DNA from: Cyanobacteria bacterium RYN_339
Lineage (GTDB): Bacteria; Cyanobacteriota; Sericytochromatia; S15B-MN24; JAQBPE01
Direction of reading: 5' to 3'
Assembly: GCA_028287685.1 (NCBI GenBank)
Contig: JAQBPE010000239.1
Coordinates: 1-62,617, forward strand
DNA length: 62,617 nt
Shown here piece by piece: positions 1-62,617 of the stretch. The notes below the pieces were generated by a model. It saw only the letters and a list, made by a program, of their open reading frames with translations. It did not search any database and was not told the origin of the DNA. The stretch's first letter is position 1; every line of letters begins with the position of its first letter. Both the position numbers and the translations under genes were made by a program.

Positions 1-4
1 CCGC

Positions 5-28
5 AGGGCGCCGGGACACCGGCGCCCT
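5..28. terminator. Perfect hairpin, probable bidirectional terminator
   Basis: A perfect 10-bp stem (5-14 with 19-28) closes a 4-base loop. It lies 5 bases beyond the stop of the leftward gene starting at 237. A short T stretch follows on the plus strand only, so it may mainly end a rightward transcript entering from outside the window. Confidence 0.55.
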
Positions 29-33
29 TTGCG

Positions 34-237
34 TTAGGTCCCCCAGAGCGCCGCTTTCAGGCGCTCGAGGCCGCGCTGGCTGTGGACGAGGATGTCCACC
101 TTGCCCAGCTCGTGCAAGCTTTCCAAAGCCGTCAGCTCCGCCAGCAGCTCCTTCACGCGGGCCACGCTGTACCGGCCTTCCGGGTAACGGTGGCAGGAAT
201 ACGCTACGCCGTCGAGCAAGACCTGGCCGATGATCAT
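34..237 (-). CDS. Small conserved-looking protein coupled to STAS gene (67 aa)
   Basis: I do not recognise this 67-aa protein. It begins MIIGQVLLDG and has a central Leu/Glu-rich amphipathic stretch (about residues 28-46) that looks helical. It has no signal peptide or membrane segment. The start is fixed by a 4-base ATGA overlap with the stop of the STAS gene upstream, which implies translational coupling and a related role. A longer reading of the same frame exists, but its N-terminal 100 residues are Arg/Gly-rich and lie antisense to nothing recognisable, overlapping the STAS gene in another frame; I reject it. The protein may act with the STAS protein. Existence is well supported by the coupling; function is unknown. 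Confidence 0.6.
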   Translation of the reverse strand: MIIGQVLLDGVAYSCHRYPEGRYSVARVKELLAELTALESLHELGKVDILVHSQRGLERLKAALWGT

Positions 238-593
238 GCCGTGACCCCCAGCCAGCGGACCGGCGTCGCCGCGTCCACGCCCATGCGCGCGATCAGGTTG
301 CGGCAGGGACCGCCCTTCGCGGAGATGCTCAGACGCGCCTCGCCGGCGCGCAGCGCCACCACGCCCAGGACCAGCGCTTCGGCCGCATCCTGGTCGATCG
401 CCTTCACGCCTTCGAGGTCGAGCGTGAGGAACAGGCCCGGCCAACTGGCCAACAGCCGCCTGAGCGCCTGTTCGACGGCCCGGCAGCCCATCGCGTCGAG
501 GTCGCCGCCCGCCGCCAACACCACGCCCGTCGGGGTAACCCACTCCGCCAACGTGACGGCCCGACGCACATGACCCTGGCTGGCTACCGGCAT
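234..593 (-). CDS. STAS-domain protein, anti-sigma-antagonist-like, without the usual Ser
   Basis: The 119-aa protein has the size and hydrophobic pattern of a single STAS domain. A strand-rich start is followed by a segment reading DLEGVKAIDQDAAEALV, where phosphorylatable antagonists such as SpoIIAA normally carry D-S-x-G. The serine is replaced (Asp-Gln-Asp-Ala), so regulation by a SpoIIAB/RsbW-type kinase at that site is unlikely. A GGAGGG Shine-Dalgarno sequence lies 8 bases before the ATG. The gene overlaps the downstream 67-aa gene by ATGA. The family call is made from pattern and length, not from a search. It could be a constitutively active antagonist or a STAS scaffold. Confidence 0.6.
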   Translation of the reverse strand: MPVASQGHVRRAVTLAEWVTPTGVVLAAGGDLDAMGCRAVEQALRRLLASWPGLFLTLDLEGVKAIDQDAAEALVLGVVALRAGEARLSISAKGGPCRNLIARMGVDAATPVRWLGVTA

Positions 594-755
594 CTACACC
601 CTCCGTCGTCGCTGACGCACCTTTTATAGCACAGCGCGTGGCGCCTGCGCAACAGAAATTTACATTGTAACATTGCCGTCATATGGACTTAAAACTAAGT
701 TGCCGTGCCAACTTCGACGTCGACACGGCATGTGGGTGTTGTTTCGTCCCGATGT

Positions 756-1460
756 CTAAACGCGAGGCCGCGCGCCTGCTTGCTCTTCCAGGTAGCGCGG
801 CAGAACATAATCCACAAAAATGCGCGCCAGCTCGGGATCGAAGGCGACGCCGGCCAGCCGGTTGATCTCCGCGATCACCTCGTCGCCGCCGAAGCCCGGG
901 CGGTAAGGCCGCGGCTGCAGCATGGCCTCCGCGGTGTCCGCGAGGCGCAGGATGCGCGCCGGTAGCGGGATTTGGCTGCCGGCCAGGCCGTCGGGGTAGC
1001 CCAGGCCGTCCCAGCGCTCGTGGTGCCAGCGCACCCACTGGCCCACGCCAGGGTCTGCGGCGGCTTCTCCCGCGCGCGCCGCGCCGTCGGCCGGATGGTC
1101 CCATATCTGGAACAGCTCCGCCTGGGTGAGGAAGCCGGGGCGGGCCACCAGGGCCGGCGGCACGTCGACCATGCCGAGATCGTGCAGCAGGCAGGCCTGC
1201 TCCAACCGCGGCCGCAACGCTTCCGGCAGGGCGATCGCCTCCGCCAGGCGCGCCGCCAGGTCCGCCACGCGCCGCGCATGGCCGGGGGGATACAGCTCGG
1301 CGGCGTCGGCCGCCAGCACCCACTGCGCCACGGAGCGGCGCGGCGCCACCACTTGGGGCGCCTGGCGCTTGGGGATCGGGAGGTAGAAGTAGAGCGCCGC
1401 GCCGATCCCCAGGAACAAGAAGGAGAACCCCAGCAAATGCAGCAGGTCGCTTGCGTTCAC
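756..1460 (-). CDS. Membrane-anchored HD-GYP domain protein
   Basis: The 234-aa protein has one N-terminal membrane segment (about residues 8-28) and then an HD-GYP domain. HD-GYP proteins hydrolyse cyclic di-GMP. Visible motifs are the metal-binding HD in LLHDLGMVDVP, the HHERWDGLGYPDGL block containing the GYP signature, and an ARILRLADT segment. The start is GTG, with AGGAG 8 bases upstream; a Lys-Arg stretch follows the anchor, so the catalytic part should face the cytoplasm. No sensory domain is present. It lies downstream of hppA on the same strand, separated by a hairpin, and near a GGDEF protein that could make its substrate. The terminal HD-GYP part is on the short side, so activity is likely but unproven. 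Confidence 0.85.
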   Translation of the reverse strand: MNASDLLHLLGFSFLFLGIGAALYFYLPIPKRQAPQVVAPRRSVAQWVLAADAAELYPPGHARRVADLAARLAEAIALPEALRPRLEQACLLHDLGMVDVPPALVARPGFLTQAELFQIWDHPADGAARAGEAAADPGVGQWVRWHHERWDGLGYPDGLAGSQIPLPARILRLADTAEAMLQPRPYRPGFGGDEVIAEINRLAGVAFDPELARIFVDYVLPRYLEEQAGARPRV

Positions 1461-1482
1461 TGGGGTTCTCCTATGAGAGTTA

Positions 1483-1502
1483 CCGGGGGCTTGCGCCCCC
1501 GG
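1483..1502 (-). terminator. Hairpin downstream of hppA
   Basis: A perfect 8-bp G/C stem (1483-1490 with 1495-1502) with loop TTGC follows the hppA stop by 6 bases and precedes the HD-GYP start. There is no T-run on the minus strand, so it may attenuate rather than fully terminate. Confidence 0.45.
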
Positions 1503-1508
1503 TGGGCG

Positions 1509-3905
1509 CTACGGGGTGGCGCTCGCCTTGGGGGCGGCCGAAGCCGCCGCCGACGAAGCCGCCGCCGAAGGAGCCGACGAGGGAGCAGCCGACGCAGGCG
1601 CGGTGGAGGCGCCGGGCATCGGGATGCCCACCGGCTTGTTGCCCGCGGGGGTCGCGGACGTCGCCGAGGTAGGCATCGCGCTCGCCGCCATGCCGGCCGC
1701 CTGGCTCGGCGTGACGCTGGGCGCGTTGCCGCCCGGGTTGCCCGTGGAATCCGGCGTCGGGATGGTGGAGGCCATCACGTTGGGGGCCGCACCGTGCGAG
1801 CTCGCCGGGGTGGTCGCCCGCACGTCCGGGTGCAAGGCCATCATGCTGGGAACCAGCAGCAGCGCCACGATGTTCAAGATCTTGATCATCGGGTTCAGCG
1901 CCGGGCCGGCGGTGTCCTTGAACGGGTCACCAACGGTGTCGCCGACGACGGCGGCCGCGTGGGTGGGGGTGCCCTTCTGGCCGGAGATCTCGATCAGCTT
2001 CTTGGCGTTGTCCCACGCCGCGCCGCCAACCGTCATCATCAGCGCGAGGCACAGACCGGTGACGATGACGCCCACCAGCATGCCGCCCAGGACCAGGGGC
2101 CCGAGGATCAAGCCGACGGCGACCGGGATCACGACGGCGAGCACGCCGGGCAGGATCATCTCCTTGAGCGCGGCCTGGGTCACGATCGCGACGCAGGTGC
2201 CGTACTCCGGCTTGTTCCGGCCTTCGAGGATGCCCAGGTCGCGGAACTGGCGACGGACTTCCGTGATGACCGACTGAGCCGCCTTGGACACGGCGGTCAT
2301 GAAGATGGCGGAGAAGTAGAACGGCAGCACGCCGCCGAGCAGCAGGCCGGCCAGGACCGACGGGTCGCTCAGGTCGAACTGCATGAACTCCGGGGGAACG
2401 GCCGACGCGGCGATCTTGCCGGCGTGCTGCGCGGCAAGGAAGGCCTCGACCTGCACCTTGTGCACGTCCTGGGTGTAGGAAGCGAACAGGGCCAGGGCGG
2501 CCAGACCGGCCGAGCCGATGGCGTAGCCCTTGGTGACGGCCTTGGTGGTGTTGCCGACCGCGTCCAACGCGTCGGTGATGGTGCGGATCTCGTGGGGCAG
2601 GTTGCTCATCTCGGCGATGCCGCCCGCGTTATCCGTGATGGGGCCGAAGGAGTCGATGGCAACGACCATGCCGGCCGTGGAGAGCATCGAGACGGCCGCG
2701 ATGGCGACCGCGTACAGGCCTTCGTTGTAGTGGCCGCTGAAGCCGCCCGCCATGGCGAACGACAGGATGATCGCGCCCACGATCACGATGACCGGGGCCA
2801 GGGTGGACTCCATGCCCACCGCCAGGCCGGCGATGATGTTGGTGGCGGCGCCCGTCTCGGAAGCCTTGGCGACTTCCTGGACCGGCTTGAACTCGGTGGC
2901 GGTGTAGTACTCCGTGATCCAGGTGATCAGGCCCATGACGGCCAGGCCGATGACGGCGGCGGAGCCGTACTGCCACGGGTTGGCCGGGAACAGCACGTAG
3001 GTCAGCCACACGAAGAAGACGAAGGCGACCACGGCGGTCACGATCGTGCCCCTGTAGAGCGCGGCCATGATCTTGCCGTCGGCGCCCAGCTTGACGCTCA
3101 GCGTGCCGATGATCGAGGCGATCAGGGCGATGCCGCCCAGACCGATCGGGTAGATCACGTAGGTGGGCTGGCCCGCGAAGAACAGGTGGCCCAGCAGCAT
3201 GGCCGCGATCAGGGTTACGACGTAGGTCTCGAACAGGTCGGCACCCATGCCGGCGCAGTCGCCGACGTTGTCGCCGACGTTGTCCGCGATGACGGCAGGG
3301 TTGCGCGGGTCATCCTCGGGGATGCCGGCTTCGACCTTACCCACCAAGTCGGCGCCGACGTCGGCGGCCTTGGTGAAGATGCCGCCGCCCACGCGGGCGA
3401 ACAGCGAGATCAAGGAGGCGCCGAAGCCCATGCCGACAATCGCGTTGACGTCGCGGGTGGCAGCGTAGAAGGCGGAAACGCCCAACAGGCCCAAGCCGGC
3501 CACGGCCAGGCCGGTGACCGCGCCGCCCTTGAAGGCAACGTCCAGCGCGGCGGACAGGCCCTTCTCGGCGGCGGCGGCGGTACGGACGTTGGCACGAACG
3601 GAGATGTTCATGCCGACGTAACCGGCGGCGGCGGAGAAGAACGCGCCGATGGCGAAGCCAATGGCGGACATCATGCCCAGGCCGAACACCAGGACGATGA
3701 AGACGATGACGCCGACAATGGCGACGTACGTGTACTGCTTGTTCAGGTAGGCGCTGGCGCCTTCCTGGATGGCGGCGGCGATCTCGCGCATCGAGTCGTT
3801 GCCGTCCGGCAGCTTCAAGATGCCGAGCGCCAGCGTTCCGGCGAAGATCAGTGTGATGATAGCCGCCACCGGGCTAAGCATCACGATCAAGTCAATGATG
3901 GGCAT
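1509..3905 (-). CDS. hppA: Membrane-bound proton-translocating pyrophosphatase with a long C-terminal tail
   Basis: This pump hydrolyses pyrophosphate and translocates H+ across the cytoplasmic membrane. The protein has the many hydrophobic helices of the family and its signatures: the [23 protein letters not shown] substrate loop, [19 protein letters not shown], and the C-terminal [19 protein letters not shown] block. Lys455 and Thr458 ([10 protein letters not shown]) are the residues known in K+-independent H+-PPases; K+-dependent enzymes have Ala at the Lys position. Unusually, about 101 residues (698-798) follow the last helix, made almost only of Ala, Ser, Pro, Thr and Gly. Family topology places the C terminus on the outer face. 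The start has an AAGGAGTAGGA ribosome site. It is monocistronic or weakly linked to the HD-GYP gene. Confidence 0.96.
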
Positions 3906-4008
3906 GGGTTTGTGGTCCTACTCCTTGCGACTGCGAAAACGTAAGATGCGACATGTAGTGCGTCGATTAAACGCCTACTTTACCCTAATTTAATAAACCT
4001 GGCAAACA

Positions 4009-4168
4009 GACCCAGGCTGGGGCGGTCCGGCCGCGCGTCACTTGTCCAGTGGCCCGGCTGCGGCGTCACTCATCACTCACATACCTTCCAGGTATGCTCG
4101 CTCTTCGTTCCTTGCATCCGGGCCCCTGGCCTGCGCGACGCACTGGCCAGCCCACCCCAGCCCGGGTC
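4009..4168. repeat. Long imperfect inverted repeat with apical mini-hairpin
   Basis: The arms (about 4009-4060 and 4112-4168) can pair over roughly 55 positions, with about three quarters Watson-Crick by hand alignment. The best blocks are GACCC, GGCTGGGG, GGCC, GCGTC, CCAG and GGCCCGG. The apex holds a second perfect 6-bp hairpin (4081-4086 with 4090-4095). The 3' arm reaches the stop codon of the GGDEF gene. It lies between that gene and hppA, both leftward, so in RNA it would be a 3' end structure of the operon or an hppA leader. No T-run is evident. It could be an elaborate terminator, a repeat element or a structured RNA. Confidence 0.6.
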
Positions 4169-5717
4169 ACGCGACGGGGCTGTCTTCCCACATGGTTGAT
4201 CGGTTACGACCCGCTTGTTTAGACCGGTAAAGCGCCTTGTCAGCGGCTTCCAGCAGGCTGTCTTCGTCGCCGGCGTGCACTGGCCAAGTGGCGACGCCGA
4301 CGCTCACGGTGACGTGCAAGATCTCGCCATGTGGACCGGCCAGGACGGCGCCCTCGATCGCCTCGCGCACGCGCTCCGCCATGATCCAGGCGCCGTCGGC
4401 GTCGGTTTCCGGCATCAAGACCAGCAATTCCTCGCCGCCGAAGCGGGCGGGGATGTCCAGGTCCTCGCGGATGCTGGCCTTGATCGTGCGGGCCACCAGC
4501 TTGAGCACCTCGTCGCCGGTGGCGTGGCCGAAGCTGTCGTTGAACTTCTTGAAGTGATCGATGTCCATCAGCATCAGCGACACCTTGGTGTCGTAGCGCG
4601 CCGCGCGGCGCAGCTCCTCCGTCAGGCGCTGCTCGAAGTGCCGGCGGATGAACAGCTTCGTGAGCCCGTCGACCGTGGCGAGCTCGTAGAGCCGCGCGTT
4701 CTCGATCGCGGTTGCGGCCTGGCTGGCCAAGTTCACCAGCAGCGGCACGTCTTCCTGGGCGAAGGCCGCCACGCCGGCCCGATCTTCCTTATCGAACACG
4801 GCCAGCACGCCGAAGACGCGGTCCTGGTAGGCCACGGGCACGGCGATGCAGCTGCTCGCGTCCAGGTCGGTCGGGATCCCGCCTTCCACCAGCAGCGGCG
4901 TCCCCTCCGTCAGGACGCTGCCCAGCCAGCCCTCGCGGGCGCCCCACATGGGCGCGCTCGGGGACTCGGCGAAGCCGAAGGACGCCGCGGGGTCCAGGCG
5001 GTTGCCGCCCTCGCTCAGCGTCAACAACATGCCCTTGCGCGCATCCAGCAGCTCGATCGCCCGGACGATCACCTCGCGCGTGATCTTGGTGCGATCCAGC
5101 GTGGAGCTGATGTCCCGGCTGATGTCGTAAAGCTGCTCGAGCTGCCTGACCTTCAGGCCCAGCTGCATGTTGGCGGTCTTGAGGTCCACGTTGAGGCTGA
5201 AGTTGTGCAACGCGACGGCGAACTGGCGCCCGATCAGGATCAGGATGTCGAGCTCCGTCTGGGTCAGCGGCTCCTTCGAGAGCTTCTCGCCCAGCATCAA
5301 CAGCCCCAGGAAGTGCCGGTTCACGGCCAGCGGCAGCCAGATCGCATGCGGCAGGCCCGTCAGGGCCTCGGCGTTGGCCGTGAGGAACTCCTGCAAGGCG
5401 GCGTGGGGCTCGTCCCACTCCGCGATCGGGAAGCCGCCCTCCGCCAGGAAGTAACGCCGTGCCTCCGTGGGCACGGCCAATGGCCCGGGCTGGCGCTCCT
5501 CCACCGTGCCTTCCGCCACCAGCTCGAGCACCTGGTCCTCCGGCCGGTAGAGGAAGAGCGCGCCCTTGCCGATGCCGAACGCGCCCTTGGCCATGCGCAT
5601 GATCGCGCGGATGCTGGAGGTGGGGTTGGGGTTGGTGGTCATCTGCTCGGCCATCTCGCCGAGGGCGGAGAGGATGTAGAGCAGGCGCTCGAGGGTCTGG
5701 TCCGGTCCGGGTTCCAT
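4167..5717 (-). CDS. GAF-GAF-GGDEF protein, putative diguanylate cyclase
   Basis: The 516-aa cytosolic protein has two N-terminal GAF-like domains (about 20-185 and 195-340), a helical connector (SQAATAIENARLYELATVDG) and a C-terminal GGDEF domain. The active site reads GGEEL, which is an acceptable GG(D/E)E(F/L) site, so synthesis of cyclic di-GMP from two GTP is likely. The inhibitory RxxD site is degenerate: the position expected to be Arg is Glu (EDLD before IPARFGGEE). The ATG chosen lies 4 bases after the STAS stop; an in-frame TTG at 5729 overlapping that stop is an alternative. It is the last gene of a leftward set with STAS and anti-sigma kinase genes, suggesting output of a partner switch into cyclic di-GMP. 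Confidence 0.88.
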   Translation of the reverse strand: MEPGPDQTLERLLYILSALGEMAEQMTTNPNPTSSIRAIMRMAKGAFGIGKGALFLYRPEDQVLELVAEGTVEERQPGPLAVPTEARRYFLAEGGFPIAEWDEPHAALQEFLTANAEALTGLPHAIWLPLAVNRHFLGLLMLGEKLSKEPLTQTELDILILIGRQFAVALHNFSLNVDLKTANMQLGLKVRQLEQLYDISRDISSTLDRTKITREVIVRAIELLDARKGMLLTLSEGGNRLDPAASFGFAESPSAPMWGAREGWLGSVLTEGTPLLVEGGIPTDLDASSCIAVPVAYQDRVFGVLAVFDKEDRAGVAAFAQEDVPLLVNLASQAATAIENARLYELATVDGLTKLFIRRHFEQRLTEELRRAARYDTKVSLMLMDIDHFKKFNDSFGHATGDEVLKLVARTIKASIREDLDIPARFGGEELLVLMPETDADGAWIMAERVREAIEGAVLAGPHGEILHVTVSVGVATWPVHAGDEDSLLEAADKALYRSKQAGRNRSTMWEDSPVA

Positions 5718-5721
5718 CGCG

Positions 5722-6078
5722 CTATTCAAGCACGCCGCGGACGGCCTCTTGTTCGTTGTCGTAGATCAACGCGTACTGCGCCAGGCCCATGATCGTGAAG
5801 GTCTTGGCGATGGTCTTGGTCAGGTTGCAGAAGGCCAGCGTGCCATCGATCTCCTGCATCTTCTCGATCACCTCGATCAGGATCGAGATGCCGATGGAGT
5901 TGATCACCGTGCTCTTCGCCATGTTGATCACGATCCGGCGGAAGCCCTCGGCCAGCAGCGTGTTGGCTTCCTCGCCGATGCGCTCGCCGGCGAGGTTGTT
6001 GATGTAGCCGTCGGTGTGGATGACGGCGAAGCGGCCCTGGGCGTCACGCTGGGTGGTGATCACGAACTGGTTGATCAT
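5722..6078 (-). CDS. STAS-domain anti-sigma factor antagonist
   Basis: The 118-aa protein is a single STAS domain of the SpoIIAA/RsbV type. Strands and helix follow the family order, and the phosphorylation loop reads VINSIGISILIEVIEKM with a serine at the canonical site (Asn replaces the usual preceding Asp). An RsbW-like kinase is encoded immediately upstream (2-base gap), so reversible phosphorylation of this serine by that kinase is the obvious model. GGAG lies 7 bases before the ATG, in the end of the kinase gene. Sigma or other target factors are not in the window. Confidence 0.88.
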   Translation of the reverse strand: MINQFVITTQRDAQGRFAVIHTDGYINNLAGERIGEEANTLLAEGFRRIVINMAKSTVINSIGISILIEVIEKMQEIDGTLAFCNLTKTIAKTFTIMGLAQYALIYDNEQEAVRGVLE

Positions 6079-6080
6079 GG

Positions 6081-6503
6081 CTAGCTCCGCTTCTTCGACA
6101 TGCTGATCTGGGTGCCGGTCGGGCCGGTGGTGATGGTCACGGAGTCCATCAGGCTCTCCATCATCATCAGGCCCCAGCCGCGCTTGTGGTCGCCGCCGAT
6201 CTTGGTCGTAAGCTCCGGCTTGGGGACGTCTTCCGGGGTGAAGCCCACCCCGAAATCCTGGATCACCACCAGCAGCTCTTCCGCGTTCATCACGAAGCGG
6301 ATGTAGACCTTGCCCTCGCCGCTTTTGCTGTGCTCGAAGGCGTTGATGCAGCCCTCCACCAGCGCGTGCTTGACCTCATCGATCTGGTCGTTGTTGAACT
6401 CCATGAAGCGCAGCACGGCCTCCGCGGTCTGGATGGCCGCCACCTCCATGTCGGGGATCATGGGGATCGTGAGGTTCACTTCCCGCGGGAAATCCGTGTG
6501 CAT
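6081..6503 (-). CDS. RsbW/SpoIIAB-type serine kinase anti-sigma factor
   Basis: The 140-aa protein has the HATPase_c fold of anti-sigma kinases: an N-box (HALVEGCINAFEHSKSGEG) and G1 box (IQDFGVGFTPED), then a glycine-rich lid with RGWGLMMMESLMD. Members bind ATP, phosphorylate a STAS antagonist and sequester a partner, usually a sigma factor. The shape and the adjacent STAS gene support this. The start has GGAGTGA 8 bases upstream, inside the end of the preceding secreted-protein gene. The set reads kinase, STAS, GGDEF without promoter-sized gaps, so it is likely one transcript also fed by the GH57 gene. Confidence 0.9.
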   Translation of the reverse strand: MHTDFPREVNLTIPMIPDMEVAAIQTAEAVLRFMEFNNDQIDEVKHALVEGCINAFEHSKSGEGKVYIRFVMNAEELLVVIQDFGVGFTPEDVPKPELTTKIGGDHKRGWGLMMMESLMDSVTITTGPTGTQISMSKKRS

Positions 6504-6509
6504 GCGTCT

Positions 6510-7340
6510 TCACTCCACCCGCATCAGCCGGGTGTAGATCTTTTGCCCCACGATCGACTCGTTGTTGCCGGCCTTCCAGTACTTGTTGATCACCAGCACG
6601 TGGGCGTAGGTGCCCGGCGTGTCCGGCCCGTGGAACTCGGCCTCGACGCCCTCGGTGGGCACGGGCTTGAACTGGAGCTGCTTGAAGACCTCTTCCGCGC
6701 CGGCCTTCTCGATCACGTTCTTGAGCGGCGCGGTGGTGTAGGCATACGCCACACCGAAGCCGGGGCGCTCGTCCTCGCCCACGAACAGGCGGAAGCGGTA
6801 CGGCTGCTTGGTGCCGCCCAGCGTGGGCAAGGTGGAGAAGCCGATCGCGCCGAAGTTCTGGCCGATGTCGATGTAGCTGTCATTCCAGGCCACGTCGAGC
6901 AGGCCGGTGGTCCAGCGTTCGCCCGCCCGCTTGTACAGCGCCGTGACCTGCCCGGTCTCGCGGTAGGTGGCGGCCAGCCCGGAGTTGTCGTAGTTGGTGG
7001 TGCTGCCGGAGAACTCCGTGACGGTGGTGGCCGCCGCCTCGTCCGGGGAGATCGTGTTCACGCGGATGCGCTCGTACTTCATCGAGAGGTTCTTGAACGA
7101 GTCGCGCAGCTCCTTGTTGATGTCCACCAGCCGGGCGCGGTCCACCCTCAGGCCGTTGTAGTCGAGCTGCGGCGCGAAGTCGTGCAGGTAGCCCTCGAAG
7201 TCGCCGGTATTGAAAGCCGCGAGGCTTTGGTCGAGGCTGGCCTTGAGGACCTGCTCGACGGTGGGCGCCTGGGCCCGAGCGGGCGCGGCCAGCAACACGG
7301 CTACCGCCACCAGCGGGACGAAGCGGAAGGGGGACATCAT
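6510..7340 (-). CDS. Secreted protein with NTF2/SnoaL-like N-terminal domain
   Basis: The 276-aa protein starts with a Sec signal peptide (MMSPFRFVPLVAVAVLLAAPARAQ, cleavage after ARA). The following ~130 residues resemble the NTF2/SnoaL cone fold: a long helix VEQVLKASLDQSLAAFNTGD, then strands ending with ALYKRAGERWTTGLLDV. The C-terminal ~120 residues I do not recognise. The ATG overlaps the stop of the GH57 gene (ATGA), implying coupling. No catalytic residues are obvious. It probably acts in the periplasm; why it is linked to a glucan-active family gene and a partner switch is not known. A longer reading into the GH57 gene is a frame artefact. Confidence 0.65.
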   Translation of the reverse strand: MMSPFRFVPLVAVAVLLAAPARAQAPTVEQVLKASLDQSLAAFNTGDFEGYLHDFAPQLDYNGLRVDRARLVDINKELRDSFKNLSMKYERIRVNTISPDEAAATTVTEFSGSTTNYDNSGLAATYRETGQVTALYKRAGERWTTGLLDVAWNDSYIDIGQNFGAIGFSTLPTLGGTKQPYRFRLFVGEDERPGFGVAYAYTTAPLKNVIEKAGAEEVFKQLQFKPVPTEGVEAEFHGPDTPGTYAHVLVINKYWKAGNNESIVGQKIYTRLMRVE

Positions 7341-9463
7341 AGCTCGATCACCTGCTGTTTCATCATGCAACGCCATTGGCCGCCCTGCGCCAGGGCCAAC
7401 CGCCAGTTCGGGACCAGGACGGAGCTCTGGTACACGCGCTCGTACCCGCTCTCCGACCTCGAAACGGTTTCCACCGGGAAGCGCCAGAGGTTGGCCTCCT
7501 CGCTCCAGCTCATGTGGACGGCGAGGCCGAGGGTCTCGTCGCGCACGCCGATCTCGCGGATGCTCTCGTCGTGGGCCATGGCGCCCAGGCCCGACGGCTC
7601 GATCTGGCGGCCGGCGGCGCTGTAGAAGGCGCGCTCCTGGCCGCTGCCCGCGCGCACGTTGACGTTCAGCTCGACGCCGAACCAGGCCTCGAGCGGCCGG
7701 TCCCACAGGTTCGTGACGGTGTAGGTGGCCGTGAAGCCGGCGCCCGTGCGGGGCACCAGGATCTCCTTTGCCACGCGGATGGGCCAGAACTCCGGGCCCA
7801 CCCACACGTGGCCGTCCCGCGTCAGCTGGATTACCACGCCCTCGTCGGTCTCGCGCGTCGAGAGCTCGTAGGGCTGGTTGATGAAGTCGCCCTGCTCGCC
7901 GTAGCTCATGTTGTGGAGCGTTTCCAGGCTGGTGTCCGGGTGGAAGAAGTGATCCAGCAAGGAGAGGCGCCGGTACCAGTCGTAGTGCAACAGCTTGTCG
8001 AGGCCGCGCTCCTTGCTGCCCGTCTTGCGGATGGCGGCGTGGTACGCCTCCGGCCGGCGTGCCAGCGTATCCAAGAGGTTGTAGTGGCGGGCCTTGAAGT
8101 CGTGCTCGAACAGCGCGCCGCCGTAGCCGGGCTGGAAGTACAGGTTCTGGTCTTGGGTGGAGACCAGCGCCTCCACGCTGCCGTCGCGGTCGAAGTCCGT
8201 GATCTCGAGCTCGCAGAACGGCTGTCCGTGGTGCCGCAGCTCATCGCACAGCACCTCGGCCTCGAGCAGCGCGGAGTAGTTGGCGCCGCGCAGGTGGTTG
8301 AGGTAGATGCCGCCGAAGACGCCGTGCCAATACGGATCGTTGCTCTGGCCGCGCCAGAGGGCCTCGCGGGCGCGGCCGATGAGGTCTGCGGGCAAGCTGG
8401 ACGTCTCGCCGACGAGCACCGGCGCCGCCACCGCGGCCGTGGCCTTCACCTGGTCGGAGACACGCAGCATCTTCTTGTGGAGGTTGTTGGCCTCCGGGTA
8501 CTTGATCAGGAAGTGGCGCCAGTAGCCGCCGCGCAGGAAGTCCTGGAAGCGCGGGTCCACGGTCTGGCGGGCCTCCTCGAAGAGGGCGGCCTGGTCGGGC
8601 GGCAGGGCCCATTCCTGCATCTCCGTGTAACTGGCGGTGGGCAGGTAGATGCGGCCCCAGGGCTTCACGGCCTCGCGGTACTCGTTGATGGTAGAGCACA
8701 GGATCCAGTCCCGGTTCTCCTCCAGCAACACGAAGAAGCGCTCCAGCCAGCCGTCCAGGTAGACGGACTGGTAGGTGTCCGGCCAACCGCCGAACTTCTC
8801 GCCGTCGTCGAAGTAGAGCATGAGGCGCTGGCCGTCGGAGGTGGCGTGCTGACGCAGCAGCTCGATCACGCGCTCGGGCGGCTGGAAGGGGATCATCGCG
8901 CGCAACTGGCGGTTGATCGGGAACATCGAGACCACGTGGCCCTGTTCCTCCGTCTGGTAGTAGCCCAGCAGCTCCGCGCCACGGAGGCCCGCCGCCTTGA
9001 AATGGGTGTCATCCACCACGGCGTACTTCACGCCCGCCTCCGCGATCGGCTTGGCCAGGTGAGGCTCCCAGACCCGGCCGGAGAGCCACATGCCCACGGG
9101 CTCGTAGCCCGTCGCGTTGCGCACGGTTTCCGACAGGTAGCGGATTTGGCCGACCTTGTCGTCGTCCGGGATGGTGGCGAGGATGGGCTCGAAGTAGCCG
9201 CCCGTGATCAGCTCCAGCTGCCCGCGGGCCACCAGGGCTTGCAGACGTTTCAGGAACTCCGGGTGGTGCTGCGCCAGCCAGGCCAGCAGGTGGCCCGCGT
9301 AATGGATCGACAGGTGGATGGCCGGGTGGCGCTCCAGCACATCGATGAACGGCATGTACGAGTGCTGGTAGCTGTCTTCGATGACGCGATCCCAGTTGCC
9401 GACGGGCTGGTGGTTGTGCAGCCCAAGGGCAAGATGGATCTTGTCTTGGTCGGCAAGCAGCAT
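7337..9463 (-). CDS. GH57 4-alpha-glucanotransferase-like protein lacking the catalytic nucleophile
   Basis: The 708-aa protein matches GH57 4-alpha-glucanotransferases over its whole length: N-terminal catalytic barrel, then the DUF1925 and DUF1926 type C-terminal regions. Conserved regions visible are HNHQP (15-19), GQLELITGG, DDGEKFGGW with the acid/base Asp, and SNDPYWHG. However, the third region, WLTER in Thermococcus litoralis enzyme with nucleophile Glu123, reads WLSGR here: Gly129 (codon GGC at 9077-9079) replaces Glu. Two base changes separate GGC from a Glu codon, so a single sequencing error is unlikely. Catalysis by the retaining mechanism should be lost; the protein may bind glucans or regulate. 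GAGG precedes the ATG. Confidence 0.9.
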   Translation of the reverse strand: MLLADQDKIHLALGLHNHQPVGNWDRVIEDSYQHSYMPFIDVLERHPAIHLSIHYAGHLLAWLAQHHPEFLKRLQALVARGQLELITGGYFEPILATIPDDDKVGQIRYLSETVRNATGYEPVGMWLSGRVWEPHLAKPIAEAGVKYAVVDDTHFKAAGLRGAELLGYYQTEEQGHVVSMFPINRQLRAMIPFQPPERVIELLRQHATSDGQRLMLYFDDGEKFGGWPDTYQSVYLDGWLERFFVLLEENRDWILCSTINEYREAVKPWGRIYLPTASYTEMQEWALPPDQAALFEEARQTVDPRFQDFLRGGYWRHFLIKYPEANNLHKKMLRVSDQVKATAAVAAPVLVGETSSLPADLIGRAREALWRGQSNDPYWHGVFGGIYLNHLRGANYSALLEAEVLCDELRHHGQPFCELEITDFDRDGSVEALVSTQDQNLYFQPGYGGALFEHDFKARHYNLLDTLARRPEAYHAAIRKTGSKERGLDKLLHYDWYRRLSLLDHFFHPDTSLETLHNMSYGEQGDFINQPYELSTRETDEGVVIQLTRDGHVWVGPEFWPIRVAKEILVPRTGAGFTATYTVTNLWDRPLEAWFGVELNVNVRAGSGQERAFYSAAGRQIEPSGLGAMAHDESIREIGVRDETLGLAVHMSWSEEANLWRFPVETVSRSESGYERVYQSSVLVPNWRLALAQGGQWRCMMKQQVIEL

Positions 9464-9511
9464 GCGACGGGGGGCCTCGGGGGTTGGGGGTTCACGACGG
9501 CCCCCAATATA

Positions 9512-11581
9512 TCACTTCGTGACGCTAGCGCGCTCTTGCCGGTCCTTGAAGTCGTGGTAGTCGATCCAGGCGAAGGCGTTGTCGATGGCCTCGATCGCGG
9601 CCACCTTGGCCTCCGTCAGCGCGCCGCCCAGCACGCCGTCGGCCAGCGTGTCGAAGCGCTCGACGTGCTCGTTGAAGCGGTCGATGGCGTAGGTCTTGGC
9701 CTGGCCGGTGGTCACGAGGAAGGGCCAATCGCTGCCTTGCAGCAGCAGCAGCTCGCGGGCGGCCTGGGCCAGGGCGCGGCCCTCCAGCTCGTTGCGCGGG
9801 GTGGGCACGAAGCGCACCAGCTCCTCCATGCGCTGCTCGCAGCGGTGGACGATGGGCCACATGAACTCGACTTGCGGGTTCATCCAGACGTGGAAGTGGC
9901 CGCCGGCGCCCCAGGAGCTTTCCGGGAGCTGGTAGGCCAGCTCCGGCGGGTCTTCCGCCATGATCTCGCCGATCGTCACGCGCTTGATGCCGCTGCCCTG
10001 GGACATGGTGCGGATCATCTGCTTGATCCACTCCACGCCCTCGAACCACCAGTGGCCGAACAGCTCCGTGTCGAAGGTGACGACGACGTGGCCGGGCTTG
10101 TCGTTGGCGTCCTGGTAGGCCTTGAGTTGGTCGAAAACCAGGCCGACGTAATGCTCGCTGTTCTCGTGGACGCGCTGCAGCGCCATCTGGGGGTTGTAGA
10201 AATCCTTGTCGGCCAGGTCCCAGTTCTTGCCCGTCACGCGCCAGTACTGCATGCCGCTGTTGCTGTCGCGCTTGTGGAACTCGCGGTACCAGCCGTCGCC
10301 AGGGTAGCCGTCCACGGCCCACACCTGCATGCCGGCGGCCTCGTTGCGCGCGAACACGGCGACGGGGTTCTCCGGCAGCCAGTAGCCCTGGAAGGTGGAG
10401 AGGCCCGTCTGCGGGCGCTCGGGCATGGGGATGTACTCGATCGTGCCGTAGGGGCCGATCATGCGGCGGTAACCGGCGGTCTTGCCGCCCTGCACGGCGT
10501 GGCTCTCCGTGAAGAAGTACTCCAGGCCGTTCTCCTTGAGGAACTGGTCGATGGGCGGCCGGTACTCGTTCTCGCCTTCGATGGCGGGCCGGTAGGCGCA
10601 CTCCGGCAGCCACACGCCCTTGGGCTGGCGGCCGAAATGCTTCTTGTAGGTCTCGACGCCCACCTTGTACTGGCCGCTCAGGCTGGAATCGCGGCTCAGC
10701 AACGGGCTGAAGCCGTGGGTGGCGGCGCTGGTGATGATTTCGATGCAGCCGTCATCCTGCAAGGCCTTCAAGGCGCCCAGCAAATCGCGGCGGTAGCGGT
10801 CCCGGAAGTCCGCCAGGCGGCCGGTGTACCACGCGTAGTAGTACTCCGCGAGCTCGCGGCGGGCGTCGACCGGCCGGGGCTTGGAGAACTCCTCCTCGAT
10901 CGCGGCGAGCTCCGTCAGCAGCTGCTCGTCGCCTTCAGCCTCGGGTTCCGGTGCGGCCACGGTCTCGACGGGCTCGTCGGCGGGCAGCGATACGGCAGGG
11001 GCGACGGCCACGGCCTGGGCGGCGGGGGACGGCTTGGTCGAAGCGGGCTTCTCGGCGACGGCCACTTCTTCGTCGTCGACCGCCTTGGGCTTGGAGGCCA
11101 TCAGCTCGCTCTGGACCTCGTCGGGCTCGGGCTTGCGGGCCCAGGCCGGGCGGGCGGGCGGCGCGGTCTTGGCGTCTTCCACGGCCTGGGCGGCGGCCAC
11201 GCGCTCGGCGTAGGCGGCCTTGGCCGTGGCGATGCGCTCGCCCTTGTCCCAGGCGGTGCTTTCCAGCATGCCCGCGTCGCTGTAGCGGAAGCGGTCCAGC
11301 TCGATGCGCGCGATGAAGGCCGCCATGTACTCCTCGAAGCCCTGCTTGAGGTGATCATCGGCCAGCTGCTCTGCCAACACGGGCGTGACGCCGATCGTGA
11401 CCTTGGCCGCGATGCCCTCCTCGCGCAGGTCTTCGAAGGCGTTCAACAGCGGGATGTAGGTCTCCGCCATCGCCTCGTACAGGTTCTCCTCGCCGAAGGG
11501 CCACATGCCGGCCTTGCGGTAATACGGCAAGTGGCTGTGCAGGACCAGGGAGAACGTCCCGATGGGCGTGGGGGTGGACAT
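9512..11581 (-). CDS. GH57 1,4-alpha-glucan branching enzyme with a low-complexity insertion
   Basis: The protein (689 aa) begins with the GH57 branching-enzyme signature FSLVLHSHLPYY. The nucleophile Glu327 sits in WLPECAY and the acid/base Asp in VTFDTELFGHWWFEG, both as in the Thermococcus kodakarensis branching enzyme. It should introduce alpha-1,6 branches into glycogen in the cytoplasm. Residues about 139-225 form an Ala/Pro/Glu-rich, probably disordered insertion not typical of the family. Of several in-frame starts, the ATG at 11581 is preferred because GAGG lies 6 bases upstream. It is 48 bases upstream of the second GH57 gene and probably in the same transcript. Confidence 0.9.
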   Translation of the reverse strand: MSTPTPIGTFSLVLHSHLPYYRKAGMWPFGEENLYEAMAETYIPLLNAFEDLREEGIAAKVTIGVTPVLAEQLADDHLKQGFEEYMAAFIARIELDRFRYSDAGMLESTAWDKGERIATAKAAYAERVAAAQAVEDAKTAPPARPAWARKPEPDEVQSELMASKPKAVDDEEVAVAEKPASTKPSPAAQAVAVAPAVSLPADEPVETVAAPEPEAEGDEQLLTELAAIEEEFSKPRPVDARRELAEYYYAWYTGRLADFRDRYRRDLLGALKALQDDGCIEIITSAATHGFSPLLSRDSSLSGQYKVGVETYKKHFGRQPKGVWLPECAYRPAIEGENEYRPPIDQFLKENGLEYFFTESHAVQGGKTAGYRRMIGPYGTIEYIPMPERPQTGLSTFQGYWLPENPVAVFARNEAAGMQVWAVDGYPGDGWYREFHKRDSNSGMQYWRVTGKNWDLADKDFYNPQMALQRVHENSEHYVGLVFDQLKAYQDANDKPGHVVVTFDTELFGHWWFEGVEWIKQMIRTMSQGSGIKRVTIGEIMAEDPPELAYQLPESSWGAGGHFHVWMNPQVEFMWPIVHRCEQRMEELVRFVPTPRNELEGRALAQAARELLLLQGSDWPFLVTTGQAKTYAIDRFNEHVERFDTLADGVLGGALTEAKVAAIEAIDNAFAWIDYHDFKDRQERASVTK

Positions 11582-11688
11582 GGGCATCCTCGACGGGCGT
11601 GGCGGGCAGCTTGCGTACCTTACCACGCGCTGCCAACGGCCCGCCAGGCTCCTATGCTGTTAAGGGACTACATGCGGACGCACGGGCG

Positions 11689-12918
11689 TCACGTCATCAA
11701 CTGGCGGCGCAGCAGCGCCAGGGCGGTCTGGGTGGCGCGGTACTTGACCGTCTCGCGCGGGATGGCGCCGCCGAACCGCTGCAGCTCCGCCACGGCGGCG
11801 GCGCCCGCAGGACCCGCCACGGCGATCCACACCAGCCCGGAATCCTCCGGCGTCGGCGCGCTGCCGGCCCAGCCGGTGATGCCTACGCCCCAGTCGCTCT
11901 TCAGCACGCGCCGCGCCGCCTGCGCCAGGGCGCTGGCCACGGGTTCGCTGACGACGCCATGCGCCAGCACGTCTTCGCTGAGGCCCAGCAAGTCTTGCTT
12001 CACGTCGGTGGCGTAGGCGACCACGCCGCCGCGCATGTAGTCGCTGCTCTTGGGCACATCCGTGAAGCGGCTGGCGAGCAAGCCGGACGTGCAGGACTCC
12101 GCCGTGGCAACGGTCTCGCCGCGGGCGCGCAGCAGCTGGCCCACGGCCGCGGCCAGCGTCACGTCGTCGCTGCCGTAGTAGTAGGGCTGGATGGCCCGGA
12201 GCTCGGCCAGCACCGGCGCCATCAAGGCGTCGGCCTCGGCGGCGGTGGCGGCCTTGGCGCTGACACGCAGGTGCACCTCCCAGTCGCCCGCGTACGGGGC
12301 CACCGTGGGGTTGGAACCTTCCAGCAGGTGGGCCACCCGCTCGGCGAGCAGGGCCTCGCCGATGCCCACGTAGCGCAGCAGCACGGAGCGCAGCGTCGAG
12401 CCGGACTCGCGCTCGATCTGGGGCCGGGCCCAGCTGGTCCACATCGCGCGCAGCTCCATCGGCACGCCGGGGAACGCCATCAGCTGGCTGTGCCCCTTGC
12501 GCACGCGCAGGCCGTAGGCGGTGCCGGTCGGGTTCGGGATCAGCTCCGCGGAGGTCGGGAAGAGCGTCTGCTTGTAGTTGGAGGGCGCCAGCGGGCGGTT
12601 GCGCTCGCGGAACCAGCCCTCGATGTGCGCGCGCACCTCCGGTCGCTCGGCCATCGGCTCGCCCAGCACCCGCGCCACCGCCTCGACCGTGAGATCATCG
12701 GCCGTCGGGCCCAGGCCGCCCGTGACGAGGACCAGGTCGGCCCGGTCCAGGGCGGTGGCGATCGCCGCGTCCATGCGCGCCGGGTTGTCGCCCACCGTCG
12801 TGACCCATAACAGGTCCACGCCGATGGCCGCGAGCTCCTTGGCCAGGTAGGTGGCGTTGGTGTTGACCACCTGGCCAATCAGCAGCTCCGTGCCGATGCA
12901 AAGGACTTCAGCGCGCAT
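11689..12918 (-). CDS. cinA: CinA: competence/damage-inducible protein, NMN amidohydrolase
   Basis: This is a full-length CinA (409 aa). The N-terminal molybdopterin-binding-like domain (residues ~1-170) starts EVLCIGTELLIGQVVNTNATYLAKEL, with VTGGLGPTADDLT. The C-terminal domain (~255-405) has TAESCTSGLLASRF containing the catalytic Ser of PncC-type nicotinamide-nucleotide amidohydrolases, followed by GITGWAG. It recycles NMN to nicotinate mononucleotide in NAD salvage; the N-terminal domain is an ADP-ribose pyrophosphatase in studied members. The start at 12918 is chosen for GAGAGG 6 bases upstream, over a longer reading. The gene diverges from the papain-like gene across 68 bases. Confidence 0.95.
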   Translation of the reverse strand: MRAEVLCIGTELLIGQVVNTNATYLAKELAAIGVDLLWVTTVGDNPARMDAAIATALDRADLVLVTGGLGPTADDLTVEAVARVLGEPMAERPEVRAHIEGWFRERNRPLAPSNYKQTLFPTSAELIPNPTGTAYGLRVRKGHSQLMAFPGVPMELRAMWTSWARPQIERESGSTLRSVLLRYVGIGEALLAERVAHLLEGSNPTVAPYAGDWEVHLRVSAKAATAAEADALMAPVLAELRAIQPYYYGSDDVTLAAAVGQLLRARGETVATAESCTSGLLASRFTDVPKSSDYMRGGVVAYATDVKQDLLGLSEDVLAHGVVSEPVASALAQAARRVLKSDWGVGITGWAGSAPTPEDSGLVWIAVAGPAGAAAVAELQRFGGAIPRETVKYRATQTALALLRRQLMT

Positions 12919-12986
12919 GGGGACCTCTCGGTTCGACGTTACGTTTTGGGTACAAGTGATCAAGCAAGGGTTGAGGGAGGTGCTGG

Positions 12987-14195
12987 ATGTCGGACGGGTA
13001 CTTCATCGATTTCACGGACGTGATCATGGGCATGGGTGCCCTGGAAGCGCCAGCGGCACCGCCGGAGCCCGCGCCCCCGGAAGCGGTGGCGGTGCTCTAC
13101 GAGCCGCCGGCGTTGCCCCAGGACAGCTTCCAGGCGCCCGTCATCGATCTGCGGCAGCCGGCAGAGCTTAGCTACGGCGACCTCCCGTGGCAGGCGACCG
13201 AGCCCGCGCCCCAGGCTTACGCCGCCCCGGAGCCGGTAACTTATGCCCCGGAACCAGCGCCCCAGGCCTACGTGCCGCCGGATCCCGCGCCCCCGGCCGC
13301 CGCGCTGCCCGAACCGGCCGCGCCCGTCCCGGCCCCGCCCATCGACACCGGCGCCCACCCGGACCTGGACCGTATCGCCGACCCCAGCCTGCGCGGCGAA
13401 ATCGCCGCCGCGCTTGCCTCGCCGGACGCCCGCACGGCCGAGACCGCCGCGACGCTACTCCAGCAGCTCGCCAACCCGGACGACCACATCGACCAGGCCT
13501 TCAACCACACGTGCGTGGCCGCCACCACCCAGAAGATCCTGGCCGAGACCAACCCGGCCGGCTACTTCCACCTGGGCATGAGCCTGATGCAGACCGGCAG
13601 CGGCGCCGTGCGCTCGGGGCAGGTCGCCAGCGTCAACCCCGAGAACGCCGCCTGGATCGCGGCCAACGGCGGCGACGCCGAGACGCGCATGAACATGGTC
13701 ATGCAGGCCGCGCTTTCGGAGCTCGGCAACGGCGGCAGCACCTTCGACGCGGCGCGCGACGCCTCCTTCGACGGAGAGGGCCGGCTCACGGGCCATGGCC
13801 TGCACTACCAGGAGGCGCTGGACCTCAACTCCGCCGTCTTGGGCCTGAACACCCTGGACGGCTCCTGGTTCTCCGCGCGCCTGGCCGACCGCGACGGCCC
13901 GGGCGCCGACCCCACCAACCCCGGGGAAGCCGGCAGCTTGTTGGCCGACTTCGTCGGCCAGGGCGGCGCGGGCCTGATGGTGCCGATGCAGACGTCCGAG
14001 GGCAGCCACATGGTGATGCTGCAAGGCGTCGACCTTGGCGCCGGCACTGTTTCCATCCTCGACGGTTACGGCAAGAAGCGCGAGATGTCGCTCGCGGAGT
14101 TCCTGCCGCGCTTCCTGCAAGGCCGCTCGGGCGGCGACGACATGGGCACGGACGGCACCGCCGCGACCGTGCGACAGGCCACGCGCACGCGCTAA
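12987..14195 (+). CDS. Papain-like-fold protein with Pro-rich N-terminal half
   Basis: I do not recognise a named family. Residues 21-120 are Pro/Ala-rich with short repeats (APQAY and variants). Residues ~125-402 form a globular domain with Cys176 (HTCVAATTQ), His341 (GSHMVML) and Asp359 (SILDGYG) in the order and context of C39/papain-like cysteine peptidases: Cys at a helix start, His on a strand, Asp in the next strand. The protein encoded at 40051-41679 has the same arrangement (TCAPTSVQ, FHAILV, INPWG). No signal peptide is present. GGGAGGTG precedes the ATG. It may be a peptidase, an inactive relative or a secreted effector; the fold is inferred from motif order only. Confidence 0.6.
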   Translation: MSDGYFIDFTDVIMGMGALEAPAAPPEPAPPEAVAVLYEPPALPQDSFQAPVIDLRQPAELSYGDLPWQATEPAPQAYAAPEPVTYAPEPAPQAYVPPDPAPPAAALPEPAAPVPAPPIDTGAHPDLDRIADPSLRGEIAAALASPDARTAETAATLLQQLANPDDHIDQAFNHTCVAATTQKILAETNPAGYFHLGMSLMQTGSGAVRSGQVASVNPENAAWIAANGGDAETRMNMVMQAALSELGNGGSTFDAARDASFDGEGRLTGHGLHYQEALDLNSAVLGLNTLDGSWFSARLADRDGPGADPTNPGEAGSLLADFVGQGGAGLMVPMQTSEGSHMVMLQGVDLGAGTVSILDGYGKKREMSLAEFLPRFLQGRSGGDDMGTDGTAATVRQATRTR

Positions 14196-14206
14196 CCAGG
14201 TTGCCC

Positions 14207-14230
14207 CCTTCTCCCCGGTGCGGGAGAAGG
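14207..14230. terminator. Hairpin between convergent genes
   Basis: An 8-bp perfect stem (14207-14214 with 14223-14230), extendable by one pair, sits in the 41-base gap between the convergent papain-like gene and upp. T-runs are poor. It is probably a shared bidirectional terminator. Confidence 0.5.
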
Positions 14231-14236
14231 TCCCTG

Positions 14237-14890
14237 TTAGGGGTTTACCGTTCCGAAGGCGCGATCGCCCGCGTCGCCGAGGCCGGGCACGATGTAGCCG
14301 ATCTCGTTGAGGTGGGAATCCACGGAGACGGTGAAGATCGGCACGTCCGGGTGGTGGGTGTGCACGTTCTTGATGCCTTCCGGCGCCGCGATCAGGCACA
14401 GGAACTTGATGTTGCGGGCGCCGCGCTTCTTGAAGGCGTCGATCGTCGCGGTGGCCGAGCCGCCGGTGGCGAGCATCGGATCCAGGATCAGCACGGTGGC
14501 GTCCTCGCGCAGCTGGTCCGGCAGCTTGAGGTAGTACTCGACCGGCTTGAGCGTCTCCTCGTCGCGGTAGAGCCCGATGTGGCGGACCTGGGCCTCCGGC
14601 AGCAGCTCCGAGGCGCTCTCCATCATCGCCAGCCCGGCGCGCAGGATCGGCGCCACGATCAGGGGGCGATCGCCCAGCGTGCGGCATTCCGCGTTCGCCA
14701 TCGGGGTGGGGATCGTGATGGCCTCGGTCTGGAGGTCACGCGTGGCTTCGTAGATCAGGAACTTGGCCAGCTCGCGAACGCGGGCCCGGAAGCGCGGCGT
14801 GGGCGTATCCTTGTGGCGCATCTCCGCGAGGGCATGCAGCACCAGGGGATGGTCCAGTTGGACGACTTTGGACAACGTGGCTTGGGTCAT
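14237..14890 (-). CDS. upp: Uracil phosphoribosyltransferase
   Basis: The 217-aa enzyme makes UMP from uracil and PRPP in pyrimidine salvage. The family signatures are complete: an N-terminal DHPLVLHALAEMRHKDTP, the flexible RAGLAM segment, the PRPP-binding loop LILDPMLATGGSA, and the uracil-binding C terminus IVPGLGDAGDRAFGT. Length matches the family. AGGAGG lies 7 bases before the ATG. It is a single gene with a hairpin beyond its stop. Confidence 0.97.
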   Translation of the reverse strand: MTQATLSKVVQLDHPLVLHALAEMRHKDTPTPRFRARVRELAKFLIYEATRDLQTEAITIPTPMANAECRTLGDRPLIVAPILRAGLAMMESASELLPEAQVRHIGLYRDEETLKPVEYYLKLPDQLREDATVLILDPMLATGGSATATIDAFKKRGARNIKFLCLIAAPEGIKNVHTHHPDVPIFTVSVDSHLNEIGYIVPGLGDAGDRAFGTVNP

Positions 14891-14924
14891 GAACGGCCTC
14901 CTACTAAGTGGCCGTTATCATAGC

Positions 14925-15524
14925 CTAAAAGGGCGAATCCTCGCCAAACGGCAGGGGCGGCAGGTCGCGCGTGGTGTGGGCCAGGACCTTGCCGTTCTGG
15001 GCGTCGATCAAGATCTTGAGCTGGTCGGCCTTGCAGCCCCACATGGCGGGCAAGAAGCGCGTGGGCTTGGCCTCGACCAGCAGCGCGATCGGGTGCTGGT
15101 TGCCGTCGGGCAGGAAGGTCTTGGCCGTGGCGAGGGCCTGGTGAGCGGTTACTTGGTAAACGCCCAGCGTGTCCAGATAGCGCGCCGGCTTGCAGAAGTG
15201 CGGGTCCGTGATTTCCTTGGTGTCCTGCCAGAAGCTCACCAGCTTGCTCTGGACCTCGAACAGCTTGTCGGCCTTGGGCGAGAAGTAGAGGTGGTAGACC
15301 ACGCTCGCCAGCTCCAGCTTGGCGACGCCCCAGGCCACGCCTACCAGGCGCGCATCGGCGTTCCACTTGGCGGCCTTGTCGTTGGCCTTCTTGAGCGCGT
15401 CCTCCGGGGACATGCGCTGGGCAACGGCTGCTACCGGCGCGGCAACAGGCCGCTGGACCGGCGTCACCGGATGGCCACATGCGGCCAGGGCCAGCGCCAG
15501 GGGGACCAGGTACTTCACGCGCAT
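14925..15524 (-). CDS. Predicted lipoprotein, unknown function
   Basis: The 199-aa protein has a lipoprotein signal peptide with lipobox LAAC (Cys16). Start 15524 is supported by GGAG 8 bases upstream; the longer reading adds 20 residues that would hide the signal. The mature part is mixed alpha/beta; its last ~70 residues (HPIALLVEAK, LKILIDAQNGKVL) look like a PepSY-type strand pattern, but I would not name a family. It lies divergent from the P-loop kinase gene over 62 bases containing an AT-rich TTAATAATACC element. Confidence 0.7.
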   Translation of the reverse strand: MRVKYLVPLALALAACGHPVTPVQRPVAAPVAAVAQRMSPEDALKKANDKAAKWNADARLVGVAWGVAKLELASVVYHLYFSPKADKLFEVQSKLVSFWQDTKEITDPHFCKPARYLDTLGVYQVTAHQALATAKTFLPDGNQHPIALLVEAKPTRFLPAMWGCKADQLKILIDAQNGKVLAHTTRDLPPLPFGEDSPF

Positions 15525-15586
15525 AGCTTCTTCTCCAAACCTTAACTCCATCTTAATAATACCTGGACGGGGAAAGAAATACAAGT

Positions 15587-16138
15587 ATGCGCGTGATCAT
15601 TTTGGGCACCTCGGGTGCCGGCAAGAGCACCTTCGCGAAGCACCTGGCGGAAGCGCGGGGCTGTCCCTACGTCGACCTGGACGACCTGCACTGGGAGCCG
15701 GGCTGGATCGAGGCGCCGGACGAGGTGATGATCGAGCGGCTGCAGGCGGCGATCGCCGCCCCGGCCTGGGTGGTTGCGGGCAACTACGCCCATTTGCGCG
15801 ACATCCACTGGCCGCGGGCAACGCACCTGGTCTGGCTGGACTACAGCCGGCCGCTGGTCATGCGCCGCGTCTTCGTGCGCACGCTGCGGCGCTGGTTACG
15901 GCGCGAAACGTGCTGCAACGGCAACCGCGAGAGCCTGCGCATGTCGTTCCTGAGCAAGGACTCGATCCTGCTGTGGGCCTGGACCTCGTACCACCGCCGC
16001 AAGACGGAGTTCGACGGGTACTTCCAGACGCCACCTTACCCACAGCTGGAAATGCTGCGGGTAAAGACGCCGCGCGAAGCGGAAGGGTTGTTGAGCGAGC
16101 TTAGCGGCGCGAATCCTGCAACGCGGCAAGCAGGTTGA
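15587..16138 (+). CDS. P-loop kinase-like protein, FlaR/adenylate-kinase-related
   Basis: The 183-aa protein starts with a Walker A motif (ILGTSGAGKST) and then YVDLDDLHWEPGW, the pattern seen in FlaR-type 'DNA topology modulation' proteins and related small nucleoside kinases. The RRETCCNGNRESL segment with Arg residues fits a lid. Substrate is unknown. The last 38 bases overlap the end of the convergent subtilase gene. No T-run or hairpin separates the two genes. Confidence 0.75.
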   Translation: MRVIILGTSGAGKSTFAKHLAEARGCPYVDLDDLHWEPGWIEAPDEVMIERLQAAIAAPAWVVAGNYAHLRDIHWPRATHLVWLDYSRPLVMRRVFVRTLRRWLRRETCCNGNRESLRMSFLSKDSILLWAWTSYHRRKTEFDGYFQTPPYPQLEMLRVKTPREAEGLLSELSGANPATRQAG

Positions 16139-17345
16139 CCTCGCCGTGGCCGAACTGCGCGTCGATGCCGGGCGCGCCCTTGTCGTCCGCCGTCGACTCG
16201 ATGCGGTCCATGACCTCTTGCGCGGTCCAGTCGGGGTGCGCGCTCCAGACGAGCGCGGCCACGCCGGCCACGAAGGGCGCGGCCATCGAGGTGCCGCTCA
16301 TCTTCTCGTAGCTGTTGCCCGGCACGGTGGACAGGATGCCCACGCCGGGCGCCGTCACGCCCATGCTGGCGTCGTGGTTGGAGAACTTGGCGAGCGCGCC
16401 GCCGGAATCCGAGGCGCCCACGGAGAGCACGCCGGGGTAGGAGGCGGGGAAGCCCAGGGCGTCGCCGTTGTTGCCGGCGGCGGCCACGACCAGGCAGCCC
16501 GACTGTACGGCGGCCTCGTAGAACTTGCGCTCGACGCTGGTGGTGCCCGTGCCGCCCAGGCTCAGGCTGACGATCTTGGCGCCGTTGGTGACGGCGTACG
16601 CGACGCCCTTCATGACGTCGTATTCGGTGCCGCGGCCGGCCGCGTCCAGGCTCTTCACGGCCATCAGCTTGACGTTGGGGGCAACGCCCGCGATGCCGGT
16701 CTCGTTGTTGGCGGTGGCGCCGATGATGCCGGCGCAGTGCGTGCCGTGCTGGTTGTCGTCCATCGGGCCGTTCACGTCCTTGCGGTGGAAGATCCAGCCC
16801 GGCCGGAACGTGAAGTCGGTGCCCTTGATGACCTTGTCCTTGAGGTCGGGGTGGTTGTAGTCGATGCCCGTGTCGACGACGCCCACGATCAGGTTGGGAT
16901 CGCCCATCGTGATCTTCCAGGCCTCGGCCACGTTCTTCTGGGCCAGCCCGTACTGCATCGGGTAGAACTCGTCGTTGGGCAGCTCCGCGTCCAGCGCGTA
17001 GGTCATGGCGTTGGCGTCGGCCATCCGGACGCCGGCGGTGGCGCGCAGCGAGCCCAGGACGTTGCCCAGGATGCCGGCGCTGTCCACGCTCAGGAGGTGG
17101 TAGGTGGTGCCCTTGAAGCTAAACTTGTCGATCTCGTGCGAGCCCTTCACGGAGAGGGGCTTGTCGGCCTCGGTGGCCGCCACGATCTCCGGGGGACCGG
17201 CCACGCCCTTGGCTTGCAGCACGCCCTTGCTCTCCGCCAACACCGCGCCCCGCTTCACGGCGGTAACGCCTGTGGGGTGCGCGCCGCAGGCCGACAAGGC
17301 GAACATGAGCGCCAGGGCGGCGGGCGAAAGGTGGCGAAGCTTCAT
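16101..17345 (-). CDS. Subtilisin-family (S8) peptidase lipoprotein
   Basis: The 414-aa protein has a lipobox LSAC (Cys20) after a hydrophobic signal, so it should be anchored in the periplasm or outer membrane. A ~110-residue N-terminal part with a short I9-like propeptide pattern (YHLLSVDSAGILGNVL...) precedes the catalytic domain. The triad is Asp158 (VVDTG), His200 (NQHGTHCAG) and Ser353 (GTSMAAP), with Asn292 of the oxyanion hole in AAGNNG. All motifs are intact. TGGAGGA precedes the ATG. It probably processes or degrades envelope proteins; substrates are unknown. Confidence 0.93.
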   Translation of the reverse strand: MKLRHLSPAALALMFALSACGAHPTGVTAVKRGAVLAESKGVLQAKGVAGPPEIVAATEADKPLSVKGSHEIDKFSFKGTTYHLLSVDSAGILGNVLGSLRATAGVRMADANAMTYALDAELPNDEFYPMQYGLAQKNVAEAWKITMGDPNLIVGVVDTGIDYNHPDLKDKVIKGTDFTFRPGWIFHRKDVNGPMDDNQHGTHCAGIIGATANNETGIAGVAPNVKLMAVKSLDAAGRGTEYDVMKGVAYAVTNGAKIVSLSLGGTGTTSVERKFYEAAVQSGCLVVAAAGNNGDALGFPASYPGVLSVGASDSGGALAKFSNHDASMGVTAPGVGILSTVPGNSYEKMSGTSMAAPFVAGVAALVWSAHPDWTAQEVMDRIESTADDKGAPGIDAQFGHGEVNLLAALQDSRR

Positions 17346-17462
17346 GGGGCGTCCTCCAGAAATAACGATGCTGTTAAGTCGTTATGCCGGGAGCGTTCGC
17401 CAATCTTTCGGGTTGCTGGTTAGGGGACGGTTAAACTTGGGTTGAAATTCGATGAAGCGGGC

Positions 17463-18722
17463 CTAGAGCTGATCGCGGATCACCATGCCCAACGCGCCGA
17501 TCAGGCGGTCGTGGAGGGGTCGCGTCCGCCAGGCCGCCAGCGTCACCCGCTCGCTCCGGGCCAGGGCGCCCTCGAAGAAGGCCAAGAAGGCCGCCGCCAC
17601 CTGGGGATCCGTCACAGAGACGTTCAACTCGCTGTTGAGGAAGAAGCTGCGCGGGTCGAAGTTGGTCGAGCCGAAGGTACACCAGCGCCCGTCCACCACC
17701 ATCGCCTTGGCATGCAGCATGGCCGGCTGGTATTCGTAGATCTGCACCCCTGCTTCCAACAGGTCGCCGTACAGGCGCCGGCTGGCAAAGTACGGCAGCG
17801 ACTTGTCGCGCGCCGGCCCCGGCACCACCAGCCGAACGTCCACGCCGGCCCGGGCGCGTTCGCAGAGCGCCTCGATCGTGTCCTCACCCGGCAAGAAGTA
17901 CGGGCTCATCAGCCACAGCTGCCGCTGGGAGGAGCAGATCGCCGCGTAGTACAGCAGCCGCACCATCGAGTCGCCCCAGATCGGCGCGCTGTTCGTGACC
18001 ATCCCCAGCGGCTTGGCGAGGTCGTCCTGGATCACCGGGAAGTAGCGCGGCCCCAGATCGAGCGCGCCGCCTGCGATCACCCAGTTCTGGAAGAAGGCCC
18101 CCTGGAGGATGCCCACCACGCCGCCCTCCAGCCGGGCCATCACCTCCAGCCAGGGCGGCGGCCCCAGCCACATGTCGGCCACGCCGATGCCGCCGGTGAA
18201 GCCGACCACCCCGTCGATCACCAGCAGCTTGCGGTGGGTGCGGTGGTTGTACTGCACGGGCTGGCGCCAGCGGAACGGCCGGAAGAAGCGCAGCTCGCAG
18301 CCGGCCGCGCGCAGCTGCTTGACCGTCGCGCGCGAGAGGTGCCGGCTGCCGTCCGCGTCGAAGAGCAGCTTGACCGCTACCCCGGCCCGCGCGCGGTCGC
18401 ACAGCGCCTCCACGAAGGTGTCCGCCACCTGGCCGCTCCAGAAGAGGTAGGTCTCCAGCGTGACGGTGCGCTGGGCGGCGGCGATCGCCGCGACCATGGC
18501 CGCATAAATCCCCGCCGTCTCGGTCAACAACTCGAAGGCGTGGATCCGGCGGCTGGAGCTGTTCGTCAGCCCCTCCAGCGTGGGCAGGAAATCCGGGTCG
18601 TCCATGCGGCCGGCGGCGTGTAGGCAGTAGCGCACGTTGACCCTGAGGGCCACCAGCAACACGACCAGGCAGGCGAAGGAGACGGCGCCGATGCCGAGGA
18701 AGGCGTTGAGAAGGCTGGTCAC
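17463..18722 (-). CDS. Cardiolipin synthase-like phospholipase D family protein
   Basis: The 419-aa protein has an N-terminal membrane segment (about 6-27) and two PLD domains, each with an HKD motif: HRKLLVIDG and HAKAMVVDG, followed by GGIGVAD and GSTNFDPRS. This is the architecture of bacterial cardiolipin synthases, which join two phosphatidylglycerols. The start is GTG overlapping the stop of the upstream YibE/F gene (GTGA), so the two are co-translated. A second PLD protein is encoded divergently 1.2 kb away and lacks the membrane segment. Confidence 0.9.
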   Translation of the reverse strand: MTSLLNAFLGIGAVSFACLVVLLVALRVNVRYCLHAAGRMDDPDFLPTLEGLTNSSSRRIHAFELLTETAGIYAAMVAAIAAAQRTVTLETYLFWSGQVADTFVEALCDRARAGVAVKLLFDADGSRHLSRATVKQLRAAGCELRFFRPFRWRQPVQYNHRTHRKLLVIDGVVGFTGGIGVADMWLGPPPWLEVMARLEGGVVGILQGAFFQNWVIAGGALDLGPRYFPVIQDDLAKPLGMVTNSAPIWGDSMVRLLYYAAICSSQRQLWLMSPYFLPGEDTIEALCERARAGVDVRLVVPGPARDKSLPYFASRRLYGDLLEAGVQIYEYQPAMLHAKAMVVDGRWCTFGSTNFDPRSFFLNSELNVSVTDPQVAAAFLAFFEGALARSERVTLAAWRTRPLHDRLIGALGMVIRDQL

Positions 18723-19840
18723 CGGCGCGCCGGCTGCAGCCAGGTGGCGATCAGCGCCGTCAGCGGCAGCGCGGCCAGCAAGCCCACCAACCCGATCGCG
18801 AGCGTCGCCGCTTCCGCGGCCAGGGTCTCCTGGTGCCAGAGCCGCGGGCCGGCCAGGCCGGACGACCCCAGGGCCAGGAGCACGGGCAGGAAGCTGCCCA
18901 GGTAGGCCAGGAACAGCGTGTTGGAGCTGGTGGAGAGCAGGTCGCGGCCTACTTGCAGGCCGGCCTGCAGCAGCAAGCCGCGCTCGAGCCCGGGGTTGGC
19001 CTCCGCCAGCTCGTCGACGGCGGAGGAGATCGAGAGGGCCATGTCCAGCATCACGCCCAGCGCGCCCACGACCATGCCGGCCACCAGCAGGCCCGTGAAG
19101 TCGATCGTGCCATGGGCCACCGCCTGGGCTCCCACGGCTTCTTCGCTGGCGACGCCGGACAGGCGGGTGAAGTGGGCGGCGGCGACGCCCACCAGGGCGG
19201 CGATCGCCGCGCCCGCAGTGGTGCCGGCCACGGCGGCCCAGCTCTTGCGGCCGGGGCCGCTGGTGAGCAGGGTGGTGACGAGGGCGATCGCCGCCGCCAG
19301 CCCGACGGCCACCGGCAGCGGGCTGACGCCCTTGACGGTCAGCGGCAGCAGCACGCCCACCACCGCGACGCCGGTAAGCGCCAGCACGCCCAGCGTCTTC
19401 AGGCCACGCAGGCCGCCGATCAACAGCAGCAGCAGCGCCACGAACGCGAGCAGCGCCCCGGTGGGCTTGGCGCGCTGGTAGTCGGCGATCTGGTATTGGG
19501 CCTGCACCCCCAAGGGGTCCGGCAGCTCCGCCACCACGATCTCGTCGCCGGGCACCACGGGCAGGTCGAAGCCCGCCTGGCCGCTCAGGTGTTGCAGCAC
19601 CTCCACCGTCGTGCCGGGGTGCGCGCCGCCCGTAAGCTCGATCGTGATGTGCTTGTCGGCGGGCGTGGCGCCGGGGGCGACGGTCTTCACGGTGGCCGTC
19701 TCGTAGATGGGCTCGATCGTGCCGGCCATGGGGCCCGGCGTCGCGGCGCCGGCCGGCACCTCCACGTCCGCATCTTGCGCCCAGGCCGGCCCCCCGGCGA
19801 GGGCCAGCAGCATCAGGGTAAGGAGCAGGCGGACAGGCAT
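18719..19840 (-). CDS. YibE/F-like membrane protein
   Basis: The 373-aa protein has a signal peptide (cleaved after WAQ), an extracytoplasmic domain (~22-125) and about eight membrane helices. The pattern VVPGDEIVV, QYQIADYQRAK before the first helix and GVMLDMALSISSAVDEL between helices is that of YibE/F family proteins. Their function is not established; export has been suggested. ATG at 19840 is preferred over an in-frame TTG at 19876 because it opens directly onto the signal peptide. It is co-translated with the PLD gene by GTGA overlap. Confidence 0.82.
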   Translation of the reverse strand: MPVRLLLTLMLLALAGGPAWAQDADVEVPAGAATPGPMAGTIEPIYETATVKTVAPGATPADKHITIELTGGAHPGTTVEVLQHLSGQAGFDLPVVPGDEIVVAELPDPLGVQAQYQIADYQRAKPTGALLAFVALLLLLIGGLRGLKTLGVLALTGVAVVGVLLPLTVKGVSPLPVAVGLAAAIALVTTLLTSGPGRKSWAAVAGTTAGAAIAALVGVAAAHFTRLSGVASEEAVGAQAVAHGTIDFTGLLVAGMVVGALGVMLDMALSISSAVDELAEANPGLERGLLLQAGLQVGRDLLSTSSNTLFLAYLGSFLPVLLALGSSGLAGPRLWHQETLAAEAATLAIGLVGLLAALPLTALIATWLQPARR

Positions 19841-19895
19841 CACGAAGCCATAACAAACCAGGCGGGGAAGCGTCAAGCTGGAGAGAGTTTGGGGT

Positions 19896-19901
19896 TAAAA
19901 T
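19896..19901 (+). promoter_or_regulatory. -10-like TAAAAT, 6 bases before ATG
   Basis: TAAAAT is followed by GGACCG and the ATG at 19908; no Shine-Dalgarno sequence lies between. A transcript from this box would begin at or beside the start codon. The -35 region is not convincing. Confidence 0.5.
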
Positions 19902-19907
19902 GGACCG

Positions 19908-21137
19908 ATGCTGCTACCTTCGACCGACCGCCCCGGCCAAGACCTGGTAAGCCTGCTCCCGGAGCGCGTCACGGGCAACGCGGCGCGCCTGTTGGTGGAC
20001 GGCGACGCGATCTTCGACGCGCTGGAAGCCGCGCTGCTGGAGGCCCGGCACACGATCCAGCTGGAGGTCTTCCAGTTCGGCGGCGAGGTGGGCATGCGCC
20101 TGATGCGGGCCATCCGCGCCCGCCACGAGGCCGGCGTGCGGGTGCGCGTCCTGCTCGATCCCGCCCACGGTCACGCCGGCTCGATCCGCGACCAAATCAA
20201 CCGCGTGATCCGGGAGATGGACGACGCCGGCATCGAATGGCGGGACTTCGACCTCAAGCGCATGCCGAACGGCCCAACGCCGCTCGCCAACCTGGGCCTG
20301 ATCAACCATGCCAAGCTGGTGCTGATTGATGGCCGGGTGGCCTTCACCGGCGGCATGAACTTCTACGACCACGGCAGCTGCAACCATGACTACATGGTGC
20401 GCCTTGAAGGCCCCGCCGCCGCGCACCTGGGCGCCTTGATGGACGCGGACTGGCAGCTCTCCGGGCCGCCGTCCTCCCCGATCCGCCACGAGGACGGCGA
20501 GCAGGCGGGCCAGGCCGTCGTCGAGATCGCGGAAACCGGCCCGGAGCGCCGCACCATCCGCGAGCTGATCACCCGCCACGTGGTGACGGCGCGCGAGAAG
20601 GTCTGGGTGGAGGTGCTGTTCCTCGACGACGACCACATCATCGACACCCTGGTCGAGGCCCGGGCCCGCGGCGTGGACGTGCGCGTGGTCCTGGACCCCT
20701 TGAACTGGGGCCACCACGTGCCGGAGCTCGAGAAGCTGCCGTTCCATGGCATCCCCAACTGGCACGCGGTGGACCGCCTGACGGCAGGCGGCGTGGCCGT
20801 GAGCTGGTTCAAGCCTTCCCGGCCGGGCCAGAACCTGCATGCCAAGGTCGCCATGATCGACGACCGCTTCCTGCTGGTGGGCTCCGCCAACTACACCTAC
20901 CGCGCGCTGGACCGCAGCCGCGAGGTGACGATCGGCCTGGAGTGCCCGGAGGTCGCGCGGGCCTTCGCGCAGGCCTTCCTGGCGGACGAGGCGGCCGCCA
21001 CACGCATCATGGGGCTGACCGGCTTCCAGCGTCTGCTGGGCGCGGCCTTCGCCGGCGTGAAGCACCGCATTTACCACGAAGCCCGGGACCGCTGGCGCGA
21101 TCCCGGGCTCCAAGGTCAGGACTTGGTTACTCTTTGA
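19908..21137 (+). CDS. Soluble phospholipase D family protein, cardiolipin-synthase-like
   Basis: The 409-aa protein has two PLD domains with HKD motifs [10 protein letters not shown] and LHAKVAMID, followed by GGMNFYD and VGSANYT. It has no membrane segment, unlike the divergent neighbour, so it may act on a soluble or peripheral substrate or associate with membranes by other means. No ribosome site precedes the ATG, but a TAAAAT box lies 6 bases upstream. The last 11 bases overlap the end of ndk, which converges. A G/C hairpin near 21081-21108 is inside the coding region. Confidence 0.87.
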
Positions 21138-21576
21138 TCCACTTCTCGTTGGTGCGCTCCCAGCCCACCAGCTCTTCGGGCTTGAAGAAGATGCCCAGCT
21201 CGCGCGCGGCGCTCTCGGGGGCATCCGACCCGTGGATCACGTTGCGGCCGATGTCGGTCGCGAAGTCGCCACGGATGGTACCGGGCTCGGCGTTGGCAGG
21301 GTTGGTGGCGCCCATCATCTTGCGGGCCGTCAGGATGACGTTCGGGCCTTCCCAGGCCATCGCGACGATCGGGCCGGAGGTGATGAAGCCGACCAGGCCT
21401 TCGAAGAAGCCCTTGCCCGCGTGCTCGCCGTAATGGTTCTCGGCGGTCTCGCGGCTCACCTGCATCAGCTTCAGGCCGACGAGCTTGTAGCCCTTCTCCT
21501 CGAAGCGACGGATGATTTCCGCCACCAGGCCACGCTGCACGCCGTCCGGCTTGACGGCCAGGAAGGTTCTTTCCAT
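21127..21576 (-). CDS. ndk: Nucleoside diphosphate kinase
   Basis: The 149-aa enzyme equilibrates nucleoside di- and triphosphates using ATP. It begins [17 protein letters not shown], carries [15 protein letters not shown] and the active-site His in [12 protein letters not shown], and ends in the usual [11 protein letters not shown]. The longer reading upstream is not supported, as ndk proteins start at [15 protein letters not shown] lies 11 bases before the ATG and a TACAAT -10-like box at 21623-21628 gives a leader of about 40 bases. Confidence 0.97.
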
Positions 21577-21717
21577 ATCTGCCAAAGCTCCTTGTTCGTT
21601 GAAAGTGGGTCTCTGGGCGGGGATTGTACCATGGCGGTGATGGCGGAACTTGCTGGCCCTGCCGCCCGTCTGGTACACCATGGATCACACCCGATGATCA
21701 AAGGAGATTACATAAGC

Positions 21718-22416
21718 ATGCATAAGCCGTTGCTGACCGCCATGGTCGCAGTTTCCGCCTTCGCCGCGCTGACGGCGTGTTCGCCGGACAAGCTCGCCAG
21801 TGCCGTCAGCGCCGTCAGCAGCCTGACCGGCAAGCTGAACGGCACCGTCTACCTGCCCAACGACCAGGTCGCCATCGTCGCCCAGGGCGGCGGCAACATC
21901 GTCGCCCAGGGTGGTGGCAACGTGGTCGGCAACTCCGGCGGCACCTTCGCCCCCGGCTTCGGGCTGCTGGTCCGCTCCGACGAGAAGGGTGTGGACGGCG
22001 CCAAGGTGGTCCTGACGGGCGGCGGCAAGAGCTTCACCGCCTACACCGCCAACGTCGGTAAGTTCACGGTCGAATGCCCGCAAGGCGTGACCTACACGGG
22101 CACCGCCACCGTCACGTTCTCGAACAACACCACGATCACCCTGACGGGCATCGCCACGAACGCCATCGGCACCGCCTTCAACTTCGACGTGGCGATGAAC
22201 ACCGTCGCCAGCAAGATCCTGGCCGGCGGCGCCTCGGCCGCCAAGGTGGACGGCACGGCGGTTGCGGCGCTGGTCGCGCTGGCCAACACCGACCTCGAGA
22301 AGGTGGCCCGCACGCCGGCTCCCGCCAACCAGACGGAAGCGGCCGCGGCCTTCGACGCCTACGCCAGCGACGACCTGAAGGCCAAGGTCACGGCCCTGAT
22401 CGCTGCCAGCAAGTAG
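21718..22416 (+). CDS. Predicted lipoprotein with Gly-rich repeat
   Basis: The 232-aa protein has a lipoprotein signal with lipobox LTAC (Cys18). A short repeat, AQGGGNIVAQGGGNVVG, precedes a segment (GLLVRSDEKGVDGAKVVLTGGG... FTVECPQGVTYTGTATVTF) that resembles carboxypeptidase-regulatory-like beta-sandwich domains. The C-terminal part is helical and Ala-rich. AAGGAG is 11 bases before the ATG. It stops 2 bases from the convergent mutS2. Function is unknown; surface attachment or structural role is possible. Confidence 0.72.
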   Translation: MHKPLLTAMVAVSAFAALTACSPDKLASAVSAVSSLTGKLNGTVYLPNDQVAIVAQGGGNIVAQGGGNVVGNSGGTFAPGFGLLVRSDEKGVDGAKVVLTGGGKSFTAYTANVGKFTVECPQGVTYTGTATVTFSNNTTITLTGIATNAIGTAFNFDVAMNTVASKILAGGASAAKVDGTAVAALVALANTDLEKVARTPAPANQTEAAAAFDAYASDDLKAKVTALIAASK

Positions 22417-22418
22417 CG

Positions 22419-24761
22419 CTAAGCCAGCGTCACGACGGTCACCCCGTCGCCGCCTTCTACGGCCTCCCCCGGCCGGAACGAGGCGACGACGGGGTTTACC
22501 TTTAGCCATTCGCGCAGGGCGTTGCGCAGCGCGCCCGTCCCGGCTCCGTGGATCAGCATGGCCGTCTTGAACTGGGCGCCATAGGCCTGGTCCAGGTACT
22601 GGTCGGCCTCGCCCAGGGCCTCGTGGACCATCAGGCCCCGCAAGTCGCACGACAAGCCCGGCAAGACCGATGGCATTACGATCGTGCCGGTCCGGCGCAG
22701 CTGCGGTTGGGCCTTGTCCACCAGCTGGGCGCCGCTCTTAAGCGTCAGGTCCCGGCGGTTCACGGTGACGGTCAGGATGCCCACCTGCACGCCCAGGTTG
22801 CCGTCTCGGTCGGGCAGGCTCATGACCTTGCCGGGCTGGCCCAGCTTGGGCAGGAAGACGGTCTTGCCCACGGCCAATTCCTCTTGGCGCGGCGGCGGCT
22901 CCGCGTTGCGCTCCTTCTTGGGCTTGGTGAACTTCGTCAGACGCTCGTTGGCATGCTGGGCCGCGGGCGCGGTCTTCACGCCCTGCAGCTCGCGGATGAT
23001 GGCCGCGATCTCGCCCTTGGCGGAGCGCACCTGCTGCTCCACCTTCTCCTTGGCCTTGGCTTCGAGCTCGCGGCGCTCGTCGTGCCACTTCGCGAGCTTC
23101 GTTTCGTATTCGTCCTTCATGGCGTCGGCGCGCGCCCGGGCCTTCTCCGCCCGGTGGAGGATCTCCGCCGCGCTGTGCCTATCCTGCTCGACCTGGGCCA
23201 TCACCTCGGCCGTCTCCGTGGCGCGGCTCTCCAGCAGCTCCCGCGCCCGGTCGATCAGCGGCTGGGTGAGGCCCAGGCGCTGGGCGATCGCCACCGCGTT
23301 AGACTGGCCACTCACGCCCATCAACAGGCGGTAGGTGGGCGAAAGCGTTTCCAAATCGAACTCCACGGCGGCGTTCTGGATGCCGGCGTGCTGGTAGCGC
23401 ATCATCTTGAGCTCGCCATAGTGGGTGGTCGCGACCAGGCGCGACCCGCGCTCCAGCAGCGTCTCCACGATCGCGCGGCCCAGGGCGGCGCCTTCGGCCG
23501 GGTCCGTGCCCGCGCCCAGCTCGTCTAGCAAAACCAGCGTGCGCCGGTCGGCCTCCGCCAGGATGCGGATGATGTTGGTCATGTGCCCGGAGAAGGTGGA
23601 GAGGTTCTGGCTGAGGCTTTGCTCGTCGCCGATGTCCGCGAAGATCTCCTCGACGACGCCCACCTGGCTGCCCTGGTCGACCGGCGGGTGCAGGCCGGCC
23701 TGCGTCATGAGCGTCACCAGCCCCAAGGTCTTGAGCGCCACGGTCTTGCCGCCGGTGTTGGGGCCCGTGATGAGCAGAACGGTGTAGGGCTGGCCCACGG
23801 CGATGTCGATGGGCACGACCTTGGTGTCCGGCCGCACCGCCAGCATGGGGTGGCGGGCCTTGAACAGGCGGGTATCGCCGTCCCGGTTCAGGCGCGGCGC
23901 GGTGCCTTCCAGGATCTGGCTCAGGCGCGCCTTGGCATGCGTGAAATCGATTTCCGCGTAGGCCTCGCAGTTCCACAAGAGCGGATCGAGCTGGGCCCGC
24001 ACCTTCTCCGTCAGGGCCGCCAGGATCCGCTCGATTTCGTCGCGTTCGGCCAGCTGGGCCTGGCGCAGGGCGTTGTTCAGCTCCACCACGGCCATTGGCT
24101 CCACGTAGAGCGTCACGCCCGTGCTGGATTGGTCATGCACGATGCCGGGGATCGAGCCCTTGGCGTCCGCTCGCACGGGCAGGACGTAGCGATCGCCGCG
24201 CATCGTGACGATCCCCTCTTGGAGGGCACTGCCCTGGCCGCCGATGATGCGCTGGAGCGTCTGGCGCACCTTGGCCTGGGCGTCGCGGATCTTGTGGCGC
24301 AAGCGCGCCAGCTCCGGGCTGGCAGAATCGGACAGCTCGCCCGAGGCGTCGAAGCTGATGGCAATGGCATGGGCCAGCTCGCCCAGGCCGGCGATCGGCT
24401 CCGCCAGCTCGGCCAGGGCGGGGAAGTCTTCGGCGCGCTCCGCCAGGTACTCCTTCAGCCGCTTGCCGGCCTTCACGGTGTTGGCGATGGCCAGCAGCTC
24501 CTCGCTTTGCAGCGTGATGCCCTGGCTGGCCCGCTTGAGCGCCGCGCGCAGGTCCAGGATGCCGCCCAGCGGCAGGCTGCCGGTGACGCGCAGCAAGTCC
24601 TTGCACTCCGTGGTGTAGCGCAGGGCGGCGGAGACCTCGTCGAGGCGCGTGGAAATTTCCACGGCGAGGCAGCGGTCACGGCCCATCGCGTTGGTGGCCT
24701 GATCGGAAAGCAAGGAGACGACCTGGGGCCACTCCAGGACTTGGAGGGTTTTTTTGTCCAT
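22419..24761 (-). CDS. mutS2: MutS2 endonuclease/ribosome-rescue ATPase
   Basis: The 780-aa protein has the MutS2 order: N-terminal core/lever domains, ATPase with Walker A GPNTGGKT and Walker B LVLLDELGAGTDPAEG, a long coiled coil (~515-640), and a C-terminal Smr domain (CDLRGLMVHEAL, IHGAGTGALR). Length is normal. MutS2 suppresses homologous recombination in some bacteria and acts on collided ribosomes in others; which applies here is not visible. The leader on the minus strand is about 50 bases with TAGGATAAT near 24808-24816 as a possible -10. Confidence 0.96.
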   Translation of the reverse strand: MDKKTLQVLEWPQVVSLLSDQATNAMGRDRCLAVEISTRLDEVSAALRYTTECKDLLRVTGSLPLGGILDLRAALKRASQGITLQSEELLAIANTVKAGKRLKEYLAERAEDFPALAELAEPIAGLGELAHAIAISFDASGELSDSASPELARLRHKIRDAQAKVRQTLQRIIGGQGSALQEGIVTMRGDRYVLPVRADAKGSIPGIVHDQSSTGVTLYVEPMAVVELNNALRQAQLAERDEIERILAALTEKVRAQLDPLLWNCEAYAEIDFTHAKARLSQILEGTAPRLNRDGDTRLFKARHPMLAVRPDTKVVPIDIAVGQPYTVLLITGPNTGGKTVALKTLGLVTLMTQAGLHPPVDQGSQVGVVEEIFADIGDEQSLSQNLSTFSGHMTNIIRILAEADRRTLVLLDELGAGTDPAEGAALGRAIVETLLERGSRLVATTHYGELKMMRYQHAGIQNAAVEFDLETLSPTYRLLMGVSGQSNAVAIAQRLGLTQPLIDRARELLESRATETAEVMAQVEQDRHSAAEILHRAEKARARADAMKDEYETKLAKWHDERRELEAKAKEKVEQQVRSAKGEIAAIIRELQGVKTAPAAQHANERLTKFTKPKKERNAEPPPRQEELAVGKTVFLPKLGQPGKVMSLPDRDGNLGVQVGILTVTVNRRDLTLKSGAQLVDKAQPQLRRTGTIVMPSVLPGLSCDLRGLMVHEALGEADQYLDQAYGAQFKTAMLIHGAGTGALRNALREWLKVNPVVASFRPGEAVEGGDGVTVVTLA

Positions 24762-24846
24762 GGGTTCAACTGCCCGGAGGGCGGATAGGGGCTGGTTCCG
24801 CTTTCATTATCCTATCCAGGCCGGGCGCCGGTCAAAGCAACCGAGG

Positions 24847-24852
24847 TATAAT
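24847..24852 (+). promoter_or_regulatory. -10 box TATAAT for beta-propeller lipoprotein gene
   Basis: A perfect TATAAT lies 29 bases before the ATG at 24882, with GGAGG in between, so this promoter yields a normal leader. I see no convincing -35. Confidence 0.5.
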
Positions 24853-24881
24853 TCGGCGCCCTTGTAAGAGTTGGAGGTCCC

Positions 24882-26360
24882 ATGAAGCCCCTCATCCGCT
24901 CGCTCGTTCTTGCGTGCTTACCCGTCGCCCTGGCGTCTTGCAACGTGGCCGTGCCGGGCCTGGCCGGTGCGCCGGGGCAGACCAGTGTGCCGGGCCAGGC
25001 CGGTGCGCCAGGCCAGGCCGGTGTGCCGGGCCAGGCCGGTGCTCCCGGCACGGCCAGCGCTTCCAACAAGCTCTCGCAGTACAACAACGCCTCGTTCGCC
25101 GACGTGGTGGTGGGCGCCGACAAGACCATCCACGTCATCTATGGCGACAAGAAGAAGCTAAACGACAGCCTGGGCGTCTACTACCGCAGCTCCAAGGACG
25201 GCGGCGCCAGTTGGTCGGAGCCGGAAATCCTCACGGCTGGGGACCCCATCGGGCGCGAAGCCGGCTACATGCGGCTGATCCAGGACGGTCAGGGCACGAT
25301 CTTCGCCCTCTGGAAGGCCCTGACCAAGGACAACGTCACGGCGGACACGGCCAGCTCCTCGAATGCCGGTTCGCTGGTCTACCGCACGCTTGCGGGCGGC
25401 GGCTGGGGCAAGCTGCAGTCCATTGGCAAGGCCGACAACACCTTCGCGTGGTTCGCCTCCGTGGACCCAGCCGGCCAGCTGCACCTGGTCTGGAACGAGG
25501 GCTCGAAGTATCCCATTTCCGCGGGCGGCCCGCTGGCAAACTCCGGCAAGGCGGAGGTCTTCGAGGCCCCGGTCTCCGCGGGCACGGTGGGCCAGGCCAC
25601 CCTGCTGATCACCGGCCAGGCCGCCGCGGGCGGCGCCGCGCCCAAGAACGACGTCTACGACAGCCTGCGGGGCTTCGTGGACGCTGCCGGCCACACCCAC
25701 TTCGTGGCGCAGAAGTCCCCCAAGGAAGATCCCTACAAGCCGATCCTGGTCTACTGGAACGACGGCCACGAGCAGAACCTGGGCAGCCTGGACAGCGTGA
25801 CGGAGAAGAACAACCTCTTCCGCAACAGCCCGCCGGTGCTGCTGCCCGACGCCCAGGGCCAGGACCACATGATCTACTGGGACCAGCGCGCGGACCATCC
25901 GCAAGTTCAGGATCGCCTGATGGATGGCAAGGCCGCGCCGGTGGTGATCTACCAAACCAAGGAAGCGGGCGGCAAGGTGTTGAACTTCGAGGCCTACCCG
26001 GGCCCGGGCAGCACCATGGTGGCGCTGGTGGGCGCCAAGGACCTGAAGGATCCGCAGGCGGCGGCCGAGATGTTCCTGGCGCGCTCCACGGCCAGCGGCT
26101 GGGCAGCCCCGACCATGCTGACGAACAACAACCAGGCCGGCACGTTCATGCGTGTGGACACGGAGCGCCGGGTCGGCTCGAACATCTCGCAGAACGTCGA
26201 GTACATCCCCCTCTACGCCGCGGCCGGCTACGACGCCGCCGGCAGCCCCCACGTGGTCATGATCAACGACGCCAAGACCATCACCAGCGGCTACTCGTAC
26301 GCCGGGGGCACCCTGGGCTTCACCTCTGCCGCGCCCAACGTCTATTACCTGAAGCCCTAG
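24882..26360 (+). CDS. Lipoprotein, BNR/sialidase-like beta-propeller with hexapeptide repeat linker
   Basis: The 492-aa protein has a lipobox LASC (Cys20), then a linker of tandem PGQAGA/V hexapeptides (residues ~24-55), then a large domain with repeated motifs typical of BNR/Asp-box propellers, e.g. YYRSSKDGGASWSEPEILT. Asp-box S-x-D-x-G-x-x-W is visible once clearly (SKDGGASW). Such domains bind or cleave glycans, or are structural. No catalytic Asp-box set can be confirmed. GGAGG precedes the ATG. Confidence 0.75.
   Translation: MKPLIRSLVLACLPVALASCNVAVPGLAGAPGQTSVPGQAGAPGQAGVPGQAGAPGTASASNKLSQYNNASFADVVVGADKTIHVIYGDKKKLNDSLGVYYRSSKDGGASWSEPEILTAGDPIGREAGYMRLIQDGQGTIFALWKALTKDNVTADTASSSNAGSLVYRTLAGGGWGKLQSIGKADNTFAWFASVDPAGQLHLVWNEGSKYPISAGGPLANSGKAEVFEAPVSAGTVGQATLLITGQAAAGGAAPKNDVYDSLRGFVDAAGHTHFVAQKSPKEDPYKPILVYWNDGHEQNLGSLDSVTEKNNLFRNSPPVLLPDAQGQDHMIYWDQRADHPQVQDRLMDGKAAPVVIYQTKEAGGKVLNFEAYPGPGSTMVALVGAKDLKDPQAAAEMFLARSTASGWAAPTMLTNNNQAGTFMRVDTERRVGSNISQNVEYIPLYAAAGYDAAGSPHVVMINDAKTITSGYSYAGGTLGFTSAAPNVYYLKP
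24951..25040 (+). repeat. Tandem 18-bp repeat, five copies
   Basis: Five near-identical 18-base units with consensus like GTGCCGGGCCAGGCCGGT encode the PGQAGA/V repeats of the lipoprotein linker. The period is a multiple of three, so slippage would change linker length without a frameshift. Confidence 0.85.
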
Positions 26361-26380
26361 CGCAGGGGCCCCCTGGCGGG

Positions 26381-26386
26381 TAGGAT
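26381..26386 (+). promoter_or_regulatory. -10-like TAGGAT, 6 bases before GTG
   Basis: TAGGAT is followed by GGGGGC and the GTG at 26393. The G-run could alternatively act as a weak Shine-Dalgarno sequence. No -35 is evident. Confidence 0.35.
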
Positions 26387-26392
26387 GGGGGC

Positions 26393-27076
26393 GTGCGGAT
26401 CGGAATCCTGACCGATATCCATGGCGACATCGACACCATGCGGCGCGTGCTGGACCGCCTGGAGGCGCTGCGCGTGGATCGCGTGGTTTGCCTCGGCGAC
26501 CTGGTCGTGCACGGGCCGGATCCTAACGCGGTGGTCGATTACTTCCGCAACCACCCGGAGATCCCGGTGGTGCAGGGCAACCACGACATCGGCGCCACCA
26601 TCGACGACCACGCGCTCGATTCCCTGCACTTCTTCAGCACGGACTCGCGCGCCAACACGCTGGCCGCCCGCGCGGCGCTGTCGGCCGAGAACAAGGCCTA
26701 CCTGGCGACGCTGCCGATGGCCATCCAGGAAGACCCGGTCTACTTCACGCATGCCTCGCCGGGCAACCCGTTCGCCATTTTGCGGCACCCGGAACGCCTG
26801 GCCGAGGCCTTCGACCGCCTGCCCTGCCCGATCATGATCGCCGGCCACACGCACCGCACGCGCATCCACCACTGGCCGCAAGGCAAGACCGTCTGGTGCT
26901 CCGACCACCCGGCCGACACCGGCACCTGGGTCCACGAGCTGGTGCAAGGCGATCGCTACATCATCAACGTGGGCTGCACGGCCCAGCTGAAGTTCGACAT
27001 CTACCCGCCCGTCTGCGCGGTCTGGGAACCCGAGAACCTCCGGCTGGAATTCTCGCAGCTCGCGGATCTCCGTTAA
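26393..27076 (+). CDS. Calcineurin-like metallophosphoesterase
   Basis: The 227-aa protein has the full metallophosphoesterase set: LTDIHGD, CLGDLVVHG, VQGNHD, a His in FTHASPG and the C-terminal AGHTHR. It binds two divalent metals and hydrolyses a phosphomono- or diester; the substrate is unknown. The start is GTG. It sits 33 bases after the propeller lipoprotein gene and may have its own promoter. Its stop overlaps the stop of the opposing 51-aa gene. Confidence 0.9.
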   Translation: MRIGILTDIHGDIDTMRRVLDRLEALRVDRVVCLGDLVVHGPDPNAVVDYFRNHPEIPVVQGNHDIGATIDDHALDSLHFFSTDSRANTLAARAALSAENKAYLATLPMAIQEDPVYFTHASPGNPFAILRHPERLAEAFDRLPCPIMIAGHTHRTRIHHWPQGKTVWCSDHPADTGTWVHELVQGDRYIINVGCTAQLKFDIYPPVCAVWEPENLRLEFSQLADLR

Positions 27077-27228
27077 CCGAAAATACTCAACACGCTCACC
27101 AGCAGGCTGCCCAGGTCCGACAGCACCTCCAGGAACCAGAGCCACTCCAGCATGTCGTAGAACCAGCTCCTACGCCGCCGGACCACGACCGTCTCGACGC
27201 ACTCTTCGTGCTCGTGCCGCGCCCTCAT
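27073..27228 (-). CDS. Small amphipathic/membrane-associated protein (51 aa) coupled to Kal-like gene
   Basis: The 51-aa product has a charged N-terminal third ([20 protein letters not shown]) and a Trp/Leu-rich C terminus (residues 21-51: [16 protein letters not shown], then [11 protein letters not shown]) that looks like a membrane-binding or single-spanning helix. The ATG overlaps the TGA of the hotdog gene (ATGA), the coupling type common here, and the frame is open to the stop facing the phosphoesterase gene. Coding over the whole intergenic space supports it as real. Function is unknown; it may anchor the hotdog protein. Confidence 0.6.
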
Positions 27229-27623
27229 AGCCGCTGCTGGGCCTTGGGCGTCACGCAGGTCCCGGTGGCCCGGCAGACCAGCACGGGCTCGGCCAGCACC
27301 TCCGCCGCGGAGACGGCCAGGCCCTCGCGCTTACAAAGCTGGATCACCTTGTGGACCTCGAAGGTCATGGCGCGGCTGGAGTTGCCCACCTTGGTGATCT
27401 CGCCGCGGGCCTCCAGGTAGTCTCCGGCGTAGACGGGGGCCTTGAACTCCACGTTGTCGTAGGCCACGAACAGGCCCTCATCGCCATCCAGGCGGATCAG
27501 CAGCTCCGTGGCGACGTCGCCGAACAGCTCCATCATCTTGGCGCCGGCGACCAGGCCGCCGGCGTAGTGGGCGTCGTGCTCGCCCATGCGAACGCGCAGG
27601 AAGGCGGTGACGGGGGTGGTCAT
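27225..27623 (-). CDS. kal: Hotdog-fold protein resembling 3-aminobutyryl-CoA ammonia-lyase
   Basis: The 132-aa protein resembles, from memory, the Kal enzyme of lysine fermentation, which deaminates L-3-aminobutyryl-CoA to crotonyl-CoA. Shared-looking stretches are [46 protein letters not shown] and VCRATGTCV. The hotdog fold is likely either way. None of the other lysine-fermentation genes (kamA, kamDE, kdd, kce) is in the window, so the reaction here may differ; a generic acyl-CoA thioesterase is the alternative. AGGAGGA precedes the ATG. It diverges from the LpxB-like gene over only 29 bases. Confidence 0.6.
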
Positions 27624-27639
27624 GGGCGGTCCTCCTGCG

Positions 27640-27645
27640 TATCCT
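27640..27645 (+). promoter_or_regulatory. -10-like TATCCT, 7 bases before GTG
   Basis: TATCCT is followed by 7 bases and the GTG at 27653. The complementary strand offers a -10-like AAGGAT in the same place for the opposite gene, so the two promoters would overlap in the 29-base gap. Confidence 0.4.
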
Positions 27646-27652
27646 TATTCCC

Positions 27653-28750
27653 GTGCGCTTGCTCCTCTTGTCCAACGGCCACGGCGAAGACGCCATCGGC
27701 GCGGCCCTGGCCCCCGCCCTCCAGGCGCGCGGCTTCACGCTGGACGCCCTGCCGATCGTCGGCGAAGGGCACAGCTACCGCAAGCTGGGGCTGCCGATCG
27801 TGGGACCCACCCAGGCCATGCCCAGCGGCGGCTTCGTCTACGGCCGCCCCGCCGCCCTGGCCGGCGACATGCAGCACGGCCTGATCGGGCTCACGCGGGC
27901 GCAGATCGCGGCCGTGCGGCATGGCCGGTGGGACGGCGTCGTCGCCATCGGCGACGTGGTGGTGCTGGGCTTCGCCTGGCTCTCACGGGCGCCGTTCGTG
28001 TTCGTCGGCTGCGCCAAGTCCGACTACTACACCCTCGGCCGCCCCGGCAGCCACCTCTGGCACGAGCGGCTGCTCATGCGCCACCCGCGCTGCGCCGGGG
28101 TCTTCGCGCGCGACGCGGTGACGGCGGCGAACCTCCTGAAAGCCGGCGTCGACGCCTACGACCTGGGCAACCCCATGATGGACGGCCTGGAGCCGCGCGG
28201 GTTGTCGCTGCCGGGGAGCGGCCACCCGATCATCGCGCTGGTGCCAGGCAGCCGGCCCGACGAGGCCGTGCGGAACTTCCAGCTCCTGGCTTCGCTGGTC
28301 GAGGGCCGGGTGCTGGCAGCGATCGCCCCCGACCTCCCGCTAGAGGCCTTCCAGGCGCCCGGCGTGCATGTCATCCCAGGCGGCTTCGCCGACGTCGCCC
28401 ACGCATGCGACGTGGCCGTCGCCATGGCCGGCACGGCCACGGAGCAGCTGGTGGGCCTCGGCAAGCCGGTGATCTCCGTGGCGGGCGCGGGGCCGCAATT
28501 CACGGCGGCGTTCGCCGAAGCGCAAACCCGCCTGCTCGGCCCCTCGATCAGGTGCCTGCCGGCCGACGCGGCGACCGTCATGGCCGAGATCCGCTCCTTG
28601 CTTGCCGATAAGCCCCGTTTGGAGCTAATCGCAGCGAACGGCCGGGAACGGATGGGCGCCCCAGGCGCGTCGCAGCGTATCGCCGACGGGATCGCCGCAC
28701 GCTGGTTGCCGTCCGGCTCCGCAGCAACCAAGCGTCTTCATATTATTTAA
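27653..28750 (+). CDS. Lipid-A-disaccharide-synthase-related glycosyltransferase-like protein
   Basis: The 365-aa protein starts MRLLLLSNGHGEDAIG and has ALVPGSRPDEA and VAMAGTATEQLVGLGKPVI, the pattern of the LpxB-related proteins typical of cyanobacteria (TIGR03492 in my memory). It is GT-B-like; a nucleotide-sugar substrate is expected, but true lipid A disaccharide synthesis is not established for this group. Start is GTG. It supports an outer-membrane-bearing, cyanobacteria-related host. Confidence 0.78.
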   Translation: MRLLLLSNGHGEDAIGAALAPALQARGFTLDALPIVGEGHSYRKLGLPIVGPTQAMPSGGFVYGRPAALAGDMQHGLIGLTRAQIAAVRHGRWDGVVAIGDVVVLGFAWLSRAPFVFVGCAKSDYYTLGRPGSHLWHERLLMRHPRCAGVFARDAVTAANLLKAGVDAYDLGNPMMDGLEPRGLSLPGSGHPIIALVPGSRPDEAVRNFQLLASLVEGRVLAAIAPDLPLEAFQAPGVHVIPGGFADVAHACDVAVAMAGTATEQLVGLGKPVISVAGAGPQFTAAFAEAQTRLLGPSIRCLPADAATVMAEIRSLLADKPRLELIAANGRERMGAPGASQRIADGIAARWLPSGSAATKRLHII

Positions 28751-28757
28751 CAGTCTG

Positions 28758-28886
28758 TGTAAAGTTGGCGAAACATGGATCCGATATAACTACGGAGGGC
28801 GTTACAGAACGCTTGCCCGCAACCCGTTTGTAAAGCTACGTACACATACATTTATCTTTACATACAGTTGCTAACGGTGCTAGAGT
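28758..28886 (+). promoter_or_regulatory. Promoter with possible TGTAAAG operator for ThDP-enzyme operon
   Basis: This 142-base gap is AT-rich. TTACAT (28858-28863) and TAGAGT (28881-28886, with upstream TG) are 17 bases apart, and the ATG follows 6 bases after the -10. The heptamer TGTAAAG occurs at 28758-28764 and 28829-28835, and inverted at 28856-28862, overlapping the -35. That spacing suggests a regulator site blocking the promoter. Confidence 0.5.
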
Positions 28887-28892
28887 GAGCAT

Positions 28893-30638
28893 ATGACCCA
28901 CGTCTTGAAGGTTGTAACCCGCTCGACCGGCCTCTTACCAGCGTCACAGGGTAAGGAAGCTTCGCAGCCGACCCTGGCCGCGCGGGTAATCGGCGGGTTG
29001 GCCGGTTGTGGCTTCACCCATGCCTTCGGGATCCCCGGGCGACACGTCCAGGGCCTGTTTCACGAGTTGCCGGGCAGCGGCATCACGCCGATCCTGGCGC
29101 GCCACGAGCAAGGTGCGGTCTTCATGGCCGACGGCTTTGCCCGTGCCGGGGGCGCCCCCGCCGTCGTGATCGGCACCGCCGGGCCCGGCGCGGCCAACAT
29201 GGTCACGGCCGTTGCCAATGCCTATGCTGACGGCACCCCGGTGCTCTGTCTGACCGGCGCGCCGCCGCGCCACTTCGCCTGCCGCGGGGCATTCCAGGAG
29301 CTGGGCGACGACCACACGGGCGTCACGCCGGCCGTGTTCGCGCCGATCACGCGCTACAACGCGCAACTGAGCCACGCCAGCCAGCTGGGCCCCGTCATGC
29401 GCCTGGCCTTGACCGCCTTGCAAGAGGGTGGCCCGGTCAACCTGAGCTTTCCGGCCGACATGCTGGAGCGCCCGGCGCCGGAGCTGCCGCCGTACCGGCC
29501 CCTGGCGCTGGCCCTGCCGCCGGACCCCACCGCGCTCGCCGAGGCCGCGGGCTGGCTGGACGGCACCCACGACATCCTGATCCTGGCCGGCCGCGGCGCG
29601 CTGGGTTGCGATGAGGCCCTGGTGGCCCTCGCCGAGCGCCTGCAGGCCCCGGTGATCACCACGATCCATGGCAGGGGGGTGATCAACGAGGATCACCCCC
29701 TCGCCTTGGGCCCGCAAGGCTTCGGTGCATCGCACTGGGCCGAGCGCTGGCTCGCCACGCGCCGGCCCAGCGTCGTGCTGGCCGTGGGCACCAGCTTGCG
29801 CGAGATCTCGACCAACGTATACGACCCGGTCTTCCAGGGCACGCAGGCGCTGATCCACTGCACGCGCGACACCCACGCCGTGGGCCGCGCCTACACCCCC
29901 ACCGTCCCGGTGATCGCCGACGCTGGCGCCTTCCTGGCGGCGCTTCTGCCGCTGGTGCCGGCGCGCACGCCCAACGAGGACCTGGCGGCCTTCAAGGCGG
30001 AAACCCCGCGCTACGACGACGGGGCCCTGGCGGACGGCCCGGGCAAGGTCTCGCCACGCCGGGTGACGGAAGCCGTGCGCGCCGCCCTCGGCCCAAACGA
30101 CATGCTCTTCGTGGATACCGGCAATTCCGCGCCCTGGAGCGTGCGCTACTACCCGGTGCGCCGGCGCGGCACCTACTTCGCCTCGATGCACCTGGCCGCG
30201 ATGGGCTGGGGCGTGGCCGCCGCCGTGGGCGCCCAGCTGGCCCGGCCCAACGACCGCGTGGTGGCGTTGGTGGGCGACGGCTGCTTCCAGATGGCCGGCA
30301 TGGAGGTGGCAACCGCCGTGCAGTACGGCCTGCCGGTGGTCTGGGTCGTGCTCAACGACGCCCGCCTGAACATGGTCTACCAGGGGTCGAAGGGGCGCTA
30401 CGGCGCCGCCGTCCCCAACACGGAGTTGTCGCCGGTGGACTGCGCGCGCGTGGCCGAGGGCCTGGGCGCCCGTGGCTTCCGCGTCGATGACCCCGCCCGG
30501 CTCGACGAGGTCCTGGCCGCCGCCCTGGCGTGCGGGGGCCCTGCCGTGGTGGACGTCGCCATCGACCCCGACCTGGCGCCGCCGATGGCGGGCCGGTTCG
30601 AGGCCCTGCGGCGCTACGAGGAGGCCGCATCATGGTGA
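28893..30638 (+). CDS. ThDP-dependent decarboxylase/acetolactate-synthase-like enzyme
   Basis: The 581-aa protein has the three-domain fold of the acetolactate synthase/benzoylformate decarboxylase superfamily. The N-terminal catalytic Glu lies in ARHEQGAVFMADGFAR. The C-terminal ThDP site reads GDGCFQMAGMEVATAVQYGLPV...VLNDARLN, with the expected GDG and Asn. Reaction is not clear: no small regulatory subunit is nearby, and gly/ile biosynthesis partners are absent. It could act on a 2-keto acid. No ribosome site precedes the ATG, but a -10 lies 6 bases upstream. The gene is first in an operon with a histidine kinase and a CMD protein (7-base overlap). Confidence 0.82.
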   Translation: MTHVLKVVTRSTGLLPASQGKEASQPTLAARVIGGLAGCGFTHAFGIPGRHVQGLFHELPGSGITPILARHEQGAVFMADGFARAGGAPAVVIGTAGPGAANMVTAVANAYADGTPVLCLTGAPPRHFACRGAFQELGDDHTGVTPAVFAPITRYNAQLSHASQLGPVMRLALTALQEGGPVNLSFPADMLERPAPELPPYRPLALALPPDPTALAEAAGWLDGTHDILILAGRGALGCDEALVALAERLQAPVITTIHGRGVINEDHPLALGPQGFGASHWAERWLATRRPSVVLAVGTSLREISTNVYDPVFQGTQALIHCTRDTHAVGRAYTPTVPVIADAGAFLAALLPLVPARTPNEDLAAFKAETPRYDDGALADGPGKVSPRRVTEAVRAALGPNDMLFVDTGNSAPWSVRYYPVRRRGTYFASMHLAAMGWGVAAAVGAQLARPNDRVVALVGDGCFQMAGMEVATAVQYGLPVVWVVLNDARLNMVYQGSKGRYGAAVPNTELSPVDCARVAEGLGARGFRVDDPARLDEVLAAALACGGPAVVDVAIDPDLAPPMAGRFEALRRYEEAASW

Positions 30639-32137
30639 ACCGCAAGCCCCGCCCCGCCGTGAAGGTCGTCTGGCAGCCCGTCGTCTGGCAACCCCTCAAG
30701 GCCATGGACCCGTTGCCGGTCGAGGTCGACCTGATCACGGCGCTGCAGCGCATCAACGAGGCCGTTTGCGCCACCACCGACATCGACACGCTGCTGCAAG
30801 GCGTATGTGACGAGATGGGCCGCATCCTCAAGGCCGACCGCGTGCACCTGGCCCTCAAGAGCACGGACACCACCATCTTCGGCAAGGTCGACCACGAGTA
30901 CCGCCGCAGCGACGAGATCGTGCCCACGCTGGGCGGCGAGCTGCCGTCCGAGCAAACGGACGAGGTGGTGATGGACATCGTCGCCATGCCCCCGCCGCTG
31001 GCCGTGCTGGACCCCTTGAGCAACCCCAAGCTCAAGGAGGGGCCGCGCAAGGTCTACGAGTACATGCAGGTCATGAGCGCGATGGCCGGGCGCCTGATGT
31101 ACCAGGGCAAGATCCTGGGCATGATCTGCGTCCACCAATGCGACCACGTCCGGCAGTGGACCAGCCAGGAGGCCACCTTCCTGAGCGTGGTCTTGAGCCA
31201 ACTGAGCGTGGCGATCGCCAACGCCCGCATGCTCAAGAGCATGCAGGCGCAGCACGAGGAGCTGGTCTCGCTGCACTTCCGCCTGGAGGAGTCGCACTCC
31301 GCCCTGGAACGCGTGGTCGAGCAGCGCACGGCCCAATTGCGCCAGGCCAACGCCGAGCTGGTCACCATGGTCGAGGAGCTGCAGCAGCTCGACAACCTGA
31401 AGGCGTCGTTCCTGGACACGATCAGCCACGAGCTGCGCACGCCCATCAACTTCATCACGGGCTTCGGCTCGCTGTTGGGCGATGGCGCGTACGGCGACCT
31501 CTCGCCCGCCGCGCAGGATGCCGTGGACAAGATCTTGGAGGGCGCGGAGCGCTTGATCCACCTGGTCGACGACCTGCTCGATCAGTCCAAGATGGAGCGC
31601 GGCCACCTGCGCATCCAGCCGGAGCGCTTCGACTACCGCAGCCTCGTGGCCCAGATCGCCATGGAGTTCGATCCCATCATGCAGGAGAAGGGCCTCTGCT
31701 TCGTGCTGGACGTCCCGGCGGAGCTGCCGCGGCCCTTCGCGGACCCGGACCGGGTGCACCAGGTGTTGCGGAACCTCCTGAGCAACGCCCAGAAGTTCAC
31801 CCCCACCAAAGGCTCCGTGCACCTGGCGGTGCGCGTGGAGGGCCGCCGGTTGGTCACGGAGGTCCAGGACACGGGCATCGGCATTCCCACGGCGGCGCAG
31901 CAGCGCATCTTCGAGCGCTTCTACCAGGTCGACGGCACACGCACCCGGAACTACGGCGGCACCGGCCTCGGCCTGGCGATCGTCAAGGGCCTGGTGGAGG
32001 CGATGGGCGGCCAGATCGAGGTCGCCAGCAAGCCCGGCCAGGGGGCCACGTTCCGCTTCTCTATGCCCCTAGCGGAGGGGCGCAGCCGACAGGAGGCACC
32101 TCAGCATGGCAAGGATCCCGCCCATCGAGCCCGATAA
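30632..32137 (+). CDS. GAF-domain sensor histidine kinase
   Basis: The 501-aa soluble protein has an N-terminal GAF domain (~residues 30-195), a coiled coil, a HisKA dimerisation domain with the phospho-acceptor His in TISHELRTPINFI, and a HATPase domain with N box LLSNAQKF, G1 DTGIGIP and G2 GTGLGLAI. There is no membrane segment, so the signal is internal. Its ATG overlaps the TGA of the ThDP gene. A cognate response regulator is not in the window. The tie to a ThDP enzyme suggests sensing of a metabolic or redox state. Confidence 0.9.
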   Translation: MVNRKPRPAVKVVWQPVVWQPLKAMDPLPVEVDLITALQRINEAVCATTDIDTLLQGVCDEMGRILKADRVHLALKSTDTTIFGKVDHEYRRSDEIVPTLGGELPSEQTDEVVMDIVAMPPPLAVLDPLSNPKLKEGPRKVYEYMQVMSAMAGRLMYQGKILGMICVHQCDHVRQWTSQEATFLSVVLSQLSVAIANARMLKSMQAQHEELVSLHFRLEESHSALERVVEQRTAQLRQANAELVTMVEELQQLDNLKASFLDTISHELRTPINFITGFGSLLGDGAYGDLSPAAQDAVDKILEGAERLIHLVDDLLDQSKMERGHLRIQPERFDYRSLVAQIAMEFDPIMQEKGLCFVLDVPAELPRPFADPDRVHQVLRNLLSNAQKFTPTKGSVHLAVRVEGRRLVTEVQDTGIGIPTAAQQRIFERFYQVDGTRTRNYGGTGLGLAIVKGLVEAMGGQIEVASKPGQGATFRFSMPLAEGRSRQEAPQHGKDPAHRAR

Positions 32138-32657
32138 GGCGCAGCCCCAAGTCCGCGAAGTCTACACGCGGCTGCGGACGGCGCTCTTGATCGAGCCCAA
32201 CAACTTCTTCAAGACGATGGGCCACGCCCCAGACCTTCTGGCCCCGCTGGTCGAGCTGTCCGGCGCCATGCTGGAGGCCGGCACGTTGGAGCGCCGCCTC
32301 AAGGAGTGGGTGATCCTCCAGATCGCCCGCCTGCACCACTGCGACTACGTCTACGCCGCCCACAAGCAAGCGCTTTCGCGCGCGCTGATGAGCGACGCGA
32401 TCGGCGAGCGCGACACGCCGCTCGATACCAGCTCCTTCCCGGCCTCGGACAAGCTGGCCATGCGCTACGCCACCCAGGTCAGCACCAGCGAGGTGGACGA
32501 CGCCACCTTCAAGGAGCTTGAGGCGACCTTCTCGACGGAGGAGATCGTCGAGTTGACCGTGCTGGCCGGCTATTACACCTTCATCTGCCGCACGGTCAAC
32601 GCGCTGTCGATCGACAACGAAACCCTGAAGTTTTTGGAAACGTCAGAAGCCCAATAA
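32106..32657 (+). CDS. Carboxymuconolactone decarboxylase (AhpD-like) family protein, resolving Cys absent
   Basis: The 183-aa all-helical protein has the CMD domain pattern, [24 protein letters not shown]. Peroxidase-type AhpD has Cys-x-x-Cys-x-x-x-His; here the first Cys and the His remain but the second Cys position is Val (CDYVYAAH), so disulfide chemistry of that kind is unlikely. GGAGG lies 8 bases before the ATG. The gene overlaps the kinase end by 32 bases, hence coupling. Its end overlaps thrC by 15 bases in a convergent arrangement. Confidence 0.82.
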
Positions 32658-33686
32658 CTTGGCGATCGCCGCCGTATCGGCCGGCGTGGCGCCCGGCTTG
32701 TCGGCGATCCGGCTGATGGCGGTTTCCGGATCCTTGAGGCCGTTGCCCGTCAGCACGCAGACCAGACGCGTGCCCGGGGCGAAGGCCTCCGTCTTGGCGC
32801 GCTTCAGCACGCCCGCCACGCTGGCCGCCGAGGCCGGCTCGCAGAAGATGCCTTCCTCGCGGGCCAGCAGCTCGTAGGCCTCCAGGATCTCCGCGTCCGT
32901 CACCGCCGCGATGGCGCCGCCGGACTCTTGCAGGGCGTCCTTGGCTTGCTGCCAGCTGGCGGGGTTGCCGATGCGGATGGCCGTCGCCACGGTGTCCGGC
33001 TTCTCGAAGACCCGGTCATAGACGATCGGCGCGGCCCCTTCGGCCTGGAACCCGAGCATCTTGGGCCTGCCCTTGCCGTACTCCTTGAAGCCCTTCCAGT
33101 AGGCCGTGATGTTGCCGGCGTTGCCGACGGGGATGGCCAGCACGTCGGGCGCCGCCCCCAGTTGGTCCACCACCTCGAACGCGGCGGTCTTCTGGCCCTC
33201 GATGCGGAACGGGTTCACGGAGTTCACCAGCGTGATGGGGTAGGCCTCCGACAGCTCGCGCACGATGGTCAAGGCCTGGTCGAAGTTCCCCTCGATGCTG
33301 ATCACCTTCGCGCCGTAGTGGAGGCCCTGGGCCAGCTTGCCCAGCGCCACGTAGCCATGGGGGACCAGCATGTAGCAGTCGATGCCGGCGCGGGCGGCGT
33401 ACGCGGCCATCGAGGCCGAGGTGTTGCCCGTCGAGGCGCAAATCACGGCCTTGGAGCCGGCCTCGACCGCCTTGGTCACGGCCATCGTCATGCCGCGATC
33501 CTTGAAGGAGCCCGTGGGGTTGGCGCCCTCCACCTTGAAGTAGAGCTGGATGCCCTGGCCCAGGCGCGCGTGCAGGCGCACGGAGGGCACCAGCGGCGTG
33601 TTGCCTTCCAGCAGCGTGATCACCGGCGTGGCGGCGGTGACGGGGAGGTGGGAGCGGTACTGCTCGATCAGGCCGGGCCAGCTCAC
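32643..33686 (-). CDS. thrC: Threonine synthase
   Basis: The 347-aa PLP enzyme converts O-phosphohomoserine to threonine. Lys of GSFKDRGM is the PLP lysine; the N-terminal TPLV and [17 protein letters not shown] match the short (bacterial) class. Start is GTG overlapping the hom stop (GTGA), so homoserine dehydrogenase and threonine synthase are co-translated. The longer reading inside hom is a frame artefact. Homoserine kinase (thrB) is not in the window. Confidence 0.96.
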
Positions 33687-34993
33687 TTGAGGCCCTCCAC
33701 GCGGATGACGCTCGCGATCGACTGGATGGTCGGGTGGTCGGCCATGTCGGCCAGCGCGGCGCGCATATGCTTCTCCTTCACGCGGTGCGTGACGAGCACG
33801 ATCTCCGCGAGCCCGTGCTGTTCGCCCTTCTGCACCATCGACAGGATCGAGATGCCGAACTGGCCGCAGCTCTGGCCGATCGTGCCGATCACGCCCGGCT
33901 TGTCGTGGGCGATCAGGCGGATGTAGAACTGGGTCTCCAGCTCGTCGATGGGGGCCACGTCGCCGGCGCCCTCGTGGCTGCACGTGATCAGGGGGTTCGG
34001 CGCCTCCAGGTTGGCGGCGATGTTGAGCACGTCGCCCAGCACGGCGCTGGCGGTCGGCATCATGCCGGCGCCCGGGCCGCTGAACATCACCTCGCCCACG
34101 GCGTCGCCCTGGACGGCGATGGCGTTCATGACGCCGTTGATATGCGCCAGCGGGTGGGTGCGCGGCACCATGGTGGGGTGCACCCGCACTTGCAGGTGGC
34201 CCTCCTCGCGGCGCGCCACGCCCAGCAGCTTGATCACGTAGCCGAGCTCGCGCGCGTACTGGATGTCCGCCGCCGTCAGGTGCGTGATGCCCTCGCGGTA
34301 GACGTCCTCGATGCGCACGCGGTGCGAGAAGAAGGTGGAGGCGAGGATCGCGATCTTGAAGGCCGCGTCGTAGGCCTCCACGTCCGCCGTGGGGTCGGCC
34401 TCCGCGTAGCCCAGGCGCTGGGCCTCCAGCAGGGCCTCGTCCAGGCCCTGGCCGTGCTGGCTCATCATGGTGAGGATGTAGTTGGTGGTGCCGTTGATGA
34501 TGCCCGCGATCTGACGGATGCGGTTGGCGGCCAGGCTGGCCTTCAGCGGCATGATGATGGGGATGCCGCCGCCCACCGTGCCCTCGATGAACACGGCCAC
34601 GCCGGCCTCGCGGGCCGCGGCGTAGATCTCGTCCCCGTGGCGCGCGATCACCTCCTTGTTGGCGGTGACGATGTGCTTGCCGTGGGCGATCGCGTCCAGG
34701 ATCAGCCGCTTGGCCGGGTCCACGCCGCCCATCAGCTCGACCACGATCTGGGTGGCGGGGTCACGCGTGACCGCGTGGTGGTCGGTGGTGAGGTGGTGGG
34801 CCAGATCCAGCCCCTCGCGGCCGCGGGCGGCGTCACGCACGGCCACCTTGCGCAGGGCCAGCGGCCGGCCGATCCGGTGGGCGTAGTCTTCCGCGTGCGA
34901 CAGCAACAGCTTCACCACGCCGGAGCCCACGGTGCCGCAGCCGAGCAGGCCGATACCGATCGGGCCCTCCGAGGGGAATTTGGTCTGATCCAT
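33683..34993 (-). CDS. hom: Homoserine dehydrogenase with C-terminal ACT domain
   Basis: The 436-aa protein has the N-terminal NAD(P) motif [11 protein letters not shown], a catalytic region with [11 protein letters not shown] and [22 protein letters not shown], and a C-terminal ACT domain (~355-436: [16 protein letters not shown]) for feedback by threonine in known members. The ATG at 34993 is taken over an upstream in-frame TTG; GGAGG lies 11 bases before it. It reduces aspartate semialdehyde to homoserine. Confidence 0.96.
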
Positions 34994-35049
34994 GGGTTCG
35001 GTTGCCTCCAAAAGCAGCGCTACAGCTTAAATGGAGGCGCGCGAATTGT

Positions 35050-36459
35050 CTATCGGCTCATATCGGCGGAGAGCTTATCCAGCAAGGTGATCTCCGTCGC
35101 CAGATCCTCCGCCTTCAAGGCCGTGCGGGCGTCTTCCAGCTCGACCTTGGCGGCGGCCAGCACCTTGATGCCTTCGGCGGCCTTGCCGGCGTGGAACAGG
35201 CGCGTGGCCTCCTTCATGCCCAGGTACATGTTGGTCAGCGCCACGGCCTTGCGCACGGGCTCCGGCGAGAAGTAGCGCGTCTTACCGGTGGGCAAGTCGC
35301 CCGTGGCCTTGGCGCTGATCACGTCGTCGCGGTGCGTCACATGGTCGCGCTCGATGTAGGTGAGGTGGCCCTCCGCGATCGCCTGCTCGCCGGCGGCCGG
35401 CGTGCCGGTGGGCTCCAGACGCAGCACGATCGCGCCGCGGCCCTTGCTGAAGAAGAGCGTCTTCACGTTCAGGTGGTAGCCGTCCGCCTTGGCGGGGTCC
35501 AGCTTGGCGCCGAAGGCCTCGGCCACCTTCCAGCCCTTGGCGGGCGTCACGGCCAGGTCCACGTCGTAGGCGGCCGGGCTCATGAGGTAGTCGAAGTCCT
35601 GGTCGAAGACCTTCTCGAGCTTGGCCGGGGACTCCAGGTAGACGTAGTTGCCGCCTTCCTGGTGGCCGATGGCCTCGGCGATCGCCGGCTGGAAGTCCAA
35701 GCCCACGCCGAAGGCCGTCAGGCCGATGTGCTTGGCCGCGTACTGGCCTACCAGCTCGTTGAAGCTGGCGGTCGTCATGTTGCCTTCGTTCGGATCGGCG
35801 TCCGTGAGCAGGATGACGCGCTTCTCCACGCCCTCCGCCGCCGGCGCCGCCTCCAACATCGAGAAGCCCCGGCGCAGGCCGGCCCCGATGTCCGTGCCGC
35901 CCGCGTCCTTGATGCGACCGACGGCGGCCTTGAACTCCGCCTTGTCCGTCACGTTGGACAGGCCGTGCAGCTCGTCCACCGACGTGTCGAACTGGATCAC
36001 GGCCAGCTGGTCGTCCGGCGTCAGCTGGTCCACCAGCTTGGTCAGGGCCGCGCGCAGGGCCTGGATCTTGGCGCCCTGCATCGAGCCGCTGCGGTCCGCC
36101 ACAACCACCAACTGGAGCTTCGGGCGCTTGAGCTGCTCCAGCGGGATACCGGAGCTCATCCCCACCTGGATGAAGGTCGCGGGCGTGCCGGCCGGCAGCA
36201 AGGGCGCCTTGCCCACGCCCAGCGCGACGGACAGCGTCTTGCCGGCGGGCGCGTCGGCCACGGGCAGGTCGTGCTCCGCGTAGAGCCCCTCCACCAAGAA
36301 GGACTCCGGCTGGGGCACGGTGCCGTTGGTGATCTGGGCACGGGCGAAGCCGATGTCCTGGGCGCCGCCCGCGCGCACGCCGGCGCTCATGGGTTGGCCG
36401 GGAGCCCCCGCACAACCAGCAAGGGCGGCGACCATTACGAGGGTGAGCAGTCGGTTCAT
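35050..36459 (-). CDS. VWA-domain lipoprotein A
   Basis: The 469-aa protein has a lipobox LAGC (Cys15 from ATG 36459), which AGAGGAG 7 bases upstream supports as the start. A VWA domain (~115-290) has an intact metal-binding MIDAS: VVADRSGSMQG, the Thr in GGTDIGAGLRRG, and LLTDADPNEG. A ~170-residue C-terminal part ends in helical repeats. VWA lipoproteins in the envelope often mediate adhesion or assembly. It is a paralogue of the protein encoded at 43180-44766; the two flank a set of unusual genes. Confidence 0.85.
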   Translation of the reverse strand: MNRLLTLVMVAALAGCAGAPGQPMSAGVRAGGAQDIGFARAQITNGTVPQPESFLVEGLYAEHDLPVADAPAGKTLSVALGVGKAPLLPAGTPATFIQVGMSSGIPLEQLKRPKLQLVVVADRSGSMQGAKIQALRAALTKLVDQLTPDDQLAVIQFDTSVDELHGLSNVTDKAEFKAAVGRIKDAGGTDIGAGLRRGFSMLEAAPAAEGVEKRVILLTDADPNEGNMTTASFNELVGQYAAKHIGLTAFGVGLDFQPAIAEAIGHQEGGNYVYLESPAKLEKVFDQDFDYLMSPAAYDVDLAVTPAKGWKVAEAFGAKLDPAKADGYHLNVKTLFFSKGRGAIVLRLEPTGTPAAGEQAIAEGHLTYIERDHVTHRDDVISAKATGDLPTGKTRYFSPEPVRKAVALTNMYLGMKEATRLFHAGKAAEGIKVLAAAKVELEDARTALKAEDLATEITLLDKLSADMSR

Positions 36460-36654
36460 GGCGGGGCTCCTCTTTAGCAGGCGGGCAAGCACAAGATTGC
36501 CATGCCGACGTTCTGTTGCATGCGGTGGCGCTCACACCGCCGCAGTGACCTTGATAGTCTTCAACTTGCTTTTACGCGACGTTAATCATGCCTTAAGACA
36601 TTTGCGCGTCAACGGAGCGATAAGAAACCACCAGCCACCCGCCTTGGAGGTTCC

Positions 36655-39600
36655 ATGTCCACCATCCGTCCCGTCGCCAAGACCCCGTCCGTCGCCCGCA
36701 CCGTGCCGGTGGCGAACGTTCCGGCGCCGGTGCTCAAGGGCTTGAGCCCCAAGCCGACCAAGCTGGCGCTGAACGCGTTGGCCCAGATGGACCGCGAGCG
36801 GCCGAAGTTCCACAACCCGGAAGACTACAAGAACTATGTGATCAAGTTCGCCGGCTACAAGCGCATGGCCCAGGCCGACGTGCAGGCAGCCCAGACCGAG
36901 CTCGAGCAGGTCCAGGCGATGTCGGCGACGGCCGAGGCCGACTACCGCCGCCCGCTGGAGGCCGCCCGCGCCGACCTCGACCACGCCAAGGCGCTGTACC
37001 AGGGCCCGATCGACCAGGCCAAGCACGACCGCGACGAAGCCAACACGGCGCTCGACGTGGCGCTCTACCCCGGCAAGCCGCATGCCGCCCAGTTGGAGGC
37101 CGAGGCCACCCGCACCGCCGAGGCGATCAAGGACCTGGAAGGCAAGATCGCGGCCGGCCAGACCCGCCTGGGCAGCCTCGACGGCCTGGCCGCGGACGCC
37201 AAGGCCCGCCAGCAGACCGCCCTGGCAACCAAAGCCGACGCCGAGGCCCAGATCAAGCGCCTGGAGGCGTCGTTCAACTCCAACAGCAGCATCGAGGAGC
37301 GCCGCGCCGCCCTGCAATCCGCCCTGAACGCCGCCAGCCGCGACCTGGAGGCCGCCAAGGGCGACCTGGCCCGCCTGCAGGAGCAGGACCGCCAGCACCA
37401 GGCCGACCTGGACGAGCGCGCCAGCCAGTTGGCCGGTGGCCTCTCCGACCTCCAGGGCCGCCTGCAGACCTCCCAGGCCCGCCAGGCCATCGTCGTTGGC
37501 CAGCTCGTCAGCGAGACCAGCCGCCGCGACCGCGCCGCCGCCACCGCCCGCGACGAAGCCGATCAGGCCGACCGCCTGCGCTCGCAGGCCTCGCCGGATC
37601 GCGTGTCCAACCAAGACAGCCGCGTCCGCCGCGCCCGCCAGGACGCCGAAACCGCCAACCAGGCCTTGGGCAAGGCCCAGGCCGACGAGAACCGCCGCAG
37701 CACCTTGCAAGGCCAGATTTCGCGCCTGACGGCCGCTTCCGGCGAGTACAGCGCCGCCGTCTCCACCCGCAACGGCCTGAAGGGCCAGGTCACCACCAAG
37801 AAGCAGACCCTCGACACCGCCCAGGCCGCTTCCGCCGCGCTGGAGCCCCAGCGCGCCCACGTCCGCGACGCCCAGTCCAAGCTGGACGCCGCCCACCAGG
37901 CCGTCTCCAAGGCCCAGGCCGACGTGCGCCAGTACGAGAGCCTCGACACCGCCGTCAAGGCCCTGACCGGCCTGAAGTCCAGCTACGCCGACGCCACCCG
38001 CGCCGCCGACGGCGCCCGCTCGGCCGTGACGGACAAGAAGGCCGCCCTCGACCAGGCCAGCCAGGGCTCCGCCGAGGTCAACACCCAGCAGCAGCGCGTG
38101 GCCGACGCCCGCCGCAAGGTGGACACCGCCCGCTCGGCCGTCACGAAGCTCCAAGCCGTGGACGCCGCCATCTCCGCGCTCGAGGGCCTGAAGAGCGAGT
38201 ACGACAGCGCCGACAACTCGCGCTCCGCCTACAAGGGTCAGGTCACGCGCAAGAAGACCGCGCTGAACGACGCCATGGCTTCCGGCGACGGCGCCAAGAT
38301 CACCTCCGCCAAGGCCGCTTACGACGACGAGGTCTCGAAGTACAACGACGCCGACGCCAAGTGCCGCGCCATCGGCAGCCGCATGTCGCAGTACGGCGCC
38401 TCGCCGGACTCGCTTGCCAGCGTCCTCTCCGCCAAGCAGTCGGAGCACGCCAGCCTGTCGAGCGCGCCGTCGGCCCTCTCCAGCGCCCAGTCGGAGCTCG
38501 ATGCCGAGCAACGCAAGCTCGACGGGATGTCGGGCGTGGCCTCGCGCATCACCTCCGCCAAGGCCGCCTACGACGACGCCGTGCGCACCCTGTCCGACGC
38601 CCAGTCTCGCCAGCGCTCCGTCGCCAGCCAGATGTCCAGCTACGGCGCCTCGCCGGACTCGCTCGACAGCGTGATCTCCACCAAGTCCTCCCAGCGCTCC
38701 GCCCTTTCCGGCGCCTCGTCGGCCCTCTCCAGCGCCCAGTCCTCGGAGAGCTCCGCCCAGGCCAACCTGGACCGCGAGAAGGCCAACCTGGCCCAGAGCG
38801 AGTCGGGCATCGCCGCCACCTTGGCCGCCGCCAAGTCCGCTTACGACGACGCCGTGGGCCAGTACAACACCGCCGACCAACGCGTGCGCGACCTGGCCAG
38901 CCGCATGGCCGCCGACGGCGCCAACCCCGATAACCTGGACGCGGAGATCTCGCGCCGTCGCTCGGAGCTGGCCAACCTGCCCGCCAACGGCGTGGAGACC
39001 GCCCGCACTCACTACCAGGGCTTGCGCGACACCCTCGACCGCGAGGAAGCGGAGCTGCGCCGCCTGCAGGGCCTGGCCGGCCAGTTGGCCGATCACGACA
39101 ACCGCAAGAACCAGGCTGCCAACGAACGCAACGACGCCGACCGCCAGCTCGTCACGCTGGGCGCCGAGCTGGCCCGCCTCAAGGCCGACGAGCCCACGCT
39201 GCGGGCCAGCATCGGCGATCGCCAGCGCGAGGCCGACCAGGCCCGCGCGGCCGCGGACACGGAGCGCTCCAAGCAGGCGTCGCCCGACCACCTCCAGCAC
39301 GAGCGCGACCGCGTCGCCAACGCCCAGTCGCCCTTCGACAAGGCCAAGAACGAGGCCGACCAGATCGCGGCGCTGTGGGACGCCCTCCAGGGCCAGAAGG
39401 CGCGCCTCGCGGACGCCGTGAAGACCAGCGCGGACGCCGTGGCGGCCGAGAAGGGCTTCATCGCGGAGAAGGGCCAGCTCACGAAGGACGTGCCCACCTG
39501 GACCGGCGATCGCGACAAGAAGACCGCCGATCGTCAGCGCATGCTGGCCCAGGCCAAGCAGGAGCGCGAGACGCAGGCGCCCACCTCCAGCCCCGACGTG

Positions 39601-39936
39601 GCCGCGGCGCACGCCCGCGTGGACGCCGTCGCGAAGCGCCTGAACGAGGCCCAGGCCACCTTCGACCGCGAGGTCGGCGGCCTGCAAGGCAAGCTGGATA
39701 CGGAGCAGCGCGGCTACGACGCCAAGATGTCCGCCCTCAAGCAGCGCGCCGACGCGGCCGGCCCGGCCCTGGAAGCGGCCCGCAAGGAAGTGGCCGACGT
39801 GGACAAGGAGTTCAACGAGCTGCCCCGCGCCGTCAGCGGCTGGACGCGCTTCTGGTGGCACATGGCGTACCACTTCGATGTCGACGCGTTCTGGAAGGAA
39901 CAGGGTCCCAAGCTGCGGGATCAGATGGCACGTTAA
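36655..39936 (+). CDS. Giant Ala-rich coiled-coil protein with internal repeats (1093 aa)
   Basis: I recognise no family. A ~45-residue disordered N terminus rich in Val/Pro (VAKTPSVARTVPVANV) precedes ~1000 residues of Ala/Gln/Asp/Lys-rich helix with heptads. Two repeat types are visible: type 1 (residues ~360-560), with GQVTTKKQTLD-like and KLDAA-like units, and type 2 (~550-780), unit ~83-91 aa with AKAAYDD at 552, 635 and 726, and YGASPDSL at 580 and 663. The C terminus is Trp-rich (WTRFWWHMAYHFDVDAFWKE). There is no signal peptide or clear membrane segment. TTGGAGG lies 6 bases before the ATG. It may be a cytoskeletal or scaffold protein. Confidence 0.8.
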   Translation: MSTIRPVAKTPSVARTVPVANVPAPVLKGLSPKPTKLALNALAQMDRERPKFHNPEDYKNYVIKFAGYKRMAQADVQAAQTELEQVQAMSATAEADYRRPLEAARADLDHAKALYQGPIDQAKHDRDEANTALDVALYPGKPHAAQLEAEATRTAEAIKDLEGKIAAGQTRLGSLDGLAADAKARQQTALATKADAEAQIKRLEASFNSNSSIEERRAALQSALNAASRDLEAAKGDLARLQEQDRQHQADLDERASQLAGGLSDLQGRLQTSQARQAIVVGQLVSETSRRDRAAATARDEADQADRLRSQASPDRVSNQDSRVRRARQDAETANQALGKAQADENRRSTLQGQISRLTAASGEYSAAVSTRNGLKGQVTTKKQTLDTAQAASAALEPQRAHVRDAQSKLDAAHQAVSKAQADVRQYESLDTAVKALTGLKSSYADATRAADGARSAVTDKKAALDQASQGSAEVNTQQQRVADARRKVDTARSAVTKLQAVDAAISALEGLKSEYDSADNSRSAYKGQVTRKKTALNDAMASGDGAKITSAKAAYDDEVSKYNDADAKCRAIGSRMSQYGASPDSLASVLSAKQSEHASLSSAPSALSSAQSELDAEQRKLDGMSGVASRITSAKAAYDDAVRTLSDAQSRQRSVASQMSSYGASPDSLDSVISTKSSQRSALSGASSALSSAQSSESSAQANLDREKANLAQSESGIAATLAAAKSAYDDAVGQYNTADQRVRDLASRMAADGANPDNLDAEISRRRSELANLPANGVETARTHYQGLRDTLDREEAELRRLQGLAGQLADHDNRKNQAANERNDADRQLVTLGAELARLKADEPTLRASIGDRQREADQARAAADTERSKQASPDHLQHERDRVANAQSPFDKAKNEADQIAALWDALQGQKARLADAVKTSADAVAAEKGFIAEKGQLTKDVPTWTGDRDKKTADRQRMLAQAKQERETQAPTSSPDVAAAHARVDAVAKRLNEAQATFDREVGGLQGKLDTEQRGYDAKMSALKQRADAAGPALEAARKEVADVDKEFNELPRAVSGWTRFWWHMAYHFDVDAFWKEQGPKLRDQMAR
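38302..38990 (+). repeat. Internal repeats of about 250 bases in the coiled-coil gene
   Basis: Three units begin near 38302, 38551 and 38821. The first two share near-identical nucleotide blocks, including ACCTCCGCCAAGGCCGC and GGCGCCTCGCCGGACTCGCT, which shows recent intragenic duplication; the third has diverged. Confidence 0.75.
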
Positions 39937-39971
39937 ACCAACCCATAACCCAACTCTAGCGTAACTTTAAT

Positions 39972-39994
39972 CCCCGGCACGTCAGCTGCCGGGG
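39972..39994. terminator. Hairpin downstream of coiled-coil gene
   Basis: A perfect 8-bp stem (39972-39979 with 39987-39994) with a 7-base loop lies 36 bases beyond the coiled-coil stop. There is no T-run, so termination here is uncertain and read-through into the next gene is possible. Confidence 0.4.
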
Positions 39995-40050
39995 CTCCGC
40001 GCGGATAAGTCGTCAAGAAGCCGTTATCCGATCGCGAGGAGCCCACCCCG

Positions 40051-41679
40051 ATGTCGCCAGCATCGACCAATTTCCAGCCCACGAGCGTGGTGCCGAAGTT
40101 CGTCCGTGTTGCGCGTGCGGGCTCCGACGACCCGAAGGGCGAGATCGACCGCGCCCTGGCGGCCGCGCTGGAGACGCGCGACCCCAACAAGGTGAAGGCC
40201 CAGATCGAGATCATGCGCCGGAACGTCCAGGCCTTGAAGGACAGCAAGCAGGACGCCAGCGTGGCGGAGGGCACCCTCCAGCGCGCCGTCGACCGGCTGG
40301 CCGCGCTGCCCTACATCAACGGCCTGCCCGACACCCCGCGCCCCGTGGTGGGCCGCAACCCGCAAGATTCTTCCAGCTACCCGACCGGCGACCAGTCCAC
40401 CCAGGCCCGCGCCTGGCTGGAAGGCTACACCGGCAAGGCGTCCTTCATGGGCAACTTGCTGCGCCGCGTCCCGTTCCTGGCCAAGTACTTCCCCGCCGCC
40501 CAGTCCACGCCAGCCTTCGGCAAGCTGTCCGCCGCCGACCAGGCCAGGGTGCTGGACCTTGCCCGCGTGGCGAACGCCGCCGGCCAGGTGGCGCTGCACA
40601 GCCTGCTCGTGAAGGGCAAGCTGACGCCCCAACTGCTCGAAGCCCTCCAGGGCCTCTCCACCGACCGCCTGGCCAACAAGATCGACCAGCGCGAGCTGGT
40701 CAGCCAGGCCCTGATCGAGATCGACGACCCCGTCGCCATCTCCCAGAAGTCGCGCGGCACCTGCGCGCCCACCTCCGTCCAGATCCTGATCGCCCTGCGC
40801 CAGCCGCTGGTCTACGTCGGCCTGCTGCGCGGGCTCGCCTCGCCCTCCGGCCAGGCCAAGCTGCCCGGCGGCGCCACGATTCAGCGCGAGGCCGATTGGG
40901 CCAGCGACAACGACGGCGGCCGCTCCATCCCCAGCCGCCTGCTGCAGCCCGCGCTCATGGAGTTCGCCAACGGCGGGGCCGACTACGTGAACGCCGACGA
41001 CGTCGACGTGGACCCCAGCACCCACCAGCAGTCGCCTTCCGGCCTGGACGGCCCCGGCGCCGCCGCGCTGCTGTCCGCTGTGACGGAAGGCAAGCCCACC
41101 TACCAGACGCTGGGCGTCACCTACAACACCGCGCTCGGGGCCGAGACCATGCGCGGGCTGGACGACAACATCGAATCGCCGCGCGACCTGTTGTTGCTGC
41201 TGGAAGACAACCGCGCCATCGACGCCAAGAGCCAGGACGCCCTGCTGGCCCAGCTGGCGGCCCACGCCACGCCGGAAGACCCCGTCTATGCGACGGTCAT
41301 CTACACCCTGCGCCCGACCGTGGGCGGTGTTGGCTTCCACGCCATCCTGGTCACGGGCGTGAAGGACGACAAGGTCAGCTTCATCAACCCCTGGGGCCAG
41401 GAAGAGACCCTGCCCGCGGAGGTCTTCAAGCACAGCATCGTGTCCGCCAACGTCCGCCAGGACGGCCAGACGGACCAGCCGGCGCCCGAAGTGGGCGGCA
41501 AGGTCAAGCCCGCCAGCGCCCCGGACACCTACGTGGTGCAGCGCGGCGATACGCTGTCGAAGCTGGCGCAGCGCTACCTGGGCAAGGCCTCGCGCTGGCG
41601 CGAAATCGCCAAGCTCAACCCCGGCGTGGGTGAAAAGCTCGCCCTCGGCCTGACGCTGCACCTGCCGGAGCGCAAGTAG
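40051..41679 (+). CDS. Papain-like-fold protein with C-terminal LysM domain
   Basis: The 542-aa protein has a helical N-terminal half (~30-230) and a domain with Cys238 (RGTCAPTSVQ), His430 (VGFHAILVTG) and Asn446 (FINPWG), i.e. the Cys-His-Asn order of papain-like peptidases. A LysM domain (~493-540: YVVQRGDTLSKLAQRYLGKASRWREIAKLN) that binds peptidoglycan ends the protein. No signal peptide is visible, so export would use another route or the protein acts inside. GAGGAG precedes the ATG. It shares the arrangement of the protein encoded at 12987-14195, with the longer Cys to His distance. Confidence 0.7.
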   Translation: MSPASTNFQPTSVVPKFVRVARAGSDDPKGEIDRALAAALETRDPNKVKAQIEIMRRNVQALKDSKQDASVAEGTLQRAVDRLAALPYINGLPDTPRPVVGRNPQDSSSYPTGDQSTQARAWLEGYTGKASFMGNLLRRVPFLAKYFPAAQSTPAFGKLSAADQARVLDLARVANAAGQVALHSLLVKGKLTPQLLEALQGLSTDRLANKIDQRELVSQALIEIDDPVAISQKSRGTCAPTSVQILIALRQPLVYVGLLRGLASPSGQAKLPGGATIQREADWASDNDGGRSIPSRLLQPALMEFANGGADYVNADDVDVDPSTHQQSPSGLDGPGAAALLSAVTEGKPTYQTLGVTYNTALGAETMRGLDDNIESPRDLLLLLEDNRAIDAKSQDALLAQLAAHATPEDPVYATVIYTLRPTVGGVGFHAILVTGVKDDKVSFINPWGQEETLPAEVFKHSIVSANVRQDGQTDQPAPEVGGKVKPASAPDTYVVQRGDTLSKLAQRYLGKASRWREIAKLNPGVGEKLALGLTLHLPERK

Positions 41680-41722
41680 CATATAGCTTCCCGAGATGCA
41701 CGATCCCGGGCCCCGATTTCAC

Positions 41723-41753
41723 TTGCAAATTGATACCTTATTTGGTATCAATT
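41723..41753 (+). promoter_or_regulatory. Autoregulatory promoter/operator of toxin-antitoxin pair
   Basis: A -35 TTGCAA (41723-41728) and -10 TATCAA (41746-41751) are 17 bases apart. A perfect 10-bp inverted repeat (41728-41737 with 41744-41753, 6-base spacer) covers the spacer and -10. It is the expected operator for the XRE antitoxin. The GTG start follows the -10 by 6 bases, suggesting a leaderless transcript. Confidence 0.7.
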
Positions 41754-41757
41754 AACG

Positions 41758-42150
41758 GTGAGTCCAGCTGACGATCCGAAGCGGCAAGATCGCAAACCAT
41801 GTTATTTCGTGGGATCCTCGCGTGCCGATTTGCGCGAGATGCCCGCTGACGTCCAAGATGAGTTCGGCAGCGCTCTAGACGACGTCCAATGGGGTGATAC
41901 TCCGGCCAGCTCCAAGCACTGGAAGGGAGAGGGCGCAGGCGTTTATGAACTGGTAGAGCGATTCGACGGCAATGCCTATCGCGCCGTCTACATCGTCCGC
42001 TTCGCGGAGGCAGTTTATGTCCTCCACTGCTTCCAGAAGAAATCTACGCAGGGAGTCAAGACATCCAAGCAGGATATCGAGCTGGTTTCCAAGCGGCTCA
42101 AGGACGCGGAAGTCCACCATGCTCAGAAGTTCGGAGGGAAAACGCCATGA
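41758..42150 (+). CDS. RelE/HigB-type (Gp49-like) toxin
   Basis: The 130-aa protein has the Gp49/phage-derived toxin pattern: GSSRADLREMPADVQDEFGSALDDVQWGD, KHWKGEGAGVYELVERFDGNAYRAVYIVRF, and YVLHCFQKKSTQG. Such proteins cleave mRNA at the ribosome. Start is GTG, with the promoter and operator immediately upstream. It precedes its antitoxin (toxin-first order, higBA-like) with an ATGA overlap. Base composition is visibly less GC-rich than the neighbours, consistent with acquisition. Confidence 0.88.
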   Translation: MSPADDPKRQDRKPCYFVGSSRADLREMPADVQDEFGSALDDVQWGDTPASSKHWKGEGAGVYELVERFDGNAYRAVYIVRFAEAVYVLHCFQKKSTQGVKTSKQDIELVSKRLKDAEVHHAQKFGGKTP

Positions 42151-42587
42151 GCGATGAGGCAATTCAGGTAGACGGTCCCTATGACAACGTCTTCGAAGCG
42201 CTGGGGCTTCCCGAGTCCGATGTGCGCCTGGCCAAGAATCTCGCTCGCCGTGCGCTGCGCGATGCGATCGAGGCGCAGGGCCTAAGCCAACGGGAGGCGG
42301 CCAAGCTCATGGACGTTCCGCAGCCGAACCTGGCCCGGGCGCTGACGGGCACTTCCAGTAGCCTTTCATGGGACCAGATTTTCAAGTTATGGACCTTGCT
42401 GGGGGGGCAGGTGCAAATTTCCTTGGTCCCCGGTGCAGGTGGCACCGCGGGCCACGTCGAAGCCGAAGGGCCGGGGATGTTGTTGGCGGAACGTCTTGTT
42501 CCGCCGGCCGCGCGCCCAGCACCGGACCCAAAGAAGGAGCGCGCCGCCGCAGAGCGAACCCGGTCAGCTGTTGCCAGGAAGAAGTAG
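42147..42587 (+). CDS. XRE-family antitoxin
   Basis: The 146-aa protein has an HTH (~residues 30-85: LRDAIEAQGLSQREAAKLMDVPQPNLARALTG) of the XRE type, as in antitoxins paired with Gp49-like toxins. It should neutralise the toxin and repress the operon through the palindrome upstream. A charged, probably flexible C terminus (~100-146) ends in Arg/Lys. Its ATG overlaps the toxin stop. Confidence 0.88.
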   Translation: MSDEAIQVDGPYDNVFEALGLPESDVRLAKNLARRALRDAIEAQGLSQREAAKLMDVPQPNLARALTGTSSSLSWDQIFKLWTLLGGQVQISLVPGAGGTAGHVEAEGPGMLLAERLVPPAARPAPDPKKERAAAERTRSAVARKK

Positions 42588-42597
42588 GTTATCCGCG

Positions 42598-43131
42598 ATG
42601 GACAAGGGAGCTGCCACGCGCGTCCCGTTCAAGCACCTACTGGCGACCCTCTTCGCCACGATACTCTTCGCGTGGCCCTCTTGGGCGTTCGCCATGCTTG
42701 GCAACTTTGAAAATGTGGCGGCCGCCGACATAGAGAACGCCAGCGCCATTGCGCGGAAGGCCGAAGCCGGCGACCCGGTGTCGCAATACAAGGTGGCACT
42801 GATGTATGGCTGGGGCCAGGGATTCCCGCAAAGCTCACCGCATTTTCGCGAATGGCTTCGAAAATCTGCCGAGAACGGTTACTACAAGGCCCAAGGTTTA
42901 CTTGGGGCGACGCATTGCTTCAGCGAATGGGCCGATGGTGACCCCGTCGAAGGGACCAAGTGGCTCTACTTAGCTCGGGAAAGCGCCCCGCCAGGAGAGC
43001 AAGAAGCTGCGGAGAGACTGCTGTGGACGGCCATGCACCATCCAGGTGGAATCGCAGACTCCGCGGAGGAAAGTCGCCGCCAAGCAAACAATTGGCTGCG
43101 CGAACACGGGCGACCGCCAATGGAAAGATAA
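42598..43131 (+). CDS. Secreted Sel1-repeat-like protein
   Basis: The 177-aa protein has a signal peptide (about residues 12-33) and Sel1/TPR-like helical units: AGDPVSQYKVALMYGWGQGF, RKSAENGYYKAQGLLGATH and TKWLYLARES. It starts 10 bases after the antitoxin stop without a clear ribosome site, so it may be expressed from the same transcript. Lower-GC composition and position suggest that it travelled with the toxin-antitoxin pair. Role unknown; protein-protein interaction is likely. Confidence 0.72.
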   Translation: MDKGAATRVPFKHLLATLFATILFAWPSWAFAMLGNFENVAAADIENASAIARKAEAGDPVSQYKVALMYGWGQGFPQSSPHFREWLRKSAENGYYKAQGLLGATHCFSEWADGDPVEGTKWLYLARESAPPGEQEAAERLLWTAMHHPGGIADSAEESRRQANNWLREHGRPPMER

Positions 43132-43148
43132 CGAATATTATCTGGACA

Positions 43149-43170
43149 GTCACCTTGGTCACAGGGTGAC
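43149..43170. terminator. Hairpin between convergent genes
   Basis: A stem of 6 to 8 bp (43149-43156 with 43163-43170, one wobble pair) lies in the 48-base gap between the Sel1 gene and the opposing VWA gene. A T-rich tract (CTTTTT) follows about 14 bases later on the plus strand. Confidence 0.35.
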
Positions 43171-43179
43171 GATAACAGG

Positions 43180-44766
43180 CTAACTTTTTACGACCTTCTT
43201 CTTGCCCTGCTGCTGCTGCACGGCGTCGAACAGGATCTCCTTGGCGAGGCCGCCGGCGGCCTCCTTGCCGATGCGATCCAGGTACTGCTTGATGTCGGCG
43301 GCCTCGTTCTTGAGGTCGGCGTCGGCCAGCTCTTCGCCCTTGGCGACCACGATCTCGTACTGCTTGGCGAGCTCGTCCTTGGCCTGGGCCTCCTGGCCGT
43401 TGTCCAGCAACTGGGCCGCGCGGATCAGCTGGCTGGCGGTCTGCAGCACGATCACGGAGCTCGCGATCTTGCCGTCCCTGGCCGCGGCGATCGCCGCCGC
43501 ATCGTCGGAGTACGTCACGGCCGCGGCCGCCAGGGCCTGCTTGTGCCCGCCGAACGGCACGTCATCGAAGTCCACGGCCACGCTCGCCAGCGCCTGCGTC
43601 GCGCCCAGCGCCCCGGCCGGCACGTCCAGCTCCAGCAGGATCACCTTGCTCTGGGCCGTGATCAGGTCGTTGGAGTCCACGTTCAGGCTTTGCCCGGACG
43701 TCTTGGCCGTGTGGCCATATACCTGGACCAACTTCACGCCGTCGGCCAGCTGGATATCCAGCTTCACGCCCTTCGCCACGATCCGCTGCAAGGCCTGGAC
43801 CTCGCCCACGAAGGCGTTCAGCGCGGCCTCGCGCGTGTTGGCGTAGTAGAACGAGCCCTTGCCGGCGTCGGCCACCTGCTTGAGGAAGGCCTCGTTGAAG
43901 TCCAGCCCCACGCCGATGGCGGAGGTGGTCACGCCATCCGCGGCCTGGGCGGCGGCCCGCGCGGCCAGGGCGTCCGGGTCGGTGATGCCCACGTTGGCCT
44001 CGCCGTCCGTCATCAGCACCACGCGGTTGATCTTGTCGACCTTGTAATTGCTGCGCACGGCCTTGTAGCCGGCGTCGAGGCCGCCGTCGATGTTGGTGGC
44101 GCTGCCGGGCTGCAGGCCTTCCACGCGCAGCTTCATGGCCTCCTTGTCGACCGCGAACGCCGGGGCGATGGGGGTGGAGACCTGGCTGTCGAAGGCCACC
44201 AGGCTGAAGAGGTCCTGGGCGCCCAGCTCGTCGATGAAGTGCTCCGCGGCCACGCGCGTGTAGTCGATCTTGTCACCGTACATCGAACCGCTGTGGTCGA
44301 AGACGAAGCTGACGTTCAGGGCCTGGCGCGTGGTGGGCGCCTTGTCGACGGTCTGCAGGCCGATCTGGAGGTAGACGTGCCCGCCCTTCGTGCTCAGCAG
44401 CTTCTGGCTGGTGTTGGCGACGGTGCCCAGCGCCTGGCCTTGCGGGATCGGGAAGTTGAAGTTGTAGGTGTCGAAGAAGGTGCCCAGGCCGATGGCGGCG
44501 GCCGGGTTGGTCGTGGTCGGCGTGGTGGGCGCCGCGCTGGAGGCGGGGGCGGGCTTCGGGGTCGTGCCGCTGCCGCCGGGGTCCGACGGCGTGGTCGTGG
44601 TGGAGCCGGTTGCCGTGGAGCCGGTCGTGCTGCCCACCGGCGCGGAGATGCTGCCACCACCGAAGCCATGCCCGACCGACGACGACGTGGGCGCAGACGC
44701 GAGAGCGCAACCCGACGAGCCGAGGGCCAAGGTCAGGCAGAGGGCATGGCGCAGCGTGATGGGCAT
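43180..44766 (-). CDS. VWA-domain lipoprotein B
   Basis: The 528-aa protein has a lipobox SSGC (Cys20), a Ser/Thr/Pro/Gly-rich linker (~25-85) and a VWA domain (~140-320) with MIDAS residues in FVFDHSGSMYG, SATNIDGGLDAG and MTDGEANVG. A beta-rich part and helical C terminus (DLKNEAADIKQYLDRIGKEA) follow. It resembles the protein at 35050-36459 in order and C-terminal helix, though the linker differs. AGGAG lies 8 bases before the ATG. Probably an envelope-exposed adhesion or assembly factor. Confidence 0.87.
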   Translation of the reverse strand: MPITLRHALCLTLALGSSGCALASAPTSSSVGHGFGGGSISAPVGSTTGSTATGSTTTTPSDPGGSGTTPKPAPASSAAPTTPTTTNPAAAIGLGTFFDTYNFNFPIPQGQALGTVANTSQKLLSTKGGHVYLQIGLQTVDKAPTTRQALNVSFVFDHSGSMYGDKIDYTRVAAEHFIDELGAQDLFSLVAFDSQVSTPIAPAFAVDKEAMKLRVEGLQPGSATNIDGGLDAGYKAVRSNYKVDKINRVVLMTDGEANVGITDPDALAARAAAQAADGVTTSAIGVGLDFNEAFLKQVADAGKGSFYYANTREAALNAFVGEVQALQRIVAKGVKLDIQLADGVKLVQVYGHTAKTSGQSLNVDSNDLITAQSKVILLELDVPAGALGATQALASVAVDFDDVPFGGHKQALAAAAVTYSDDAAAIAAARDGKIASSVIVLQTASQLIRAAQLLDNGQEAQAKDELAKQYEIVVAKGEELADADLKNEAADIKQYLDRIGKEAAGGLAKEILFDAVQQQQGKKKVVKS

Positions 44767-44935
44767 CGATCGGCTCCTGTGGCGTGGTTGGGGGCGGTAA
44801 CGGCTTGGACGACGGCAGGCAAGCCGAGGTTCCCTAATGCGAAATTACCCCTGCCTGCCTCGTACGTCCCCGCCAGGCTGCGGGAACGAAGGAAGCAGAA
44901 CAAGTTTTCCACCAACATCCAACTTCCTCCTCCTC

Positions 44936-44968
44936 CAAAAACAAGTCCCCCGGCCAATTGGTCGGGGG
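44936..44968 (-). terminator. Rho-independent terminator of ruvCA
   Basis: On the minus strand a 9-bp G/C-rich stem (44947-44955 with 44960-44968, one wobble pair) with loop AATT is followed by CTTGTTTTTGG. It ends the ruvC-ruvA transcript just 9 bases after the ruvA stop. Confidence 0.75.
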
Positions 44969-44977
44969 GTTTGTGAT

Positions 44978-45586
44978 TTAGAACTTGGAAAGGTAGGCCA
45001 GCGCCCGGCGCAGCGTGTCTTCCACGCTGCCCATTTCGCCCACCGCCTTCAGGGCCTCGTAGACCTCGTCCTCGGTGTAGCCCAGCGCATACAGCGCCAA
45101 CTCCGTCTCGCTGGCCTCGGCCGACGGCAAGGCCGCCGCGACGCGTCGCGTGCCGGTCGGCAAGGCCTCGCGGCTGGGTTCCCACTCGCGCAGCTTCTCG
45201 CGCAGCTCCAGCACGATGCGCTCGGCCGTCTTCTTGCCCACGCCGGGCGCCCGAGCCAGCGCGCGGGGATCGTTGCCCACGACCGCCGCCACCACGTCGG
45301 GCACGGTGAGCGCGGACAACACGCCGAGCGCGGTCTTGGCGCCCACGCTCGAAACGCCCGTCAGCAGGAGGAACAGCTCGCGTTCTTCCAGGCTGGGGAA
45401 GCCGATCAGGATCATGGCGTCCTCGCGGTGCACGAGGTGGGTGTGCAGCCGCACCGGTTCTCCGACCGGGGGCAGCTCGTTGAGGTGCCGCTGGGACAAC
45501 AGCACCTGGTACCCCACGCCGTTGACGTCCACCACCGCCGTGTCTTTGCCCACGTGGGCCAGCTCGCCGCGCAACGAGGCGATCAT
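44978..45586 (-). CDS. ruvA: Holliday junction branch migration protein RuvA
   Basis: The 202-aa protein starts MIASLRGELAH, contains the helix-hairpin-helix motifs LTGVSSVGAKTALGVLS and APGVGKKTAERIVLELREKL, and ends in the RuvB-binding three-helix domain (ALYALGYTEDEVYEALKAV). Length is typical. Start ATG overlaps the ruvC stop (ATGA). RuvB is not in the window. Confidence 0.97.
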   Translation of the reverse strand: MIASLRGELAHVGKDTAVVDVNGVGYQVLLSQRHLNELPPVGEPVRLHTHLVHREDAMILIGFPSLEERELFLLLTGVSSVGAKTALGVLSALTVPDVVAAVVGNDPRALARAPGVGKKTAERIVLELREKLREWEPSREALPTGTRRVAAALPSAEASETELALYALGYTEDEVYEALKAVGEMGSVEDTLRRALAYLSKF

Positions 45587-46089
45587 CCGGCCACCGCCCG
45601 GGGCAGTTCGCCCCGCCCCGCCAATACCTGCCAATGCGTCAAGGCGATGCCCAGTGCGTCGGCCGCGTCATCGGGCCTTGGGATGGTGGCCAGGTCGAGC
45701 AAATCGCGCACGCCTTCCTGCACCTCGATTTTCTCCGCCCGGCCGGAACCCGTGACCGTGAGCTTCACCTGGGCCGGCGTATAGCCGACCACCGGCACGC
45801 CGGCCTGGGCGGCGGCCAACAGGATCACGCCGCGGGCCTGGGCCACGGGCAAGGCGGTGTTCACGTTCTTGAGGAAGAACAGCTCTTCCACGGCCATCAC
45901 GTCCGGCTTGAGGTCCGTCAGCAGCTCCGTCATGTCGGTGTGCAACACCAACAGGCGGTTGGGCATGTCCATGCGCTTGTCAGTCTGGATGATGCCGTAG
46001 GAGACGGCGGTGGCGGCTTGCTGGCCGATCACCTCGATGCAGCCGAAGCCGATCGTGGCCGTGCCCGGATCGATTCCCAGGATATACAT
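45583..46089 (-). CDS. ruvC: Crossover junction endodeoxyribonuclease RuvC
   Basis: The 168-aa resolvase has the acidic catalytic residues in ILGIDPGTA, MAVEELFFLKN and the C-terminal DDAADALGIAL, the family pattern. It cuts Holliday junctions processed by RuvAB. A -10-like TACACT stands 6 bases before the ATG and there is no Shine-Dalgarno sequence, so the transcript may be leaderless. Confidence 0.97.
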   Translation of the reverse strand: MYILGIDPGTATIGFGCIEVIGQQAATAVSYGIIQTDKRMDMPNRLLVLHTDMTELLTDLKPDVMAVEELFFLKNVNTALPVAQARGVILLAAAQAGVPVVGYTPAQVKLTVTGSGRAEKIEVQEGVRDLLDLATIPRPDDAADALGIALTHWQVLAGRGELPRAVAG

Positions 46090-46095
46090 AATCCC

Positions 46096-46101
46096 AGTGT
46101 A
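46096..46101 (-). promoter_or_regulatory. -10-like TACACT, 6 bases before ruvC ATG
   Basis: TACACT followed by GGGATT and ATG on the minus strand. The GGGATT is a poor ribosome site. No -35 is evident. Confidence 0.35.
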
Positions 46102-46794
46102 CTACGTATTCGTCTTGGCCTGGTCCGGCGGAGCGGGCTTGGCGAACTTGAAGCCGCCCATCTCCTTGGCGGCCGGCAGCTCGAGCGCCTCCTCCGGCTT
46201 GGTCTTGACCTCGATGCCGTAGAACTGAAGGTACTCGACCACGCCGCCGCGCAGGGCCAGCGTGTTTTTCATGTCGTCGGCCGGGCCGATGGCCTGCAGC
46301 GTGTAGGGCGCCACCACCGGGGCCTTGTTCACCATGATGTGCTGACCGGCCGTGACGATTTCGGAGGTCTCCAGCAGGCGCCGGCCGTTCAGCGAGATGG
46401 CCTCCGCGCCGCCGGAGCGCAGCTCGTTGACGATCTTCAGGAGGTCTTCCGCGTGCACGACGGCGGAGGTGCCGTCCTCCAGCTTGTTCTGCGCCGCCGT
46501 CTCCGTGACCGTGACCAACAGGCCGGGCCCGACCACGGCCGGGTAGGTGCCGGCCGTCGGCTCGTGCTTGAGGTCCGCCGGCGGGCGGCTCTTGGAGAGG
46601 CGCTCCTGCAGCTCGATCACCTGGTCGGAGAGCTGCTTGTTGGATTTCTCCATGCCCTTGAGCAGCACCACCAGGTCTTCGACGCGGCGGCTCGGGCCGA
46701 ACTTGTGGCTCTCGGCCTGCGAGCGGTACTGCACGGAGATCAGGGCGCCGATGATGGCGGCCACGGAGGTAACAGGGACGATCCAGCGTTTCAC
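46102..46794 (-). CDS. DUF881 family membrane-anchored protein
   Basis: The 230-aa protein has one N-terminal membrane segment (about 4-22), a coiled coil (~38-68) and a domain of the DUF881 pattern: PAVVGPGLLVTVTETA, HAEDLLKIVNELRSGGAEAISLNGRRL, and HIMVNKAPVVAPYTLQAIGPADDM. Function is unproven; the family is found near cell-division genes in Gram-positives and in cyanobacteria. The start is GTG with TATAAT exactly 6 bases upstream. It follows the lipoprotein gene by 7 bases. Confidence 0.88.
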   Translation of the reverse strand: MKRWIVPVTSVAAIIGALISVQYRSQAESHKFGPSRRVEDLVVLLKGMEKSNKQLSDQVIELQERLSKSRPPADLKHEPTAGTYPAVVGPGLLVTVTETAAQNKLEDGTSAVVHAEDLLKIVNELRSGGAEAISLNGRRLLETSEIVTAGQHIMVNKAPVVAPYTLQAIGPADDMKNTLALRGGVVEYLQFYGIEVKTKPEEALELPAAKEMGGFKFAKPAPPDQAKTNT

Positions 46795-46800
46795 CCTGTG

Positions 46801-46806
46801 ATTATA
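46801..46806 (-). promoter_or_regulatory. -10 TATAAT, 6 bases before GTG of DUF881 gene
   Basis: A perfect TATAAT on the minus strand is followed by CACAGG and GTG. It overlaps the TAA stop of the upstream lipoprotein gene, which could make it fortuitous. Confidence 0.45.
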
Positions 46807-47545
46807 GCGCCTTCTTCTTCGCAGAAGCGCGCAGCTTGTCCCCGTAGCGCCGCAACCCCGCGCCCAGCTCCTCGACGGAGGCCGGGTTGGCCAGTTCCGG
46901 CGCGCTCGCGACCAACCCCTCGAACTTGACCTGGTCGTCGGCCTTGAAGGAGGCGATCAAGGCGCCCAGCTCCCGGCTGCCGCCCACCGGCGAGACCAAC
47001 GGCGTATCGGACAGCTCGCGCCCGGCCTGCAAGGCGGCCACGTCGCTCAGGAAGGCCGCCAGCACCGTCGTGCCCAGGCTCACATGCAGCTGGTGCTCGC
47101 CCTCGCCGGCCTTGAGCAGGGCGGGGGCCGCGAGCGAGGTGCGGCGGTCGCTGCTGCGGCGATCCACCAGGTCCAAGGTGACCAGCACGGCGCGCTGGCC
47201 CTGCGCCACCGGCACGTCGACGTAGAAGCTGCCGTCGTAGAAGGTGGTGCCGAGGCCCACGCGACGCCCCGTCATCACGTCCGTCACGGTCACGGGCGAG
47301 CCCCCCACACTCCCGTCGGTGCCGACGTTGGCAGCAGGGAGTCCCTGGGATAACCGGGCAGAGCCGAAGATCCGGACGGCACCGTCGCGCACGGCAGTCG
47401 TCAGGTCACGTGCAGGCGGCTCCGTGGCCACGGGAGCCGGGCCGGGCTCCTCGATGGCGGGCATCACAAAGGCCAGGCCAGGCACGCGCGGTGAGGCGCA
47501 GCCCGTCAAGACCAGCAGGCACAGGCAAGCGACAGCTGCCCTCAT
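46802..47545 (-). CDS. Predicted lipoprotein with beta-sandwich-like segment
   Basis: The 247-aa protein has a lipobox LTGC after MRAAVACLCLLV. GGAAGG 7 bases before the ATG at 47545 favours that start over an ATG six bases earlier. The middle (PVTVTDVMTGRRVGLGTTFYDGSFYVDVPV) looks like a carboxypeptidase-regulatory-like domain. It sits between a FecR protein and a DUF881 protein. No specific family can be named. Confidence 0.7.
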   Translation of the reverse strand: MRAAVACLCLLVLTGCASPRVPGLAFVMPAIEEPGPAPVATEPPARDLTTAVRDGAVRIFGSARLSQGLPAANVGTDGSVGGSPVTVTDVMTGRRVGLGTTFYDGSFYVDVPVAQGQRAVLVTLDLVDRRSSDRRTSLAAPALLKAGEGEHQLHVSLGTTVLAAFLSDVAALQAGRELSDTPLVSPVGGSRELGALIASFKADDQVKFEGLVASAPELANPASVEELGAGLRRYGDKLRASAKKKAL

Positions 47546-47565
47546 GCACATCCCTTCCAGGCGGA

Positions 47566-48456
47566 CTAGCGAGCGGGGGCCTGCGGCGTGGTCAGGTAGG
47601 CGTCGATGGGGGCAATCAGGTTGAGCGCGCCGAGGCCGGCCGCGGCGCCCGTGAACAAGGTGGTCTGGCCGTAGAAGCGGCCGTAGAACATCGTGCCCAC
47701 CAGGGCGGAGTTGAGGCCCAGGTACAACAGGCCGCGCGGCAGCTCGCCCGCGTAAAGCTGGCCGGCGCCGGGCAGCAGGGCCGACAGCGTGGTCGCGACC
47801 AGGCGGTTGCCGTTGCCACCCGAAGCCACCGGGGGGTTGGAGCCCGTCGGGCGTTGGGGCGGCTCGTTGCCGCCCTGTTGGAAGCCCTGCTGGAGATCGT
47901 CGAGCTGGCTGCGGCCGAGCGTGGCCACCTGGGCGCCGCCGTTGGCGAACTCGACGAGCTTGCCGGCATCGACGTCCATGGGCTCGCGGGCGGCGTCGAC
48001 CACATGGAAGGCGCCGGCCAAGACGGCCACGCGCCAGTTGCCGTTGTTGCGCTCCACCACGGCCTCGGCGTCCGTCCCCGTCAGGTGGAAGGTGCCCGCC
48101 GCCAGGTGGGTCTCGCCCTGGGGCGAGGCGTACAGGTGCACGCGCCCCGTCATGACGCGGGGGGCCAGGCCCTCCAGATCCACCAGGCGCACGATCGTGT
48201 TGGCGCCGAGGGTCACGCGTGCGCCGGAGGGCAGCACGACTTCCGCGGCGGAGTCTTCGCCGGTCTTGAGCGTGTCGCCGGCCTTCACGGCGGTGTCGCC
48301 GCTGATCGGCGTCCAGGTGGACGACGGGGAGATCGCCCCGCGCAGGGAGCCGCGCACCCACACGACGGTGCCGGTGCTCTCCTGGGCCCAGGCGGGGGCC
48401 GCAAGGGCGGGAACGGCGGTGGCGACAAGCAGGGCGAGGGTAGGAAGGCTGCGCAT
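47566..48456 (-). CDS. Secreted FecR-domain protein
   Basis: The 296-aa protein has a signal peptide (MRSLPTLALLVATAVPALA) and a FecR domain (~35-150: SGDTAVKAGDTLKTGEDSAAEVVLPSGARVTLGANTIVRL). The C terminus is hydrophobic with LLPGAGQLYAGELPRGLLYLG, resembling the PGxGQxYxG motif of DUF5683/TM2-like segments. FecR domains act in sigma-factor signalling or as envelope-bound ligand sensors. A perfect TATAAT lies 6 bases before the ATG. The downstream lipoprotein gene starts 20 bases after the stop. Confidence 0.82.
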   Translation of the reverse strand: MRSLPTLALLVATAVPALAAPAWAQESTGTVVWVRGSLRGAISPSSTWTPISGDTAVKAGDTLKTGEDSAAEVVLPSGARVTLGANTIVRLVDLEGLAPRVMTGRVHLYASPQGETHLAAGTFHLTGTDAEAVVERNNGNWRVAVLAGAFHVVDAAREPMDVDAGKLVEFANGGAQVATLGRSQLDDLQQGFQQGGNEPPQRPTGSNPPVASGGNGNRLVATTLSALLPGAGQLYAGELPRGLLYLGLNSALVGTMFYGRFYGQTTLFTGAAAGLGALNLIAPIDAYLTTPQAPAR

Positions 48457-48462
48457 AGCGGG

Positions 48463-48468
48463 ATTATA
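48463..48468 (-). promoter_or_regulatory. -10 TATAAT, 6 bases before fecR-like ATG
   Basis: On the minus strand TATAAT is followed by CCCGCT and ATG. No Shine-Dalgarno sequence is present, so a transcript starting about 6-7 bases after the box is leaderless. Confidence 0.6.
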
Positions 48469-48506
48469 CCCGCCCAAACGACCCTTGCCCGGTGTCGATC
48501 CGCACC

Positions 48507-48532
48507 AAAAGTAAAAGGGGCCCGAAGGCCCC
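48507..48532 (-). terminator. Rho-independent terminator of ctpA
   Basis: A 6-bp stem (48517-48522 with 48527-48532) closes a UUCG tetraloop on the minus strand, followed by CTTTTACTTTTGG. It lies about 17 bases past the ctpA stop. Confidence 0.8.
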
Positions 48533-48548
48533 CTGGGTTATGTTGAGC

Positions 48549-49760
48549 TTAGCCGTTTTTGACCTTGGCGATCATGTCCTTCACGACGGACTTTGCGCGC
48601 TCCAGCTGGGTGTCCTTGAAGGCCTTCAGCTGTTGCGGGTTGGGCACGCCGTTCTTGTCGATGTCCACCTTGGGCAGCTCCACCTTGATGTCCGGCTCGA
48701 CGCCCTTCTTGTGGATGTCGTGGCCGCCGGCCGTCAGGTACTTCTGCGTGGTGATCGCGACGCCGGAGCCGTCGGACAGGGCGTGGACCGTCTGGACCAG
48801 GCCCTTGCCGAACGTCTTCGTGCCGATCAGCGTGGCGCGGTGGGTGTCCTTGAGGGCGCCCGAGAGGATCTCCGAGGCGCTGGCGCTGCCGCCGTCCACC
48901 AGGACCACCACGGGCTCGTCGGCCCGCACGATCACGTTGCCGGTGGCCTTGAGGTATTGCTTCTCGCCGTCGCGGTTGACCAGCTGGACGATCGGGCCTT
49001 CCTTGATGAACATCGAGCCGATCTCGATGGCGTTGGGCAGCAGGCCGCCCGGGTTGCCGCGCAGGTCGATGATCAGGCCCTTCGACTTCTCGAGCTTCTT
49101 CAGCGCGGCCTTGAACTCCGCCGAGCCGTCGTTACTCATGAAGGTAGAGAGGCGGATGTAGCCGATCTCCGGGGCGTCCTTCATGGGCTCGGCCTTCACG
49201 GCCTTGGTGACGATGTTGTCGCGGGTGATGGCGACCACGCGCGAGTTGGCGGCGCCGTCATGCTTGATGGTCAGCTTGACCGCAGAGCCCTTGGGGCCGC
49301 GGATCAGGTTGACGGCCTCGGCCTCGGCCATGTCCTTGGTCTGCTTGCCGTCGATGGCGATGATACGATCGCCCGCCTTCAGGCCCGCCTTGTACGCCGG
49401 GGTGTCCTCGATCGGCGCGATCACCGTCAGCTGCTTGTCCTTGATGCCGATCTGGATGCCGATGCCGCCGAAGCTGCCGGAGCGCTCGTCTTGCATGCCT
49501 TGGAAGGCCTTGGGGTCCATGAAGCGGGTGTAGGGGTCATCCAGCGAAGACAACATGCCGCGGATGGCGCCGTACACAAGGTCCGTGTCCTTGACCTTGG
49601 ATTCCACGTATTCGTTCTTCAGGAGGTCGTAAACCTGCAGGAAGGTCGAGAAGCTGGTGGTCTCCGCCTTGACCTTGAGCGGACTGACGCCGACGCCGAG
49701 GCCGAACGAGCCGACCATCAAGGCGCCCACGAGCGCGTAATTGGCTACTTTATCTTTCAT
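48549..49760 (-). CDS. ctpA: Carboxy-terminal processing serine peptidase (S41)
   Basis: The 403-aa protein has an N-terminal membrane segment, a PDZ domain (~100-180: GSFGGIGIQIGIKDKQLTVIAPI...AGLKAGDRIIAIDG) and a catalytic domain with the Ser of DGGSASASEILSGAL and the Lys of KTFGKGLVQTV. It cleaves envelope proteins at their C termini. Start 49760 opens on the hydrophobic anchor; longer readings are not supported. GAGAGGAAA lies 12 bases upstream, and TATATT near 49796 is a possible -10. EnvC-like M23 and ctpA lie in the same direction (153-base gap). Confidence 0.94.
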   Translation of the reverse strand: MKDKVANYALVGALMVGSFGLGVGVSPLKVKAETTSFSTFLQVYDLLKNEYVESKVKDTDLVYGAIRGMLSSLDDPYTRFMDPKAFQGMQDERSGSFGGIGIQIGIKDKQLTVIAPIEDTPAYKAGLKAGDRIIAIDGKQTKDMAEAEAVNLIRGPKGSAVKLTIKHDGAANSRVVAITRDNIVTKAVKAEPMKDAPEIGYIRLSTFMSNDGSAEFKAALKKLEKSKGLIIDLRGNPGGLLPNAIEIGSMFIKEGPIVQLVNRDGEKQYLKATGNVIVRADEPVVVLVDGGSASASEILSGALKDTHRATLIGTKTFGKGLVQTVHALSDGSGVAITTQKYLTAGGHDIHKKGVEPDIKVELPKVDIDKNGVPNPQQLKAFKDTQLERAKSVVKDMIAKVKNG

Positions 49761-49913
49761 GAAGGGGATTTTCCTCTCTCCGGAACCACGTGGAGAATAT
49801 ACCCGGCGTCGGGTCCGATTCAGGATACTCCCCCGGATGGAGAGTGGCCACAGCCAAGCTGACCAAATCGGCGCTCCGCTCATGATGGATACGGCGCCCG
49901 CCCCTCGAAAGAT

Positions 49914-51107
49914 TTAATGCAGGTAGATGTAGGGGTTGACCGGCGTGCCGTTCTTGCGCACCTCGAAGTGCAGGTGGGGGCCGGTGCTCATGCCGGTGGA
50001 ACCCACGTAGGCGATGATCTGGCCCTTCTTGACCCGCTGGCCTGCGTCCACCACGTAGCTGGAGGTGTGGCCGTACAGCGTGGTCAGGTCGCCGCCGTGG
50101 TCGATGATGACGACCTTGCCGTAGCCGCCGTACCAGCCGGCGTAGATCACCTCGCCGCTATCCGGGGCGTAGATGGGCGTGCCGGCGCCCACGGCCAGGT
50201 CGAGGCCATGGTGCTCGATCACGCGGTGGAGGATCGGGTGCATGCGGCCGCCGAAGGGCGAGGTCACGATGGCGTTCGCCACGGGCATGCTGAAGCGGCC
50301 CGTGCCGAGCGGCGGGCGGCTGTAGCGGGGGTTGCGCGCCCGCGCGGCTTCTTCGATCGCGCGGCGCTGGGCGATCATGCGGCGGATCATCGATTCGATC
50401 TGCCCGTTGTCGGCCTCCAGCTGGGACACGACCTGCTCCGCGGCCTGGCGCTCCGTCTTGATCTTGCCCACCAGGTTCTGCTGGGTGCCCGTCATGTCGG
50501 CCAACTGGATCTTCTGCGAGCCGATCACCTCCGTGATGCGGGCGATCGTCTGGCGCTGCTGGGCGTACTGGCGCTGCTGGTGGTGGATCGCCTGGGCCTG
50601 GCGGTCCAACGTGTCCAGCAGCTGCGCGTCGTGGTCGCTGATGCGCTTGAAGAAGTGGTAGCGCGTCAGGAACGTGGCCATGTCGGGGGCCGTCAGCAGG
50701 GCCTCCCAGCCGTCCAGCGCCTGGTTCTTGTAGATGGCGCGCAGGCGGCCGCCGGCGGCGTGCTGCTGGACGTCGAACTCCTTCTTGGCCTGCGAGAGCT
50801 TCGATTGCGTGACCGTCAGCTTCACTTCCGCCCGTTGAAGGCGGTACTGGCTGTCCTGCAGCTCTGTGGAGGTCTGCTCCAGCTTCTGCTGGAGGGTCGT
50901 CAGCTCGGCGACGGCGTGGACCTCCTTCTGGCGCAGCGCCTGGGCGCGGGCCCGCTGCCCCTGCAGGCGCGTGTTCAGGTTCTGCTGCTGCTTCTGCAGC
51001 TTGGCCTGCTGGGCGCGCAGCTGGGCCGCCGTGACGGCGACGGCCGGCGGCTGGTAGCTGGTGGCCAGCAGCGCGGCAAGGGTCAGGGACGCGAGGAGAC
51101 GCTTCAT
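49914..51107 (-). CDS. EnvC-like coiled-coil M23 peptidase
   Basis: The 397-aa protein has a signal peptide, a long coiled coil (~25-250) and a C-terminal LytM/M23 domain. Zinc ligands appear in HHGLDLAVGAGTPI and HLHFEVR, with GHTSSY in between; all are present, so unlike some EnvC regulators it may be an active endopeptidase. The coiled coil suggests a role as in EnvC, activating or cleaving septal peptidoglycan. It begins 14 bases after uvrC stops, hence same operon. Confidence 0.93.
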   Translation of the reverse strand: MKRLLASLTLAALLATSYQPPAVAVTAAQLRAQQAKLQKQQQNLNTRLQGQRARAQALRQKEVHAVAELTTLQQKLEQTSTELQDSQYRLQRAEVKLTVTQSKLSQAKKEFDVQQHAAGGRLRAIYKNQALDGWEALLTAPDMATFLTRYHFFKRISDHDAQLLDTLDRQAQAIHHQQRQYAQQRQTIARITEVIGSQKIQLADMTGTQQNLVGKIKTERQAAEQVVSQLEADNGQIESMIRRMIAQRRAIEEAARARNPRYSRPPLGTGRFSMPVANAIVTSPFGGRMHPILHRVIEHHGLDLAVGAGTPIYAPDSGEVIYAGWYGGYGKVVIIDHGGDLTTLYGHTSSYVVDAGQRVKKGQIIAYVGSTGMSTGPHLHFEVRKNGTPVNPYIYLH

Positions 51108-51120
51108 GTGGCTTTGGTTC

Positions 51121-52944
51121 CTATGAGGCTGCGTGGAGTGCTTGGTAGAGGGCGGCGGCCACCGTGCGCGGCAACCCGGATTCCTTGGCCAGGGCGTCCT
51201 GACCCAGCTCGCGCAGCTTCGCCACGGAGCCGAACTTCTCGATGAGCTTCTTGCGGCGGGCGGGGCCCAAGCCGGGCACCTCGTCCAACAAGGACAGCGT
51301 CATGCGCTTGCCGCGCTGTTGCCGCTGGAAGGTGACGGCGAAGCGGTGGGCCTCGTCGCGGACTTGTTGAACCAGGTGCAGCGCCGGCGAGGTGCGTTCC
51401 AGTAGCAAGGCGTCGCGCGCGCCGGGCAGGAAGATCTCCTCTTCGCGCTTGGCCAGCCCGAAGATCGGTCCCGGCTCCGCGCCCGTGGCCGCGATGCCCT
51501 CGAGCGCCGCACTCAGCTGGCCCTTGCCGCCATCGATGATCACGAGGTCGGGCCACGGCCAATCGCCCTCGCGGCTGCGGTTGTAGCGGCGCATCAGCAC
51601 CTCGCGCATGCTGGCGAAGTCGTCGTTGTCGAGCACCGTCTTGAGCTTGAACTTGCGGTACTGGTCCTTGGCCGGCCGGCCGTTGATGAAGACCACCATC
51701 GAAGCCACGATGTCCGTGCCGCCCAGGTGCGAGATGTCGAAGGCCTCGATCCGCTCCGGCACTGCCGCGAGGCCGAGCGCGCGCGCCAGCTCCGCCGGCC
51801 CGCCGGTCGCGGCCGTGCGGCTCTCGGCCATGTCGACCAGCTTCAGGCGGCCGAGCTCCTGCTCCGCGTTCTTGCTTACCAACCGGATCAGGTCCAACTT
51901 GCTGCCTCGCTGCGGCGTCGCCACGACGACCTTGCCGCCGCGGCGCTGGGAGAGCCAGCCCGCCAGGGCGCTCTCGCCCTCGATCTTGTAGGGCAGCAAG
52001 ACCTCGCGGGGGAGGTTCTCCGTGCGCTCGTAGTATTGCACCACGAACTGTTCCAACAGGTCCGTGACCTCCTCGCCCTCCGCCTTCAGCGTGAAGACCA
52101 GGCGCCCGATCACCTTGCCCTGGCGCACCTGGAAGACCTGGAAGACGGCCCGCGTCTCGTCCACGGCCATGCCGATGCCGTCCTGGTCGTCTTCGGGGTC
52201 GCCCACCACCTTTTGGCGCTGACGGAAGCTTTCCAACGAATGGAGTTGATCGCGCAGCTTGGCCGCACGCTCGAAATCCAGCTCTTCGGCGGCGGAGGCC
52301 ATCTCCTTCTTGATGCGCGTCAGGATGCGGTCATGCTTCCCGTCCAGGAAGTCGGCCACGTCCTCCACCATCTTGGCGTAGTCCGCCTGCTCCACCAAGC
52401 CCTGGCATGGCCCCAGGCACTTGCCCAGGTGGAAGTTGAGGCAGGGCCGGTTGCGGAACTGGGGGTTCTTGCGCTTGCGCAACGGGAACAGCCGCTCGAT
52501 CAGGTGCAGGGCGTGGTGCATGCCCGTGCCGTCCGGGTAGGGCCCGAAGTAGCGTGCGCCGTCGGACAGGCGCTGACGCACGACCGTGAGCCGCGGGAAG
52601 GGCTCGTTGGTGCCCAGCTTGAGGAAGGGGTACTGCTTGTCGTCTTTTAGCAGGGCGTTGTAGTACGGCCGGTGGTGCTTGATGAGGTTGCTCTCGAGCA
52701 CCAGCGCCTCCACCTCGTTGCGGGTGGTGATGGTCTCGAGGTCCTCGATCTGGGTGACCAGGGCGCGAATCTTGGGCGACAGGCCGCGGCCGCTCTGGAA
52801 GTAGCTGCGCACGCGGTTGCGCAGCACAAGGGCCTTCCCGACGTAGAGGATCTGGCCCAGGGCGTTCTTCATGAGGTAGACGCCCGGCTCCGCCGGCAAG
52901 GAATCGAGTCGCTGTTGGAGGCTTTCGTTCAAGGGTTTAGACAT
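51121..52944 (-). CDS. uvrC: UvrABC nuclease subunit UvrC
   Basis: The 607-aa protein has the GIY-YIG 3'-nuclease (GVYLMKNALGQILYVGKA), the Cys cluster PCLNFHLGKCLGPCQG, the UVR motif (KKEMASAAEELDFERAAKLRDQL), the RNase H-like 5'-nuclease domain (DISHLGGTDIVASMVVF) and C-terminal HhH (DEVPGLGPARRKKLIEKFGSVAKL). Full length. It incises either side of bulky lesions in nucleotide excision repair. Its ribosome site lies within a perfect hairpin that ends 5 bases before the ATG. Confidence 0.97.
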   Translation of the reverse strand: MSKPLNESLQQRLDSLPAEPGVYLMKNALGQILYVGKALVLRNRVRSYFQSGRGLSPKIRALVTQIEDLETITTRNEVEALVLESNLIKHHRPYYNALLKDDKQYPFLKLGTNEPFPRLTVVRQRLSDGARYFGPYPDGTGMHHALHLIERLFPLRKRKNPQFRNRPCLNFHLGKCLGPCQGLVEQADYAKMVEDVADFLDGKHDRILTRIKKEMASAAEELDFERAAKLRDQLHSLESFRQRQKVVGDPEDDQDGIGMAVDETRAVFQVFQVRQGKVIGRLVFTLKAEGEEVTDLLEQFVVQYYERTENLPREVLLPYKIEGESALAGWLSQRRGGKVVVATPQRGSKLDLIRLVSKNAEQELGRLKLVDMAESRTAATGGPAELARALGLAAVPERIEAFDISHLGGTDIVASMVVFINGRPAKDQYRKFKLKTVLDNDDFASMREVLMRRYNRSREGDWPWPDLVIIDGGKGQLSAALEGIAATGAEPGPIFGLAKREEEIFLPGARDALLLERTSPALHLVQQVRDEAHRFAVTFQRQQRGKRMTLSLLDEVPGLGPARRKKLIEKFGSVAKLRELGQDALAKESGLPRTVAAALYQALHAAS

Positions 52945-52948
52945 AATA

Positions 52949-52982
52949 CGGCCCCCTCATTCTACTATGAACGAGGGGGCCG
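52949..52982 (-). promoter_or_regulatory. Hairpin sequestering the uvrC ribosome-binding site
   Basis: A perfect 10-bp stem (52949-52958 with 52973-52982) with a 14-base loop precedes uvrC. In the mRNA the 3' arm carries GAGGGGG, the only Shine-Dalgarno sequence, 7 bases before the ATG. The stem would hide it. It also follows the 32-aa lipoprotein gene and could act as terminator for that gene, though the T-run is short. Confidence 0.6.
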
Positions 52983-53013
52983 GGCCGGTAGGCCGCTTTA
53001 CGATTTGTAAGAA

Positions 53014-53112
53014 TCAGTACACGTCAAACAAGTTCCCCAGACCGCCGCGGCAGGCGGTCAACAGGGCCATCGATGCGATGGCGGCGGCGGCGAAGGCGAT
53101 ACGCTTGATCAT
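53014..53112 (-). CDS. Tiny lipoprotein (32 aa)
   Basis: The product has a Lys-Arg N terminus, a hydrophobic Ala-rich stretch and a lipobox LLTAC at Cys21, leaving a 12-residue mature peptide (CRGGLGNLFDVY). The size and shape are entericidin-like, though no homology is claimed. GGGGAGAGGA lies about 7 bases before the ATG, and CATAAT further upstream could be a -10. uvrC follows 69 bases later, after a hairpin. Confidence 0.65.
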   Translation of the reverse strand: MIKRIAFAAAAIASMALLTACRGGLGNLFDVY

Positions 53113-53177
53113 GGTCGGTCCTCTCCCCTTATTATGCCCGGCGCTGGGGAATATACTACATAAGCCCCCCAGGAGCT

Positions 53178-53618
53178 GTGATGCTTAAACCCGTTGACGG
53201 CCAAGCGGCCCCCAACCTGTCCTCCAGCACGCTGGGCCCCGGCGCCGCCCCGGCCGCGCCCACCGTGAAGTTCGCCACGGCCATGCAGACCACCCAGAAC
53301 AAGGTGGCGCAGGACACCATGGTGGCCTTCCTCGCCGAGATCGACGAGCAGGGCAAGCGCCTGATGAAGCACCCGATCCGCGCGGAAGTGGAGCGCTACC
53401 GCGCGCTGGTGGGCAAGTTCGTCAAGGAAGCCTCGGCCCAGATGACCACCATGGAAAAGCGGACGGACCGTCGCAACCGCGCGTTCACGCTGATCAAAGA
53501 AATCGACAAGAAGCTCGCCGAGCTCACGCAGCTCATGATCGACGGCCAAGCCAAACAACTCGACGTCCTGGCCAAGCTCCAGGAGATCCATGGAATGCTG
53601 GTAGACCTGAAGATCTAA
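53178..53618 (+). CDS. YaaR-like (DUF327) protein
   Basis: The 146-aa protein has a disordered ~35-residue N terminus and a helical domain matching DUF327/YaaR: FLAEIDEQGKRLMKHPIRAEVERYRALVGKFVKEA, and the C-terminal end LAKLQEIHGMLVDLKI. The function of the family is not established; it is known to me mainly from Firmicutes and Thermotogae. CAGGAG precedes the ATG by 6 bases. It is divergent from the small lipoprotein gene. Confidence 0.8.
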   Translation: MMLKPVDGQAAPNLSSSTLGPGAAPAAPTVKFATAMQTTQNKVAQDTMVAFLAEIDEQGKRLMKHPIRAEVERYRALVGKFVKEASAQMTTMEKRTDRRNRAFTLIKEIDKKLAELTQLMIDGQAKQLDVLAKLQEIHGMLVDLKI

Positions 53619-53724
53619 CCGATCAGTTTACCAACTCTTCAACCAAGCATAGTCTGATGTTAAGTCAGTGTACAGGTCCCGGCCCCGATATCCGTCTGGT
53701 GGATATTGTGCCATAGGGGTCAAG

Positions 53725-54825
53725 ATGTACAACTGCTACTACCACCCGAAGACCGAAGGCTCCAACTCCTGCAAGGGTTGCAAGCTTCCTGTTTGCGCGG
53801 GTTGCGAGGGCGATCTTGGCTTCTGCCCCGACTGCATGGGCAAGCGTAACGCCGTCCACCAGCTCCGGGCCCTGCGCGGCGCCGTCGAGAAGAAGCAGAA
53901 GCTGGCCTCCACGACCGCCCGCCTGCGCCTGGCCATCCGCCAGATGGGCGTCGGCCGTCCGTCCGTCGCTGCCTACTCCGCCCCGTCGGCGCCCGCCACC
54001 CCGGCCCGCGCCTCGATGATGACCCGCCCGTTGCCCCCGCTGGACGAGCCGATCGCCCAGCCCTACGCGCCCGCCGCCTCGGTGGCCCCCGCCCGCAAGC
54101 CGGCCCGCCGTCGTTCCACGTCCAACTGGAAGTACGATCCCGACAAGCTGGCCTACCGCGCCCCCGAGGGCCTGGCCGCCATCAACAAGAAGCGCCGCCC
54201 CGCCCGCCAGAACGCCGGCCAAATGGTCGCCGACGCCCGCGCGGAGTTCCGCTTCACCACCGCCCTGTTCGCCAAGGCCGTCTCGCTGGGCCTCGCGCTC
54301 TTCGTCGGCGTGTTGTGCTACCAGCTGTTCTTCAAGGTGGCGCCGGTTGGCAAGCCCGCCGCCCACCCGCTTTACACCCCGCTCACCCAGTCGGAGCGCA
54401 AGGTCGTGGATGACACGATCAAGCAGGGCCAGCCGGTCAAGAAGAAGTTCGTGGATCTGCCGGACGCGATGCTGGACTCCCAGCCCCGCCCCGCGCAGCA
54501 GCCCCCCGCCGAAGCCTCGACCGCGCGCAGTTCCTTCGCGGAAGCCGCCGCCGTGGCCCGCAGCGTCGCCCCCGCCGCCGCCCAGGTTGCCCCGCAGCCC
54601 GTCTACCGCTCGGCTCCCCGCACGGTCGCCGCCGCCTACGTCGCCCCCCGCGCCAACTACGCCGCCCGCCCCCAGCGCGTCGTGTACGGCTCCGCCCCCG
54701 CCCCCGCCGCCGCGCCGGCCACCCGCCGCCAGCCGTCGCTGGAATCGGCCATCCACTTCTCCGGCCCCGGCGCCTACAACACCCACCGCGGCAGCGCCAG
54801 CAAGGTGGAAGTCATCCACTGGTAA
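53725..54825 (+). CDS. B-box-like zinc-finger membrane protein with low-complexity tail
   Basis: The 366-aa protein starts with a Cys/His cluster (residues 1-38: YNCYYHPK..CKGCKLPVCAGC..FCPDC) that fits a B-box-type zinc finger. A charged helix and an Ala/Pro-rich stretch follow, then one membrane segment near residues ~190-210 (LFAKAVSLGLALFVGVLCYQL), so the finger should be cytoplasmic. The remaining ~150 residues are Ala/Pro/Arg-rich and would be extracytoplasmic. No catalytic domain is seen. It is terminated by a strong hairpin. Confidence 0.75.
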   Translation: MYNCYYHPKTEGSNSCKGCKLPVCAGCEGDLGFCPDCMGKRNAVHQLRALRGAVEKKQKLASTTARLRLAIRQMGVGRPSVAAYSAPSAPATPARASMMTRPLPPLDEPIAQPYAPAASVAPARKPARRRSTSNWKYDPDKLAYRAPEGLAAINKKRRPARQNAGQMVADARAEFRFTTALFAKAVSLGLALFVGVLCYQLFFKVAPVGKPAAHPLYTPLTQSERKVVDDTIKQGQPVKKKFVDLPDAMLDSQPRPAQQPPAEASTARSSFAEAAAVARSVAPAAAQVAPQPVYRSAPRTVAAAYVAPRANYAARPQRVVYGSAPAPAAAPATRRQPSLESAIHFSGPGAYNTHRGSASKVEVIHW

Positions 54826-54837
54826 GCCTTCCCGGCC

Positions 54838-54863
54838 AGCCCCCCGTCCGCGGGGGGCTTTTT
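54838..54863 (+). terminator. Rho-independent terminator
   Basis: A perfect 8-bp stem (54838-54845 with 54852-54859) with loop GTCCGC is followed by TTTTT. It ends the zinc-finger gene 13 bases after its stop. Confidence 0.9.
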
Positions 54864-54912
54864 CTATGTTAAGATAAGGTGAAGAAATTCAATTTTGGGA
54901 GGGGCGGGACCG

Positions 54913-55323
54913 ATGGTCGAGCTGGATCACCTGTTGGGCGTGCGCGGCAGCGCCGCCACCGTCGTGGGATCGGACAACACCGCCGTGACGGTCGGCAGCG
55001 GCACCCTGCCGATCTTCGCCACGCCGTCCATGGCCGCGCTGGCCGAGCAGGCCGCCTGCGCCGCCGTCCAGGCCTACATGCCGCTGGGCCGCACCACCGT
55101 GGGCATGGGCATGCACATCCGCCACCTGGCGGCGTCGCCGATCGGCCACAACGTCTCCGCGGAGGCCGTGGTGGTGGCGGTCGAGGGCCGGCGGATCGAG
55201 TTCAAGATCACCGTGCATGACGAGCGCGAGAAGATCGGCGACGGCACCCACGAACGCTTCGCGATCGACGCCGAAGGCTTCATGAACAAGCTGCTGCTGA
55301 AGAAGCCCAAGGGCGCTCATTAG
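54913..55323 (+). CDS. FlK-like hotdog acyl-CoA thioesterase
   Basis: The 136-aa protein has the FlK/thioesterase pattern: GSGTLPIFATPSMAALAEQAA, containing the Thr and Glu equivalents, and MHIRHLAASPIGH with the His. Such enzymes hydrolyse fluoroacetyl-CoA in Streptomyces and, more often, unknown acyl-CoAs. The ATG at 54913 is taken over an upstream TTG since GGGAGGGG precedes it. It overlaps the selD start by one base. Confidence 0.82.
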   Translation: MVELDHLLGVRGSAATVVGSDNTAVTVGSGTLPIFATPSMAALAEQAACAAVQAYMPLGRTTVGMGMHIRHLAASPIGHNVSAEAVVVAVEGRRIEFKITVHDEREKIGDGTHERFAIDAEGFMNKLLLKKPKGAH

Positions 55324-56357
55324 TGAGCCAGGAGCAGGCCGTTCGGCTCACGTCTTTGGCGAAGAGCGCGGGCTGCGCTGCCAAGGTCGGCCCCGGCCAA
55401 CTTTCCCAGGTGCTCGGCCGGCTCCAGCGCAGCGCTGACCCCCGCCTGCTGGTGGGTTTCGAAACCAACGACGACGCCGGCGTGTTCCAGCTGACGCCGG
55501 AGCTCGCGCTGGTGCAGACCGTGGACTTCTTCCCGCCCATGGTGGACGACCCGTATACGTTCGGGGCGATCGCCGCCGCCAACGCGCTGTCCGACATCTA
55601 CGCGATGGGTGGCACGCCGCTGACGGCGCTGAACATCCTGGCCTTCCCCACCAAGACCTTGCCGCTCGAGGTCCTCGCCGAGATCCTGCGCGGCGGGGCG
55701 GACAAGGCCGCGGAAGCCGGCGTGGCCGTGCTAGGCGGCCATTCCGTGGAGGACGAGGTGCCCAAGTACGGCATGGCCGTGACCGGCACGATCCATCCCC
55801 AGCGCATCCTGACCAACGCGGGCGCGCAGGCGGGCGACCGGCTGCTGCTGACGAAGCGCATCGGCGTGGGGCTGTTGACCACCGGCATCAAGCGCGGGCT
55901 GATCAGCCCCGAGGGGGAGCGCGCGGCGATCGCCAGCATGGCGCAGCTGAACAAGCTCGCTGGCGAGGTGCTGGCCCGACGCGGCGCCCATGCCTGCACC
56001 GACATCACCGGCTTCGGCCTGTTGGGCCACCTGAACGAGATGGCGCGCGGCAGCAACCTGCGCGCGGAGATCAGGTTCGCCGCCGTGCCGATCTTCGAAG
56101 AGGCCCTGGCGTTGGCGCGGGCCGACGAGGCGCCGGGCGGCACGGAGCGCAACCTTGCCTATGTCGAGCAGTTCGTGACCTTCGCCGAGACGCTCGATCG
56201 GGGCCAACGCTTGGTCCTCGCCGACGCTCAGACCTCGGGCGGCCTCCTGATCGCCACCAACGAGGCCGACACGCTGAAGGCCGATCTCGAAGCCGCGGGC
56301 GTCACGGTCTGGGAAATCGGCCGCATGGTCGAAGGCTCTGGCATCACTGTAGCCTAG
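55323..56357 (+). CDS. selD: Selenide, water dikinase (selenophosphate synthase)
   Basis: The 344-aa enzyme makes selenophosphate from selenide and ATP. The catalytic Cys and Lys are in SAGCAAKVGPGQL (Cys form, not selenocysteine), and GFETNDDAGVF, DFFPPMVDDPYTFGAIAAANALSDIYAMGG and DITGFGLLGHL are family signatures. Start is GTG sharing one base with the thioesterase TAG. It implies selenoproteins or selenouridine; other sel genes are not in the window. Confidence 0.96.
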   Translation: MSQEQAVRLTSLAKSAGCAAKVGPGQLSQVLGRLQRSADPRLLVGFETNDDAGVFQLTPELALVQTVDFFPPMVDDPYTFGAIAAANALSDIYAMGGTPLTALNILAFPTKTLPLEVLAEILRGGADKAAEAGVAVLGGHSVEDEVPKYGMAVTGTIHPQRILTNAGAQAGDRLLLTKRIGVGLLTTGIKRGLISPEGERAAIASMAQLNKLAGEVLARRGAHACTDITGFGLLGHLNEMARGSNLRAEIRFAAVPIFEEALALARADEAPGGTERNLAYVEQFVTFAETLDRGQRLVLADAQTSGGLLIATNEADTLKADLEAAGVTVWEIGRMVEGSGITVA

Positions 56358-56360
56358 TTC

Positions 56361-56381
56361 CCTCTCCCTTTACGGGGGAGG
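56361..56381. terminator. Imperfect hairpin between convergent genes
   Basis: A stem of 8 positions with one mismatch (56361-56368 with 56374-56381) lies in the 43-base gap between selD and the opposing lipoprotein gene. No clear T-run. Confidence 0.35.
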
Positions 56382-56400
56382 TGCCGACAGGCGGAGGGGG

Positions 56401-56799
56401 CTAACCGTCCCCGCAAGCCCCATACTCGGCCGCATTGTCCGTCGTCGTCGCATCCGGATCCAACTGCCCCGTCGCCGGGTCGTACGTCGTCCAGAAGATC
56501 ACCTTGCGCGCCACCCCGTCCTTGGTCAGCGTGCAGAAGCCGGTGATGCCCATGTGCCCGTTCGAGAAGGTCACGGCCTCCACGTAGCGGAACTCCGTCG
56601 GCACGGCAGGCACAAACGACGCCGTGAGTGCGGCCGTGAGCCCGGTCGTGGCGGCCGGCGCGAGGCGGGCAACGCAGGCAACAGGGGCCTGCGCACGGGC
56701 GGCAATTGACGAGGGCGCCAAGCGCTGCGCGGTCGTCGGCATGGTGCCGCAACCGGCCAGGAGGGTGAACAAGCAGCCGAGGGCAACGAGCCTGGACAT
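56401..56799 (-). CDS. Small predicted lipoprotein (132 aa)
   Basis: The protein has lipobox LAGC (Cys17) after MSRLVALGCLFTL and a short mature part with two further Cys pairs (PVACVA, TGFCTL, EYGACG). AAGGAG precedes the ATG by 5 bases. No family recognised. It is divergent from mutL over 159 bases. Confidence 0.7.
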   Translation of the reverse strand: MSRLVALGCLFTLLAGCGTMPTTAQRLAPSSIAARAQAPVACVARLAPAATTGLTAALTASFVPAVPTEFRYVEAVTFSNGHMGITGFCTLTKDGVARKVIFWTTYDPATGQLDPDATTTDNAAEYGACGDG

Positions 56800-56958
56800 A
56801 GGAGCTCCTTTTCGAACGGGACGCTGTGTCCTTATCGGATATTAAGGCCAGCTTAATTCTTATCCAGACGCTAAGCCTGGGTTAAGGACGCAATAACCGC
56901 CTTGAAACGAACGGCCGAGGATCCGCCCGGGGCAAGCCTTATGCTACGATCACGGACC

Positions 56959-58677
56959 ATGTCCAAGATCCAGCGCCTGCCCATCCATGTCGCCAACCAG
57001 ATCGCCGCCGGCGAGGTGATCGAGCGGCCCGCGTCCGTCGTGAAGGAGCTGGTGGAGAACGCCCTGGACGCCGGCGCCACCCGCATCACCGTGGAAGTGG
57101 GCCAGGGCGGCCGCGACCTGCGCGTGACGGACGATGGCGAGGGCATGAACGAGGAAGACGCCCGCCTGGCCTTCGAGCGCTTCGCCACCAGCAAGCTGCG
57201 GGACGCCGAGGAGCTGTGGAACCTGGCTACCATGGGCTTCCGCGGGGAGGCCCTCGCCAGCATCGCGGCGATCGCCCGCGTCGAGTGCGTCACCCGGCCG
57301 CGCGGCGGGGATCGCGGCAGCAAGATCACGATCCACGGGGGCGCCGAGCCGATCGTGAAGCCGGCCGGCTGCCCGGAAGGCACCAGCATCCAGGTGGCCG
57401 ACCTGTTCTTCAACACCCCGGCGCGCGTGAAGTTCCTGCGCGCCGCCGCCACCGAGCAAGGCCACATCAACGACGTGCTGGCCGGCCTGGCCCTGTGCCA
57501 CCCGGCCGTGGACTTCCGCCTGCTGGTGAACGACCGCGAGGTGCTGTCGACCGTGGGCGCCGGCACCCTGCGCGAAGTGGCCGCGATGCTGTTGGGCGAC
57601 GACCTGGCGCTGGACATGACGGAGGTGGAGGGCGGTTCCCCGATCGGGCGCGTGCACGGGTTGGTTTGCCGGCCGGACCGGGTGCGCGGCGATCGGTCGC
57701 AGCAGTGGTTCTTCGTGAACCACCGCTGGGTCAAGCACCCGTTGCTGGCGCGGGCGGTGGAAGAATCATTTAGCGGGCACATCCCCCCCGGCCGTTACCC
57801 CACCTTCCTGCTCTTCCTGGAGCTCGACCCCGGCATGGTAGACATCAACGTGCACCCGGCCAAGAAGGAAGTCCGCCTCGGCCAGACCCAGCGCGTCTTC
57901 TCGCTGATCAAGGACGCGGTGATGCGTGCCTTCACCCGGGACGGGCTGTCCGTCTACGACGGCGCGGTGGACGACGTCGCCTATGCCCCGTCGGCCTTCC
58001 CCAGCCGGCCCGCCGTGTTCGCCCCGGCCGCCGCCATGGCCGCCTACGCGCCGCCATCGCTCTTTCGCGAGGCGGCACCGGCCTATGAAGCCTCCCAAGG
58101 CCTGCCCCGCGAGCTCAACGGCCTCCGCGTGATCGCCCAGCTCCACCGCACCTACATCCTGTGCGAGCACCCGGATGGCCTGTTCCTGTTAGACCAGCAC
58201 AACTCCCACGAGCGTTGGCTCTATGAACAACTGGGGCCCGTCGATGTGGTGTCCCAGGAACTGCTGATGCCGATCGCGCTGACGTTGAACGTGACGGAGC
58301 GGGCCGCGGCCGAAGAGTTCCAGGCGCGCCTGGCGGAGCTGGGCTTCGTGGTCGAGCCCTTTGGGCCGGACACCTGGGCGGTCCGCGCCATCCCCGCGCT
58401 GCTGCCGCTACGCGAGGCCGAGGCCACGGTGCGCGAACTGCTCTCACGCGGGGAAGCCGTGGGCGTGGTCTCGCGCCAGCCGGACGACGACCCGCTACGG
58501 CGCACCATCGCCTGCCATGCCTCCGTGCGGGCCGGGGACGTGTTGACCCACGAGCAGATGGAGCAGATCATCGAGCGGTTGAAGGAGACCCGCCATCCGC
58601 TGACGTGCCCGCACGGGCGACCGACGGGGATCATGGTGTCGATGGCGGAGCTGAACCGACGCTGCTTGCGGAGCTAG
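56959..58677 (+). CDS. mutL: DNA mismatch repair protein MutL, nicking-type
   Basis: The 572-aa protein has the GHKL ATPase motifs (VVKELVENALDAGAT, DDGEGMN, TMGFRGEALASIAAI) and a C-terminal endonuclease region with DQHNSHERWLYE, which fits the DQHAx2Ex4E motif except Asn for Ala, and CPHGRPT near the end. Organisms with this motif lack MutH and nick DNA with MutL. The ATG at 56959 is chosen as families start near SKIQRLP; TACGAT lies 8 bases upstream and there is no ribosome site. Confidence 0.96.
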   Translation: MSKIQRLPIHVANQIAAGEVIERPASVVKELVENALDAGATRITVEVGQGGRDLRVTDDGEGMNEEDARLAFERFATSKLRDAEELWNLATMGFRGEALASIAAIARVECVTRPRGGDRGSKITIHGGAEPIVKPAGCPEGTSIQVADLFFNTPARVKFLRAAATEQGHINDVLAGLALCHPAVDFRLLVNDREVLSTVGAGTLREVAAMLLGDDLALDMTEVEGGSPIGRVHGLVCRPDRVRGDRSQQWFFVNHRWVKHPLLARAVEESFSGHIPPGRYPTFLLFLELDPGMVDINVHPAKKEVRLGQTQRVFSLIKDAVMRAFTRDGLSVYDGAVDDVAYAPSAFPSRPAVFAPAAAMAAYAPPSLFREAAPAYEASQGLPRELNGLRVIAQLHRTYILCEHPDGLFLLDQHNSHERWLYEQLGPVDVVSQELLMPIALTLNVTERAAAEEFQARLAELGFVVEPFGPDTWAVRAIPALLPLREAEATVRELLSRGEAVGVVSRQPDDDPLRRTIACHASVRAGDVLTHEQMEQIIERLKETRHPLTCPHGRPTGIMVSMAELNRRCLRS

Positions 58678-60194
58678 AACACCCAGCCCAACCGCCCCGT
58701 TGGCCCGCTCCAATCCTGGTCCAGCTGGTTGGTGGCATCGTGCCCCCAATGCCCCAGCGAGTACCCGAGCGCCAGCCCGACAGGACCTAAATCCAGCCTG
58801 ACTTCGCCGCCGGCGCGGTAGCCCAACATCGGCAGCACCGAAGCCAAGCCGGGGTTGTCCATCTTGCCGCCATACAGGTAGCCCAGCTGGCCGGTCCCGA
58901 CCAGCGAAAGCGGGCCGATCACGCGCCAGCCCAGGCCGCCACCCAACGAGGCACCCAGGCCAACCCAGCCGGTCGAGAGGTAATCGTCCGACGGCAGGTC
59001 CGCCAGCGTCCCGTTGGTGGGGCCCCCGGAGGTGGCGCCGCGCACGACGCGCACCAGCACGCCCGGCCGGCCCATCAGCTCGAAGCCCCAGGGCAGCGGC
59101 AGGCGTCCCAGCACGCCGAAGTCGACTTCGTAGTCGTCGCGCTTGTGTTGGATCGTGATCGCCCGCTGGGCGGCTTGGTCATCCGCGAAGGTGTAGCTCA
59201 GGCCGCGGAAGTGCACGCTCGCGCCGAGGTTCGGCGTCAGCAGCTGGTCGTAGGACACGCCACCGGCCACCACGTTGTCGACGCTGCCTTGCAGCTTCCC
59301 GGTCGGGTAGACCTCGCGCACGTTCAACAGGAACTCGCCGCCCAACGCCAGGCCGGAGCCGAAGACCGGGACGGCGGCGGGCTCGACCGAAGGGGCCACG
59401 GAAGGCAGCGGCTCGAACGGGATCGAAGGCTGGGGCGTGGGGACGATCGTGGGGACGGGGGTCGGCAGCGGCGTCGGCGCCGGGGTCGGCTGTTCGGTCG
59501 GCGCGGGGGTCGGGATCTTCGTCGGCTTGGCGGTCGCAACCGGCGTGGGCGTGGGCGCCTTGGGAGCCTGGGTGGCCATCGGCACCGCATGCGGCCGCGG
59601 CGTCGGCATGCCGGGCGGGTACCAGGGGTAGGGCGTCGGCGCCACCATCCGCGGTGCCGGCGTGGCCGGCGCCAGATACGGCTTGGGCAGCACCGGCGGC
59701 GTGTACGGCGGGATGTAGGGCGCCACGTAGGGCGTTGCCACGACAGGGGGCTGATACGGCGTCGGCTTCACGTAAGGCGTAGGACGCGGGGTGGCCGCCG
59801 GCGGGCGCCAGCCACCGACCGGCGTCAACACCACCAGCATCCGGTCGCCCTCGAACGAGACGCGGAACTGGCCGCGCAGCTGCTGCCGCAACGTCAGCGT
59901 GACGCGCGCGCGCCGTCCCACCATCGTCAGCTCGAACTTGGCTACCAGGCCGTTGGCAAAGGCCTGGCTGGCCGGCGCCATGGACCCGACCAGCGGGAAG
60001 TCGAGCACCAGCCGCGGCGGGTTTCCCAGCTCGATCATCGTCGGCACCACGCCGGCGGGCAGGCGCAGCGACAAGGTCTGCGACGCGGCCTGGTAATCCG
60101 CCATGGCGACCTGCGCCTCGACGGCCGGGGCGGGAGCCAGGGCGAACGCCAGGGCCAGGCCCAGCGCCACGCAGGCGGCGTTCAGGCGCCTCAT
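58674..60194 (-). CDS. AMIN-domain protein with Pro-rich linker and outer-membrane-barrel-like C terminus
   Basis: The 506-aa protein has a signal peptide (~1-26), an AMIN domain (~30-130: LSLRLPAGVVPTMIELGNPPRLVLDFP), a ~150-residue Pro/Thr/Tyr linker (PTPAPT repeats), and a ~200-residue C-terminal domain of alternating strands ending in Phe (GRLGWVF), as expected of an outer-membrane beta barrel. The C-terminal region is paralogous to the protein at 61974-62617. AMIN domains bind peptidoglycan or guide proteins in the periplasm, so this may tie barrel to wall. It overlaps the gene upstream by ATGA; its end overlaps mutL by 4 bases. Confidence 0.82.
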   Translation of the reverse strand: MRRLNAACVALGLALAFALAPAPAVEAQVAMADYQAASQTLSLRLPAGVVPTMIELGNPPRLVLDFPLVGSMAPASQAFANGLVAKFELTMVGRRARVTLTLRQQLRGQFRVSFEGDRMLVVLTPVGGWRPPAATPRPTPYVKPTPYQPPVVATPYVAPYIPPYTPPVLPKPYLAPATPAPRMVAPTPYPWYPPGMPTPRPHAVPMATQAPKAPTPTPVATAKPTKIPTPAPTEQPTPAPTPLPTPVPTIVPTPQPSIPFEPLPSVAPSVEPAAVPVFGSGLALGGEFLLNVREVYPTGKLQGSVDNVVAGGVSYDQLLTPNLGASVHFRGLSYTFADDQAAQRAITIQHKRDDYEVDFGVLGRLPLPWGFELMGRPGVLVRVVRGATSGGPTNGTLADLPSDDYLSTGWVGLGASLGGGLGWRVIGPLSLVGTGQLGYLYGGKMDNPGLASVLPMLGYRAGGEVRLDLGPVGLALGYSLGHWGHDATNQLDQDWSGPTGRLGWVF

Positions 60195-60823
60195 GCCGGC
60201 ACCTCCGTAGCCACGGCGCTGACAGGAGGGATCTCGCGGGGCACGGGGAGCTTCAAGCTGGGCACGGGCACGGGCGTAATGCGCGGCGTGGGGCCCGTCA
60301 CCGGCGGCGTGGTGGGCACCGGCGTGAAGTGCGGCTTGGGCGATAAGTAGGTCACGGGCGAAGGCGAAGGCAGCACCTGGTCGGGTCCGGGCGCCATCGA
60401 GGGCACCACGGCGATCACCACCCGGTCGGCCATGAATTGGATGGTGGGGCGGACCTTGAGCGGTGCGCGCAAGTACAAGATCGCGCGGGAGCGGCTGCCC
60501 ACGTGCACCACGTCGTAGCGCGTGACCACCCCGGTCGCGAACGCCGCGCCGCCCGGCGCCACGGAGGTGCCGGCGAACTCGACTTCCTGGCGCGCGGGGT
60601 GGCGCAGCTCCAGCACCTTGGGCACCTCGCCCGGCGGAAGGCGCAAGATCAAGGACTGGGAACCTACCAGGAACTGCACCTGCGCGCCATCGGCCGCCGG
60701 TGGCAGGGGGGAGGGGGTGCCGGCCATCAAGGGCACGTCGGCCTTTTGCGCGCGCGCGGCCGTGGCCAGGCCGGCCGTCAGCAGCAGGCCCGTCCCCACG
60801 ATCCGCAGCATCCGTCCGCTCAT
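60191..60823 (-). CDS. Short secreted AMIN-domain protein
   Basis: The 210-aa protein has a signal peptide (about residues 1-25: MSGRMLRIVGTGLLLTAGLATAARA) and an AMIN domain (~45-140: LVGSQSLILRLPPGEVPKVLELRHPARQEVEFAG), then a Pro/Thr-rich tail. It resembles the N-terminal part of its downstream neighbour without the barrel. The ATG overlaps the nth stop (ATGA) and its stop overlaps the next start, so translation is coupled on both sides. Confidence 0.8.
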   Translation of the reverse strand: MSGRMLRIVGTGLLLTAGLATAARAQKADVPLMAGTPSPLPPAADGAQVQFLVGSQSLILRLPPGEVPKVLELRHPARQEVEFAGTSVAPGGAAFATGVVTRYDVVHVGSRSRAILYLRAPLKVRPTIQFMADRVVIAVVPSMAPGPDQVLPSPSPVTYLSPKPHFTPVPTTPPVTGPTPRITPVPVPSLKLPVPREIPPVSAVATEVPA

Positions 60824-61533
60824 GCGCGTCCCTTCGCCTTGGCCTTGCCGACCGGGTGCTCCCCGGCCACCGCCTCCGCGGAGGCCCACTTGCCTCGTCG
60901 ATTATAGTAGTGGCAGGCCTCGGTCAGGAAGCAAGCGTCGCACTTCGGCGAGGGCGCCTTGCAGATCTCCCGGCCGTGCCAGATCAGCCAGTGGTGCGCT
61001 TCGGACCACAGCTCACGGGGCAGGTTCTTCATCAGTTGCTGCTCCGTGCCGTCGACCGTTCCGTGATCGGCCAGCCCCAGGCGGTTGGAGACGCGGTACA
61101 CATGGGTGTCCACCGGGATCGCGGGCACGGCAAAGGCGTTGCTAAGCACCACGTTGGCGGTCTTGCGGCCCACGCCGGGTAAGGCGACCAGCGCCTCGTA
61201 GTCGCAAGGGACCTCGCCGCCGTGGTGCTCGAGCAGCAGCCGGCAGGTCGCCACGATGTGCTTCGCCTTGGTGTTGGTCAGGCCGATCTTGGCGATCCAG
61301 GGCACCAGGGCCTCCGGCGTCAGGGCGCCGATCTCCGCTGGGCCCGGCAGGGCGTCGAAGAGCGGCCGCGTGACCACGTTCACCATCTTGTCGGTGCTTT
61401 GGGCCGACAGGATCACCGCCACCAGCAGCTCGAACGGGTTGCGGTAGTCGAGGCCGGAGCCACGGCCGCCGTACCGCTCGCCCAGCGCCGCCAGCACCCG
61501 CTTGCGCGCGGCGGGCGGCAGGAAGCTGGGCAC
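60820..61533 (-). CDS. nth: Endonuclease III
   Basis: The 237-aa DNA glycosylase/AP lyase has the HhH with catalytic Lys (LPGVGRKTANVVL), the Asp in PVDTHVYRVSNRLGL and the iron-sulfur cluster Cys spacing C-x6-C-x2-C-x5-C (CKAPSPKCDACFLTEAC). It removes oxidised pyrimidines. Start GTG follows the lipoprotein stop by 2 bases. The ~140 residues upstream in a longer reading are Arg-rich and antisense-like and are rejected. Confidence 0.96.
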   Translation of the reverse strand: MPSFLPPAARKRVLAALGERYGGRGSGLDYRNPFELLVAVILSAQSTDKMVNVVTRPLFDALPGPAEIGALTPEALVPWIAKIGLTNTKAKHIVATCRLLLEHHGGEVPCDYEALVALPGVGRKTANVVLSNAFAVPAIPVDTHVYRVSNRLGLADHGTVDGTEQQLMKNLPRELWSEAHHWLIWHGREICKAPSPKCDACFLTEACHYYNRRGKWASAEAVAGEHPVGKAKAKGRA

Positions 61534-61535
61534 GG

Positions 61536-61964
61536 CTACTTGGACGCCGTCGCGTCGGCGGAAGCAGTCGTGTCGGGCGACGCCGCCGGGCTCGCCGCAT
61601 CGCCGGACACGCCGGGCACGAAGAGCGTCATGTGGCCGGAGGCCGGGTCCTCGTCGTCCAGCGAGACGTCCACGATGTAGACGCCGGGCGTCAGCTTGCT
61701 GGTGTCGATCTGGGCCGTCAGGCCGTCCTCGTCGTCCGGCGCATCGTCCGGCGGGATGACGACTTCGGGGTGATCCTTGACCACGAAGGTCGCCTTCGCG
61801 GCGCCCGTCTTGGGCGGGAAGTACCGCAACGCCACCTTGCCGTTTTCCGGCGAGGGATAGAGCACGGGTGAGGTGTTCGAGCCGATGGGGCTGTAGAAGC
61901 AGCTGCTCATCAGGGGAGCGGCCAGGACGCCGATCATGACGGCGGGTGCAAACCAAGTGCGCAT
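61536..61964 (-). CDS. Predicted lipoprotein (142 aa)
   Basis: The protein has lipobox MSSC (Cys22) and a mature part with beta-strand pattern and Asp-rich loops (PPDDAPDDEDG), then a Ser/Ala/Asp-rich C terminus. GGAG precedes ATG 61964; an in-frame GTG two codons earlier is an alternative. It lies between a barrel gene and nth, so envelope and repair genes share a transcript. No family recognised. Confidence 0.72.
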   Translation of the reverse strand: MRTWFAPAVMIGVLAAPLMSSCFYSPIGSNTSPVLYPSPENGKVALRYFPPKTGAAKATFVVKDHPEVVIPPDDAPDDEDGLTAQIDTSKLTPGVYIVDVSLDDEDPASGHMTLFVPGVSGDAASPAASPDTTASADATASK

Positions 61965-61973
61965 GTCCACTCC

Positions 61974-62617
61974 CTAGTACACGATGTTGAGCTTGGCATA
62001 CGGCCCCGTCCAGCTCTGTGACAAGTTCTGGTTCGTCGCCGAATGCGAGTAAGTGGTGTAGTTATACCCGAGCGTTGCGCCCAGGAAGCCGAAGTCGAGC
62101 CGCGCTTCGGCACCGGCGCGGATGCCGAGCAGCGGGAAGATCGAGGCGACGCTGGCCTGGTTCATGCTGCCGGCCAGGAGGTAGTTGACCTCGCCCAGGC
62201 CGGCAAGCGAAAGGGGGCCGAAGACGTGGTAGCCCACGCCGAGCTGGAAGTTGGCACCGTAGCCCAGCCAGCCGGACGTGAGGTAACTTTCGCCCAGGGT
62301 GTCGGCGGCCAGCGCGTCGCCCTTGTCGGCGCCGTCGGCATCGAGCGGCTGGGCCGTGGTATCCACCGTCACCATGCGCAGGGCGATGCCCGGCTGGGCG
62401 AAGAGCTCCAGGCCGGATCCCAGTGGCAGGCGGCCGCGCACGCCCAGGTTGCCCTCGTAGTCACCGCGCTTGTGGCGGATGCGTACGCTGCCGGAAACGG
62501 CTTCGGCGTCTTCCAGGGTGTAGCTCATGGCGTGGCCCCCCAGGCTGATGCCCACGTATTGGTTGAACATCTGGTCCCAGCCGAAGTTGCCGCCCAGGTT
62601 GAAGCCCACGGAGCTGT
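61974..62617 (-). CDS. Outer-membrane-barrel-like protein, 5' end beyond the window
   Basis: The frame is open to the window edge; only the C-terminal ~213 residues are visible. Strand-rich segments (GVRGRLPLGSGLELFAQPGIALRMV, GWLGYGANFQLGVGYHVFGPLSLAGLGEVNYLL) and a C-terminal LNIVY match the C-terminal part of the AMIN protein at 58674-60194, e.g. RGDYE/RDDYE, GPLSL, ATNQ. The missing N terminus may also carry an AMIN domain. Confidence 0.75.
   Translation of the reverse strand, partial: SSVGFNLGGNFGWDQMFNQYVGISLGGHAMSYTLEDAEAVSGSVRIRHKRGDYEGNLGVRGRLPLGSGLELFAQPGIALRMVTVDTTAQPLDADGADKGDALAADTLGESYLTSGWLGYGANFQLGVGYHVFGPLSLAGLGEVNYLLAGSMNQASVASIFPLLGIRAGAEARLDFGFLGATLGYNYTTYSHSATNQNLSQSWTGPYAKLNIVY

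Follow-up and report, generated by a model that had tools for sequence, protein, structure and literature searches.

A GH57 4-alpha-glucanotransferase-like protein with glycine at the nucleophile position, encoded next to a branching-enzyme gene

The retaining mechanism of GH57 enzymes is a double displacement with a covalent step on a nucleophile Glu. In the 4-alpha-glucanotransferase (4AGT) of Thermococcus litoralis (TLGT), Glu123 has been named as this nucleophile (PMC5347038). The family also includes members that have parted with such residues: GH57 "like" groups that lack one catalytic residue or both have been known since 2018, among them 63 bacterial 4AGT-like proteins that probably do not function in the manner of typical GH57 enzymes, with a detailed analysis announced for elsewhere (PMC6037648). 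We found no function assigned to GH57 pseudoenzymes in the literature, though such proteins have been catalogued. In other families, three cases are of relevance: in plants, a noncatalytic paralogue of alpha-glucan metabolism, ISA2, has been conserved alongside ISA1 (PMC12510319); inverting members of GH97 have Gly where the retaining members have their Asp nucleophile (PMC2670981); and activity is documented for a GH13 amylase whose triad is aberrant (PMC5347038).

Nucleophile site and its distribution among relatives

Here we describe P0001, a GH57 4AGT-like protein encoded in the window (the whole 62,617-nucleotide stretch of DNA that was analysed; its genome is G000 in what follows). The gene and its catalytic regions are located as follows:

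7337..9463, minus strand: P0001, GH57 4-alpha-glucanotransferase-like, 708 aa (ORF, Pfam, phmmer, AF2/Foldseek)
9404..9418, minus strand: CSR1, HNHQP, residues 16-20, intact (alignment)
9212..9220, minus strand: CSR2, QLE (GQLE), residues 82-84, intact (alignment)
9074-9088, minus strand: motif WLSGR around Gly129, WLTER in TLGT (phmmer alignment to 1K1W)
9077..9079, minus strand: codon of Gly129, GGC (GCC on the plus strand), Glu123 in TLGT numbering (alignment)
8789..8809, minus strand: CSR4, DDGEKFG, residues 219-225, intact; Asp220 is the acid/base Asp214 of TLGT
8321..8341, minus strand: CSR5, NDPYWHG, residues 375-381, intact (alignment)

Structurally, P0001 has the architecture expected of an active GH57 4AGT, both in its domains, which make up the full 4AGT set (barrel PF03065, middle PF09094 and C-terminal PF09095), and in its fold, with the AlphaFold (AF2) model (pLDDT 91.9, pTM 0.91) matching 1K1X at TM-scores of 0.86/0.95 (Foldseek). 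Its sole PDB match by phmmer was TLGT (1K1W, E = 1e-135), and there was no gap near Gly129 in that alignment. The nucleophile Glu expected in CSR3 of an active enzyme is absent, and Gly129 is found instead. Acid/base Asp220 in CSR4 and Lys223 (logo position 23) are both kept, as are 89 of the 90 columns defined as near-invariant among 36 intact relatives, the sole change being E123G; these retained residues suggest that substrate binding and fold have been kept as well. A shifted nucleophile, Glu133 (WLSGRVWEP), was rejected as a candidate, since most intact relatives have that Glu too. The original prediction, made from the sequence of this locus, had likewise read Gly129 as replacing the catalytic Glu (WLTER to WLSGR) with the other GH57 regions kept, and had stated that GH57 homologues without catalytic residues were known; the alignment with TLGT, in which no other Glu takes the nucleophile position, and the published 4AGT-like proteins (PMC6037648) bear it out on these points.

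The comparison covered an order of non-photosynthetic cyanobacterial relatives, represented by 10 genomes with one GH57 4AGT each, in which G000 and a second genome, G001, make up family f1. The 4AGT of this close relative is 65% identical to P0001 and also has Gly, not Glu, at the nucleophile (ALAGR), encoded by GGT in G001 and by GGC in G000. Outside f1, position 123 is Glu in 40/40 other aligned sequences of the main 4AGT clade; in the highly divergent gut-Vampirovibrionia clade, which stands outside this count, it is mostly, not always, Glu. Evolutionarily, the two f1 proteins form one clade (support 100/100) inside the clade of the order's intact 4AGTs, so that a single loss on the f1 stem explains the Gly. 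A sequencing or assembly error at codon 129 might be suspected in a draft assembly of 506 contigs with 6.7% contamination, but its probability is negligible and it was ruled out: one wrong base would not be enough to produce Gly129, since GGC is two base changes from a Glu codon; G001, an independent genome, encodes Gly at the homologous site by another codon; and the gene order agrees with that of G001.

Gene neighbourhood, constraint and repeated catalytic loss

The genes around P0001 are co-directional, and those from P0001 to the GAF-GGDEF gene either overlap or lie 2 to 6 bp apart:

9512..11626, minus strand: P0002, GH57 alpha-glucan branching enzyme (GBE), just upstream of the 4AGT gene
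6510..7340, minus strand: putatively secreted protein, 276 aa, weak SnoaL/DUF4440 similarity
6081..6503, minus strand: RsbW-like anti-sigma kinase, first gene of a separate module that other genomes of the order also conserve
5722..6078, minus strand: STAS anti-anti-sigma-like protein (Pfam)
4167..5729, minus strand: GAF-GGDEF diguanylate cyclase-like protein (Pfam)
1509-3905, minus strand: H+-pyrophosphatase (H+-PPase)

The whole series CinA-GBE-4AGT-secreted-RsbW-STAS-GAF/GGDEF-H+PPase is found in G001. The secreted protein is f1-specific, its gene being restricted to G000 and G001 within the 10 genomes of the order, and it is the only neighbour tightly coupled to P0001: the 4AGT stop and the secreted-protein start overlap by 4 bp (ATGA, 7337-7340), an arrangement kept in G001 (L052 7253-7256). 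Its AlphaFold model had a pLDDT of only 36. RsbW-STAS-GAF/GGDEF lies away from the 4AGT gene in G002, G003, G005, G006, G007 and G008 (in G008, the trio alone was checked), and H+-PPase adjoins it in G003, G005, G006 and G007; since only f1 joins the 4AGT block to the RsbW block, the junction is a single event. By comparison with the RsbW block, the GBE is the older, ancestral neighbour of the 4AGT gene, and the GBE-4AGT adjacency is also seen in G005-G009 and in Vampirovibrio-type genomes; no GBE lies directly upstream of the 4AGT gene in G002, G003 and G004.

Several features of the neighbouring genes are recorded here in their own right. P0002 has a family-specific Ala/Pro/Glu-rich insert of ~110 residues (about 140-250) inside its GH57 domain; the GBEs of G006 and Vampirovibrio are without it, and the G001 GBE has a different insert in this region. 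The H+-PPase carries a Ser/Ala/Pro-rich C-terminal tail of ~110 residues past its Pfam domain. Together with an HD gene that has a GYP-like motif, it belongs to an RsbW-STAS-GAF/GGDEF-H+PPase-HD cluster (window 756-6503, minus strand) that is conserved in most genomes of the order and may couple c-di-GMP signalling to a proton pyrophosphatase. A promoter/terminator scan yielded two promoter-like matches, both weak and uninformative, of which one lies at the end of P0001.

From a selection perspective, the P0001 gene is under purifying selection. It contains no stop or frameshift, and the 4AGT frames are full-length and open in both f1 genomes; pN/pS between G000 and G001 was 0.39 for the 4AGT and 0.40 for H+-PPase, against 0.49 (GBE) and 0.53 (CinA), values that, with dS near saturation, serve as a relative measure only. 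In the tree of 4AGTs, stem and tip together amount to ~0.49 changes per column, a length over which columns free of constraint would often have changed. With 89/90 near-invariant columns kept and a low pN/pS, P0001 is therefore constrained, and in the lineage of G000, at any rate, it is not a decaying pseudogene. The G001 4AGT keeps 82/90 of these columns, having lost H11, L90, W120, E123, E216, F218, Y272 and N353; the losses affect 6/25 CSR columns (E123 included) versus 2/65 others (Fisher p = 0.005), and this concentration at the active site indicates that the cleft in its old form is not needed in G001. Metabolically, GH57 4AGT chemistry is probably dispensable, because an intact GH77 4-alpha-glucanotransferase (RIDHFRG, AEDLG) is encoded in G000 and GH13 GlgB is above the curated cut-off in G000 and G001; GH77 is present in 10/10 genomes of the order.

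Catalytic residues have also been lost from the same gene pair in a sister family, f4 (G005, G007, G008 and G009). The catalytic residues of P0002 are intact (WLPECAY, FDTELFGHWW). In f4, the GBE-like protein beside the 4AGT has WLPGGA, with the nucleophile Glu changed to Gly (WLPE to WLPG; L056:6174-7979, L058:7126-8802 and L059:2333-4015), and other residues of the catalytic regions are eroded too, the His of ATHGFSP being lost wherever that part was read; in G008, the GBE-like gene and most of the 4AGT gene are on different contigs. These proteins match PF03065 and PF09210 and form one clade (100/100) on a long branch, and synteny suggests that they are orthologues of the adjacent GBE. A second, intact-looking GH57 GBE is located elsewhere in most non-f1 genomes. 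The f4 4AGTs have in turn lost the acid/base in G009 (D214N) and G007 (D214S), which counts as two changes on the tree and may be of single origin. Despite these catalytic losses, the f4 ORFs of the GBE-like protein and the 4AGT are all open. A general rule of one active and one dead partner per pair was rejected, as both partners are dead in G007 and G009.

Two observations on other 4AGT genes may be added. In the f25 homologues (gut Vampirovibrionia-like, small genomes; L101-L108), which are probably further 4AGT-like proteins, LIDSASRHG replaces YFDDGEKFG and the acid/base motif is lost (read from the motif, since MAFFT misaligned CSR4 of f25); the nucleophile position is Gln or Lys in two of them. 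The G002 4AGT gene (L054:7586-9779) consists of two overlapping frames split near residue 63, by assembly error or a real frameshift.

Candidate roles of P0001

We posit, tentatively and with somewhat less than even confidence, that P0001 is a catalytically dead, glucan-binding 4AGT-like pseudoenzyme that serves glycogen metabolism structurally or as a partner. Judging from TLGT chemistry, the covalent step would be lost together with Glu123, and normal glucanotransferase activity would be gone, while the cleft would still hold alpha-glucan chains; P0001 would then be a cytosolic, non-catalytic partner or scaffold, most likely in a putative complex with the GBE P0002, and may influence glycogen in this way, with the intact GH77 carrying out 4-alpha-glucanotransferase chemistry instead. 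E123G as the one change among 90 columns, the low pN/pS, the confident 4AGT fold, the shared GBE-4AGT adjacency, the catalytic losses in f4, GH77 throughout the order and the precedent of ISA2 speak for this reading; the eroded cleft of G001, the absence of a GBE directly upstream in G002, G003 and G004, and the two dead partners of G007 and G009 speak against it. Given the active GH13 amylase with an aberrant triad (PMC5347038), inactivity of P0001 is not to be assumed. A broader form of this proposal, which we consider doubtful, takes the adjacent GH57 GBE and 4AGT pair of the order to be a physical glucan-binding assembly, mainly non-catalytic, and a bacterial counterpart of ISA1/ISA2; if true, such an assembly would explain why the members and residues lost vary between families and the genes are retained.

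It is unlikely that P0001 is instead a redundant enzyme in decay, that is, a GH57 copy without its nucleophile that has been drifting toward loss since GH77 took over. The presence of GH77 throughout the order, the concentration of further G001 losses at the active site, the loss of different catalytic residues in several lineages of the order and the split gene of G002 would all be consistent with decay; however, the near-complete retention of invariant columns in P0001, a 4AGT pN/pS as low as that of its neighbours or lower, and the open full-length frames of both f1 genomes, with the 4-bp overlap with the next gene conserved, argue against it.

Quite improbable, too, is the glucan sensor of the original prediction, in which the dead enzyme would signal through the secreted protein, the RsbW/STAS switch and the diguanylate cyclase of the operon. 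The close spacing of the co-directional genes, their preserved order in G001, and the occurrence of the E-to-G change and the joining of the two blocks on one branch speak for a sensor. Against it, RsbW-STAS-GGDEF stands alone, without a 4AGT, in six other genomes of the order, and only one junction event is seen; the eroded active site of G001 argues against a conserved active-site-based sensor, and the Pfam domain listing of P0001 has no signalling domain. The coupling on which the prediction had built stands for the secreted-protein gene, with its conserved overlap, and for the kinase and GGDEF protein, which belong to a separate module elsewhere, it is not supported as a sign of sensing; with a juxtaposition that is f1-specific and an active site that is eroded in G001, the sensor itself is weakened.

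The least probable of these roles, to be regarded as a slim chance, is a changed chemistry, whereby the Gly pocket would admit water or phosphate and P0001 would be an inverting, phosphorolytic or natural glycosynthase-like catalyst. That only E123 is altered, with acid/base Asp220 kept, would suit this, as would the precedents of GH97 (PMC2670981) and the aberrant-triad amylase (PMC5347038). Unlike in GH97, though, no new Asp/Glu near the active site that is common to P0001 and the G001 protein, and that might serve as base, was found in the alignment, and G001 keeps the Gly yet has lost W120, H11 and E216.

Comparison with known systems

With 1/90 columns lost, constraint on its gene, conservation of the partner gene and a partner that is dead in sister lineages, P0001 is a near-ideal natural test case, through which the function of GH57 "like" proteins becomes directly testable; it also cautions that family membership alone is not enough to annotate glucanotransferase activity. 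P0001 is like TLGT (1K1W) in three-domain architecture, fold, acid/base and CSRs, at 36% identity, and unlike it in having Gly where TLGT has the nucleophile Glu123. The inverting GH97 enzymes (BtGH97a) share with it a Gly at the retaining nucleophile's place, but have a Glu base elsewhere, of which no equivalent was found in P0001. The likeness to plant ISA1/ISA2 is by analogy, in that an enzyme active on alpha-glucan has a retained noncatalytic paralogue, ISA2, which affects polyglucan structure; ISA1/ISA2 are GH13 proteins of plants whose physical complex has been shown, whereas P0001 is a GH57 protein known here from sequence and model. Closest are the 4AGT-like proteins (PMC6037648), which P0001 resembles in being bacterial and 4AGT-related, with five CSRs recognisable and a catalytic residue substituted (E123G). 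In the present tree it lies inside a clade of intact 4AGTs, so that its nucleophile loss looks independent, and it has lost only one residue. P0001 thus fits the definition of the known 4AGT-like kind, to which it adds a single-residue lesion and repeated losses within one gene pair.
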